From: a virus
Length of the DNA: 36,122 nt
Reading direction: 5' to 3' (one strand)
Virus record (IMG/VR): IMGVR_UViG_3300041402_000739
Span: 1-36,122 of that record
Numbering within the stretch: position 1 is the first letter of the stretch; every line of letters starts with the position of its first letter. The notes under the pieces were generated by a model, which saw only the letters and a list, made by a program, of their open reading frames with translations, made no database searches and was not told the origin of the DNA. A program made the translations under genes and the position numbers. Of this stretch, positions 1 through 36,122 are shown piece by piece.

Positions 1-138
1 GATGACGAAATCAAGGTGTTAGAAAGTCGAAAAGCAAATATTGAACTTGTTTTTAACCATAAAACAATGCTTGGTGGGCCTAAAGCTAGGCACATGATTT
101 CAGCTTCAAGCGGAACTTTCGATCCAGCAGTACTATAA
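1..138 (+). CDS. C-terminal end of an unrecognised protein (partial)
   Basis: The frame is open from the first base of the window and stops with TAA, giving the last 45 residues of a protein whose start lies to the left. The segment has a GGPKARHM stretch but no motif I recognise. It is followed after 21 nt by the next small gene, which suggests one plus-strand operon. Confidence 0.6.
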   Translation, partial: DDEIKVLESRKANIELVFNHKTMLGGPKARHMISASSGTFDPAVL

Positions 139-159
139 CGACCAATAACGGGTAGAATT

Positions 160-300
160 ATGAAAACTAACTTAATTCAATGCAATCATAAGAAAACTAA
201 AACCAAACTTGTTTCATGGGCTGAACGATGCCAAAGGAAACATACTCAAGGTTTTAAAAAAGTAAAATGTTGTGTTGATTGTGGAAAGGAGATCAAATGA
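160..300 (+). CDS. Small Cys/His-rich protein, 46 aa
   Basis: A 46-residue basic protein starting at ATG 160, about 6 nt after a GGGTAG sequence. It has an early C-x-H pair and a C-terminal CC-x-x-C cluster, so a small zinc-binding fold is possible. It ends at TGA 298-300, overlapping the next ATG (ATGA), the usual sign of translational coupling. No function is recognised. Confidence 0.55.
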   Translation: MKTNLIQCNHKKTKTKLVSWAERCQRKHTQGFKKVKCCVDCGKEIK

Positions 301-554
301 CATTTCAAGAAACTATTAAAGAAAAACTGATCCAATGCGGGCTTGCAGAACATGAAGCTGAAAAAGTTATTGAGGCAACAATAAACGACTCAGCATTCAC
401 TAACAACTTTATGCATCGATGGAACGACCAAACGGATGGATATCCGCCAATGATTTTAAATCTTATTTGGTTATCCGTTAAACGGGTAGCCTTAGAATGG
501 ATTGACGTAAATTGTCCTCAAGCTTGGTTTAAGCCTTTATTTATTGGAGAATAG
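297..554 (+). CDS. Hypothetical protein, 85 aa
   Basis: ATG 297 is chosen over an upstream in-frame TTG (279) because AAAGGAG lies just before it and it overlaps the previous stop as ATGA. The protein is acidic and helical at the N-terminus with several Trp residues toward the C-terminus (LIWLSV, LEWIDV, QAWFKPLF). No family is recognised. It continues the tightly packed plus-strand operon. Confidence 0.75.
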   Translation: MTFQETIKEKLIQCGLAEHEAEKVIEATINDSAFTNNFMHRWNDQTDGYPPMILNLIWLSVKRVALEWIDVNCPQAWFKPLFIGE

Positions 555-556
555 AA

Positions 557-721
557 ATGCAAAAGTTATTTGAAAAATGGTTTACTGAGCAATTCGGGCC
601 GAACTCAAAAGTAATTCTTAAAAATTTTAATGATGAAGATGGGTATGAAGACAGGGATGCAAATATGATGTGGATGGGTTTTAACGCTGGTTTTGAATTG
701 TCAAAGTTTGAATCATTATAA
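557..721 (+). CDS. Hypothetical protein, 54 aa
   Basis: A 54-residue ORF starting 3 nt after the previous stop, with GGAGAATAG as ribosome binding site. The C-terminal part (MWMGFNAGFELS) resembles the W-x-x-GF-x-AG-x-x-L pattern of many tiny phage proteins of unknown role. Existence is supported by position and binding site, not by a known function. Confidence 0.65.
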   Translation: MQKLFEKWFTEQFGPNSKVILKNFNDEDGYEDRDANMMWMGFNAGFELSKFESL

Positions 722-734
722 CAAAAGGGGATAA

Positions 735-941
735 ATGCAAAAACTAATTTTCAAAGAAAGCTACACAGAACAAGAAACAACTTCAGCTTTAATACGAATT
801 GATTCAGAAATTAAACTCAAAAAAGAATCTTTAAAATTTCCTGAGCGATTCAAAAAGATTACTGGACCAGCTTTTACAAGAGGATGGATTAAAGATCTTG
901 AGAATTGGAGGGCTCACTACCTGGAGAATACTTTTGTTTGA
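735..941 (+). CDS. Hypothetical protein, 68 aa
   Basis: Starts at ATG 735 with AAAAGGGG 5 nt upstream. It is lysine/glutamate rich and predicted helical, with a Trp-containing C-terminus (RGWIKDLENW). No family is recognised. Confidence 0.7.
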   Translation: MQKLIFKESYTEQETTSALIRIDSEIKLKKESLKFPERFKKITGPAFTRGWIKDLENWRAHYLENTFV

Positions 942-947
942 TTGTCG

Positions 948-1094
948 ATGATTAAAGAGCCGGTTAATATAGCGTTCGGTAGTTACTTCCAAAATAGTTT
1001 CTGTCCCGATTCTTGCGCAAACTGCAACCATAAAAGCCGATTAATCGTAATACCTTGTCGGCTGTTGTGTTGCTGGCTCTATAAAAATAATTGA
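948..1094 (+). CDS. Possible Cys-rich small protein, 48 aa
   Basis: An open frame of 48 residues fills the gap between two genes. It has a Cys cluster (CPDSCANC) and a hydrophobic Cys-rich tail (PCRLLCCWLY). There is no convincing ribosome binding site within 10 nt of the ATG; an in-frame TTG at 942 is an alternative start. The Cys spacing looks protein-like, but non-coding DNA cannot be excluded. Confidence 0.35.
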   Translation: MIKEPVNIAFGSYFQNSFCPDSCANCNHKSRLIVIPCRLLCCWLYKNN

Positions 1095-1112
1095 AAAGGA
1101 TTAAAAATAAGG

Positions 1113-1373
1113 ATGGTAAAAATGAGTAAATGGAAAGATGAAAGAAAAAGATATGATGATAAAGAAATTATAGCATCAAAGCTTATTGCTGGCAGATTCA
1201 AACTAACTGTTCATCATTATGCAGGATATAATGATGATGTTTGGTTTGCTAGCTGTTACACTCTTTTTTGTAGGTATCGACTTGCAAGCAACAAACTTGA
1301 AGAGGCAAAGTCACAAGCTAAAAACATGTTGCAATCTATTTTAGAAACCGCTTTGGAGGATATTTTAAAATGA
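1113..1373 (+). CDS. Hypothetical protein, 86 aa
   Basis: Either ATG 1113 (after AATAAGG) or ATG 1122 (after GGATGG) could be used. The middle has a beta-rich stretch (FKLTVHHYAGYNDDVWFASC) followed by a long C-terminal helix. The layout resembles small phage proteins of unknown role. The stop overlaps ATG 1370. Confidence 0.7.
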   Translation: MVKMSKWKDERKRYDDKEIIASKLIAGRFKLTVHHYAGYNDDVWFASCYTLFCRYRLASNKLEEAKSQAKNMLQSILETALEDILK

Positions 1374-1444
1374 GTAATTTTTTATTAACCTTAACGGAGG
1401 GTCCAGACGAGATAAATTATATTGTATTTTATAAATTTTGTTAA
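1370..1444 (+). CDS. Very short ORF, 24 aa, possibly a gene remnant
   Basis: ATG 1370 overlaps the previous TGA and has a good GGAGGA sequence 9 nt upstream, but the frame runs only 24 residues. It may be the start of a gene truncated by deletion, or a leader peptide before the hairpin at 1450-1474. The strong binding site is the only support. Confidence 0.3.
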   Translation: MSNFLLTLTEGPDEINYIVFYKFC

Positions 1445-1449
1445 AGCTT

Positions 1450-1474
1450 GAGGGTGGCGTTTGTGTTCACCCTC
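1450..1474 (+). terminator. Hairpin, 7-bp perfect stem
   Basis: GAGGGTG (1450-1456) pairs with CACCCTC (1468-1474) around an 11-nt loop, followed by TAAAAATATTTT. The tail is A/T-rich without a clean T-run, so it is either a weak terminator or an mRNA processing/stability hairpin just before the strong AAGGAGG site of the next gene. Confidence 0.45.
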
Positions 1475-1500
1475 TAAAAATATTTTGAAAAGGAGGATAT

Positions 1501-1728
1501 ATGAATATTGAAAAAGAGATTTTAGAAAAAATATTAAGTGATATTGATCTAACAAAATACAAAAAGCAAATTAATAACGCCGTTGATAGATATTTAAATT
1601 CAGAAAGCTTTATCGATAGTGTTGCCGAATCAATGAAAGACGGTGAGCTTCCTTGGGAAGTTGGAGAGATTGTTGCTAAAAAAATAAAGCAGCAACTAAA
1701 AAATAAAATTAAAATAGAATTTAATTAA
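1501..1728 (+). CDS. Hypothetical helical protein, 75 aa
   Basis: Has the best ribosome binding site of this block (AAAAGGAGG, 5 nt before ATG). The protein is highly charged and predicted almost entirely helical, ending in a lysine-rich segment. No family is recognised. It begins a new series of genes after the hairpin at 1450-1474. Confidence 0.75.
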   Translation: MNIEKEILEKILSDIDLTKYKKQINNAVDRYLNSESFIDSVAESMKDGELPWEVGEIVAKKIKQQLKNKIKIEFN

Positions 1729-1734
1729 AACAAA

Positions 1735-1941
1735 ATGAGTTTACCACCAGTCACAGAAGAGGACAAACCAGCAATAGAAAGCATGATCAAAAAGCTGGTT
1801 CGATTTAGAAAGCGTGAAGTTGATAATAATGATCGATGGAAATCCAAATATTTAGACGATGCAATCAAAGATTTATGCACATACGGAGAAGTAAAAGGTT
1901 GGTGGAAAGATCAAGAACGCGATCCTTCATCATGGTTTTAA
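1735..1941 (+). CDS. Hypothetical protein, 68 aa
   Basis: Follows the previous stop by 6 nt with no strong binding site of its own, so it is probably translationally coupled. It is basic in the middle (RFRKREVDNNDRW) and ends with a Trp-rich tail (GWWKDQERDPSSWF). No family is recognised. Confidence 0.65.
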   Translation: MSLPPVTEEDKPAIESMIKKLVRFRKREVDNNDRWKSKYLDDAIKDLCTYGEVKGWWKDQERDPSSWF

Positions 1942-1961
1942 TTACTAAAAAGAGTTGAATA

Positions 1962-2318
1962 ATGGAAACTTTTAGATTTTACAGATTTACAACACAACAT
2001 GGAGATGCCGCTTTTTGGTGTAGTGCATACCCTAAAGATGACGAGTATATCAAAAAATCAGATTTAGACAAGCTTTTAAAACATAAAATTGAATTTAAAG
2101 ATCCAAAAGACGCCCCAAAGGATAGACCATTTCTAGCATTTTTTAAAAGCTGGCCTACGTGTGTTACTGTATCCTGGGATGGTGCCGATTGTCAGTGGAC
2201 AGCAGCAATTCTTCAAACTGGACTATATCATGGTGAATGGAATAATAACTATTTTGAGAATGAGCAGTTTGAAATCAAAGATATGATTAAATGGTGTGAA
2301 CTACCGGAGGATAAATGA
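1962..2318 (+). CDS. Hypothetical protein, 118 aa
   Basis: Starts at ATG 1962, 5 nt after AGAGTTG. Aromatic-rich beta-type sequence with many Trp residues (WCSAYP, SWPTCVTVSWDGADCQW). No family is recognised. Its stop overlaps the start of the J-domain gene by 4 nt (ATGA), so the two are probably translated together. Confidence 0.75.
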   Translation: METFRFYRFTTQHGDAAFWCSAYPKDDEYIKKSDLDKLLKHKIEFKDPKDAPKDRPFLAFFKSWPTCVTVSWDGADCQWTAAILQTGLYHGEWNNNYFENEQFEIKDMIKWCELPEDK

Positions 2319-2959
2319 ACTATTACGAATATCTAGGCCTTGATCCGGGCGAACAGGATCAAGATAAAATCAAAAAGGCCATAAAGACAAAATCAAAAGA
2401 ATGCCATCCTGACAGGGCCAAACAAAACGGAATGTCTGAAGATAAAGCAACTATCGAACAAGTAAAGATTAATAAAATTAAAGCAATTCTTCAAGATCCA
2501 ATAAAAAAAAATCAATACGATCAAAGCGGATATAATGAACACTCCGAAAACGGCTTGACTGTCCATAGTGCTTTAAGAATGGTCTTTGATAAAGTGTTGA
2601 TGAGAGAGAATATTAGTAAAAACTCTTTTATTGAATCTGCACGTAACGCATTTAAAGACTGTTGCAAGTCAAATAAACGTTTAATAGATGAAATAAAGAG
2701 CCACAAAGCTATAATTTTATCGATTGTTGAATCTTACGCTGATGATGACGAAGAGGTTTCTTTATCGATAAAAGAATCATATCTATCTTTACTCAACCGA
2801 ATGGATTCGGACCTATCAAAAGCTGAATATGAAAAAACAATTATTACACAGGCCTTTGAACTGTTCAATAAAAAGTTTGTTCAGAAAGAAGAATTTGACC
2901 CATACAAAGTATACAATGAGCATGATATTCATAACATTTTAAAACGAGGAGCTCTGTAA
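2315..2959 (+). CDS. J-domain (DnaJ-like) co-chaperone
   Basis: The first about 70 residues form a J-domain: the N-terminal YYEYLGLDPG helix I, a basic helix II, the diagnostic HPD tripeptide at residues 31-33, and a helix III/IV ending in DPIKKNQYDQSG. J-domains stimulate the ATPase of Hsp70 (DnaK). The remaining 140 residues are helical and unlike the Gly/Phe and zinc-finger regions of full DnaJ, so this is a class C-type protein. In phage such proteins are inferred to redirect host DnaK, for example in replication-complex remodelling or assembly; the partner cannot be told here. Confidence 0.85.
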   Translation: MNYYEYLGLDPGEQDQDKIKKAIKTKSKECHPDRAKQNGMSEDKATIEQVKINKIKAILQDPIKKNQYDQSGYNEHSENGLTVHSALRMVFDKVLMRENISKNSFIESARNAFKDCCKSNKRLIDEIKSHKAIILSIVESYADDDEEVSLSIKESYLSLLNRMDSDLSKAEYEKTIITQAFELFNKKFVQKEEFDPYKVYNEHDIHNILKRGAL

Positions 2960-2964
2960 AAATT

Positions 2965-3150
2965 ATGAAAGAAATAAAAATCAAAATTATCGACGGATAC
3001 ATAATTGAAAAGCTAAGAGGCAAAGTTTTCATTGCTAAACAATCTTCGTTGTGTGCCCGTATTAAATACTTTGTTTCTTTTGATGGAGTGCATGTAAAAA
3101 CTAAACATGAAGGGAAAGCGATTCCTAACGAATTTTTTGTTGAGGTTTAA
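2965..3150 (+). CDS. Hypothetical protein, 61 aa
   Basis: Follows the J-domain gene by 5 nt; the GAGGAGCTC sequence at the end of the J-domain gene supplies a binding site. It is beta-rich and basic, and small enough to be a single domain. No family is recognised. Confidence 0.65.
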   Translation: MKEIKIKIIDGYIIEKLRGKVFIAKQSSLCARIKYFVSFDGVHVKTKHEGKAIPNEFFVEV

Positions 3151-3153
3151 AAT

Positions 3154-3672
3154 ATGACTTGGATTCAAACTTATACTGGAAAGAAATTTTATCCTCTTGA
3201 TCCAAAGATTGAGGATATTTGCATTGAAGATATTGCTCACGCTTTATCTATGATTTGTCGTTTTAATGGCCATTGTAACCGATTTTATTCTGTTGCTGAA
3301 CACTCTATAATTATAAGCGATTTTTTACCAGTTGGTGAAAATTTAGCAGGACTATTACATGATGGTGCTGAAGCATATTTTTGCGATCTTCCGAGGCCAA
3401 TCAAAGAGCTTTTTCCAGAATACAAAAAACTTGAAAATAAAACTCAGGATTTAATTTTCAAAAAGTTTAATATTAAAAAGACTGAAATTATAAAACGGTA
3501 TGATAATTCAATCCTTATTGATGAGTCAAATTTATTAATGCCAAATAAGCCCGAACCGTGGACATTTTATGATAATCTGCAATTATCATGTTATGGCTCG
3601 ATTCAATGTTGGAGTCCACAAAAAGCTGAATTTGAATTTTTAAAACGTTTTAGAACACTTACTGAGGTTTAA
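3154..3672 (+). CDS. HD-domain phosphohydrolase (YfbR-like)
   Basis: A 172-residue HD-superfamily protein close to phage and YfbR-type 5'-deoxynucleotidases. Metal-binding residues can be seen: H50 in FYSVAEHS, the HD pair at 69-70 in LLHDGAEAY, D78 just before LPRP, and a later Asp in ILIDES (about 123). YfbR-type enzymes remove phosphate from deoxynucleoside monophosphates, so a role in nucleotide pools is inferred. The start at ATG 3154 is preceded by GAGG. It overlaps the next gene by one base (TAATG). Confidence 0.85.
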   Translation: MTWIQTYTGKKFYPLDPKIEDICIEDIAHALSMICRFNGHCNRFYSVAEHSIIISDFLPVGENLAGLLHDGAEAYFCDLPRPIKELFPEYKKLENKTQDLIFKKFNIKKTEIIKRYDNSILIDESNLLMPNKPEPWTFYDNLQLSCYGSIQCWSPQKAEFEFLKRFRTLTEV

Positions 3673-4082
3673 TGGATAATACAGGAACTGTACTTGTTAT
3701 GGGAAGTTGTGAGCATATAAGGTTGTATGAAATTGTAGACTCGTTTAACACACCTATAATTATTGTAACTGACTCAGATTTTCACAATCACGGCACTACT
3801 TGCGGCTGTGAATATTGCTCTAGAAATACCCTATCTAATATTATTCAAGATAGGGCCCCGCTTAATTATCTAAAATTTATTGACGAACAAAAAGAAAGAG
3901 ATAAATTTGATAAAAAGATCTACGATTTTGAATCTCAGCAAATAACTATTAAACAGGGATTAAACCTAAAAAGCAACTATAAAAACCCTAAAAAAGTAAA
4001 CCGCAAACTCTCTCAATACTCATGCTCTATGCGTGGAAGGAATAAGCCTTGTAGAAGAGTTGCAGTTGTTAACCAGGACTGA
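3672..4082 (+). CDS. Hypothetical protein with Cys motif, 136 aa
   Basis: The start overlaps the HD gene stop (TAATG). The N-terminal half has alternating hydrophobic strands (TVLVMGSC, PIIIVTDSD) and a possible metal site HNHGTTCGCEYC. The C-terminal half is basic with Arg/Lys clusters. No family is recognised; a small nucleotide- or RNA-binding role is only a guess. Confidence 0.7.
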   Translation: MDNTGTVLVMGSCEHIRLYEIVDSFNTPIIIVTDSDFHNHGTTCGCEYCSRNTLSNIIQDRAPLNYLKFIDEQKERDKFDKKIYDFESQQITIKQGLNLKSNYKNPKKVNRKLSQYSCSMRGRNKPCRRVAVVNQD

Positions 4083-4085
4083 AAT

Positions 4086-4316
4086 ATGAATATTACTAAA
4101 GAAGTTTTAGACCTAGTAAAGGTTGGGAATAAACTTAAAGTGTTTTATAACGAAGGAAATTCAAACAATGAAACAATCCATATAAGAGGAATTATTGATA
4201 AGGATCAAGTCATTGTTAGAAAATGGATCAATCATTGTAAAGATTGGAAATACAGGATCGAATGGATATATTGGTTTGAGATATTACTTAAAGATAAACA
4301 GGTTAAAAAAATATGA
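4086..4316 (+). CDS. Hypothetical protein, 76 aa
   Basis: ATG 4086 lies 3 nt after the previous stop. A beta-rich small basic protein (VGNKLKVFYNEG, IHIRGIIDKDQVIVRKW), possibly a small barrel fold. No family is recognised. The stop overlaps the next start (ATGA). Confidence 0.7.
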   Translation: MNITKEVLDLVKVGNKLKVFYNEGNSNNETIHIRGIIDKDQVIVRKWINHCKDWKYRIEWIYWFEILLKDKQVKKI

Positions 4317-4594
4317 AAAGCCATGCAGTAGTCACATCGCCGTCGAAACCAAGCGAAGAAGATATTTTAAATTTTTTAGAGCTTCAGCTGAATGAAATTC
4401 AAAGGGTAATTAATAAATACAAACAAGCAATGATCCCTGAAAATCAAGAGATTTCAAAAAATCTTTTTGCTTGGTATGTTGGGAGGAAAATACAACTTGA
4501 ACAATTAATTGATATTTTAAACGGGGTTCCTTTTGAAGCATTGACACCTATCTTTGATATTCAAATTAAAGCAACTTTTGTTAACCAAGAATAA
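4313..4594 (+). CDS. Hypothetical protein, 93 aa
   Basis: Overlaps the preceding stop by 4 nt (ATGA). Mostly helical, with an amphipathic segment ILNFLELQLNEIQRVINKY that could form a short coiled coil. No family is recognised. Confidence 0.7.
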   Translation: MKSHAVVTSPSKPSEEDILNFLELQLNEIQRVINKYKQAMIPENQEISKNLFAWYVGRKIQLEQLIDILNGVPFEALTPIFDIQIKATFVNQE

Positions 4595-4602
4595 ATGAAA
4601 TT

Positions 4603-4797
4603 ATGGATAATGAATTATATTTTGAATTAGTTAAAGCCTGGGAAACTCCTAGAACATATTTTTACGCAACCCATTATAATACGGCAAAAACATGGGGAAA
4701 TCTTTTAGGCATAACAGAAGAAGAATTCCTTGAAGAATTTAATAACGGGTCATACGCTGGATGGTTTAAAATTATGAAAACCCCTTTTTTAAAATAA
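4603..4797 (+). CDS. Hypothetical protein, 64 aa
   Basis: A short acidic, aromatic-rich protein starting 8 nt after the previous stop. No clear binding site, so coupling is likely. No family is recognised. Confidence 0.6.
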   Translation: MDNELYFELVKAWETPRTYFYATHYNTAKTWGNLLGITEEEFLEEFNNGSYAGWFKIMKTPFLK

Positions 4798-4799
4798 AA

Positions 4800-5099
4800 A
4801 TGAAACAAGCAGAATTAGACAATCACGGCTACCCGACCGATGAGTCAATTGAAACAATTAAAAACTGGCCTATTCCTTATCTATTAGATTATAAACCTTT
4901 GCTAGAATTTATCAAGCCTATTTTTTACGTTTACGGGGTTATTTGGATTAATAATGATGGTATGACTGAGATTGTTACGGGTGGCTGGTCAGGCTGTGAA
5001 GAGGCAATTGACGCCCTTCAAAAAAGCAAATCTGGGTTTTGGGGTGTTTGTTGGGGATCTTCTAGCCGTGGTGGTGCTTATGTTTTTAATATTAAATAA
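4800..5099 (+). CDS. Hypothetical protein, 99 aa
   Basis: Begins 2 nt after the previous stop. The second half is glycine- and tryptophan-rich ([29 protein letters not shown]). This could be a small beta domain; no family is recognised. Confidence 0.7.
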
Positions 5100-5110
5100 A
5101 AGGAAATAAA

Positions 5111-5359
5111 ATGGAAAAAGTAAAAAATCTTATTAAAGAAATCATTACCGATCAACTTGATTTAGACGAGGGTGCAGCGATATCTGAAACAGCAAATCTA
5201 ATTGATGATCTTGGTGCTGACTCTCTCGATGAAGTGGAAATCCTGATTGCAATAGAAGAAGAATTTGACGTTGAAATCGATGATCTTGAGGCAGAAAAGC
5301 TAAAAACTGTTGGTGATTGGTTTGAATACGCAGAGAAAAATAATTTTAAACTTAAATAG
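5111..5359 (+). CDS. Acyl carrier protein
   Basis: An 82-residue acidic four-helix protein with the phosphopantetheine attachment motif [11 protein letters not shown]; the modified Ser is residue 38. Length and the flanking acidic helices match bacterial acyl carrier proteins, which carry acyl chains as thioesters in fatty-acid and lipid synthesis. Translation has AAAAGGAAA 5 nt upstream. There is no synthase, ligase or phosphopantetheinyl transferase in the window, so it probably depends on the host enzymes. It is the last gene before the promoter at 5360. Confidence 0.92.
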
Positions 5360-5389
5360 TTGACAAAGATATCTAATTAGATATCTAAT
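5360..5389 (+). promoter_or_regulatory. Promoter with a 20-bp palindromic operator
   Basis: TTGACA (5360-5365) is followed at 16-17 nt by TATCTAAT. The spacer carries a perfect palindrome, AGATATCTAATTAGATATCT (5367-5386), which also covers most of the -10. A symmetric dimeric repressor bound there would block RNA polymerase. It is placed to transcribe the basic protein at 5424 and the tRNA cluster. Confidence 0.65.
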
Positions 5390-5423
5390 CGAACATACTC
5401 AAGTGAGTAACCTTTAAAAAATT

Positions 5424-5852
5424 ATGAAAATAAACTGGAAACATTTAGCGACGACAACGGGTTATAAATCTTTGAAAAAAGCTTGTTTTGATGATATTAA
5501 AAGAAATTATCGTTCAAAAAAAGAAGTACTTCAAAAGTTTCGATGGGTAATCGCTAGAGCAAAACACTACGTACACCACACGGGTAAATCTATTGAAAGT
5601 ATTTTGAACGAATGGGAAGAAAAAAGAGATTACTGGTGGATAAACTATTACCAAGATGGAAGACAACCAAAATTCCATTCTAACTGCATTAAAAAAAGTG
5701 GTATTAATAGCATACGTAAATACTATAAAAACATTAGAAATTATACACCTGTTGAGGCTAACAGAGCAATAAGACATGAAATTGCAAGAATAACTAAAAC
5801 AAAAAAGTTGAAACCTCGCTGGCCGATGGCTAGAAAGAAGCGGGGTTACTAA
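5424..5852 (+). CDS. Hypothetical very basic protein, 142 aa
   Basis: First gene behind the palindromic promoter. Lys/Arg-rich with many aromatic residues (RDYWWINYYQDG) and a basic tail ending KLKPRWPMARKKRGY, so nucleic-acid binding is plausible. No family is recognised. No strong ribosome binding site is visible before ATG 5424. It lies directly upstream of the structured RNA and tRNA cluster. Confidence 0.7.
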   Translation: MKINWKHLATTTGYKSLKKACFDDIKRNYRSKKEVLQKFRWVIARAKHYVHHTGKSIESILNEWEEKRDYWWINYYQDGRQPKFHSNCIKKSGINSIRKYYKNIRNYTPVEANRAIRHEIARITKTKKLKPRWPMARKKRGY

Positions 5853-5863
5853 GGAAGTTGTAA

Positions 5864-6066
5864 GGCGATTGTTTGAAGGGAAAATGAAATATTAAGTAAA
5901 GAGTCAAGTCTTGAAAGATATTGAAAAGTACCAGATTGGAAAGGGAGGTTTCGCTAAACTTGAATAATGCGGAACTATCTTTCCTTATGAAGACTCAATA
6001 AACCGTCTCTATTAATACCTTTTGAGCTAACGTACTAACAGTTCAATCGCCAGGGTAGATAGAGAC
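5864..6066 (+). ncRNA. Structured non-coding region upstream of tRNAs
   Basis: No gene of reasonable length is present. Nested complementary segments suggest a folded RNA: GGCGATTG (5864-5871) with CAATCGCC (6044-6051); AGTCTT (5907-5912) with AAGACT (5990-5995); GGAAAG (5938-5943) with CTTTCC (5979-5984); and GTCTCTAT (6005-6012) with ATAGAGAC (6059-6066). Because CAATCGCC lies inside the last hairpin loop, the first pairing would make a pseudoknot. Family unknown. Confidence 0.5.
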
Positions 6067-6080
6067 ATTCAAATAAAAAC

Positions 6081-6157
6081 GCTTCGGTAGCTCAGTTGGT
6101 CAGAGCGCCACGCTCATAACGGGAAGGTCACTGGTTCAAGTCCGGTTCGAAGTACCA
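6081..6157 (+). tRNA. tRNA with CAT anticodon (Met or Ile2)
   Basis: A cloverleaf with acceptor GCTTCGG/TCGAAGT, D arm GCTC/GAGC, T arm ACTGG/CCGGT with TTCAAGT loop, and encoded CCA. The anticodon loop is CTCATAA (CAT). The anticodon stem CCACG/CGGGA has two mismatches, which is unusual. The variable and T-arm region resembles the Ile2 type, whose CAT is modified to read ATA, but elongator Met is also possible. Confidence 0.8.
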
Positions 6158-6166
6158 TAATTACAA

Positions 6167-6239
6167 GCCCCGTTAGCCAAGTGGTTAAGGCACTCGACTT
6201 TCTATCGAGGATTCATCAGTTCGATACTGATACGGGGTA
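6167..6239 (+). tRNA. tRNA-Glu (TTC)
   Basis: Acceptor GCCCCGT pairs fully with ACGGGGT; the anticodon arm CTCGA/TCGAG is perfect with loop CTTTCTA, anticodon TTC; the T arm is ATCAG/CTGAT. CCA is not encoded. Confidence 0.88.
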
Positions 6240-6248
6240 CTTTTTAAC

Positions 6249-6319
6249 GGCCCTATAGTTCAGAGGCAGAACAGCTCGTTGTCTTCGAGAAGGTCAGGAT
6301 ATCGTAATTCCCTAGGGTA
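6249..6319 (+). tRNA. tRNA-Asp-like (GTC), divergent
   Basis: The acceptor GGCCCTA pairs with TAGGGTA except at the first position; the D arm is GTTC/GAAC; the anticodon stem is GCTCG/CGAGA (one mismatch) with loop TTGTCTT, anticodon GTC. The T arm is poor and lacks the usual TTCGA loop. Its last base coincides with the first base of the next tRNA. It may be a decayed or unusual tRNA-Asp. Confidence 0.5.
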
Positions 6320-6393
6320 GCCAAGTAGTTCAGCGGTAGAACGGCTCCCTGTTAAGGAGTTTGTCGCAGGTTCGATCCCTGCCTTGGCTGCCA
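6319..6393 (+). tRNA. tRNA-Asn (GTT)
   Basis: Perfect acceptor AGCCAAG/CTTGGCT, anticodon arm GCTCC/GGAGT with loop CTGTTAA (anticodon GTT), T arm GCAGG/CCTGC with TTCGATC loop, discriminator G and encoded CCA. It starts immediately after the Asp-like tRNA, so both must be cut from one transcript. Confidence 0.9.
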
Positions 6394-6415
6394 ATTAGTA
6401 ATTAACACAGTATTT

Positions 6416-6547
6416 GCGGTGTGGGTCTGGCTAAATATATTGAATAAGTCGGAAGTAACGCTAAAAAGCGTTTGTTTTGGAGCTTCGCACCGCTTAAAGT
6501 TTAACTTCTAAACGGATGTAGATATCAAACTCTACCCTCTGCAATCA
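6416..6547 (+). ncRNA. Structured non-coding region downstream of tRNAs
   Basis: GCGGTG (6416-6421) pairs with CACCGC (6488-6493), enclosing a perfect hairpin AACGCT/AGCGTT with AAAA loop (6457-6472). A segment (GCTAAA, TTGAATAA, CGGAA) recurs from the upstream structured region. It ends with a 31-nt sequence (6517-6547) that is repeated identically on the other strand at 28802-28832 and that contains the hairpin GTAGA/TCTAC followed by CCTCTGC. Probably non-coding RNA; family unknown. Confidence 0.5.
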
Positions 6548-6563
6548 AATAAAAAAGGAAACT

Positions 6564-6653
6564 ATGGATACTATTCAAAAGATACAATTATGTCTTACAA
6601 TCGTTTTATTTTTATGCTTCCTGTCTATCGCTATTATTAATTTTCCATATTAA
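6564..6653 (+). CDS. Single-span membrane peptide, 29 aa
   Basis: ATG 6564 has AAAAAAGGAAA upstream. The 29-residue product is mostly one hydrophobic segment (CLTIVLFLCFLSIAIINF), so an inner-membrane peptide is likely. It starts the early operon after the tRNA cluster and is 3 nt from the next gene. Function unknown. Confidence 0.6.
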   Translation: MDTIQKIQLCLTIVLFLCFLSIAIINFPY

Positions 6654-6656
6654 ACT

Positions 6657-6833
6657 ATGACAGAAAAAAACAAAAGTGGAGATTTAAGAATAAGCCCTAA
6701 ATGGATTCCACCTGAAGTCTATAAGTATTTAAAAGATACTGCTAAAGAAGATAATCTTACTGAGAAAGCCATTATTGTTGAGGCTTTAAAGCTTCATAAA
6801 GAGAAGCGTTTAATTGATTGGAATAATGGATAA
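6657..6833 (+). CDS. Ribbon-helix-helix-like small protein, 58 aa
   Basis: The order of a short beta segment (GDLRISPKWIPPEVYKYLKD) and two helices (LTEKAIIVEALKLHKEKR) resembles the CopG/Arc family of small DNA-binding repressors. Such proteins dimerise through the beta strand and bind operators. It is a candidate ligand for palindromic sites such as 5367-5386, but nothing shows this directly. Confidence 0.6.
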   Translation: MTEKNKSGDLRISPKWIPPEVYKYLKDTAKEDNLTEKAIIVEALKLHKEKRLIDWNNG

Positions 6834-6841
6834 AGGTAGAT

Positions 6842-7099
6842 ATGAGATACATTTTATTTGGAAGTGATGAGGTTTACTATGCAAATGGTGGAGCGCATGA
6901 CTTTTTAGGGTGCGGTAATAGTGTTGATGATTTAGTTAATTCTGAAGTTTTAAAAGTTTCCTTTGAAAGAGATGGGGATAATGCTATTGTAATTGAATGG
7001 TGGCATATTTTTGATACTGAAACGAGAGAAATAGTTGCTGGTTCTGAGCAACAAGCTCATGGTGCTGGTGATTTAGATAAAAATCTAATTTATCCATAA
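6842..7099 (+). CDS. Hypothetical protein, 85 aa
   Basis: Preceded by AAAGGTAG. Beta-rich with IEWWHIFDTETREIVAGSEQQAHG in the second half. It looks like a conserved small phage protein, but no function is recognised. It is followed by a terminator-like hairpin. Confidence 0.7.
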   Translation: MRYILFGSDEVYYANGGAHDFLGCGNSVDDLVNSEVLKVSFERDGDNAIVIEWWHIFDTETREIVAGSEQQAHGAGDLDKNLIYP

Positions 7100-7123
7100 T
7101 AATTTATTGACCAATTAAATATT

Positions 7124-7165
7124 AAAGCCTATGGTCCTGTAAAATGCCTGTTATGGCTTTTTTTT
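7124..7165 (+). terminator. Intrinsic terminator candidate
   Basis: AAAGCC (7124-7129) pairs with GGCTTT (7155-7160), followed by an uninterrupted T-run (8 T in all, 7158-7165). The loop is long (25 nt), so efficiency is uncertain, but position after gene 6842-7099 and before the regulator gene fits. Confidence 0.6.
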
Positions 7166-7209
7166 GACTTGTTATGTACACTTTTTCAACTAATCATACT
7201 AAGTAAGCA

Positions 7210-7437
7210 ATGTTAACTAATGAAAACGCAAAAGTTGAACTTCTTAGATTTCGTATCCGTCATAGAAATAAAGATATGGGACAGGAGAAAGTTAGCGAAA
7301 AAACAGGGCTATCTCGCACTACAATCAGCGATATTGAAAACGGGAAGGTCAAGCCTAATGTAAAAACTTTGTTACTCCTGAATGACTTTATAAATAAAAT
7401 TGAAGGCAATAATGGCAGGAAGAAAGATCAAGAGTAA
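7210..7437 (+). CDS. Cro/CI-type helix-turn-helix regulator
   Basis: A 75-residue XRE-family protein. The HTH runs through MGQEKVSEKTGLSRTTISDI followed by ENGKVKPNVKTLLLL, with the typical D/E-I-E-N-G-K turn after the recognition helix. The size suits a Cro-like early repressor. It overlaps the replication initiator gene by 26 nt, so regulator and initiator are made from the same message. Confidence 0.85.
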   Translation: MLTNENAKVELLRFRIRHRNKDMGQEKVSEKTGLSRTTISDIENGKVKPNVKTLLLLNDFINKIEGNNGRKKDQE

Positions 7438-8485
7438 TGCCCCTTGGTTTTCGCATGACAACAATATGCGGAATAATAAACGGGTAAAAGCTCTAAGGAC
7501 TAAATTTCCTCTTTCCGGTTATCCTTTTTGGTGCATGTTTCTTGAAGTGCTTTGTGAAAGTGAAAACATTCAATTTGAAAGAACCGAACTTTCAGTAATG
7601 CTGTTATCTGGTGATTTTGGTTTAGAAAATGATCTAAATGAACTAATGGATTATTGCATTAAAATTGAACTCTTGCAAGTTGATGGTGGTGATGTTTTTG
7701 CTCAGGAACTTATCGATAGATTGTCGCCTATGTTTGATAAAAGGAAAAAGATGAGAGACAAATATGAAAAGTCTATTTCTGACAAAGGAAAAGAAAATCT
7801 TCCTATTTCTGACACAGAAATACGTATTTCTGAAGAAGAAAAGCAAAACCTACCGCAGACTGACGACGGAAATACACATAATAAAGTAGAGTATAATAAT
7901 AGTATAGATATAGAAAAGAAAGAAGAAGATAATATATTTAACCCGGAATCTGAAAAACCAGATAAAAAAAACAAAAGGTTTTATGACGAAAACTCTAACG
8001 AGTTCCGCCTGGCTAATTTTTTATCAAAAGAAATCTCAAAAAGTAACCCAAATAATAAAGCTGTTTCAAATACGATAAAAAACAACTTTCAAAAATGGTC
8101 TGATGAAATAAGAATTATTAGTGAACAAGATAAGCGAACTTTTAAAGAGATTGGAGAAATTATTAAATGTGCTCATAATGACAATCACTGGAAAGGGATA
8201 ATATGTACACCATCAAAACTAAGACAACACTATGACGCTCTTTATGTGATTATGCCAAAAAGAAACAGCAAGTCACAACCATTAGTAGCAAGACCTGCCA
8301 ACTACTATGACGAGGAGGAGGACACAACAGATTATTCAGTCCTTCCAGGGTACGACCCACGATTTCCAGACAGGACATTCCCAAAGGGTTACCCTGAAGA
8401 GAGCAAACTCAAACTTTTAAAGATAATTGCAGAAGAAGCTGAAGAAGAGAGGCTCGAACTTGAAAACAGAAACGCTCAACAGTAA
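7412..8485 (+). CDS. Replication initiator-like protein (Lin1244/DnaD type)
   Basis: A 357-residue protein whose first about 110 residues (WFSHDNNMRNNKRVKALR, then GYPFWCMFLEVLCES) match the Lin1244/Lin1753-like N-terminal domain (DUF4373) found in phage replication proteins. The middle is low-complexity and charged; the C-terminal part is helical. ATG 7412 is chosen over an upstream in-frame TTG (7400) because it gives the conserved MAGRKIKSNAPWF start. The DnaC-like loader follows 8 nt later, the usual order of initiator then helicase loader. Confidence 0.75.
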   Translation: MAGRKIKSNAPWFSHDNNMRNNKRVKALRTKFPLSGYPFWCMFLEVLCESENIQFERTELSVMLLSGDFGLENDLNELMDYCIKIELLQVDGGDVFAQELIDRLSPMFDKRKKMRDKYEKSISDKGKENLPISDTEIRISEEEKQNLPQTDDGNTHNKVEYNNSIDIEKKEEDNIFNPESEKPDKKNKRFYDENSNEFRLANFLSKEISKSNPNNKAVSNTIKNNFQKWSDEIRIISEQDKRTFKEIGEIIKCAHNDNHWKGIICTPSKLRQHYDALYVIMPKRNSKSQPLVARPANYYDEEEDTTDYSVLPGYDPRFPDRTFPKGYPEESKLKLLKIIAEEAEEERLELENRNAQQ

Positions 8486-8493
8486 GGGTAATA

Positions 8494-9360
8494 ATGAACC
8501 ACGACGAAGAAAGAAAACTGGCAATCTCAAAAATGGAATTAAGGAAAGACTCTCAGATTGTTTCAGGTAGTTTGAAAAAAAATATTCAAATTGAAAAAGG
8601 AATTAACGGGCTAGAAACAATAAGCTCAACACTTAAGCCGGTTAAAGGAGACGCTTCAAAGGCAGACCTAAGCAAACCGGACAAGTACGGGTATTCAGTT
8701 AATAATGGACTTGTATTCTGCGATATTAAAGCCTTGCAGACTCAAACATACATTGATGAAATTAAGAAGATAGCGAAAGAAGAAAAAAAGACAGAGGTTG
8801 ACGTTAGATTTGATCAATGTGGATTCCCTAAAAGCAGTAGAGATAGGCATTTTATTTTGAATCACAAATTCAAACTGTTAAACCAGATGGTTGTAAATAT
8901 AAACTCTCAATGGCTTTTTTTGCACGGTGATGTTGGGAGGGGAAAAACTTCTTTAGCAATTCGAATAGCGTGGGAGTTGATTAAAAACGATTATTCTAAA
9001 AAAGTAACATTTATACCAGTTGGGCCTTGGATAGTATCACAGATGCCGTTGAATTACGAGATTTCTGATTCTGAGAAAGAAAAAAGAAATCATTTAAGCA
9101 GGATCACGGGGAAAGATACTCGTGAAATAGTAATTATGGACGATTTTGACAAATTCACCACAAAGTCAGAATATCAATCGAACATTCTTTTCAACCTTAT
9201 TGATGAGCTTAAAAACAGGGATTGCAGAGTCATAATAACATCAAACAGGTCAATTTTAGAAATGGAATCCGATTGTCATGAAAAGCTATTCCCAGTCCTC
9301 GACAGGATAAAAGGCATGGGTTGTTTTGAAAAATTCCAAGGTAAATCATTAAGGAGCTAG
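8494..9360 (+). CDS. DnaC-like helicase loader (AAA+ ATPase)
   Basis: A 288-residue AAA+ protein of the DnaC/IstB group. Walker A is GDVGRGKTS (residues 145-153), Walker B is IVIMDDFDK (about 212-220) and sensor 1 is VIITSNRS (about 246-253). The N-terminal 130 residues are variable and would contact the helicase or initiator. Such proteins load the host or phage replicative helicase at the origin; no helicase gene is in this window, so host DnaB is the likely cargo. Confidence 0.85.
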   Translation: MNHDEERKLAISKMELRKDSQIVSGSLKKNIQIEKGINGLETISSTLKPVKGDASKADLSKPDKYGYSVNNGLVFCDIKALQTQTYIDEIKKIAKEEKKTEVDVRFDQCGFPKSSRDRHFILNHKFKLLNQMVVNINSQWLFLHGDVGRGKTSLAIRIAWELIKNDYSKKVTFIPVGPWIVSQMPLNYEISDSEKEKRNHLSRITGKDTREIVIMDDFDKFTTKSEYQSNILFNLIDELKNRDCRVIITSNRSILEMESDCHEKLFPVLDRIKGMGCFEKFQGKSLRS

Positions 9361-9367
9361 TGATAAA

Positions 9368-9664
9368 ATGGGGTTTTACGTTAACAGATCAAAGAAAAAA
9401 CCAGTAAAGAAAAAGGATGAAAAAGGTCGTGAGTATCTCGTCCTTGCTGGTTACGATGAAAACATGATTATAGCCAAGGCTCAAGAAGAATTAGAAAAGG
9501 AGTTTGTAGGTCAAACAATTTTCGCTCCAGAAACAGTGAAAGAAAAAATGAAAGGTATTAAAACAAAAGTTGATATAAGCATTATCAAGAAAAATATATC
9601 CGAAAAACTGCAACGAGAAATTGATGCCGCTAAGAAAAAACCATGTAAAAAAAGGAGGGTTTAA
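9368..9664 (+). CDS. Hypothetical basic protein, 98 aa
   Basis: Lys-rich throughout, with basic clusters at both ends (KKKPVKKKDEKG; AAKKKPCKKRRV). Could bind nucleic acid. It starts 7 nt after the loader gene and ends one base before the ATG of the next gene, inside whose leader its last codons supply the AAAGGAGG site. Confidence 0.7.
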   Translation: MGFYVNRSKKKPVKKKDEKGREYLVLAGYDENMIIAKAQEELEKEFVGQTIFAPETVKEKMKGIKTKVDISIIKKNISEKLQREIDAAKKKPCKKRRV

Positions 9665-9665
9665 G

Positions 9666-10301
9666 ATGAGCGAAAACGAATTATTCTATCTGCGAGATAG
9701 CCGGTCAAACACTGGGACAAATTCTATTTTTTGGCAAATTAAAGGAGGGTACGGAACAAGTCTCGATGATGCATGCACTTACACACTGCATGAAGCGCAA
9801 CGTATGCATAATGTACGTGATAATGATATTCCATTGTCAAAAACTTTGGTTGATGAATTGAGCATAAAGGCCGTTGATCATCAATATTTACCAAAAGAAG
9901 GATTAGAAGATCCTGATGATGAATATGTCGTGCAGCTTGAAAAAAAATGGAATGGGAATGATATCTTTTTTGTTGGGCAATCAGATCATACATCTAATTA
10001 TAATTTAGCAGTAATTTTTAAAGGAATCGAAGTAGGTGTTTTTCGTCATTCTAAAACTTGCTATAAAATATTTTCAAAAGAATCGATTGATAAAATTGCA
10101 AGGAGAACCTTCCAGGTTGAAAATATAAATCGAAGAAAAATGATCTTTAACCAAGGGATAAAACTAGCGAAGAAAAAAAGAGTTAGGAAGACCACTGGGA
10201 AGACTCGTGGTAATTGCCCGACTTGTGGAAAAATAGCATGGGACTTTAATCCTCATGAAGAACCTTATTGTGATGATCATAAATATGATGGAGGATTTTA
10301 A
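9666..10301 (+). CDS. Hypothetical protein with C-terminal zinc site, 211 aa
   Basis: ATG 9666 follows AAAGGAGGGTTTAAG, so it is preferred over in-frame upstream codons. The last 45 residues hold a basic stretch (KKKRVRKTTGKTRG) and C-P-T-C-G ... C-x-x-H, a probable zinc-binding module. The rest is unrecognised. In the replication operon. Confidence 0.75.
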   Translation: MSENELFYLRDSRSNTGTNSIFWQIKGGYGTSLDDACTYTLHEAQRMHNVRDNDIPLSKTLVDELSIKAVDHQYLPKEGLEDPDDEYVVQLEKKWNGNDIFFVGQSDHTSNYNLAVIFKGIEVGVFRHSKTCYKIFSKESIDKIARRTFQVENINRRKMIFNQGIKLAKKKRVRKTTGKTRGNCPTCGKIAWDFNPHEEPYCDDHKYDGGF

Positions 10302-10302
10302 G

Positions 10303-10704
10303 ATGAGTATAATAACAAATCTTTCCAGTGTGGAATTGATTGAAAATTTAGGACACGGTGATTCATATTGTGAAACCGAATCAGGTGCATGGTTTGTTCA
10401 TAATGAAAATGAATTGTTTCTACTAAACAAAAGCCAAATCCTTAAAAGGTGGGATTTTAAAAAGAAAGAAGATACACCGATTACGGCAAGGGAAGCAGTA
10501 AAAAAAATAGACCAGGATAAAAACAAACATTGGCTACCGGTAGCAGAGCAGAACTATATTTGGGGTTTTGAAGACGGTGTAGAAAACAACGAATTGAAGT
10601 ATAAGGATCTTGTTGAACAGTTAAAGTTTACTAAGTCTAATTCTGATAATGATATTTCAAGGCTTAGATTTTCAAAAGAACTACTAGAATTAATCAAACA
10701 ATGA
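10303..10704 (+). CDS. Hypothetical protein, 133 aa
   Basis: ATG 10303 is directly after the previous stop and preceded by TGGAGGATTTTAAG. It has a beta-rich first third and a helical C-terminus. No family is recognised. Confidence 0.7.
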   Translation: MSIITNLSSVELIENLGHGDSYCETESGAWFVHNENELFLLNKSQILKRWDFKKKEDTPITAREAVKKIDQDKNKHWLPVAEQNYIWGFEDGVENNELKYKDLVEQLKFTKSNSDNDISRLRFSKELLELIKQ

Positions 10705-10738
10705 GCCCAATGCAATCACCAAATATAAAGGAATAATT

Positions 10739-11134
10739 ATGGACTGGAAGAAATCTTTAATAAATGACGACTTTTTCAAAATAGATAGATCCCAAGAAAC
10801 AAACCTCGTTCGAGATTTATGCCACGGACTAGCCGTTGAATCGGGATGGTGGACCGATCTAAAAACAGGAGAAAGGAAAGAACGAAACAAAGGTGAATTA
10901 ATTTGCCTCATGCATAGTGAATTAAGTGAAGCTATGGAAGGAGTAAGAAAGAATAAAATGGATGACCACCTACCACACCGGAAATCTGAAGAGGTCGAAC
11001 TTGCTGATGTTTTAATTCGCATCTTTGATTATGCGGGGGCTTACGGACTTGATATAGGCGGGGCTATGGTTGAGAAGCTAATCTATAACTCTACAAGAGA
11101 AGATCATAAGATAGAGAATAGAGCGAAGGATTAA
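10739..11134 (+). CDS. MazG-like nucleotide pyrophosphohydrolase
   Basis: 131 residues with the all-alpha NTP pyrophosphatase pattern: ELxxLMHSELSEAMEG (E61 and E64) followed about 20 residues on by EEVELADVLIRIFDYAG (E84/E85, E87, D90), which bind the metal ions. These enzymes cleave nucleoside triphosphates to monophosphates; phage versions are thought to act on non-canonical nucleotides or on ppGpp-type signals. Start at ATG 10739 after AAAGGAATAATT. Confidence 0.85.
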   Translation: MDWKKSLINDDFFKIDRSQETNLVRDLCHGLAVESGWWTDLKTGERKERNKGELICLMHSELSEAMEGVRKNKMDDHLPHRKSEEVELADVLIRIFDYAGAYGLDIGGAMVEKLIYNSTREDHKIENRAKD

Positions 11135-11144
11135 CGGGAAGAAA

Positions 11145-11176
11145 TTTTAAGGTAAAAAGGGGTGTTTACCTTAAAA
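11145..11176. terminator. 12-bp perfect hairpin
   Basis: TTTTAAGGTAAA (11145-11156) and TTTACCTTAAAA (11165-11176) form a perfect 12-bp stem around an 8-nt loop. It lies between the MazG gene and a new promoter. AT-rich stem ends on both sides allow it to act as a terminator in either direction, or as a protein site. Confidence 0.6.
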
Positions 11177-11185
11177 AATAAATAA

Positions 11186-11212
11186 TTGACAAACTAAAAA
11201 CAGTGGTATAAA
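11186..11212 (+). promoter_or_regulatory. Promoter candidate overlapping the RHH start
   Basis: TTGACA (11186-11191), 15-nt spacer, then an extended -10 (TGG TATAAA, 11207-11212). The expected start of transcription would be inside the RHH gene (ATG 11214), which is odd; either it serves the downstream genes or the RHH message is leaderless or made from further upstream. Confidence 0.5.
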
Positions 11213-11213
11213 T

Positions 11214-11366
11214 ATGGCAAAGAAGAAGCAAACAGTTACACTCGATGAAGACCAAAGAAAAACCCTTCGTGAACACTGCGAAGAGACAGGATTAAAAATA
11301 TCTACAGTAGTCGGCAAGGGGATAGATTTGTATTTTAAACAGATTGAAAAGGAGAAACAAAAATGA
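11214..11366 (+). CDS. CopG-type ribbon-helix-helix protein, 50 aa
   Basis: The layout is typical of CopG-like repressors: a basic beta strand KKKQTVTLDEDQ, helix RKTLREHCEETG, the turn LKIS and second helix TVVGKGIDLYFKQ. It binds DNA as a dimer and often represses its own promoter. There is no clear ribosome binding site, and the putative -10 ends one base before the ATG. The stop overlaps the next gene (ATGA). Confidence 0.75.
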   Translation: MAKKKQTVTLDEDQRKTLREHCEETGLKISTVVGKGIDLYFKQIEKEKQK

Positions 11367-11650
11367 GCGGTTACCTCGGCGATATTCGCAATTCAACAGA
11401 AACAATTAGAGACGTTGCTTATAGATTGAAGGTTTTAAGCGAATCTTTTTATATTACTGGAAATACAATTGTAAGTGATAAACTATTTGAATTCGAGCAA
11501 TTATTGATTAACGCTCAAGATGTTATTGGGAAGGCTGTAAGTAGAGAAGTAACCGAAAGACTTAATCAAGCTGAACAAAGCTCATTTAATATGGTTTCTG
11601 CATGTTTAGCAATGTCAACTATTAGCAAGGAACAGAAATGCCAGAAATAG
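11363..11650 (+). CDS. Hypothetical protein, 95 aa
   Basis: ATGA overlap with the RHH gene and AAGGAGAAAC upstream. Helical, with a moderately hydrophobic end. No family is recognised. It overlaps the following gene by 13 nt. Confidence 0.7.
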   Translation: MSGYLGDIRNSTETIRDVAYRLKVLSESFYITGNTIVSDKLFEFEQLLINAQDVIGKAVSREVTERLNQAEQSSFNMVSACLAMSTISKEQKCQK

Positions 11651-11973
11651 AAATAGACCGTAAACCGAAAATATTCGATGATCCTAAATGGTGCGGCGCC
11701 CCAACAGAAACGGATTATAAAGAATGTCAGTTTTTAGTACTAAATGAAGAATGTGGTTTTTTCACGGATGATAAAGGCGAATTCATTGAATTAGAGCAAA
11801 AACTTAATGATCTTGAAGACGATATTTCAATAAAGTGCGACGAATGCAAACAGGCTTATAAAGAAGCTAAACTCTTTCAGAATAGCGTGACTATCGGCGG
11901 GGCCATTATTAAAAAAGATGGAACAGTTGAACATATCCAGGATGAAAGACAAATCGAAGAAGATCATATTTAA
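11638..11973 (+). CDS. Cys-rich protein paralogous to 35719-36009, 111 aa
   Basis: Shares a pattern with the protein at 35719-36009: IFDDP followed by (W/F)C, a second Cys region, then IKCD(E/Q)CK(Q/E)A(Y/W)K(E/S)AK. The final C-x-x-C and the earlier Cys residues could hold a zinc ion. Function unknown. Binding site AAGGAAC upstream. It is followed by two hairpins and ends this transcription unit. Confidence 0.7.
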   Translation: MPEIEIDRKPKIFDDPKWCGAPTETDYKECQFLVLNEECGFFTDDKGEFIELEQKLNDLEDDISIKCDECKQAYKEAKLFQNSVTIGGAIIKKDGTVEHIQDERQIEEDHI

Positions 11974-11979
11974 AGAACG

Positions 11980-12015
11980 AGCTCCATTTTTGAAACAGTA
12001 TTTCATGGAGCTTTT
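11980..12015 (+). terminator. Hairpin, terminator-like
   Basis: AGCTCCAT (11980-11987) pairs with ATGGAGCT (12005-12012); inside, GAAA/TTTC extends the helix beyond a 4-nt bulge. TTTTA follows. A short T-run and strong stem fit a terminator after gene 11638-11973. Confidence 0.55.
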
Positions 12016-12047
12016 AGGGGAGACTTGATATACCTTCCTGAACCTAG

Positions 12048-12077
12048 CGGGGAGGTCTAGTTTGATTTCCCCGTTTT
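12048..12077 (+). terminator. Intrinsic terminator candidate
   Basis: CGGGGA (12048-12053) pairs with TCCCCG (12068-12073) and is followed by TTTT. It lies 18 nt before the next gene, so it may act as an attenuator. The 11974-12094 gap otherwise holds nothing coding. Confidence 0.55.
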
Positions 12078-12094
12078 AACTAAAAGGAAAAGTA

Positions 12095-12337
12095 ATGAAT
12101 TGCGAAGAAAGAATAAAATCACAAGATTACAAAAAGTGTTCTCGTGAAGGAAAACTTGTTCAACAGTTTGTTAACAATTTCGATGGCGTAAGATATGTTT
12201 TCAGGCACTATCTCTGTAGATATCATAAAGCACCATGGAATAGAAATAAGTTATCTCGTCAAAGAAAATTAGAATATATTGATTTTATACCAGATGAACA
12301 ACTTTTAAAGGAACACGATGATAAAACTATTTTATAA
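12095..12337 (+). CDS. Hypothetical basic protein, 80 aa
   Basis: Binding site AAAAGGAAAAG. Basic with several Cys and His (NCEER, KKCSREG, FRHYLCRYH), which could form a metal site. No family is recognised. It overlaps the next small gene by 20 nt. Confidence 0.7.
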   Translation: MNCEERIKSQDYKKCSREGKLVQQFVNNFDGVRYVFRHYLCRYHKAPWNRNKLSRQRKLEYIDFIPDEQLLKEHDDKTIL

Positions 12338-12428
12338 AGCAATCTTCAATCTTAGTGACCGTCGAGCCTATTTGATACTTCTCGGGCTTTTAACTGTTTG
12401 GTGTGTTTTATTTTGGAGATCAATATAA
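12318..12428 (+). CDS. Single-span membrane peptide, 36 aa
   Basis: ATG 12318 has AAAGGAACACG upstream. A basic N-terminus is followed by one hydrophobic span (AYLILLGLLTVWCVLFW), so an inner-membrane peptide with the short N-terminus inside is likely. It ends exactly where the next ATG begins. Function unknown. Confidence 0.6.
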   Translation: MIKLFYKAIFNLSDRRAYLILLGLLTVWCVLFWRSI

Positions 12429-12659
12429 ATGTGTGAAAAACTACCAGAAAGACACGAATCTGAACGAAGAATACTTATTCATCATGACGATGCATATGAG
12501 TTTTTTATATCAGTGACAACTGTTTCTGAGGATGATAATGGAAATATCAAATGCCCAGTATCAAATTTTTTAATATCAAAAAATAATAGCGAAATAGTAA
12601 TTTCTAAAGATGAAGCTAAGAGTCTTAGTAAGGCTTTAAACCAACTATTAAACAATTAA
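12429..12659 (+). CDS. Hypothetical protein, 76 aa
   Basis: Starts at the base after the previous stop; the TTGGAGATC end of the previous gene acts as binding site. Beta-rich front half, helical tail with KALNQLLNN. No family is recognised. Confidence 0.7.
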   Translation: MCEKLPERHESERRILIHHDDAYEFFISVTTVSEDDNGNIKCPVSNFLISKNNSEIVISKDEAKSLSKALNQLLNN

Positions 12660-12661
12660 CT

Positions 12662-12823
12662 ATGATAATAAAAGCACAATTAGTCCAGCCTGGAATCTGT
12701 GAAACTCCTTTTTCAGAAGTAGAGGTTGAGGTTGAAGAAACAGACTCCGAGGAAACAATGAAATTGAAAGCTGCTCATAAATTGATGGAAAATTACGACG
12801 TTTATATAAAGGGACCTAAGTGA
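12662..12823 (+). CDS. Hypothetical acidic protein, 53 aa
   Basis: Begins 2 nt after the previous stop. It contains an acidic run of Glu-Val repeats (EVEVEVEETDSEE) followed by a helix. The TGA overlaps the GTG start of the resolvase gene (GTGA), supporting both frames. Confidence 0.6.
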   Translation: MIIKAQLVQPGICETPFSEVEVEVEETDSEETMKLKAAHKLMENYDVYIKGPK

Positions 12824-13284
12824 ATAAAATAAAAATACTCTGCATAGATCCAGGTAAAACCACCGGTATAGCAATTATAGAAGGAACAAACCTAAAACCT
12901 ACTACGGTTTTAAAAGTAGAAACCTCTACGTTCTGGCAAAGCTTCAATGACTATTGCTTTAGTATGAAACTAAATTTCCACAAAGTAGTTATTGAAAACC
13001 CTGGATTTAAAAAACTTACATTTGGAAAGCGTGACAAGAACCCAATAGTTCAAGACGCAAAAAGTATCAACGTAGGTCAAGTGATAAGGGAGGCTGATTT
13101 ACTTGCAGAAGGGTTTGAGCGTGAAGGGTTTAATGTGGTCAGAATAAGCCCTAGCAGGTCCTATTGTAAAAAATCTTCAGAATACGTTCAAATGGTCACA
13201 GGATTTGAAGAAAGGACAAATGAGCACAATAGGGACGCTTTAATGATGGGTTGGGTTAACTGGTTAAGGATTGTAAACAGTTAA
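12820..13284 (+). CDS. RuvC-like Holliday junction resolvase
   Basis: A 154-residue RNase H-fold protein: IDPGKTTG at the start (D10), VVIENPG at strand 4 (E59), and NEHNRDALMMGW near the end (D139), matching the acidic triad of RuvC-type resolvases. It starts with GTG overlapping the previous TGA. RuvC family enzymes cut four-way junctions to debranch DNA before packaging. A less specific RNase H-like nuclease remains possible. Last gene of the replication operon. Confidence 0.75.
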   Translation: MNKIKILCIDPGKTTGIAIIEGTNLKPTTVLKVETSTFWQSFNDYCFSMKLNFHKVVIENPGFKKLTFGKRDKNPIVQDAKSINVGQVIREADLLAEGFEREGFNVVRISPSRSYCKKSSEYVQMVTGFEERTNEHNRDALMMGWVNWLRIVNS

Positions 13285-13308
13285 GGAGTAGGAGAATAAA
13301 CGGAACCC

Positions 13309-13349
13309 AACCGAGAAGCAAAGATTAAAAGCAGCAAATCTTTCCGGTT
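13309..13349 (+). terminator. Two-part hairpin after the resolvase gene
   Basis: AACCG (13309-13313) pairs with CGGTT (13345-13349) and AAAGATT (13320-13326) with AATCTTT (13337-13343), a long interrupted stem. It is followed by AGGCTTTGG rather than a T-run, so it may act together with the hairpin at 13394. Confidence 0.5.
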
Positions 13350-13393
13350 AGGCTTTGGCTCCATTGTAACTTTGTGAAAAGATCACAAAAAAT

Positions 13394-13440
13394 CCATTCT
13401 ATTCATACCTGAATAAAAGTCAAGTGGTTTTTATTTATTA
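13394..13440. terminator. Terminator between convergent operons
   Basis: CCATT (13394-13398) pairs with AAGTGG (13422-13427), flanked by A-run on the left and TTTTTATTTATT on the right; TATTCA/TGAATA forms an inner stem. It is placed between the plus replication operon and the minus recombination operon and could stop both. Confidence 0.55.
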
Positions 13441-13445
13441 CTATG

Positions 13446-13679
13446 TTATATTTCTACTTTTTCAACTTTATATTTACAGCTACAAGGTGAATCAGCGTGT
13501 AAATCCCTTGGAATCTCTGTTACTTTTAATGTCCTGCCACTTTCAACTTTGATGATGCTTTCGTACTGGTATTCCCTGTTTTTTCTTTTCGTGTAATTAT
13601 TCCTCATGGCTCTCGCAATAGCTTCGAGAGCACAATAGTTTGGTGTTTTATCACATGTTTTAATTTCGATCTTTGGCAT
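13446..13679 (-). CDS. Hypothetical protein, 77 aa
   Basis: Last gene of the minus-strand recombination operon. Beta-rich and basic; contains a CSC near the C-terminus (SPCSCKYKVEKVEI). Binding site GAAGGTTGG. No family is recognised. Confidence 0.7.
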   Translation of the reverse strand: MPKIEIKTCDKTPNYCALEAIARAMRNNYTKRKNREYQYESIIKVESGRTLKVTEIPRDLHADSPCSCKYKVEKVEI

Positions 13680-13744
13680 TTTCCAACCTTCGATTAATAT
13701 AACAATTAAATTAATTGGACCCTAACGGGCCACTTATTCCTGAG

Positions 13745-14023
13745 TTATAATGCTTTTTCTTCTACTAAAGGACACCATCTAGGAACGTCTTCTAGTACCA
13801 CAGCTACTAAGCCTATTTTACTAGGCTTAGTATAGAAAGGAATGTCCCTTCTTTTTTCTGATCTATCACACGTTGGTAGATATGATACATTTGAATCTAT
13901 GCCCCTATCACCTAAATATTGACATTCGATACACTTTATATTTTTATACATTGAATCCATATGTTCTTCTGATCCAACATCGGCACTATCAGAACCAAAA
14001 AAACCACCGCTTTCATTACTCAT
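13745..14023 (-). CDS. Hypothetical Cys-containing protein, 92 aa
   Basis: After a Gly/Ser-rich start it has C-I-E-C, a later single C and a final WCPLV. The pattern IKCIECQYL ... CDRSEKRRDIPFYT ... PRWCPL resembles small phage proteins with a four-Cys metal site. Function unknown. Confidence 0.65.
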   Translation of the reverse strand: MSNESGGFFGSDSADVGSEEHMDSMYKNIKCIECQYLGDRGIDSNVSYLPTCDRSEKRRDIPFYTKPSKIGLVAVVLEDVPRWCPLVEEKAL

Positions 14024-14059
14024 AATTTACTTTCTGTTTAGACGTATTATAACATTCAA

Positions 14060-14224
14060 TTAAACCGATTCTCCTAACTGTTCAGTACCACAATAAGGAC
14101 AAACAACCTCTTCAGGAAGAGAGAGAAATAACTCTTCACAATTTTCACATTCATAGCATTTGGTATCTTCGTTGTATTTTTTCTTTTTTGGCTCTGGTGG
14201 GCCAAGAGAATCGGCGTAGTTCAT
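14060..14224 (-). CDS. Zinc-ribbon protein, 54 aa
   Basis: A short ORF with four paired cysteines: CYECENCEEL and VVCPYCG, the usual spacing of a zinc ribbon. It sits between two minus-strand genes, with AAAACTAGGGTTTATAA before the ATG (AGGG as weak binding site). Such tiny zinc-ribbons are common in phage; no partner can be named. Confidence 0.7.
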   Translation of the reverse strand: MNYADSLGPPEPKKKKYNEDTKCYECENCEELFLSLPEEVVCPYCGTEQLGESV

Positions 14225-14236
14225 TTTTTATAAACC

Positions 14237-14731
14237 CTAGTTTTTAGATTTGGTTGTTGTTTTTGTCTCGTCTTCAAATGTTCTTCCGGTTTCATACTGA
14301 GCGCAACCATTGCCAGGGTCACACACTAATGGTTTGCTTTTGTACGATGAAACGCTTACCGAAGGATGCCCGAAAACTTTTTCAACAAGGCTTTCAACTT
14401 TAGAGTTCCGATTTTCAGCACATTCAAGTCTAATTTCAACAATTCTTAAATCAAGATTTTTCTCTCGCTCTGAAACTTTTTCTTCAAGGCTTCTTAATTC
14501 TTCTAATTTCTGATCAATAAATGCTTGATCCTGGACTTTAGATTTTAAGTCAGAAAAACGTCTATTTAAATCTGACATTTTTATGCCGAAAATCTCAAGA
14601 TCACCATTTGCTTTTTCAAGCTCTTCTTTTGTCTTCTCAGCATCTTTAATAAAATCACTCATTGCACCGGCTGTTGCTGCTGGTAAATTCTTAGCGATTA
14701 GTTCTTGCATTTCTTCTGTAATTTTTTTCAT
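14237..14731 (-). CDS. Coiled-coil protein, 164 aa
   Basis: Binding site AAGGAGAAA. Residues about 25-115 are heptad-like helices rich in Glu/Lys/Leu, indicating a coiled coil. The C-terminal part is unstructured with two Cys and a Thr/Lys tail. It follows the long helical protein in the recombination operon. Function unknown. Confidence 0.75.
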   Translation of the reverse strand: MKKITEEMQELIAKNLPAATAGAMSDFIKDAEKTKEELEKANGDLEIFGIKMSDLNRRFSDLKSKVQDQAFIDQKLEELRSLEEKVSEREKNLDLRIVEIRLECAENRNSKVESLVEKVFGHPSVSVSSYKSKPLVCDPGNGCAQYETGRTFEDETKTTTKSKN

Positions 14732-14756
14732 TTTATTTCTCCTTTACTTATTTAAG

Positions 14757-15860
14757 TTAATAATTAATAGTCACGTTTTCAATCCTTCCTTGATCAATAG
14801 CTAAAACGATCTTTTTTGCTGTTGATTCGTCAACGTATTGCATTAAACATTCTTTCGCTTCCTTTCGAATCTTGCCAGTATGAGCCCTGTCAGCTTCACG
14901 CTTTTCAGTTGCGGCTTTTTCAAAAGCTTCTTTTTCTTCCTGTTTTCTGATTTGATCTAGTCTCGCATTTTCAGCCGCTTCCTTTGCTCTTAAATCTGCC
15001 AGATTTTTAGCGTCGATTCTTCTTTGCTCGGCCTGCTCTTTTTCAATCTTTTCTCGTTCTTCAGCTTCAATTTGCTTTCTTTCAGCATCGGCGGCTTGAA
15101 ATTTGGCGTATTCTTCACGCTTAATGGCGTCCTGTTTTTCCTGTTCGATTCGCCCTTTTTCAAATGCCGCTTTTCTCTCTGCTTGAAGTCTGGCATTTTC
15201 GGCGGCGTCTCTTTTTAGTTTCTCCTCATATTCCTTTTTCTCTCGTGCTTTTTCTTCATCTTTCAATCGTTGAAGTTCTTCTTCTCTCTCAAGTTCTTCA
15301 ACTTTATTTTTGATCAAAGTTTGGATTGCTTCGCCACTTTTTGTGTATTCTTTAGACGCTTCAAATTCAAATTCCTCAAAACTTGAATCGACAACAATCT
15401 TTCCAAGTGATTCGCTTGCGGAATGCAGTTCCTCAAGTGGGGCGCCATTAAGTTTAACAAGAACATCATGAGAGAGGTTTTTAATAGTTTCAATCCTAGC
15501 TTTGATTTTTTCAACTCTTTCTTTCTCCTCGTTTTCCCAATCGGTAAGAGGTTTTCTTGCTTCAGCTTTTAAAATGTCTAATTCATCACGAAGCTTTTTT
15601 CTTGTTTCATCAACAGCCTTTGATTGTGCTTTCCAATCTGCAACAAGATTAATGCCCATACCATCAATTTTCACTTTGAACTTGGCTACCTTATTCGCTA
15701 ATGAAGCAGTTTTAGCCCTGGAAACTCCTGTTGACATATCATGAGTAAAGCCAGAAACTATCTCTCTCGCTTTTTTAATGATTGGGTCGACTTCTCCACT
15801 TGTGAAGATTTGCAGGGCTGTTTCTTTTTCAATTGGTACTAAAGACTTTTCATTTTCCAT
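14757..15860 (-). CDS. Long coiled-coil protein of the recombination operon, 367 aa
   Basis: Residues about 85-320 are a continuous, highly charged helix (Ala/Glu/Lys/Arg-rich) and the C-terminal 45 residues form a conserved-looking tail ending AIDQGRIENVTINY. Phage proteins with this build and this VTINY-type end commonly sit beside RecE/YqaJ-type exonuclease genes, as here. The role is not established; a scaffold or inhibitor partner of the recombinase is an inference. A spurious upstream ATG (minus strand) is out of frame, so the start at 15860 is kept. Confidence 0.75.
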   Translation of the reverse strand: MENEKSLVPIEKETALQIFTSGEVDPIIKKAREIVSGFTHDMSTGVSRAKTASLANKVAKFKVKIDGMGINLVADWKAQSKAVDETRKKLRDELDILKAEARKPLTDWENEEKERVEKIKARIETIKNLSHDVLVKLNGAPLEELHSASESLGKIVVDSSFEEFEFEASKEYTKSGEAIQTLIKNKVEELEREEELQRLKDEEKAREKKEYEEKLKRDAAENARLQAERKAAFEKGRIEQEKQDAIKREEYAKFQAADAERKQIEAEEREKIEKEQAEQRRIDAKNLADLRAKEAAENARLDQIRKQEEKEAFEKAATEKREADRAHTGKIRKEAKECLMQYVDESTAKKIVLAIDQGRIENVTINY

Positions 15861-15883
15861 TTTCCATTTTTACCTTTTTGTTT

Positions 15884-16486
15884 TTATAGTTTATTTTCTG
15901 TTAGTTTTGTGAAAAATTCATCCCTGACCTCTAAAACTTCCATTGTTTGTTTTTCAAGTTTTGAGAAAAACTCAATGTCTGGCAAAACCCTAAAAACTTT
16001 CAACCTTAACCCAGGGAAGTAAAACACAAGGTCACACCATTCACGACCAGTTACCCACAAGCCAGCTTGAATTTGCGCATTGTGGTCAACAGGACATTTA
16101 TCTTTCTCGATATAATCAAGAAATTTTGAAATATTTTCACATTTGATTTCAATCAATCCTTCTTTCTTGAAAAATCCGTCTGGACTGTAGCCAAAAGTTT
16201 TTTTATCATTCGTGCAAAACCCAACCTCTTCAACTGGCCCAAAATCAAGGGAGTACTCTGCTCTTGCTTCAGGCTCTAGCCTTGTCCCCCTGTCCATCGC
16301 GTGTGAAGAATAAGAATCAAATTTTGCTCCTGCGAGTTCGGCAGCTAACAATTGCCCGTACCCGATTATTTGAGAGCTAAATTTTCCAGTGTTTGAAACA
16401 AGTTTCTTTGCATCGCTTGCAGTTGGTATTCCTTTTCTTAAATCAAGCCATTTTTCAGTGCCTTGTTCACAGTTATGAATAATCAT
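15884..16486 (-). CDS. YqaJ-type (lambda Exo family) exonuclease
   Basis: 200 residues of the PD-(D/E)xK family: RGTRLEPEAR (E71/E73 region), GYSPDGFF with D103, and LIEIKCEN with E113 and K115. Lambda Exo-type enzymes degrade one strand of duplex ends to expose single strands for the annealing protein encoded just before it. The ATG overlaps the ERF stop (ATGA), so both partners are made together. Confidence 0.9.
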   Translation of the reverse strand: MIIHNCEQGTEKWLDLRKGIPTASDAKKLVSNTGKFSSQIIGYGQLLAAELAGAKFDSYSSHAMDRGTRLEPEARAEYSLDFGPVEEVGFCTNDKKTFGYSPDGFFKKEGLIEIKCENISKFLDYIEKDKCPVDHNAQIQAGLWVTGREWCDLVFYFPGLRLKVFRVLPDIEFFSKLEKQTMEVLEVRDEFFTKLTENKL

Positions 16487-17199
16487 TTAGATGCCCTGTG
16501 AAGTACGTTTTGAAATTCTGATTGTTTTATTTTAGAAAGCTCATCGATTTTGTGAACTGCACAAATTGCACTCGTCAATTCTTCGGTTTCCCTGTTGTTG
16601 TTTTTAATTACTTTTTGGAGCTCTTCAAGTTGCACAAGTGTGATTAAATCCTCTTTTGCTGTCGGCTGTGCTCCATCGGTGTCGTCCTCTTTTGTTGATA
16701 TTCCAAGTAAGGCGGTGATTAAATACCTCGCTAAATATGTGATTGTTGAACCTATGCCCTGAACGCCATTTTTTCCTCCTGAAGTATCAGGTGGACTTGT
16801 TAAAGTTGCTGTAACTGTATGCCCGTTTATATGTGTGAGCTTTGCCGTGACCTTAACGCTGTTCTGGCTTTGTTCGGGAACCCAAGTAATAGAAAGCCCG
16901 TTCAACGCTAATTCAGGGCCAACTGCGTCAATAATGTCAACTAGGCTTGTGTAGTTGTATTCAGTCTTGCCTTTAGCACTTTGAAAAGAAACTTTTGATT
17001 TTTTAGTGATTGACAACGGCTTTTTTTTGAAGTTTGCAAAACTCTTGAAAAATTCTTTCTCTGCTTGTTTCTTCTCGTGTCGCTCTTGAAGTTCAATAAG
17101 TTTCTCAAGTTTGTCAGTATCAATATCTTTGCTCAATGCCATTTGAACAATAGGTGAAATTGTTTCTAGTTCGTTTATTTTAATATCGTTTGTGTTCAT
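16483..17199 (-). CDS. ERF-family single-strand annealing protein
   Basis: 238 residues with ERF signatures: YNYTSLVDIIDAVGPELALNGLSI in the middle and the hallmark GIGSTITYLARYLITALLGI segment before a polar C-terminus with DDTDGAQ. ERF proteins bind single-stranded DNA and promote annealing, enabling circularisation and homologous recombination. It pairs with the exonuclease gene immediately downstream; the upstream 2-TM gene overlaps its start (ATGA). Confidence 0.9.
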   Translation of the reverse strand: MNTNDIKINELETISPIVQMALSKDIDTDKLEKLIELQERHEKKQAEKEFFKSFANFKKKPLSITKKSKVSFQSAKGKTEYNYTSLVDIIDAVGPELALNGLSITWVPEQSQNSVKVTAKLTHINGHTVTATLTSPPDTSGGKNGVQGIGSTITYLARYLITALLGISTKEDDTDGAQPTAKEDLITLVQLEELQKVIKNNNRETEELTSAICAVHKIDELSKIKQSEFQNVLHRASK

Positions 17200-17375
17200 T
17201 TATCCCCTTTTTTATTTAGTGCGTGAGAAACCAACAGGTGAACCCACAAAAAGATAGAAACTACCCACCAGTTAATGATGGGTACATTTATTACATGAAA
17301 GTTATTCAAAGAAGATATAATAGTTGCAATCAAAGCTGCGACTAAAAATACTGTGCTAGAAAGATTATGTTTCAT
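17196..17375 (-). CDS. Two-span membrane protein, 59 aa
   Basis: A 59-residue ORF with two hydrophobic segments (TVFLVAALIATIISSL and WWVVSIFLWVHLLVSHAL) and a Lys tail. AAAGGGGATAA lies before the ATG at 17375, and the TGA overlaps the ERF ATG. Function unknown; its position in a recombination operon is unexpected for a membrane protein. Confidence 0.65.
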   Translation of the reverse strand: MKHNLSSTVFLVAALIATIISSLNNFHVINVPIINWWVVSIFLWVHLLVSHALNKKGDK

Positions 17376-17414
17376 TTATCCCCTTTTGTTTTATTGTTAA
17401 TCTTTAAACTAACT

Positions 17415-17603
17415 TTATTCATACCAACAGCAATCAATAATCTCTGCCGTTTCAAAATCATTTTTAAGACGTTTTCTAATTATTGATAAGGCCTTTGCTG
17501 CTGAAGCTTCGCTGTCATATTTTTCAGCATGGTTTTTAGCTCCTATTGCGTATCCACCTGGGCCAATAAAAAGAACTTTGTTTAATTTTACGATGTATTC
17601 CAT
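17415..17603 (-). CDS. Hypothetical protein, 62 aa
   Basis: The start at 17603 is preferred over an upstream in-frame codon (17624) because AGAGGA lies 8 nt before it. It has N-terminal strands (EYIVKLNKVLFIGPGGYAIG) and a helix (ASAAKALSIIRKRLKN), with a C-terminal CCWYE. No family is recognised. Confidence 0.7.
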   Translation of the reverse strand: MEYIVKLNKVLFIGPGGYAIGAKNHAEKYDSEASAAKALSIIRKRLKNDFETAEIIDCCWYE

Positions 17604-17605
17604 TT

Positions 17606-17803
17606 TTAAAAATCCTCTAACCATGTTTCAACAACTTCTTGATTCCAGAAATAACTTTCCCCTTTGTTTCGCCTTTGTGGTTTTGGCAAAAAGTCTTCAA
17701 TAGATCTTTTTTGCTTCTTCGCTCTTTGAATCCTTCCCCTCACCCCTTCGACGGAAAGCCCTATTTTTTCGGCAAGTCCTTCAATATTTAATAAATCACT
17801 CAT
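17606..17803 (-). CDS. Small HTH DNA-binding protein, 65 aa
   Basis: First gene of the minus recombination operon. LNIEGLAEKIGLSVEGVRGRIQRAK reads as a helix-turn-helix of the AlpA/MerR-like kind, followed by a possible wing with QRRNKGESYFWNQEVVETWLEDF. AAGGAAC precedes the ATG. A regulator of the divergent region at 17840-17981 is a reasonable inference; an excisionase-like role is also possible. Confidence 0.7.
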   Translation of the reverse strand: MSDLLNIEGLAEKIGLSVEGVRGRIQRAKKQKRSIEDFLPKPQRRNKGESYFWNQEVVETWLEDF

Positions 17804-17839
17804 AGTTCCTTATGTTGATAAGTTGATCTTAATTTCTGT

Positions 17840-17981
17840 TTAAACCTTACAGGAATAAATATTTATTGCAACCATAAAATATCAAATTAAAACACAAAAT
17901 ACACAAATAACTGTTTTGATTGACTTTAATATTATTTATTGTTTTTTGGTTGCATTTAGTTTTGAATAGTGTAGGGTTAAT
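17840..17981. promoter_or_regulatory. Mirrored divergent promoter/operator region
   Basis: The two divergent operons are separated by two inverted copies of the same element: GGTTGCA, 15 nt, then TGTA(A/G)GGTT(T/A)A. The minus copy occupies 17840-17873 and the plus copy 17948-17981. Both GGTTGCA boxes contain a TTGCA(A/T) -35-like hexamer. The AT-rich stretch between them has no gene. Confidence 0.6.
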
Positions 17982-18019
17982 TCAGGTTGAACGAATAATA
18001 ATCTAAACGGGATTAACAA

Positions 18020-18364
18020 ATGGAAAAATCACACACAAGAGAATCAGACGAATTATTACTGATTCAATTTGTTAAAGATCAAGGGTTTGATCATCAAGAA
18101 TTAATAGAGGCTGTTCAAAGACTTGAGGGATGCCACTATAAAAACCTACAAGATTATTCTTTTCCTGCAAAGCAAAACGTAAAGCATGACACTCACAAAA
18201 CTCATTGCTGCATATTACATGGATGTAAATATAACGAAGTATTCTGCCCCGTTATAGTTGGAGATATTGATCAAGAGGAAATCTGCGAAGATTGCGAACG
18301 TGAAGGAATCAAATCTCTCGAAGAGTTGCAGGATAAAAGATCGAAGAAAATAGGGACTGAATAA
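18020..18364 (+). CDS. Hypothetical Cys/His-rich phage protein, 114 aa
   Basis: The first gene of the divergent plus operon. The segment THCCILHGCKYNEVFCPVIVGD followed by EEICEDC is typical of a small family of phage proteins with a C-C-x-x-H-x-C-K-Y and C-P-V pattern, likely zinc-binding. Role unknown. Overlaps the next gene start. Confidence 0.75.
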   Translation: MEKSHTRESDELLLIQFVKDQGFDHQELIEAVQRLEGCHYKNLQDYSFPAKQNVKHDTHKTHCCILHGCKYNEVFCPVIVGDIDQEEICEDCEREGIKSLEELQDKRSKKIGTE

Positions 18365-18843
18365 TGGCTGAAATAATCCTACAAAAACGAGGGAATGTAT
18401 TCACCTATGTTCCAGATGAATCAATAGAGATAGTCCAGAACATAAAACAAGGAGCTATCTTCTTTGATAGCGATGCCGGAAAAAGAGCTATTAATAATGG
18501 GGATATTTATCGGGCTAAATTCTCTCGGATGCGAAAAGGTGATAATCACAAAAGATATTTCGCAATGCTTCAAGCCGTATTCAGGAACCAGGATAAATAT
18601 GAACATTGGGATTTTAAATCCTTTCTTAGAGAGATAAAACTAGGGCTAGGGCACACAAACGATTTTGTAAACGAGGATGGAAAGATGGTTTTTGAATTGC
18701 TTTCAATCTCCTTTTCAAAAATGGATGAAACGGAATTTAGAAGTTTCTTTTCACGAACTATTGATTTAATCCTTGCCCGGTTTATCAATGGAACACCGGA
18801 AGATATTGAACGAATGACACTTGAAATATTGAGTTATGCATAA
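18364..18843 (+). CDS. DUF1367-like phage protein
   Basis: 159 residues. The segments NHKRYFAMLQAVFRN, HWDFKSFLREIKLGLGH, ELLSISFSKMDETEFRSFF and a final helix ending LEILSYA match the DUF1367 pattern seen in nin-region-type phage genes. The family has no proven activity; its neighbours elsewhere are recombination genes, consistent with the HNH-like protein here. Confidence 0.75.
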   Translation: MAEIILQKRGNVFTYVPDESIEIVQNIKQGAIFFDSDAGKRAINNGDIYRAKFSRMRKGDNHKRYFAMLQAVFRNQDKYEHWDFKSFLREIKLGLGHTNDFVNEDGKMVFELLSISFSKMDETEFRSFFSRTIDLILARFINGTPEDIERMTLEILSYA

Positions 18844-19150
18844 CCAAACAAAAACAAAAACTTCATGGATAGTTGAGGCTTATGAATGTGTTTGTGGTCA
18901 TATCATGCCTAAATATACAGAATCTTACGGCTATTTTCCAGCAATGCCATACTTTGCATTTCATTCATGTTGCAGAGAATGTGGAGCTACAAGAAATGAG
19001 ATAAAAACAGTAACGGGTAAATGGACTTGGACTTATCAGGTGTTTAAGTGGTGGACCTTTAAGCCTGATAAAGAAATATCAAAAGTATTCAACCATTCAA
19101 ACTATTCACTTGAAAAAGAAATAGAAGAATTAAAAAAGAAAGGGGCATAA
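18836..19150 (+). CDS. Cys-rich (zinc-ribbon-like) protein, 104 aa
   Basis: Overlaps DUF1367 by 8 nt. YECVCGHIMP and HSCCRECGATRN supply paired cysteines for one zinc site; a lysine-rich helix ends the protein. Function unknown. Confidence 0.7.
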   Translation: MHNQTKTKTSWIVEAYECVCGHIMPKYTESYGYFPAMPYFAFHSCCRECGATRNEIKTVTGKWTWTYQVFKWWTFKPDKEISKVFNHSNYSLEKEIEELKKKGA

Positions 19151-19800
19151 TGAAATTATCACACAATGAAACAAATATGAAATCAATATACCAACTATGC
19201 AAAGAAAAAGGACTAACAACTAAACAGTTATTCCAGGAGATCAACAAGCCTTTTAAATTCCTAAAAGAGTCTGAATGGCATAACATGTTCAGAAAAAACA
19301 TGTTCAGCAATAAAGTAGCCGATAAGATTTGCAAGATATTAGAAGTTGGATTATTAGACATTGATATTCACATTGAAGTCGTAATGAAAAAGCCAAAACA
19401 GTACGTGCAAAAAATGCACATACTGCAACAAAAGGCCGATTTTAGTAAAGTCTCAGGCTTAGAAAAGCCAGGAGCCAAGCCAAAGAAGAAACCAAAGACT
19501 AGGCAAATCAAAATCCATGATATTGAGAAGCCGAAGGATCTAGCCTGTAAAAATTGCGGTGTTGAAACAGAAACAGAGTGCTATCATCATTCAGAGTCCA
19601 CTAGAATCAAAATGCTAGTGGGAGGGGGTATTATGGGCGATAAAATAAACAACCACCTTACGGCGTGGCTCTGCAATGGCTTGCTGTGCGGTATAAAATT
19701 CGATATAAAGCCAGACAAAAACAGTCACCCTTTATTGATTGCTGAGCATGATTTATTCACCTATGATTGCATAGCTAAAACATGGTTAAATATAGATTAG
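19150..19800 (+). CDS. HNH-like nuclease domain with N-terminal HTH-like region, 216 aa
   Basis: Residues 1-80 look like a helix-turn-helix (LCKEKGLTTKQLFQEI, SNKVADKICKILEVG). A basic linker (PKKKPKTRQIKIHD) leads to CKNCGVETETECYHHSES, then GGGIMGDKINNHLTAWLCNGLLC and AEHDLFTYDCIAKTW, which resembles the Cys/His/GMG-K-x-N-D core of phage HNH nuclease-type proteins such as DUF1364. The assignment is by motif only. An inference is a DNA-junction or recombination nuclease. Ends the plus operon. Confidence 0.55.
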   Translation: MKLSHNETNMKSIYQLCKEKGLTTKQLFQEINKPFKFLKESEWHNMFRKNMFSNKVADKICKILEVGLLDIDIHIEVVMKKPKQYVQKMHILQQKADFSKVSGLEKPGAKPKKKPKTRQIKIHDIEKPKDLACKNCGVETETECYHHSESTRIKMLVGGGIMGDKINNHLTAWLCNGLLCGIKFDIKPDKNSHPLLIAEHDLFTYDCIAKTWLNID

Positions 19801-19874
19801 GATTGCGGTAACAATAAAAAATACAATTTCAATACAAAACTGTGTTTTCGTTTTCTGGAACATAAATCAACACG

Positions 19875-20219
19875 TCAACATTTTACAATTCCCTCAACTG
19901 TAAGGCATTTGTAGGATGATTTAACTGACTTGATCCATTTTTCAAATTGTGACTCGGTATCGAAAGAGAAAGTTTTCAACGGTAAGAATATAAGGCTGTG
20001 ATGCCCTGTATGGTCCCTTCCTGATTTATCATGGTATCCAATGTGAGCTTCGTTTTTTTCAGCATCGTAAACAATGGGGTTCTTTCCAATATCAATAAAA
20101 GTAAACTCTTTATCCCCTGTTTTGATTTTAACAAGGGTTGAGTCTTTATTGCTACTAAATACACCGGCAAAAGCGTTAGATGAAAACAGGATTGAAAAGA
20201 GAATGATTAATTTTTTCAT
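19875..20219 (-). CDS. Exported protein with signal peptide, 114 aa
   Basis: The N-terminus has a classic Sec signal (KKLIILFSILFSSNAFAG; cleavage likely after AFA). The mature part is small and beta-rich with a His-rich turn (HIGYHDKSGRDHTGHH) and two Cys that could pair. It overlaps the outer-membrane protein gene (ATGA), so the two envelope proteins form a unit. No family is recognised. Confidence 0.75.
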   Translation of the reverse strand: MKKLIILFSILFSSNAFAGVFSSNKDSTLVKIKTGDKEFTFIDIGKNPIVYDAEKNEAHIGYHDKSGRDHTGHHSLIFLPLKTFSFDTESQFEKWIKSVKSSYKCLTVEGIVKC

Positions 20220-20902
20220 TGAAAAAGATCTTCAGGGAGTCCAAATTGAAAAACGGCACCAACAGAAACATAACCTCCCTTGTGGTGTGATTCTAATTCT
20301 TCAGATTTGGAGCCAACCTGAACCATTGAAAGCATAACACCATAAGCCATATTGTTAGCAGTCCATAAATATTTAGTATCAAGAACAATTCCCGTTGTTA
20401 GTTCTTCAATTTCTCCATACTCTTTGGTTTCTTTAACTTTTGAGTTGCTAACACCAAGGTTTGCTGTTAGTCTGTTTCTTTCATTAATATTAAATCTAAT
20501 TCCAGCACCACCGACATAATGAACATGCTCCCAATCAGTATCAACGTCATCAAGCTTAACGCCAGTAACCGTGAAAAATGAATATCTGCCCCATATATGC
20601 ATATGCTCATTGAATTTATAAGTTACCCCAAAACCAGTAACAGCCTGAATAAACTGTTCGTTTGCTGGTTGGTCGGGCAAATTGAAATCAAAACCGTAAA
20701 GATCAAGATTCCATACTGATTCGGTTGGCCCTGCATAATCCTGAGAGACTTTAGATGTATCAGCAGAATTTGAACCCATATTAAAATTGTTGTTATTTGT
20801 AACTTTATCACCAAAAAAGCTAGATGATTTTTTCTGCAAAGTTCCAGCGTATGAAGTATTCCAGGCCACGCATAAAAAACATATTAAAATAAGCTGTTTC
20901 AT
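20216..20902 (-). CDS. Outer-membrane beta-barrel protein, 228 aa
   Basis: Sec signal peptide (KQLILICFLCVAWNTSYAG), then alternating strands with aromatic girdles (HMHIWGRYSFFTVTGVKL, VHYVGGAGIRFNINERNRLTANLGVS, GYVSVGAVFQFGLP). The length suits an 8-strand OmpX/OmpA-like barrel. Phage-coded barrels often alter surface receptors or adhesion of the host. It has its own promoter (20943-20971) and GAGAGAGAAA binding site. Confidence 0.75.
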   Translation of the reverse strand: MKQLILICFLCVAWNTSYAGTLQKKSSSFFGDKVTNNNNFNMGSNSADTSKVSQDYAGPTESVWNLDLYGFDFNLPDQPANEQFIQAVTGFGVTYKFNEHMHIWGRYSFFTVTGVKLDDVDTDWEHVHYVGGAGIRFNINERNRLTANLGVSNSKVKETKEYGEIEELTTGIVLDTKYLWTANNMAYGVMLSMVQVGSKSEELESHHKGGYVSVGAVFQFGLPEDLFQ

Positions 20903-20942
20903 TTTCTCTCTCTAAAAAGGTTGGTCAATCTAAATTGAGTCA

Positions 20943-20971
20943 TGCTAAACAGGATTATTTAATATTGTCAA
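20943..20971 (-). promoter_or_regulatory. Promoter for the outer-membrane protein pair
   Basis: On the minus strand TTGACA (20971-20966) is followed at 17 nt by TTAGCA (20948-20943). It overlaps the end of the upstream RHH-like gene by 4 nt and gives a leader of about 35 nt before ATG 20902. Confidence 0.55.
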
Positions 20972-21318
20972 TTGTCGCGTTTTATTTTTTCAATTGATTT
21001 TAGAAAACTTTCTTTATTTTCAGTTTTTAAAAAAGAACGAATAATTTTTTCAATTTTATATAATTTGTCTTCAGAATTTTCAAGCTGTCTTACAATGTGG
21101 CCTAAATTATTTTTTTCAGAGTCTAATGAAGGATATAGATTGGTCGGAGAAACACCAAAACATTGTTTGAAATATGAATCAATTGCATTTCTAATAACAT
21201 CAGTTTTATTGATGTTATTTTTAGAAAAGAATTTGTCAAAAATCCTTTGATATCTTTCTTCAAGTTTAATCGCATGAGGTTCAACAATAGAACCATCTCT
21301 GCTTATTCTTTTGGGCAT
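20968..21318 (-). CDS. RHH-like DNA-binding protein with helical tail, 116 aa
   Basis: IVEPHAIKLEERYQRIFDKF and INKTDVIRNAIDSYFKQ have the strand-helix-turn-helix order of ribbon-helix-helix proteins. The C-terminal 55 residues are a charged helix for oligomerisation. TAGGAGATT precedes the ATG. It has its own promoter, so it is probably a regulator. Confidence 0.6.
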   Translation of the reverse strand: MPKRISRDGSIVEPHAIKLEERYQRIFDKFFSKNNINKTDVIRNAIDSYFKQCFGVSPTNLYPSLDSEKNNLGHIVRQLENSEDKLYKIEKIIRSFLKTENKESFLKSIEKIKRDN

Positions 21319-21360
21319 AATCTCCTATAATTAAATTAAATAAAAGCAATCTCAAACACT

Positions 21361-21389
21361 ATATTTAAAGATTTCCTTTATTCTGTCAA
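21361..21389 (-). promoter_or_regulatory. Promoter candidate
   Basis: Minus-strand TTGACA (21389-21384) with AAATAT at 17 nt (or TAAATA at 16). Placed about 45 nt upstream of the RHH-like gene start at 21318. Confidence 0.45.
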
Positions 21390-21394
21390 TATTA

Positions 21395-21577
21395 TTATTT
21401 ATCATGAATACTATAATAGCACTCTAAACAATATCCTTTTGTATTTTTTGTGATTCTTTCATTGTTAGGATCGACATAATAGTAAATATGCTTTAAGCAT
21501 TGAGTTTTACCGCATTTAGAACAATTTTCTGTATCTTTTTTAGCGGCTTTTACATTACACGTTGAGCATAATATCAT
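21395..21577 (-). CDS. Cys-rich zinc-binding protein, 60 aa
   Basis: Three pairs of Cys: CSTC at the start, CSKCGKTQC-x-x-H in the middle and CLEC near the end, enough for two zinc ions in a ring- or ribbon-like fold. The binding site is weak. Function unknown. Confidence 0.65.
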   Translation of the reverse strand: MILCSTCNVKAAKKDTENCSKCGKTQCLKHIYYYVDPNNERITKNTKGYCLECYYSIHDK

Positions 21578-21644
21578 TTGAATTTTACTTTTTCAAGAAA
21601 TCTTGTCTTGAGCTTTTTGACTTATTTTGTTATAGTTGTCTTGT

Positions 21645-21947
21645 TCATTGGGTTTTGTAAGCGGTAATAATCATTAAATCCATAATTTCACAATATCCAA
21701 ATTCAACAAAAACTGACTTAACCGGAAATTTATAAATATAATCGAAATCTATATTTATTTCTTCGCCTTCATGCTTTGTTGTAACGCGACTAATACCAGG
21801 GTGAACAAATCGAAGTCTAGTAATAGTAGAAGCAGATTTATATGTTCTTCCAATAGAATCGTAGACTTCCTTATTGATCTGATCTCCAAATTTTAAGTCA
21901 AACCCATTGTTGATATCAAAATATATTTCATCATACGATTTATTCAT
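21645..21947 (-). CDS. Hypothetical protein, 100 aa
   Basis: AGAGGTTATT before the ATG. Mixed alpha/beta with a hydrophobic C-terminal strand (KSVFVEFGYCEIMDLMIITAY). No family is recognised. Confidence 0.7.
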   Translation of the reverse strand: MNKSYDEIYFDINNGFDLKFGDQINKEVYDSIGRTYKSASTITRLRFVHPGISRVTTKHEGEEINIDFDYIYKFPVKSVFVEFGYCEIMDLMIITAYKTQ

Positions 21948-21955
21948 AATAACCT

Positions 21956-22189
21956 CTATAAATTAATTTTCTTTACTTCGCCGTACGTATAAGTTAGAAT
22001 ATTTTTAATTCTTCCAGAGTTATCCTTAGTTTCATCAAGCAACATAGAAATGGTTTCGTTAGAAGCTTTGACTTTATCACAAACGCACCCGACTTGGATT
22101 TTTAAATGCTGCCTCATAATCGAAAATACAAAAATAAAAGTCACAACATTAGTTAAAATAATAAGAAATATAGCCGTTTTTATTTCCAT
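21956..22189 (-). CDS. Membrane-anchored protein, 77 aa
   Basis: One N-terminal hydrophobic anchor (TAIFLIILTNVVTFIFVFSI) followed by a CVC and a soluble helix, a layout like inner-membrane-anchored phage accessory or spanin-type proteins. AGAGGTAAAA binding site. No lysis partner is adjacent, so spanin identity is not claimed. Confidence 0.7.
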   Translation of the reverse strand: MEIKTAIFLIILTNVVTFIFVFSIMRQHLKIQVGCVCDKVKASNETISMLLDETKDNSGRIKNILTYTYGEVKKINL

Positions 22190-22197
22190 TTTTACCT

Positions 22198-22419
22198 CTA
22201 TAAATAATTTAGTAGTGATTCAAGATCAGAAATAAACCGATTAATGCCATTTCTCTTCTCGATAATCTCACGCTCTACATTGAAAAACAACTCCACATTT
22301 GATTGGTTGTTGTTGTCGATAGAATCCTTCATGTAACCATAGACCGCTTCACCCTCGCGGTTAAGGGTCTCAATCTCATTATTATATTTAGCAATAAGCT
22401 TTTCTATTCTCTCTTTCAT
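22198..22419 (-). CDS. Coiled-coil protein, 73 aa
   Basis: Helical and charged throughout, with heptad-like Leu/Ile spacing. GAGGGTTG lies before the ATG. Four small minus-strand genes here are spaced a few nt apart and probably co-transcribed. Confidence 0.65.
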   Translation of the reverse strand: MKERIEKLIAKYNNEIETLNREGEAVYGYMKDSIDNNNQSNVELFFNVEREIIEKRNGINRFISDLESLLNYL

Positions 22420-22422
22420 TTT

Positions 22423-22587
22423 TCAACCCTCGATTGGAGTGATCCTGTTTTCATTAATTGATTCGATTTCATCGTGGATAAATTGACTGCGAAAACTTTC
22501 AAACCCGAACCCGTTCCAAAACATAATAATCTCTTTTTCGTGATTATAAAATTTAACCCAATAATAACCAACGGTTCTTTTATTCAT
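22423..22587 (-). CDS. Hypothetical protein, 54 aa
   Basis: A short ORF with AGAGGGATAAA before the ATG at 22587. Aromatic-rich strands (GYYWVKFYN, IIMFWNGFGFES) then a polar tail; its stop falls in the binding site of the next gene. A typical tiny phage beta protein of unknown role. Confidence 0.65.
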   Translation of the reverse strand: MNKRTVGYYWVKFYNHEKEIIMFWNGFGFESFRSQFIHDEIESINENRITPIEG

Positions 22588-22658
22588 TTTATCCCTCTTT
22601 TAAATTAACATTCAATCCCATCCATTCACCCTCGATAACTCAAGGGCAAAGAGTTGGA

Positions 22659-22847
22659 TCAATTTTTGTTTGTATGTTCTCTATACTCTGCGAACAACAA
22701 TTCAGCTTGACGAGATATCTCATCAGTAAGAGAACTATCATGAAGAGTGTTAGATAGTAAAATCTCAGCCTGTTCTTTTGTAATGTCGTTATGCTCGCCA
22801 ATTTTATAAACAAGGCTGGCGATATGCTTTTCTAGCTGTTCGGTCAT
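22659..22847 (-). CDS. Hypothetical protein, 62 aa
   Basis: TGGAGATTTAAAA before the ATG. Helical and acidic. It is the first gene behind the minus promoter at 23018-23046 with a long leader of about 160 nt that carries a GAAA-loop hairpin. Confidence 0.65.
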   Translation of the reverse strand: MTEQLEKHIASLVYKIGEHNDITKEQAEILLSNTLHDSSLTDEISRQAELLFAEYREHTNKN

Positions 22848-22910
22848 TTTTAAATCTCCATTTTTTACATTTAACCTATCTCATCAGTAACAGTAGGTAA
22901 TATCTGTCAG

Positions 22911-22926
22911 ACCGGATTTCTCCGGT
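22911..22926 (-). promoter_or_regulatory. Leader hairpin with GAAA tetraloop
   Basis: On the minus strand ACCGGA and TCCGGT form a 6-bp stem closed by a GAAA loop, in the untranslated leader of gene 22659-22847. It could stabilise the message or bind a protein. Confidence 0.45.
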
Positions 22927-23017
22927 TTCGATTCTTTAAGTCGAGTTTACATAAGCATCTCCATATTATAGAATAGAAACTTAAATAGTTTTAGAAGGTT
23001 TCGCTTTAACATGACAA

Positions 23018-23046
23018 AGCTTATAGATTGGCTGTTGCCTTGTCAA
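23018..23046 (-). promoter_or_regulatory. Promoter candidate
   Basis: Minus-strand AGTATTGACA with its -35 TTGACA at 23046-23041, followed at 17 nt by TAAGCT (23023-23018) or at 15 nt by TATAAG. It lies just after the stop of gene 23050-23616 and drives 22847 and the genes beyond. Confidence 0.55.
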
Positions 23047-23049
23047 TAC

Positions 23050-23616
23050 TTAAACTTTATTATCAGAAACTAAAGGATGACTACTGTTTTTCAAAATAAA
23101 GTCAGTAAGATTATCAGCAACAGAGGTTTTGATCTTTTCTTTAACTGTAGACTCGATCTGTTTTTTAACATCAGGAACAACCTCGTTAATTTTAGCGTTA
23201 ATAAGTGTTTCAATATTTTCAATTGCTAAAAATTCAAAAAGCGAAAATCTTTGCCCATAGTTCGAATGCTTACCGTTTTGATCTAAAGTTTTCTTCGACA
23301 TTGCTGTGTCAATATTCTCTTTTAATAGAGACTCAACGGTAATGTCTTCTTTTATTACATCGCCGTATTTATCGGTAATTGTTTTTGGCTTAGATAGATA
23401 ACTTTCAATTCTTTCTTTTACAGCCTCAGTAGTCATCTTATCTATTTTCTCACCTATGCGCTGCTCCGCTTCTTTTGTAAGCTTTTCTTTAATTGTCGAA
23501 ATGATTCGAGTTTCAATATTAGAAAAAATTTCACGTTTAACTTCATCTTCAAGAATAAACTCCTCATCTTCTTCAACGAGGAAATCAAGTTCAAGTTCAA
23601 TTTTTATTTTAGCCAT
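23050..23616 (-). CDS. Helical acidic protein, 188 aa
   Basis: TATGGAGTAATT precedes the ATG. A short beta start (AKIKIELELDFLVEED) is followed by amphipathic helices rich in Glu/Lys/Ile, probably forming coiled coils. No family is recognised. It stands between a terminator and the next promoter, so it may be transcribed on its own. Confidence 0.7.
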   Translation of the reverse strand: MAKIKIELELDFLVEEDEEFILEDEVKREIFSNIETRIISTIKEKLTKEAEQRIGEKIDKMTTEAVKERIESYLSKPKTITDKYGDVIKEDITVESLLKENIDTAMSKKTLDQNGKHSNYGQRFSLFEFLAIENIETLINAKINEVVPDVKKQIESTVKEKIKTSVADNLTDFILKNSSHPLVSDNKV

Positions 23617-23662
23617 AATTACTCCATAAAAAAATTAAATTAACCTATATCAACCACATTAA

Positions 23663-23732
23663 AAATAAATAAAGCGCAGAGTGCTATGGTCGGAGACAAC
23701 CCCACGCTTTAACCGAATGGTAGGGCATCCGG
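23663..23732 (-). terminator. Double hairpin and U-rich terminator
   Basis: Read on the minus strand after gene 23736: CCGGAT/ATTCGG (loop of 8), then AAAGCG/CGCTTT with smaller inner stems, followed by ATTTATTTTT. This fits an intrinsic terminator of the 24751-23736 transcript. Confidence 0.6.
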
Positions 23733-23735
23733 CTT

Positions 23736-23984
23736 TTACACATATATAACAGAGCAAACCGCCCTAAACGTAGGAGCCATTGAGTATCGCCCTAAAGGAT
23801 AAATAAAAAATCCACTTCCATTATGATGTTTAAATGGGTTATGAATTTTACACCTTTTTTCTTTTCCATTCATTAGGATTGTAACCGTTTTAGCGGTAAC
23901 TTTTAAAACTGTTGCGGTGAAAATGCAATTATGATCACCAATTGATCGTGTTGAAAGTTTTTGTCCTGCTTTGAAATTTCCCAT
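23736..23984 (-). CDS. Hypothetical basic protein, 82 aa (ACTGGAGA leader)
   Basis: Starts after the shared box GACTGGAGAAAGTC (23990-23998 core). Beta-rich, with TATVLKVTAKTVTILMNGKEKRCKIH suggesting a small barrel of the kind that binds nucleic acid. No family is recognised. Confidence 0.7.
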   Translation of the reverse strand: MGNFKAGQKLSTRSIGDHNCIFTATVLKVTAKTVTILMNGKEKRCKIHNPFKHHNGSGFFIYPLGRYSMAPTFRAVCSVIYV

Positions 23985-24009
23985 GACTTTCTCCAGTCTA
24001 GTGTTTAAT

Positions 24010-24025
24010 GAGAGGTTGCCCTCTC
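24010..24025. promoter_or_regulatory. Intergenic 6-bp hairpin
   Basis: GAGAGG/CCTCTC with a 4-nt loop, just after the stop of gene 24036-24326 and before the ACTGGAGA leader of the next gene. Similar gene-hairpin-leader order recurs on the plus strand at 30885-31185. Confidence 0.45.
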
Positions 24026-24035
24026 CGGCTTTTTG

Positions 24036-24326
24036 TTATACTAACGCCCAAATGTCATGATCAAGCGTTTCAGATGTTCCAGCCTCAATGAATTTTACAT
24101 CATGCCTTTTCGATTCCTCCACAAAGCAATCCCGATCCTCAAAAGAATTAAAAGTAAAAAACCCAAAATCAGAAGTCCTAAGATGTTTTTTGAATTCGAC
24201 TTTGCATTCGTACTTTAAAAAATCACGGAGTTGGCACCTTCCACCTCTGTAGTAATGGAATGGAACAGCATTTGTTCGAGGTGTTTTTGCATCATTAAGA
24301 ATTTTTTTTATATTTAAATTTACCAT
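24036..24326 (-). CDS. Hypothetical protein, 96 aa (ACTGGAGA leader)
   Basis: Second gene with the shared leader (ACTGGAGAAAG, core 24332-24339). Alpha/beta with basic front half (FHYYRGGRCQLRDFLKY). No family is recognised. Confidence 0.7.
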   Translation of the reverse strand: MVNLNIKKILNDAKTPRTNAVPFHYYRGGRCQLRDFLKYECKVEFKKHLRTSDFGFFTFNSFEDRDCFVEESKRHDVKFIEAGTSETLDHDIWALV

Positions 24327-24343
24327 AACTTTCTCCAGTTTTT

Positions 24344-24751
24344 TTATTTTTCAATAATAGAATCAAGAAAACCGATCACATCAACATTTTTACTTTCAAT
24401 CTTGACCATCTCCTCCATGATCTCAGCAACATATTTTGAGAAATTTGAAAGAAATTTTCTTAATGATTTTGCACTCATGCACTCGAAAAATACGGACCCT
24501 TCATCAACGTCAACCAATTCATCAATTGCATTATACCCCTTCAATTCAAACTCACCGGTTATAAGGTGAAAATGAATATCGTCATTCATATATTGGCCCG
24601 TCTCAAAAACTGAACTTTTTGACCATATTTTTTGATTGCATTTTGTTTTCTCTTCCCATAGCAGCATAAGCTTTTTTGTTCCTGCAACAATGTGTGAATG
24701 TTGAGTTGAAAGTTTTTTAGCTAATGTTTCAATTTCGTTTAAGTTTTTCAT
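24344..24751 (-). CDS. Hypothetical protein, 135 aa (ACTGGAGA leader)
   Basis: First gene of this minus operon, with GACTGGAGAGAATC before the ATG (core 24757-24765). Mixed alpha/beta; no motif recognised. Transcribed from the promoter at 24810-24838. Confidence 0.7.
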   Translation of the reverse strand: MKNLNEIETLAKKLSTQHSHIVAGTKKLMLLWEEKTKCNQKIWSKSSVFETGQYMNDDIHFHLITGEFELKGYNAIDELVDVDEGSVFFECMSAKSLRKFLSNFSKYVAEIMEEMVKIESKNVDVIGFLDSIIEK

Positions 24752-24809
24752 GATTCTCTCCAGTCATATTATTTTGGTTTCAGTGCTTATCACCTCTGCT
24801 CTATACCCA

Positions 24810-24838
24810 TTAGATCAAAAATAGATATGAATTGTCAA
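24810..24838 (-). promoter_or_regulatory. Promoter for the ACTGGAGA minus operon
   Basis: Minus-strand GTATTGACA (-35 at 24838-24833), 17-nt spacer, ATCTAAT (from 24815). The transcript would begin near 24803 and immediately contains GCAGAGG (24799-24793), the same 7 nt that open the RNA modules at 28997 and 30531. Confidence 0.55.
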
Positions 24839-24875
24839 TACTTTTATTTAATAAGGAATGATTTATTTTGTATAA

Positions 24876-24904
24876 TTGACAGGGAGTAGAAAAAACGCTA
24901 TAAA
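24876..24904 (+). promoter_or_regulatory. Terminase operon promoter
   Basis: TTGACA (24876-24881), exactly 17 nt, then TATAAA (24899-24904): the closest match to a consensus sigma70 promoter in the window. It lies 67 nt before the terminase small subunit start. The 24752-24970 gap holds this and the opposing promoter but no gene. Confidence 0.8.
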
Positions 24905-24970
24905 TCAGCTACTTTTTAAAACCCTATAAAGCCTTTTACAATAAGGCTCCACAAGGCAAACAATTCTATT

Positions 24971-25600
24971 TTGAAAAAAAGTTGCAAGAAAAAAGGAACA
25001 AACGGTAGGAAAAAAGGCAAAAAAAACGTAATAACTCCTAGAAATCGTCGGTTTATTGATAATTTTATAAATTCTGGCAATGCCACACACGCCTACATTG
25101 ATGCTGGCTATAGCCCTAACGGGGCAGATGTAAGCGCCTGTAAATTGCTAAGAGTTCCCAAGATAGCCGCCGAAATAGAACGGCGAAGGCTCGAAATAGC
25201 CAACGACAACAACGTAACCGCTTCAAGAATAATCAACGAACTTGCAAAAATAGCCTTCCTTAAATCAAGTGATGTTTTTAATTATGAAACGATAGAGTAT
25301 AAAAAGGACGGGGAACTTAAAAAGAAAAGCATACCGATAATCAAACCGCATGAAGAACTTTCAGACGCCGCCCTATCTTCAGTATCAAGCATAAAAGAGG
25401 GAATGTATGGGTTAGAAATAAAACTATACGACAAGCAAAAAGCCCTTGATTCTCTTGGTCGCTATGTCGGGTTAAGCAATGAGGCCGAAATATCAAAAGC
25501 AAAAAATATTAAGCAAGATGAGAAAGCCCAAGATATTGATGACCCACTGAAGGGAATGACAGAGGAAGAGATCGACGCCGAGATCGAGAAGCTTTCATGA
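24971..25600 (+). CDS. terS: Terminase small subunit
   Basis: 209 residues. ITPRNRRFIDNFINSGNATHAYIDAGYSPNGADVSACKLL is the DNA-binding N-terminal domain typical of the Terminase_2 small subunit, which recognises the packaging site and forms a ring on the large subunit. A long helix and polar tail follow. No ATG is available before the conserved domain; TTG 24971 is the likely start. Its stop overlaps the large-subunit ATG (ATGA). Confidence 0.88.
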   Translation: MKKSCKKKGTNGRKKGKKNVITPRNRRFIDNFINSGNATHAYIDAGYSPNGADVSACKLLRVPKIAAEIERRRLEIANDNNVTASRIINELAKIAFLKSSDVFNYETIEYKKDGELKKKSIPIIKPHEELSDAALSSVSSIKEGMYGLEIKLYDKQKALDSLGRYVGLSNEAEISKAKNIKQDEKAQDIDDPLKGMTEEEIDAEIEKLS

Positions 25601-27189
25601 ATAAAAAAGAACTTTGGAAGTTGCTAAGGGATAAGAAAATAATCCAGTGCAGAAAGTCATTTTGGGGATTTCAAAAGATAACAGATCCAAACAATTACAA
25701 AGACGAAAGAACCTATCTTTTAATCCTGGCTTTAAGCCTTCAATCCTATTATCAAAACAAAGTATGCTCATACATTTCAAAACTAAAACCAGAACACCAC
25801 GAACGGCTTGACCTCTCAGATACAACAATCGACGTTGAAATAGAGCCACACGAGAAAGGCTCATTGATCACTGTTGATTGCACTGAAACGGATATTCTAA
25901 TCGTAGAGGTTCCCCCTCGGCACCACAAGAGCCATACTCTAATCATGTTTGAATGTTGGTGCTTTGGTCAAAATCCAAAATCGATCATGGTAACAGCCGC
26001 CCATAATTCCAGGCTTGCTAATGAGTTTTCACAATATGTTAGGGATGGAATAGAAGAAGTCAGGTTAAAGCCAACGGCGATAATTTACAACGATATATTT
26101 CCTTTTACCCGGATGAAGTTTGGGGATCGGTCAAAAGAGCGTTGGGCATTACATGGGAACTTTCTTTCTTACACCGGATCGGGAATATTCACCCCTGTAA
26201 CCGGAAAGGGTGGAAACATGATTGTATTCGACGATCCAATCAAAGGTCCCCTTGAAGCTTTCAATGAAAACCACCTTGATAAAATTTGGACCTCTTACAC
26301 TGACGGTTGGCTTTCAAGAATGGAATCCCCTCGAAGGCAAGTCCTGGTGATGACCCCATGGATTCAAGGTGATATAGCCGATAGAATCGTTGAAGGGGCT
26401 GAAGACTCAGGAGAAATCGTAAAGATATTCAACTGCAAAGCCTATACTGAAAGTCAGGGGATGCTTTGTGAAGAGATATTAAACAAGCGTTCATTTGATA
26501 TATTACGCTCAAGACTGGACCCTATTATATTTTCAGGGAATTATCTTTGTACTAGGCTAGGTAAATCAGGACTTCTTTATACTTCCTTTAATTACTACAC
26601 CATCGACGACATTCCAAAAAAGTTTGATGAAATATATGGCTACACGGACACAGCCGATGAAGGGAAAGACTTTCTTTGTACTATTGTAGTAGGTATAATT
26701 AGATCAAGGGACGAGTTTGGGTTAAGGATTAAAAAGGCATACGCACTTGGAGTATACTACAGTCAAGCAGGAATGGAGATAACCGAGAAGGAAACAGTAA
26801 ACTTTCTAATTAAAAACAACATCCAGGGAAACATGATCGTTGATGTTGAATCAAACAATGGTGGAAGAGGGTTTGCAAGGATAGTAAAAAAAGAACTTTC
26901 AAACAGGAAAGAAGGAAAAGGAATAATTATTAAATGGTTCCACCAGACAGAAAACAAGGACGCTAGAATCAACAGTGAATCCAATACGATAATGAAATAC
27001 TTTTATTTTCCTTCCGACTGGCAAACAAGGGATAAACATTGGGCCGCTTATTCTAAATCAATGCTTAAATATTCAAAAGACGGTGACAACACTCACGACG
27101 ATGCCCAGGACTGCACCACTGGGATTGCTGAGAAGAAGATCAACACCGATATGACGATGCTTGATGCTTTATCACAAAGGAGGATGTGA
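25597..27189 (+). CDS. terL: Terminase large subunit
   Basis: 530 residues. ATPase half: EVPPRHHKSHTL as Walker A (K111, S112; the position before Lys is His where most relatives have Gly) and NMIVFDDP as Walker B (D212, D213), then the VLVMTPW coupling segment. Nuclease half: GYTDTADEGKD (D351), IVDVESNNGG (E418) and HDDAQD (about 501-505), the RNase H-fold metal site. It pumps DNA into proheads and cuts it. Unusually, no portal gene follows; the next genes run the other way. Confidence 0.92.
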   Translation: MNKKELWKLLRDKKIIQCRKSFWGFQKITDPNNYKDERTYLLILALSLQSYYQNKVCSYISKLKPEHHERLDLSDTTIDVEIEPHEKGSLITVDCTETDILIVEVPPRHHKSHTLIMFECWCFGQNPKSIMVTAAHNSRLANEFSQYVRDGIEEVRLKPTAIIYNDIFPFTRMKFGDRSKERWALHGNFLSYTGSGIFTPVTGKGGNMIVFDDPIKGPLEAFNENHLDKIWTSYTDGWLSRMESPRRQVLVMTPWIQGDIADRIVEGAEDSGEIVKIFNCKAYTESQGMLCEEILNKRSFDILRSRLDPIIFSGNYLCTRLGKSGLLYTSFNYYTIDDIPKKFDEIYGYTDTADEGKDFLCTIVVGIIRSRDEFGLRIKKAYALGVYYSQAGMEITEKETVNFLIKNNIQGNMIVDVESNNGGRGFARIVKKELSNRKEGKGIIIKWFHQTENKDARINSESNTIMKYFYFPSDWQTRDKHWAAYSKSMLKYSKDGDNTHDDAQDCTTGIAEKKINTDMTMLDALSQRRM

Positions 27190-27402
27190 TTCACCAATGG
27201 AAACAATATCACCAGCGACGCCGGATTCAAGGAATACTGTAGCCTTATTTTTTAAGCCAGCCATACTGGCCGCCAGTAGCTCACTGTTAGAATGAGCGTA
27301 TCCAGCATTCCAAGGATATAGCTTTGCTTGCGGCTTTATAAAAGAAATATTTAAACCAGCAACAGAAAGCCCGACTATTTTTAAAAATTTTCTTCTGTCC
27401 AT
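27172..27402 (-). CDS. Small protein with Tat-type signal, 76 aa
   Basis: The N-terminus MDRRKFLKIVGLSVAGLNI is a near-perfect twin-arginine signal (RRKFLK plus hydrophobic stretch). After about 30 residues a short Gly/Ala-rich mature part follows (AASMAGLKNKATVFLESG). AAGGTAAAAC is the binding site. Its 3' end overlaps the end of terL on the other strand by 18 nt. A folded exported protein is inferred; function unknown. Confidence 0.6.
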   Translation of the reverse strand: MDRRKFLKIVGLSVAGLNISFIKPQAKLYPWNAGYAHSNSELLAASMAGLKNKATVFLESGVAGDIVSIGESHPPL

Positions 27403-27494
27403 TGTTTTACCTTAATAATTATTAATACAATAGCTAATAGAAGGAGATAGATTGCTGTGCCTATAAGGTCGGTGCTTCTGGAAGCTTTGCCCAA
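27381..27494 (-). CDS. Possible single-span membrane peptide, 37 aa
   Basis: An open frame from TTG 27494 with GAGGTGA just upstream encodes a span IYLLLLAIVLIIIKV and a polar tail. It overlaps the ends of both neighbours. AT-rich DNA easily makes hydrophobic frames, so support is limited to the binding site and the overlap. Confidence 0.3.
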   Translation of the reverse strand: MGKASRSTDLIGTAIYLLLLAIVLIIIKVKQWTEENF

Positions 27495-27682
27495 TGCGTC
27501 ACCTCGTAATCCTTGTTGAAATCGTAATCCCACCCAACGCAATCATGACCGATTCTCCAACAAGGGCCGTCGCTTTTCACCTCATAGCTTCCAACTGCCA
27601 TCTCACCGTGATCATTAACCACAAGAACGTATTCATCGTTTGGAACCTCATCACACACGTTTTTCCACTCAAAAACACTCAT
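27461..27682 (-). CDS. DUF551-like protein, 73 aa
   Basis: FEWKNVCDEVPNDEYVLVVNDHGEMAVGSYE ... VTHWAKLPEAP has the beginning and the VTHW-x-x-LPE end of the DUF551 family of small phage proteins, whose role is unknown. AAGGATTAAC precedes the ATG. Confidence 0.75.
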   Translation of the reverse strand: MSVFEWKNVCDEVPNDEYVLVVNDHGEMAVGSYEVKSDGPCWRIGHDCVGWDYDFNKDYEVTHWAKLPEAPTL

Positions 27683-27731
27683 TGTTAATCCTTGGTCATT
27701 GTAGTTTCATTAGTTAATAGAAGAAGGTAGA

Positions 27732-28217
27732 TTACTTTCCAATTTGAAAAGAAACGGTCTTATTAAAAGCTCTCTCACAATTAGATACGGCACAACCTAG
27801 AATAGTTGATAGTTCATGTGATGCGATTCTTTGATCTGTTATCCAATGCAATTCATCAGGAGTAACAATAATATTGATTTCTTTTCCAATAGCTTCGTCG
27901 ACCATTGAATAAATGTCATCTAATATTTTAGATGACCCTAAATGATTCGCATAATCCCATGCAAGATGATCTTTCGAAATCCTTGTTGATCTATTATCAA
28001 TCACAGTTGCAGGAATATTTTGAACAACATTAAGCTTACTCATGATCCATTCGAACTCTTGGTTCATTTCTTCTTTTGTTTCGTAGTTCCAAATAATTAT
28101 TTCTTTGATAGTGATAATAAAAATGGAACATTTTTCGGGGAAATACTGATCTTGGAACGTGATAATATGATCAGAATTCACGGGTTTATTCTTTTCGTTT
28201 CTCGATCTTATAAACAT
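27732..28217 (-). CDS. Hypothetical protein, 161 aa
   Basis: Alpha/beta with hydrophobic strands (CSIFIITIKEIIIWNYE, EINIIVTPDELHWI). No family is recognised. The binding site is weak; it follows the next upstream gene by 8 nt. Confidence 0.7.
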   Translation of the reverse strand: MFIRSRNEKNKPVNSDHIITFQDQYFPEKCSIFIITIKEIIIWNYETKEEMNQEFEWIMSKLNVVQNIPATVIDNRSTRISKDHLAWDYANHLGSSKILDDIYSMVDEAIGKEINIIVTPDELHWITDQRIASHELSTILGCAVSNCERAFNKTVSFQIGK

Positions 28218-28225
28218 AGTAGGTT

Positions 28226-28525
28226 TTATTGATCCTTTGTTCTAATTGAAAACTCTCCATCATGATTATAAAGAGCAATCCACTTTCCTTTATCCTCTCC
28301 AACAATTACAAAAAGCTTATTTAACCATCCGTTGCATTCCGCACCAGTGTCGTTGTTTCCGTCGGTGGTTAAATCTTTCGCTTTTACGTGGGAGCTCATC
28401 GCAATTTCAGGCAGTTGTTTTTTAACCCACTCAACAGCCGCTTCAACTGGAATCCCGCATAAATAATCAAAATTAAAGTCTCTAATGTAGCAAGCCGTGA
28501 ATCCTATTTCAAAATTGTTTTCCAT
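28226..28525 (-). CDS. Hypothetical protein, 99 aa
   Basis: AAAGGTTATAA before the ATG. Mixed alpha/beta; FVIVGEDKGKWIALYNHDGEFSI suggests a small beta domain. First gene downstream of the structured RNA region 28556-28997, from which its message may be processed. Confidence 0.7.
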   Translation of the reverse strand: MENNFEIGFTACYIRDFNFDYLCGIPVEAAVEWVKKQLPEIAMSSHVKAKDLTTDGNNDTGAECNGWLNKLFVIVGEDKGKWIALYNHDGEFSIRTKDQ

Positions 28526-28555
28526 TTATAACCTTTGTTTTAATAGTGTTGAATT

Positions 28556-28654
28556 GCAGAGGGCAGGGACATAACGGACTCAAACCGAGTTCTTTGAGGC
28601 AATAAGCCTAAGCATATCACGTCTCACCCTGCGGAACCTGAACCAAACCTCTGC
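28556..28654 (-). ncRNA. tRNA-like RNA module A
   Basis: On the minus strand the 99-nt segment is closed by GCAGAGG and CCTCTGC (extended by TT/AA). Directly next to the 3' arm, with no unpaired base, lies a second helix GCAGGG/CCCTGC that encloses short hairpins AGGC/GCCT and ACTC/GAGT, one with a GGTTTGAGTCC string reminiscent of a T arm. Acceptor-like and T-arm-like stacking recalls tRNA, but no canonical cloverleaf forms. Confidence 0.5.
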
Positions 28655-28684
28655 AAAATCCTTAGTCATTTCTGTCCGACCGAA

Positions 28685-28732
28685 CATGGAGTGAAATACA
28701 AAAGCTGACAACTTTCTAAGTCTCACTCCATG
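28685..28732 (-). ncRNA. 10-bp hairpin between RNA modules A and B
   Basis: CATGGAGTGA (28732-28723 side) and TCACTCCATG (28694-28685 side) pair perfectly over 10 bp with a 28-nt loop. Further helices flank it (GGGGCAA/TTGCCCC at 28735-28773; CCCTTG/CAAGGG at 28772-28796). The 28655-28806 interval therefore also looks like folded RNA. Confidence 0.45.
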
Positions 28733-28806
28733 GCGGGGCAAGGTCGTGTCACTGCTTATTCCCGCTTTGCCCCCTTGTCACGGTCTACACCAAGGGTATT
28801 CTGATT

Positions 28807-28997
28807 GCAGAGGGTAGAGTTTGATATCTACACGCTGATCACCTCCCAATGTGCTTCCATGGAACACGGTTGGAATTTCAGCAAATTACCGTCTTATTGT
28901 CGGGCGTTTGATTTTGCGTCTACTTTAGTTCTTTAACTAGTTATCTCACTCACCTGTGCGTTTAAACAGTTATATTGTGCGCTTCCGCCACCTCTGC
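28807..28997 (-). ncRNA. tRNA-like RNA module B
   Basis: 191 nt on the minus strand closed by the same GCAGAGG/CCTCTGC helix. The 3' arm abuts the hairpin GTAGA/TCTAC without spacer. Internal hairpins include ACGGT-AATTT / AAATT-ACCGT with GCTG loop. It starts GCAGAGGTGGCGGAAGC, like the 5' end of a tRNA-Leu or -Ser, but the rest does not fold as one. Its 3' end is the 31-nt repeat shared with 6517-6547. Confidence 0.5.
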
Positions 28998-29003
28998 AAA
29001 TAT

Positions 29004-29195
29004 TTAAGGCAACTCGTCTAGCCCTGTCGCCTTGTCTATCCCTTTGCCAGTTGCGTTGACTATTGTTCCTGCTGTTTTCCCAATTCCTTCGACTATCCTC
29101 CCAGCGTCTTCATTGACTATTCCTACAACGTCGCCAGCTATTTCAGAAGCAACACCTACTGTGCTGTCTATGATTTCTCCTATTAATCCAAACAT
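29004..29195 (-). CDS. Small Gly/Ala/Val-rich protein, 63 aa
   Basis: AAAAAGGAGAAAT gives a strong start. The product is a repetitive amphipathic chain (IIDSTVGVASEIAGDVVGIV ... GIGKTAGTIVNATGKGID), with weak 11-residue periodicity, so it could lie on a membrane or form a helical filament. No family is recognised. Its own promoter is at 29228-29256 and module B follows 6 nt after the stop. Confidence 0.65.
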   Translation of the reverse strand: MFGLIGEIIDSTVGVASEIAGDVVGIVNEDAGRIVEGIGKTAGTIVNATGKGIDKATGLDELP

Positions 29196-29227
29196 ATTTC
29201 TCCTTTTTATTAATTAATTCAACCTAA

Positions 29228-29256
29228 ACTCTATTCAAATAAACAATCTTTGTCAA
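29228..29256 (-). promoter_or_regulatory. Promoter for 29004-29195 and RNA modules
   Basis: Minus-strand CGTATTGACA (-35 at 29256-29251), 17-nt spacer, TAGAGT (29233-29228). Leader of about 25 nt to ATG 29195. It would also transcribe modules B and A. Confidence 0.6.
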
Positions 29257-29323
29257 TACGTTAAAAACATTATTTTACCCGGTCTATACACGGTGCAACA
29301 TTGGCATTTTAACACTGATATTA

Positions 29324-29572
29324 TTAACTTTTCAACGGGCAAAGAATATCGATTTCTCTATTGGCAAAATGAATAAATTCGTCAATAATATAGTTGTTGT
29401 CAGAATCTAGGATTGTTTTAGTTGAAAACTCAGATTCGAAAGAATACTTTTTATCAAGATACCATTCAACCCTTAGTGTTAGCGTGTAATTTTTAACGGG
29501 CGGGATTACCAACCAGCCGCCCCTGTTTATACAATTTCTGATTGTGATCAAATCTAGTAAAAAATCTTCCAT
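29324..29572 (-). CDS. Hypothetical protein, 82 aa
   Basis: The start at 29572 (MEDFLLDL) is preferred over an in-frame upstream ATG because AGAGGTTAAATAGT lies before it and it avoids a long overlap with the previous gene. Beta-rich (WLVIPPVKNYTLTLRVEWYLD). No family is recognised. Confidence 0.7.
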   Translation of the reverse strand: MEDFLLDLITIRNCINRGGWLVIPPVKNYTLTLRVEWYLDKKYSFESEFSTKTILDSDNNYIIDEFIHFANREIDILCPLKS

Positions 29573-29573
29573 A

Positions 29574-29834
29574 CTATTTAACCTCTTTAAAAATACTCTC
29601 AGGATTAACCCGTATTTTCTTCCCAAACCGCAACAGAATTTTAATTCTCTCCAAGTGTGACAAAACAGTAAGTAAATTACTCATCGTTTCTATTTTTACT
29701 CCTAACTCTTCCAGCCCTAAACCAATGTTCAAAGCGTTTAGTCTGTTGATAGGCGTCCACTCTTCAGGGAATAGTTCTTTTATTAGGCTTTCGTTTTTGA
29801 ATAGCCATTGTTTGTTTTCTAGGGTTTCTTTCAT
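29574..29834 (-). CDS. Hypothetical helical protein, 86 aa
   Basis: The start directly follows the stop of the previous gene (TAA then ATG). Helical and Leu-rich, with a basic C-terminus. No family is recognised. Confidence 0.7.
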   Translation of the reverse strand: MKETLENKQWLFKNESLIKELFPEEWTPINRLNALNIGLGLEELGVKIETMSNLLTVLSHLERIKILLRFGKKIRVNPESIFKEVK

Positions 29835-30077
29835 TTAATTTATTTCAGCCTTATTTACGTGTGCCAATGATTTAAGCGTGTTAAGGAAATGATAATTTGC
29901 GTCCCTTAAATCAACTAATCTCTCCAACTCTTTAGCTACAAGCTGCTTGTTTAATTCGTTAATTGTGTTGTCAAAAACCCTTTTATGAGCTAAAAATGCA
30001 GAATCAAGACGAACACTCTCACCAGTATAAAAAGTAACAGCTTTATTGATTCGGGTAATTATTGTTTTTTCATTCAT
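29835..30077 (-). CDS. Hypothetical helical protein, 80 aa
   Basis: AAAGGAGC lies 10 nt before the ATG. Predominantly helical, positively charged at both ends. No family is recognised; co-transcribed with its neighbours. Confidence 0.7.
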   Translation of the reverse strand: MNEKTIITRINKAVTFYTGESVRLDSAFLAHKRVFDNTINELNKQLVAKELERLVDLRDANYHFLNTLKSLAHVNKAEIN

Positions 30078-30117
30078 TATTCAATAGCTCCTTTCTTTAT
30101 TGTTTCATTTTATCCAC

Positions 30118-30426
30118 TTAAAATTTCCTTATGCTATATGTTATTTTTGACGCTCTTAATGGTGCTCGCAATCGCTCTTCCGATTCTTTGAACGCGGTAG
30201 CGCATTTTTCAAGTTGTTTTTTGTGTTCAATTGGGTTTTTCTTCTCCCATTCCTTTCTGTCCTTGTAATATTTTTCAGTTTTCTTTTTTATTTCTGACAA
30301 TTCATCTTCAGTTAAAAGATCGTAGCCACCACCGCATTCTTTACAAAGAACAGGTAGAGTTTGCCCCATGTCTGTTTCTCCGCAAAAATTCCACCATGAG
30401 TCTTTTATTGCCCGTCTACATCCCAT
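30118..30426 (-). CDS. Hypothetical Lys-rich protein with Cys pair, 102 aa
   Basis: First gene of the left-going operon, starting after AGGGGATAG. An N-terminal basic part with MGCRRAIKDSWWNFC and a C-KEC-GGG motif may bind zinc; a long charged helix follows. RNA module C forms its leader. Function unknown. Confidence 0.7.
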   Translation of the reverse strand: MGCRRAIKDSWWNFCGETDMGQTLPVLCKECGGGYDLLTEDELSEIKKKTEKYYKDRKEWEKKNPIEHKKQLEKCATAFKESEERLRAPLRASKITYSIRKF

Positions 30427-30452
30427 TCTATCCCCTATTTAATTGTTTTGTT

Positions 30453-30531
30453 GCAGAGGCCAAAGGCCATTCTCCTTTGGATAATAACTGTACCGCCTAG
30501 AAAATACAGCTTTGATTAAAATCTCCTCTGC
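30453..30531 (-). ncRNA. RNA module C (three-way junction, tRNA-sized)
   Basis: 79 nt in the 5' leader of gene 30118-30426. Helix 1 is GCAGAGG/CCTCTGC; helix 2 AGCTGTA/TACAGTT with a 12-nt loop; helix 3 CCAAAGG/CCTTTGG with a 7-nt loop stacked directly on helix 1. It starts within a few bases of the predicted transcript start. It might be a riboswitch-like or processing element; it matches no class I can recall. Confidence 0.55.
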
Positions 30532-30538
30532 ATAAGAA

Positions 30539-30566
30539 TGCTTACACTTAACATTTAAACTGTCAA
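30539..30566 (-). promoter_or_regulatory. Left-going promoter
   Basis: AGTATTGACA on the minus strand (-35 at 30566-30561) with TAAGCA at 16 nt (30544-30539). It starts the transcript that opens with RNA module C. The 30427-30704 gap holds this, module C and the opposing promoter. Confidence 0.55.
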
Positions 30567-30621
30567 TACTAAATAATTATCTAACTATAAAAATAAATTC
30601 ACTTTTATTCAATTAAAAGTA

Positions 30622-30650
30622 TTGACACAATTAATCCACTTCTCTAACCT
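30622..30650 (+). promoter_or_regulatory. Right-going promoter
   Basis: AGTATTGACA (-35 at 30622-30627), 17-nt spacer, TAACCT (30645-30650). Divergent from the promoter at 30539-30566. Leader of about 50 nt to ATG 30705 with a small CCGG hairpin. Confidence 0.55.
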
Positions 30651-30704
30651 TCTAAACATAGGCCGGATACACCGGGCTAATAATCAATGAGACTGGAGAG
30701 AATC

Positions 30705-30884
30705 ATGAAAAATACAGGTAAGATTTTTAGAATGATCGAAAAACTCGCAGGGCAACAAATTGTTTGTTTCCATGATGAATCTAATAATTACGCCTTTAAG
30801 GTTTTATCAGATCATCCTCACGGATTGAGAAAAGCCGGTGAATGGCATACGATCAACCATGATTTCCTTCACGGTTTTCTATAA
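30705..30884 (+). CDS. Hypothetical protein, 59 aa (ACTGGAGA leader)
   Basis: ATG 30705 follows GACTGGAGAGAATC, so it is chosen over an in-frame codon at 30687. Alpha/beta, with QIVCFHDESNNYAFKVLSD and HTINHDFLHGFL. No family is recognised. An AAGCCC/GGGCTT hairpin follows the stop. Confidence 0.7.
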   Translation: MKNTGKIFRMIEKLAGQQIVCFHDESNNYAFKVLSDHPHGLRKAGEWHTINHDFLHGFL

Positions 30885-30930
30885 CAAAAAAGCCCTACGG
30901 GGCTTCAATCATCAGACTGGAGAAAGAATC

Positions 30931-31137
30931 ATGAGCGTAACAATTCACAAGCTACAATCAAAAACATTAAGCAGAAAATGCAAAGATGAGATCAAGAAGA
31001 TTATCCCATGTGTTGAATCAATAATCAAAAGACACACTCCAGGCTGTGGGTATGTTTTTTATGTAAAAAGTAAAAACCAAGAAAATCTAGGCCATTGCTA
31101 TTTGGATCATGGAGTTTTAAAACTTAGCGTAAAATAA
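30931..31137 (+). CDS. Hypothetical basic protein, 68 aa (ACTGGAGA leader)
   Basis: ATG 30931 follows GACTGGAGAAAGAATC; a longer in-frame extension upstream overlaps the previous gene and is rejected. Basic, with three Cys. Beta-rich C-terminus (GYVFYVKSK, HCYLDHGVLKLSVK). No family is recognised. Confidence 0.7.
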   Translation: MSVTIHKLQSKTLSRKCKDEIKKIIPCVESIIKRHTPGCGYVFYVKSKNQENLGHCYLDHGVLKLSVK

Positions 31138-31185
31138 TCAGCCCTTAAATGGGTTTAATCAATAATTAATTAACTGGAGAGAGTT

Positions 31186-31497
31186 ATGGAAAATAAATTA
31201 ATAACATTTCAAGGATTGCAATTAAACGACGACTTCATCAAAGGTGTTGAAGATAAATCTGATGAAATGATGAATAGGGCACTGATCGAATTTAAGAACG
31301 GGTTAAAACTTTCAATTATTAACGGTCCATTTGCCTATGGTGGTTCCACTAGTTTTGAAATCGCACCAATGACAAATGAAAATGAATGGATGCCGGAAGC
31401 CTTTGATGAGGAAGACAAGGGCAATGAAGTTCTTGGCTATTGTAATGTTGAAAAGGTTAAGCACTATATCAATAAAATAGGTTCGATTCAAGTTTAA
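31186..31497 (+). CDS. Hypothetical protein, 103 aa (ACTGGAGA leader)
   Basis: ATG 31186 after AACTGGAGAGAGTT. Alpha/beta, with a possible beta core (LKLSIINGPFAYGGSTSFEIAP). No family is recognised. The region right after its stop forms the double hairpin at 31508-31571. Confidence 0.75.
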   Translation: MENKLITFQGLQLNDDFIKGVEDKSDEMMNRALIEFKNGLKLSIINGPFAYGGSTSFEIAPMTNENEWMPEAFDEEDKGNEVLGYCNVEKVKHYINKIGSIQV

Positions 31498-31507
31498 CAA
31501 AAACAAA

Positions 31508-31571
31508 CTCGCAGCATTCTCCAGTCCTGCGGGTAGAGCATCGGGCATACGTACCTTGCAGCCCGGTGCTC
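31508..31571 (+). ncRNA. Double hairpin with a loop complementary to ACTGGAGA leaders
   Basis: Hairpin 1: CTCGCAG (31508-31514) with CTGCGGG (31527-31533), loop CATTCTCCAGTC. Hairpin 2: GAGCATCGGGC (31536-31546) with GCCCGGTGCTC (31561-31571), 11 bp with one wobble. The first loop is complementary to the GACTGGAGA start leader of six genes. It could be a 3'-end-derived small RNA. No gene is present here. Confidence 0.45.
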
Positions 31572-31603
31572 GTTTAATATGGAGATTTTAAGGAGATTGT
31601 AAA

Positions 31604-31813
31604 ATGTTTAACATATCCGAATTACTATGCATCAAAGAAGCTGTTAAAACGAAACTTGATACGTGGATTGAAGATCATGGAAAAGCTGAGATTGAAGTAA
31701 TTAGCGAGATGGATTGTATTGTTAGGAAAATAATTAATTCAGAAATTGATTTCAACAATGAATTTAAAGCCTTAGGCGCCTTAAGAGAAAGACACCATGA
31801 TGAGCAAGACTAA
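31604..31813 (+). CDS. Hypothetical helical protein, 69 aa
   Basis: AAGGAGATTGTAAA before the ATG. Acidic and helical, ending in a His-rich tail. No family is recognised. Confidence 0.7.
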   Translation: MFNISELLCIKEAVKTKLDTWIEDHGKAEIEVISEMDCIVRKIINSEIDFNNEFKALGALRERHHDEQD

Positions 31814-31822
31814 AGAGGGCGA

Positions 31823-31942
31823 ATGAAAAAACCAATCAGATCATTCATACTGACTTTTATTATTATAACTCTATGTGTATCTTTTGTGGTATTTAGAGAT
31901 TATGGATGGAATTTTGAACATATGTTTGAGGGGAAGAAATGA
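31823..31942 (+). CDS. Single-span membrane protein, 39 aa
   Basis: AGAGGGCGA before ATG 31823. A basic start (MKKPIRS), one span (FILTFIIITLCVSFVVF) and a polar tail fit a small inner-membrane protein with its C-terminus in the periplasm. The stop overlaps the next start (ATGA). Confidence 0.6.
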   Translation: MKKPIRSFILTFIIITLCVSFVVFRDYGWNFEHMFEGKK

Positions 31943-32130
31943 AAGCATTAAAATTAAGTGAATGCACCCTTGGTGTTGTAGTTGCCTCCTGTGGAGATGA
32001 TAGAAAAATAGGGCATGTCGTTGGGTTGCATAAAAACTCTACAGGTGAAGTTATTCCAGTTGTTCTATGGGCAGGTGATGCAATTCCTGTTGCTATTCAT
32101 CATAGTAATATAAGAAAATATAAGGAATAA
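31939..32130 (+). CDS. Hypothetical protein, 63 aa
   Basis: Overlaps the previous gene by 4 nt, with GAGGGGAAGAA as binding site. Beta-rich (LGVVVASCGDDRKIGHVVGLH, VIPVVLWAGDAIPVAIHHSNI); it looks like a small barrel. No family is recognised. Confidence 0.7.
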   Translation: MKALKLSECTLGVVVASCGDDRKIGHVVGLHKNSTGEVIPVVLWAGDAIPVAIHHSNIRKYKE

Positions 32131-32153
32131 AGAATAGAAAATAACTCCACAAA

Positions 32154-32196
32154 GCCAAGCCGAGGGGATAATATGAACGAATCATAACGGCTTGGC
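32154..32196 (+). terminator. 9-bp hairpin
   Basis: GCCAAGCCG (32154-32162) and CGGCTTGGC (32188-32196) form a perfect 9-bp stem with a 25-nt loop after gene 31939-32130. No T-run follows. It may be a processing or terminator hairpin separating this unit from the rep-like unit. Confidence 0.5.
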
Positions 32197-32258
32197 CCGT
32201 GGGAAAAGAAACATAACAGTATAGAATTAGATTGAGTATGTCAAATCTACGGTTTATA

Positions 32259-32287
32259 TTGACTTGATGATTTTGGTTTAGTATTAT
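32259..32287 (+). promoter_or_regulatory. Promoter for the initiator-like gene
   Basis: TTGACT (32259-32264), exactly 17 nt, TATTAT (32282-32287): a strong sigma70-type match. It implies a leader of about 100 nt before ATG 32396. Confidence 0.7.
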
Positions 32288-32331
32288 TTAGGCATCTTTA
32301 AGCGGAGACATCCGTTAATAGATTGGTTCCG

Positions 32332-32376
32332 ATGGGAAGCAATTGCCCTGTACTTGCGTTACAGGGCAGCCAATAA
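32332..32376 (+). CDS. Putative leader peptide, 14 aa
   Basis: ATG GGA AGC AAT opens a 14-codon frame that runs through the hairpin at 32344-32368 and stops at TAA 32374-32376, 4 nt before the downstream pseudoknot strand. No good ribosome binding site precedes it. Listed because position and stop resemble leader peptides of antisense-controlled plasmid rep genes. Confidence 0.3.
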   Translation: MGSNCPVLALQGSQ

Positions 32377-32387
32377 CCTTACGCAAG
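32344..32387 (+). promoter_or_regulatory. H-type pseudoknot in the mRNA leader
   Basis: TGCCCTGTA (32344-32352) pairs with TACAGGGCA (32360-32368), 9 bp. The whole 7-nt loop CTTGCGT (32353-32359) is complementary to ACGCAAG (32381-32387), which touches the AAGGA binding site of the following gene. Both pairings can coexist as a pseudoknot that would control ribosome access. Confidence 0.65.
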
Positions 32388-32395
32388 AAGGAAAC

Positions 32396-32719
32396 ATGCC
32401 TAAATACAAAGATTCACCTTTTGTTCAATTAAATCGTTTTATATTCCACGAGGATTGCAATTTAAGCTTCAGGGCTAAATGGTTGTATACTGTTTTGTCT
32501 GAGCTTGAACATCGTTACACGGGGGATAAATGCGACTTTTTCTTTAGACCACAAGATTCATTATCAAATGACACTGGAATGTCGATTGGAACTAACCGAA
32601 AAGCAAGGAAAGAACTTGTTGAAAAAGAATGGATTAAAACTTGGAATATGCATTGGAGAGACAAGAAAACCGGGAAATTAAGCGAGAAGCACGTAACAGC
32701 TTACAAACTTTTAAAATAG
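32396..32719 (+). CDS. Winged-helix, replication initiator-like protein, 107 aa
   Basis: ATG 32396 follows GAAGGAAAC; an in-frame extension from TTG 32354 passes through the pseudoknot and is rejected. FVQLNRFIFHEDCNLSFRAKWLYTVLSEL, then FFFRPQDSLSNDTGMSIGTNRKARKELVEKEWIKTW and a basic wing, resembles the helix-turn-helix domain found at the front of phage and plasmid initiators (the recognition helix sits at SIGTNRKARKELVEKEW). It lacks a C-terminal domain. Role as an initiator or as a repressor is open; the leader and repeats around it favour replication control. Confidence 0.6.
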   Translation: MPKYKDSPFVQLNRFIFHEDCNLSFRAKWLYTVLSELEHRYTGDKCDFFFRPQDSLSNDTGMSIGTNRKARKELVEKEWIKTWNMHWRDKKTGKLSEKHVTAYKLLK

Positions 32720-32830
32720 GCAAAAGCAGCCAAATGACTTTTGCTATGGTTAAAATAAACCTTTTGGGCAAAAGTCAAACGGCTACTACAATATAACAAT
32801 TAACTTTTAATATATAATAATTAATAGGAT
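32719..32830 (+). repeat. CAAAAG half-site array and AT-rich DNA (possible origin)
   Basis: Four CAAAAG half-sites: plus at 32721-32726, minus at 32738-32743 and 32761-32766, plus at 32769-32774. TGACTTTTGC (32735-32744) and GCAAAAGTCA (32768-32777) are a perfect 10-bp inverted pair, each flanked by GGC/GCC. An almost pure A/T stretch (about 32785-32855) follows. This layout fits an initiator-bound origin or operator. The 32720-32890 gap has no gene. Confidence 0.5.
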
Positions 32831-32890
32831 ATAAGAGTTAATAAATAATATACCCCTCATAAAATCGGGGCGCATCTTGGAGCTTTAAAA

Positions 32891-33286
32891 ATGAAATTTA
32901 GAATTAAATGTTGTAAAACTGATACACCTGAAAAAACTTGGTGGGAAGATTACGAAAAAGATATTGAAGATGCTGAAATTTGGGCAATCGAGACTGTTGA
33001 CTCTTTTAATAAAACCTTACGTCCTGGTGAAAAACACAGGACGCTTATTGAAGTTGAAGTTGAAGTTGAAGGAGATGAAAATAACGAGGAACTTCATAGA
33101 TGGGATAAAGATATTACAAAGATGAGCTCCATATTTCGTGGGCGTGTGTATGACGGGATGAAGTGCGAAAAATGTGGAATTACAGGGAAAAGATATGGTT
33201 TAACTTCGTATGTAAAAATTGACTCAAAATACAAGAAAAAAGCATTTAAAAAGTGTAATACGTCTATTATTGAAATGAGGGGTTAA
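32891..33286 (+). CDS. Hypothetical protein with C-terminal Cys pair, 131 aa
   Basis: TTGGAGCTTTAAAA before the ATG. Starts with FRIKCCKTDTPEKTWWEDYEKDIEDAEIWAIETV, an alpha/beta layout; a C-EKCG motif comes later. Its middle carries four TTGAAG DNA repeats (33048-33071) coding for Glu-Val repeats. Likely a conserved phage protein of unknown role. Confidence 0.75.
   Translation: MKFRIKCCKTDTPEKTWWEDYEKDIEDAEIWAIETVDSFNKTLRPGEKHRTLIEVEVEVEGDENNEELHRWDKDITKMSSIFRGRVYDGMKCEKCGITGKRYGLTSYVKIDSKYKKKAFKKCNTSIIEMRG
33048..33071 (+). repeat. Four tandem TTGAAG units
   Basis: Exact 6-bp repeat inside gene 32891-33286, in frame, giving (Glu-Val) repeats. Copy number could vary by slippage without breaking the frame. 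Confidence 0.8.
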
Positions 33287-33299
33287 ACAACGTTTAGTA

Positions 33300-33328
33300 T
33301 TGACAAGGAAATAATTTATAATTAAGGT
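33300..33328 (+). promoter_or_regulatory. Promoter candidate
   Basis: AGTATTGACA (-35 at 33300-33305), 17-nt spacer, TAAGGT (33323-33328). The -10 is weak and lies close to the ATG at 33334, so it would serve the genes from 33465 on or need a different -10. Confidence 0.4.
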
Positions 33329-33333
33329 TTATT

Positions 33334-33441
33334 ATGTTTACAACGATAGATTTTTTAATGTTAGTAGTTATCGCCATCTCAGTATTTGCGCTGTTTGGTG
33401 GTAGGAAAAAGATTAATAGAAAGGTTGATTATACAGAATAA
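33334..33441 (+). CDS. Single-span membrane protein, 35 aa
   Basis: TAAGGTTTATT before the ATG. One hydrophobic span (FLMLVVIAISVFALFG) followed by a basic tail (GRKKINRK), so an inner-membrane peptide with its tail inside. Function unknown. Confidence 0.6.
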   Translation: MFTTIDFLMLVVIAISVFALFGGRKKINRKVDYTE

Positions 33442-33464
33442 CATTGAATAGATAAAGGGATGAA

Positions 33465-33674
33465 ATGAAATACAGAGTAGTGAAAATAACAAATAATATA
33501 GGGGGTTATCCTGAGTGTAAATCCGACACTGAAGAATTTCCAGAAATTATTGAATGCGTCGAAGATGAAATGGATAACTTTATTGTTGATGAGAATGGAA
33601 AGTTTTGGCAAGCGGATGAGTTTTTTAATATGATCGAGATAAAAGAATTTACTACAGAAAATGAAAACAGTTAA
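33465..33674 (+). CDS. Hypothetical acidic protein, 69 aa
   Basis: AAAGGGATGA before the ATG. A beta start (KYRVVKITNNIGGYPECK) and acidic helical remainder. Overlaps the next gene by 14 nt. No family is recognised. Confidence 0.7.
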   Translation: MKYRVVKITNNIGGYPECKSDTEEFPEIIECVEDEMDNFIVDENGKFWQADEFFNMIEIKEFTTENENS

Positions 33675-34191
33675 CTTCAAAACCTTCACCGTAACAACAA
33701 ACGTAGAAGAAAAAGACTTTTTTGAAGAAGGCCTAATCCACAACGAGCTTGATATGCTTTCTGTTGTCGATGCAAGAGCCCACTACGAGAAGCTTTTTAA
33801 CGAAGATCCTTTTTTCAACCACAATCCTAAAGATATAACTTATGTTTTTGGTCTCTATCAAAAGCTGGAAGAATTTTCCATGGAAAATATTGATTTTGAT
33901 AAGCTGGAAAAATCTATAATCTCTCATTCTCACGGTGAATGTCAACCAGTTTGGCTACATTGGGATGGTTGTATTACTGAATTGTTTGGAAAGAATTTTG
34001 ATCTTCCTTATGATGAGGATCAACCGACTAATCCTGTTAATCCAGTTGTCGCTGTTTTTACATCATTTACAAGTGATTACGTAATTAGATACGAAAATAC
34101 AGGAAACAGGATAGGATGGGAAAAACACATCAAAAAAACAATCGAATCAAAAATGATTGAGATAGAAGCTGAGCATTTAGAGAATAGGTAA
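33661..34191 (+). CDS. Hypothetical acidic protein, 176 aa
   Basis: Overlaps the previous gene, so it is probably coupled. Contains HSHGECQPVWLHWDG in the middle, which could bind metal, but no known family fits. Long enough to be a two-domain protein. Confidence 0.7.
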   Translation: MKTVNFKTFTVTTNVEEKDFFEEGLIHNELDMLSVVDARAHYEKLFNEDPFFNHNPKDITYVFGLYQKLEEFSMENIDFDKLEKSIISHSHGECQPVWLHWDGCITELFGKNFDLPYDEDQPTNPVNPVVAVFTSFTSDYVIRYENTGNRIGWEKHIKKTIESKMIEIEAEHLENR

Positions 34192-34193
34192 GC

Positions 34194-34391
34194 ATGACAA
34201 AATATGAAATTAACTCGTTAAAGTCGCTATTATTAGACTATGAGATAAGTTCTTCATGGTGGGCTGGTTTTATTGGTTTTGAATTTCTTCAGCGTTTATC
34301 CGCTAAATACTTCGCATGGAAAGTCAGTAGAAAGTTTAGGGCTTATATCAGGAGTAAGGCTGTACGGAAAATTATTTTAGAGAATAGTTGA
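34194..34391 (+). CDS. Hypothetical basic protein, 65 aa
   Basis: Starts 2 nt after the previous stop. A short hydrophobic segment (SWWAGFIGFEFLQRL) is followed by a strongly basic helix (AWKVSRKFRAYIRSKAVRK), suggesting membrane-surface or nucleic-acid association. No family is recognised. Confidence 0.65.
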   Translation: MTKYEINSLKSLLLDYEISSSWWAGFIGFEFLQRLSAKYFAWKVSRKFRAYIRSKAVRKIILENS

Positions 34392-34397
34392 TATGAT

Positions 34398-34580
34398 ATG
34401 AGCATAGTTCGTGAAAATTTAATGAAACAAAAAGGGTACCCTCCGTATTGTGGCAATAGATGCAAGGAAATGCCAAGAACAAGGTTTAACGGGGATCAAT
34501 TTGAATGCGGATGCTGTGGTTGGAAAACATCTTTCCCGATTGAATTTATAGATGAGTATAAAAGAAAATGGCAGACATAA
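34398..34580 (+). CDS. Zinc-ribbon protein, 60 aa
   Basis: YPPYCGNRCKEMPRTRF and QFECGCCGWKTSF provide two Cys pairs at ribbon spacing. Phage proteins with a GY-x-PYCG start and CCGW end are common small ORFs of unknown role. There is no clear binding site. Confidence 0.7.
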   Translation: MSIVRENLMKQKGYPPYCGNRCKEMPRTRFNGDQFECGCCGWKTSFPIEFIDEYKRKWQT

Positions 34581-34689
34581 CACTTTGTACAAATAGAAAC
34601 CAGCTTATATCAAAAAAATCGCTCTTTCTGATATACCGGATTCCTTATGTCAAATTAACCGTAAAAACAACCAGTGGAGCTATTGAGCA

Positions 34690-34878
34690 ATGAAAATAAA
34701 ACTAGAGCCTCATTATTCAGGCGATCTTTCAAAAAAGTTTTGGGAACTTGTAAATTCACTTCCAGATCAAGAGCAGGGTGAAATGTACTTGGCAGGAGTA
34801 TTACTTCAAGATATGGAAAGAAAGATTTTAGGGCTACTTAAAGGCCACACTAACGCTAATATAAAAGAAAAGGGATAA
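34690..34878 (+). CDS. Hypothetical helical protein, 62 aa
   Basis: GTGGAGC upstream of ATG 34690. Helical, with a basic end. Ends at the base before the next ATG. The 34581-34689 gap holds only a weak ATATCA/TGATAT hairpin. Confidence 0.65.
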   Translation: MKIKLEPHYSGDLSKKFWELVNSLPDQEQGEMYLAGVLLQDMERKILGLLKGHTNANIKEKG

Positions 34879-35079
34879 ATGGAAATTTCAAAAATAAAAG
34901 AGTTCCCTTCTACTTTAGGAACAGGGAAGAGCGGAAGCCGATATCATGAAAGCCTTTTTAGATCTTACCAAATACTTGAAAAAACTAAAGAGTTGCTTGA
35001 GTGTAATACTCCATCATCTGTCGTACTCGAAATAATTTATGATATTGAGAAAGCTCCCCAAATTGATAAAGAAACATAA
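34879..35079 (+). CDS. Hypothetical protein, 66 aa
   Basis: Starts on the base after the previous stop; AAAAGGGATAA is its binding site. Polar N-terminus (STLGTGKSGSRYHES) and a helical C-terminal half. No family is recognised. Confidence 0.65.
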   Translation: MEISKIKEFPSTLGTGKSGSRYHESLFRSYQILEKTKELLECNTPSSVVLEIIYDIEKAPQIDKET

Positions 35080-35086
35080 TATCACA

Positions 35087-35722
35087 ATGAAATTAAAGCT
35101 AATCATCTTCCTTTTAATTCCCTCGACAACTTTTGGTTTAAGTGTTGACGAGTGGCTAAGTAAATACAATAGACCTTGCAAATCAGTTTCACAAGGACAA
35201 GTTTGTAAAGAAAGACTTAATTCTGCATTGGTAAGGATGAAGAATAGCGTCGTTCCTGAGATATTCAAAAGGAACGGCCTACCTATCTGGCTTTCCACAA
35301 TCGGAATTATAGAATCAGAATATAATAAATTTGCAGTTTCAAAAGCGGGCGCTAGAGGAAATTTACAGGTGATGCCTGTGAACGTTCAAACCTACTACAC
35401 TAAAAAAAGAATAATCACTATCCCAATGAGAACCGGAAACGGGATAAAGTTGGTCGAGACAATCATTGAAACTAAGCCAACAATTGAAGCCTGTAAAAAA
35501 CTTGCCCATGATACGGATATAAACGCGACGGTTGCCGCTTGGCTCCTGAATAGGCTATATCAAAAGTATAATGACTGGACGCTAACTCTCCAAGCTTACA
35601 ATGCCGGTGAAGGTCGTATCGACAACTATTTAAAAGGAAAAGGGAAGCCGTTGACTTTTGAGACATTGAATTATGAAACTCAGATTTCAGCTATTCAAAA
35701 ATATATAGAAGGGATAAGATGA
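35087..35722 (+). CDS. Secreted lytic transglycosylase (SLT domain)
   Basis: ATG 35087 gives a Sec signal peptide (MKLKLIIFLLIPSTTFG), so a longer in-frame start at 35039 is rejected. The SLT core is clear: LSTIGIIESEYN with catalytic E76, GARGNLQVMP, NATVAAWLLNRLYQKYNDWTLTLQAYNAGEGR. These enzymes cleave the glycan strands of peptidoglycan with formation of anhydromuramic acid. At 211 aa with a signal peptide, an endolysin or entry/lysis role is likely. Followed by a small gene and a lipoprotein. Confidence 0.88.
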   Translation: MKLKLIIFLLIPSTTFGLSVDEWLSKYNRPCKSVSQGQVCKERLNSALVRMKNSVVPEIFKRNGLPIWLSTIGIIESEYNKFAVSKAGARGNLQVMPVNVQTYYTKKRIITIPMRTGNGIKLVETIIETKPTIEACKKLAHDTDINATVAAWLLNRLYQKYNDWTLTLQAYNAGEGRIDNYLKGKGKPLTFETLNYETQISAIQKYIEGIR

Positions 35723-36009
35723 AAATACAAATAGAAGCAGAGATCTTCGATGATCCTGATTTTTGTGAAGACGGGGAACATATTTGTAGACAATTAGATG
35801 AGGTTTGGGAAGCTTGTCTTTTGTTTTCTAAAAATCACAGATCAGCCAAGCTTAAACAATATCACTGGTTTGAATATTTTATCAAATGTGACCAATGCAA
35901 AGAAGCCTGGAAAAGCGCAAAGGAGAACTCTAAAGATATTTTTATCGAAGATTCAAAACCATCAAAACCAAAAGATCCAGTAATAAGACCAATTAACCCA
36001 AAAATATAA
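35719..36009 (+). CDS. Cys-rich protein paralogous to 11638-11973, 96 aa
   Basis: Overlaps the transglycosylase stop (ATGA). EIFDDPDFCEDGEHICRQ, a later LLF segment and FIKCDQCKEAWKSAK repeat the order of motifs in the protein at 11638-11973, with a Pro/Lys-rich tail. A possible zinc site. Function unknown. Confidence 0.7.
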   Translation: MKIQIEAEIFDDPDFCEDGEHICRQLDEVWEACLLFSKNHRSAKLKQYHWFEYFIKCDQCKEAWKSAKENSKDIFIEDSKPSKPKDPVIRPINPKI

Positions 36010-36021
36010 CCAAAGGAACCA

Positions 36022-36122
36022 ATGAAAAACCTACTAATACTTATATCGACAATGTTTTTAATCGGGTGCGCTGAGAAGTCAAAACCAACGCCTCAGTTAA
36101 GAATGTACCAGATAACAGCCAA
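36022..36122 (+). CDS. Lipoprotein, partial (N-terminal 33 aa)
   Basis: AAAGGAACC before the ATG. KNLLILISTMFLIGC is a lipoprotein signal with lipobox LIGC, so the protein would be acylated on that Cys and anchored in a membrane. It runs off the window. Position after a transglycosylase gene would fit an outer-membrane spanin subunit, but only the start is visible. Confidence 0.7.
   Translation, partial: MKNLLILISTMFLIGCAEKSKPTPQLRMYQITA

Follow-up and report, generated by a model that had tools for sequence, protein, structure and literature searches.

A gene for a 107-aa winged-helix-like protein in a 36-kb virus sequence may be controlled in cis at the level of translation by its own leader RNA, through a lock on the start codon combined with a pseudoknot switch; we hold this reading tentatively, at somewhat less than an even chance. 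It starts from the complementarities in the leader, their rarity, and the position of a predicted promoter, all of which are direct observations on the DNA. The whole stretch of 36,122 nucleotides that was analyzed is called the window here. The elements of the leader are as follows.

32232-32260, plus strand: weaker promoter TTGAGT-17-TATATT, rank 110 with the sigma-70 matrix, predicted start near 32267
32259-32287, plus strand: sigma-70-type promoter TTGACT-17-TATTAT, predicted start near 32294
32285-32299, plus strand: 5' arm of the long-range stem P1, overlapping the -10 box and start region of the preceding promoter; from the inverted-repeat listing and folds
32300-32316, plus strand: hairpin P2, from folds
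32322-32343, plus strand: hairpin P3, whose GAUG loop contains the AUG of the leader ORF, from folds
32332-32376, plus strand: leader ORF of 14 codons, MGSNCPVLALQGSQ, from ATG at 32332 to TAA at 32374-32376; a weak candidate
32344-32368, plus strand: hairpin P4, 9 perfect bp, with the 7-nt loop CUUGCGU at 32353-32359 as strand 1 of the potential pseudoknot
32377-32391, plus strand: hairpin P5, a 4-bp CCUU/AAGG stem holding the Shine-Dalgarno (SD) sequence, with ACGCAAG as its loop; -1.6 kcal/mol
32381-32387, plus strand: ACGCAAG, strand 2 of the potential pseudoknot and a perfect reverse complement of the P4 loop (the partner)
32388-32392, plus strand: SD sequence AAGGA, -4.8 kcal/mol
32392-32406, plus strand: 3' arm of P1, containing the start codon at 32396-32398
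32396-32719, plus strand: winged-helix-like protein of 107 aa, an orphan in all collections searched

Hairpin P4 (UGCCCUGUA-CUUGCGU-UACAGGGCA) has a folding energy of -13.5 kcal/mol and a z-score of -3.6. A sequence-only reading that preceded this analysis had described a 9-bp hairpin whose entire 7-nt loop is complementary to ACGCAAG, and had placed this partner beside the ribosome binding site of the winged-helix gene. Both descriptions agree with the DNA, and the SD sequence follows the partner directly. The 7-mer ACGCAAG occurs as a single copy, with no other on either strand of the window. For the chance expectation, the whole window was shuffled 300 times with its dinucleotide composition preserved, and both strands were searched for a stem of 9 bp or more whose loop pairs over at least 7 nt with a downstream segment within 45 nt. 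Such an arrangement was obtained in 5 of the 300 shuffles, and next to a ribosome binding site and start codon in only 1. In 2.74 Mb of other retrieved loci, no ORF of 40 aa or more was preceded by a comparable constellation. A loose version (stem of at least 6 bp, loop pairing of at least 6 nt) appeared 5.4 times per shuffled window; because looser definitions are so common, the strength of the observation lies in the 9 + 7 pairing and its position. The complementarity between P4 and its partner is real, and, judged from the sequence, it is probably functional.

The geometry of P4 and its partner corresponds to what we take to be a standard compact H-type pseudoknot, with an S1 of 9 bp, an S2 of 6 to 7 bp, an L1 of 0 to 1 nt, and an L3 of 12 nt. 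The 7-bp S2 duplex amounts to -8.5 kcal/mol. To our knowledge, leader pseudoknots have seldom been documented in DNA phages. Pseudoknots located immediately 5' of an SD sequence block ribosomes more often than they help.

Two further pairings, both absent from the sequence-only reading, bear on the same start site. The shorter one is P5. Since CCUU and AAGG flank the partner, the partner forms the 7-nt loop of a hairpin that contains the SD sequence; only 2.2% of the 7-mers in the window have four such pairs around them. P5 and the H-type pseudoknot are mutually exclusive, unless a strained kissing-loop form is allowed. When the S2 energy is weighed against the penalty for forming a pseudoknot and the modest price of melting P5, the two states plausibly differ little in energy. 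With the pseudoknot modelled, the SD sequence is still covered by a weak AGG/CCU pairing of 3 bp, and its probability of being free is 0.04.

The longer pairing is P1, in which 32285-32295 pairs with 32396-32406 over 11 perfect bp, followed by a mismatch and 3 more pairs, so that the AUG is buried. Among the 79 ORFs of the window, no other has a start-region helix as long as P1 (11 bp, with 8 bp for the next), and a helix of this type and length was reached at only 2 of 4,000 random positions. The whole leader including P1 folded with a z-score of -4.5 to -4.1, compared with -3.0 without the P1 arm and -1.2 for 32330-32415 alone. In the computed folds, the probability that the AUG is unpaired was 0.00 for the long transcript and 0.32 for the short nested form, and it reached 0.93 when the pseudoknot was imposed on the short RNA and P5 was blocked. 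Rfam covariance models gave no plus-strand match to the leader at the gathering score, nor any at E ≤ 10 for 32100-32900.

Which of these structures can form would depend on where transcription starts. The strong promoter announced in the sequence-only reading is present at 32259-32287, where it ranks 19th among the 360,900 placements scored across the window with the sigma-70 matrix. A start near 32294 is a consensus prediction for this promoter; as that position lies inside the 5' arm of P1 (32285-32299), RNA initiated there would lack most of the arm. The arm also overlaps the -10 box, and P1 is thus expected only in read-through transcripts. A transcript from the weaker promoter at 32232-32260 would be longer and would contain the entire P1 stem. 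The co-oriented genes upstream extend to 32130, and a search of 31500-34500 for intrinsic terminators found none.

Two other features upstream of the leader were observed. Between the upstream genes and the promoters, a perfect 9-bp hairpin (GCCAAGCCG/CGGCTTGGC) occupies 32154-32198, and its loop carries the mini-ORF ATG AAC GAA TCA TAA preceded by AGGGG. At 30561-30627, two promoters face outward between divergent gene blocks and share AGTATTGACA as an inverted repeat. With at most 1 mismatch, AGTATTGACA is present in 11 copies in the window against 3.0 expected, a number reached in 0 of 100 shuffles, and this excess suggests a phage promoter motif.

Under the proposed mechanism, transcripts reading through from the co-directional genes or initiated at the weaker promoter would hold both P1 arms, and their start codon would be shut in the 11-bp stem and not translated, by analogy with known phage genes. 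Transcripts from the promoter at 32259-32287 would begin within the 5' arm and could not form the stem. In this short RNA, the SD sequence would be either held in P5 or freed by pairing between the loops of P5 and P4; the resulting H-type pseudoknot would form just upstream of the SD sequence and open P5. In this scheme transcription would start near 32294, and the pseudoknot would form and would raise rather than lower translation, though the opposite effect is conceivable; the balance might be set by the protein itself, by the ribosome, or by simple folding kinetics. The proposal is favored by a promoter that is among the best of the window and has its -10 box in a P1 arm. Several points count against it: P5 is weak and may be a poor lock, no homologous leader was found in any collection searched, the leader z-score is weaker without the P1 arm, the SD sequence is mostly paired even in the modelled pseudoknot, a pseudoknot next to an SD sequence is more often inhibitory, and the transcription start is a consensus prediction. 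In its most ambitious version, the leader would act, within about 120 nt, as an RNA gate with two inputs that controls a DNA-binding regulator, such that only transcripts from the gene's own promoter, folded in one way, are translated; this we consider rather unlikely. If the lock and switch hold true, they would provide a compact example of start-site masking and a pseudoknot acting on one start codon, in a leader that can be tested with simple reporter mutants.

The lock has precedents in phage T4. In T4 e, soc, 49, and I-TevI, the start site is masked in long transcripts, and for e and I-TevI a promoter lies within the 5' arm, so that its transcripts are open (PMC3014915, PMC2988022). The features of the gene e type, a start codon paired with upstream sequence and a predicted start (near 32294) inside the 5' arm, are both found here, and the transcripts of the overlapping promoter would likewise lack the stem. 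As in T4, the site is set among co-directional genes with no terminator detected. P1 differs from the T4 stems in that it encloses about 90 nt, in which three further hairpins and the potential pseudoknot lie, and the promoter, predicted here from its sequence, is sigma-70-like rather than T4 late. For the switch, known H-type pseudoknot riboswitches (preQ1-I and SAM-II) also pair a hairpin loop with a segment beside the SD sequence; however, the leader has no Rfam match, its stem and loop lengths are different, and the downstream gene is not metabolic.

Plasmid replication control offers another comparison. The sequence-only reading had proposed a plasmid-style replication switch, with a leader peptide and an antisense RNA against the loop; what survives of this is a leader capable of forming a pseudoknot beside the ribosome binding site, while the antisense RNA, the leader peptide, and the replication switch are not supported. 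The IncI rep leader of plasmid R64 served as a positive control, scanned with the same promoter matrix as the window. In R64, the hairpin at 302-351 has a loop TGGCGGA (326-332) complementary to TCCGCCA (435-441), 83 nt downstream, and a minus-strand promoter with a score of 9.2 starts near the hairpin base. Near P4, no minus-strand promoter (start within 32355-32600) was detectable by the matrix, the best placement scoring 4.0 (rank about 2,100 of 360,900), which argues against an antisense RNA directed at the loop.

The 14-codon ORF is present as described, ending 4 nt before the partner strand. However, the claim that it is translated as a leader peptide and coupled to the downstream gene appears poorly founded in the sequence. 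The ORF lacks an SD sequence of its own (-2.2 kcal/mol, against a gene median of -5.2), its codon score is that of noncoding DNA, and its AUG lies within the loop of its own hairpin, P3. When the leader was shuffled, an ATG ORF of at least 10 codons was similarly placed in 6% of cases. The winged-helix protein could in principle extend N-terminally through the leader, where the frame is open from 32282; this extension was likewise rejected, since its codon score of -0.10 per codon is below the 5th percentile of coding stretches.

In IncI/IncB rep leaders, as here, the loop of a stable hairpin is complementary to sequence adjoining the SD sequence of the downstream gene, and a competing hairpin sequesters the SD sequence and contains the partner, although P5 is weak in our case. 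In addition, a short ORF ends nearby in IncI/IncB/IncL-M leaders such as ColIb-P9 repZ. In the competition between SD hairpin and pseudoknot, the present leader may thus partly share the mode of action of an IncI leader. It differs in having no detectable antisense promoter, a leader ORF without an SD sequence, a connector of 12 nt between hairpin and partner instead of 83 nt in R64, no full-length initiator, and the extra P1 lock, and it is not classed as a member of the IncI/IncB type. Full plasmid-type (IncI/IncB/IncL-M) control, in which translation of the leader peptide would open the SD hairpin, the pseudoknot would activate an initiator, and an antisense RNA on the P4 loop would block it, is highly improbable. 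The SD hairpin with the partner as its loop, the alternative pseudoknot, the leader-ORF stop at the base of the SD hairpin, and the CUUG (YUNR-type) loop motif all agree with it. Against these stand the undetected antisense promoter (4.0 versus 9.2 in R64), a leader ORF with neither SD nor coding signal, and a protein with nothing beyond a winged-helix domain, with other replication genes elsewhere in the window.

Those genes, at 7.4-9.4 kb, encode a Lin1244-type (Lin1244_N/DnaD-like) initiator and a DnaC-like loader, and the gene behind the leader encodes only a 107-aa winged-helix-like domain, which lends no support to a replication switch. The label "initiator-like" derives only from weak winged-helix matches to the corresponding parts of phage replication proteins (phrog_270, E 3e-5, residues 20-81 only), and Pfam HTH_36 was below the cut-off. 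The AlphaFold model was uninformative (pLDDT 48), and the fold search therefore gave no result. No homologue of the protein was found in the viral-contig or genome-contig collections, in 25 other virus records, or in 392 genomes from the phylum of genome G028. Phages gave none, with only two partial tail-protein matches (E 3) at E ≤ 10, and plasmids none beyond a RepL-like match (27%, E = 1). The 8 whole genomes behind the terminase matches contained no convincing relative (one weak match, E 0.0055), and neither of the contigs with the most similar terminases (L117, 73%; L002, 64%) yielded the gene. At the DNA level, the leader had no homologue in phages or plasmids. A search for the exact hairpin found no other leader, the 26 matches to the loop/partner/ribosome-binding-site pattern included none with the hairpin, and the two matches to the P1-arm pattern were both unrelated.

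Three other explanations were weighed against the lock and switch. That the leader has no regulatory function, P4 being an incidental stable hairpin and the complementarities coincidences picked from a 36-kb record, gains from the roughly five loose versions per shuffled window, from the absence of the gene in the contigs of the nearest relatives, and from the failure to find a conserved leader in the collections searched. We nevertheless consider it unlikely, given two independent rare features (the pseudoknot beside the ribosome binding site and the 11-bp start-codon stem) that fall in the same 150-nt leader as a strong predicted promoter. Autogenous control, in which the winged-helix protein or another phage protein would bind the pseudoknotted leader and repress its own translation, has its precedent in the T4 gene 32 leader, where an H-type pseudoknot is associated with gp32 binding (PMC3014915). 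The T4/T2 gene 32 leader is likewise a phage mRNA leader with an H-type pseudoknot that affects translation, and a compact pseudoknot beside the initiation region is seen here as well. However, the gene 32 pseudoknot nucleates gp32 binding from about 67 nt upstream, with an A+U-rich stretch between, whereas the pseudoknot here adjoins the SD sequence with no known RNA-binding protein. Winged-helix domains normally bind DNA, and no RNA-binding signature was found, which leaves autogenous control by such analogy with little likelihood.

That preference for DNA leads to the third explanation, in which the 15-nt inverted repeat (14/15) would be a pair of operators where the winged-helix protein binds to repress its own gene, and the folding of P1 in RNA would be incidental. 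The arms overlap the -10 box and start at one end and the gene start at the other, and the product is a predicted DNA-binding domain, as such operators would require. Yet the repeat shows no excess of further copies in the window (7 with up to 3 mismatches, against an expectation of 5.6), neither arm is a palindrome in itself, and P4, P5, and the pseudoknot are left unexplained, so that we rate operators as very unlikely.

Directly 3' of the winged-helix gene, at 32725-32787, lies a strong imperfect hairpin with 20-nt arms (80%) and 10 perfect inner pairs (TGACTTTTGC/GCAAAAGTCA), whose sliding z-score on the minus strand is the minimum for the window. It is possibly a binding site, an origin element, or a 3' processing signal. 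In the terminase region (24971-30426), small genes on the minus strand come directly after the small and large terminase genes. Neither a portal nor a capsid gene was seen in the window, and the record may be partial or unusually organized. Since terminase genes are present and no portal, capsid, or tail genes were found among the window ORFs examined, the virus record is probably a fragment. A probable outer-membrane beta-barrel protein with a signal peptide is encoded on the minus strand at 20216-20902 (a weak OmpX match, below the cut-off), which suggests a Gram-negative host. A 12-bp hairpin (GCAGUAUGUGCA...UGCACGUACUGU in the minus-strand reading) is located at 19361-19480 within the coding region 19150-19800. 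The phage also carries genes for a DnaJ-domain protein (2315-2959) and an acyl carrier protein (5111-5359; NCBIfam E 3e-23, above the cut-off), as well as three clustered tRNA genes (Met, Glu, and Asn) at 6081-6393.
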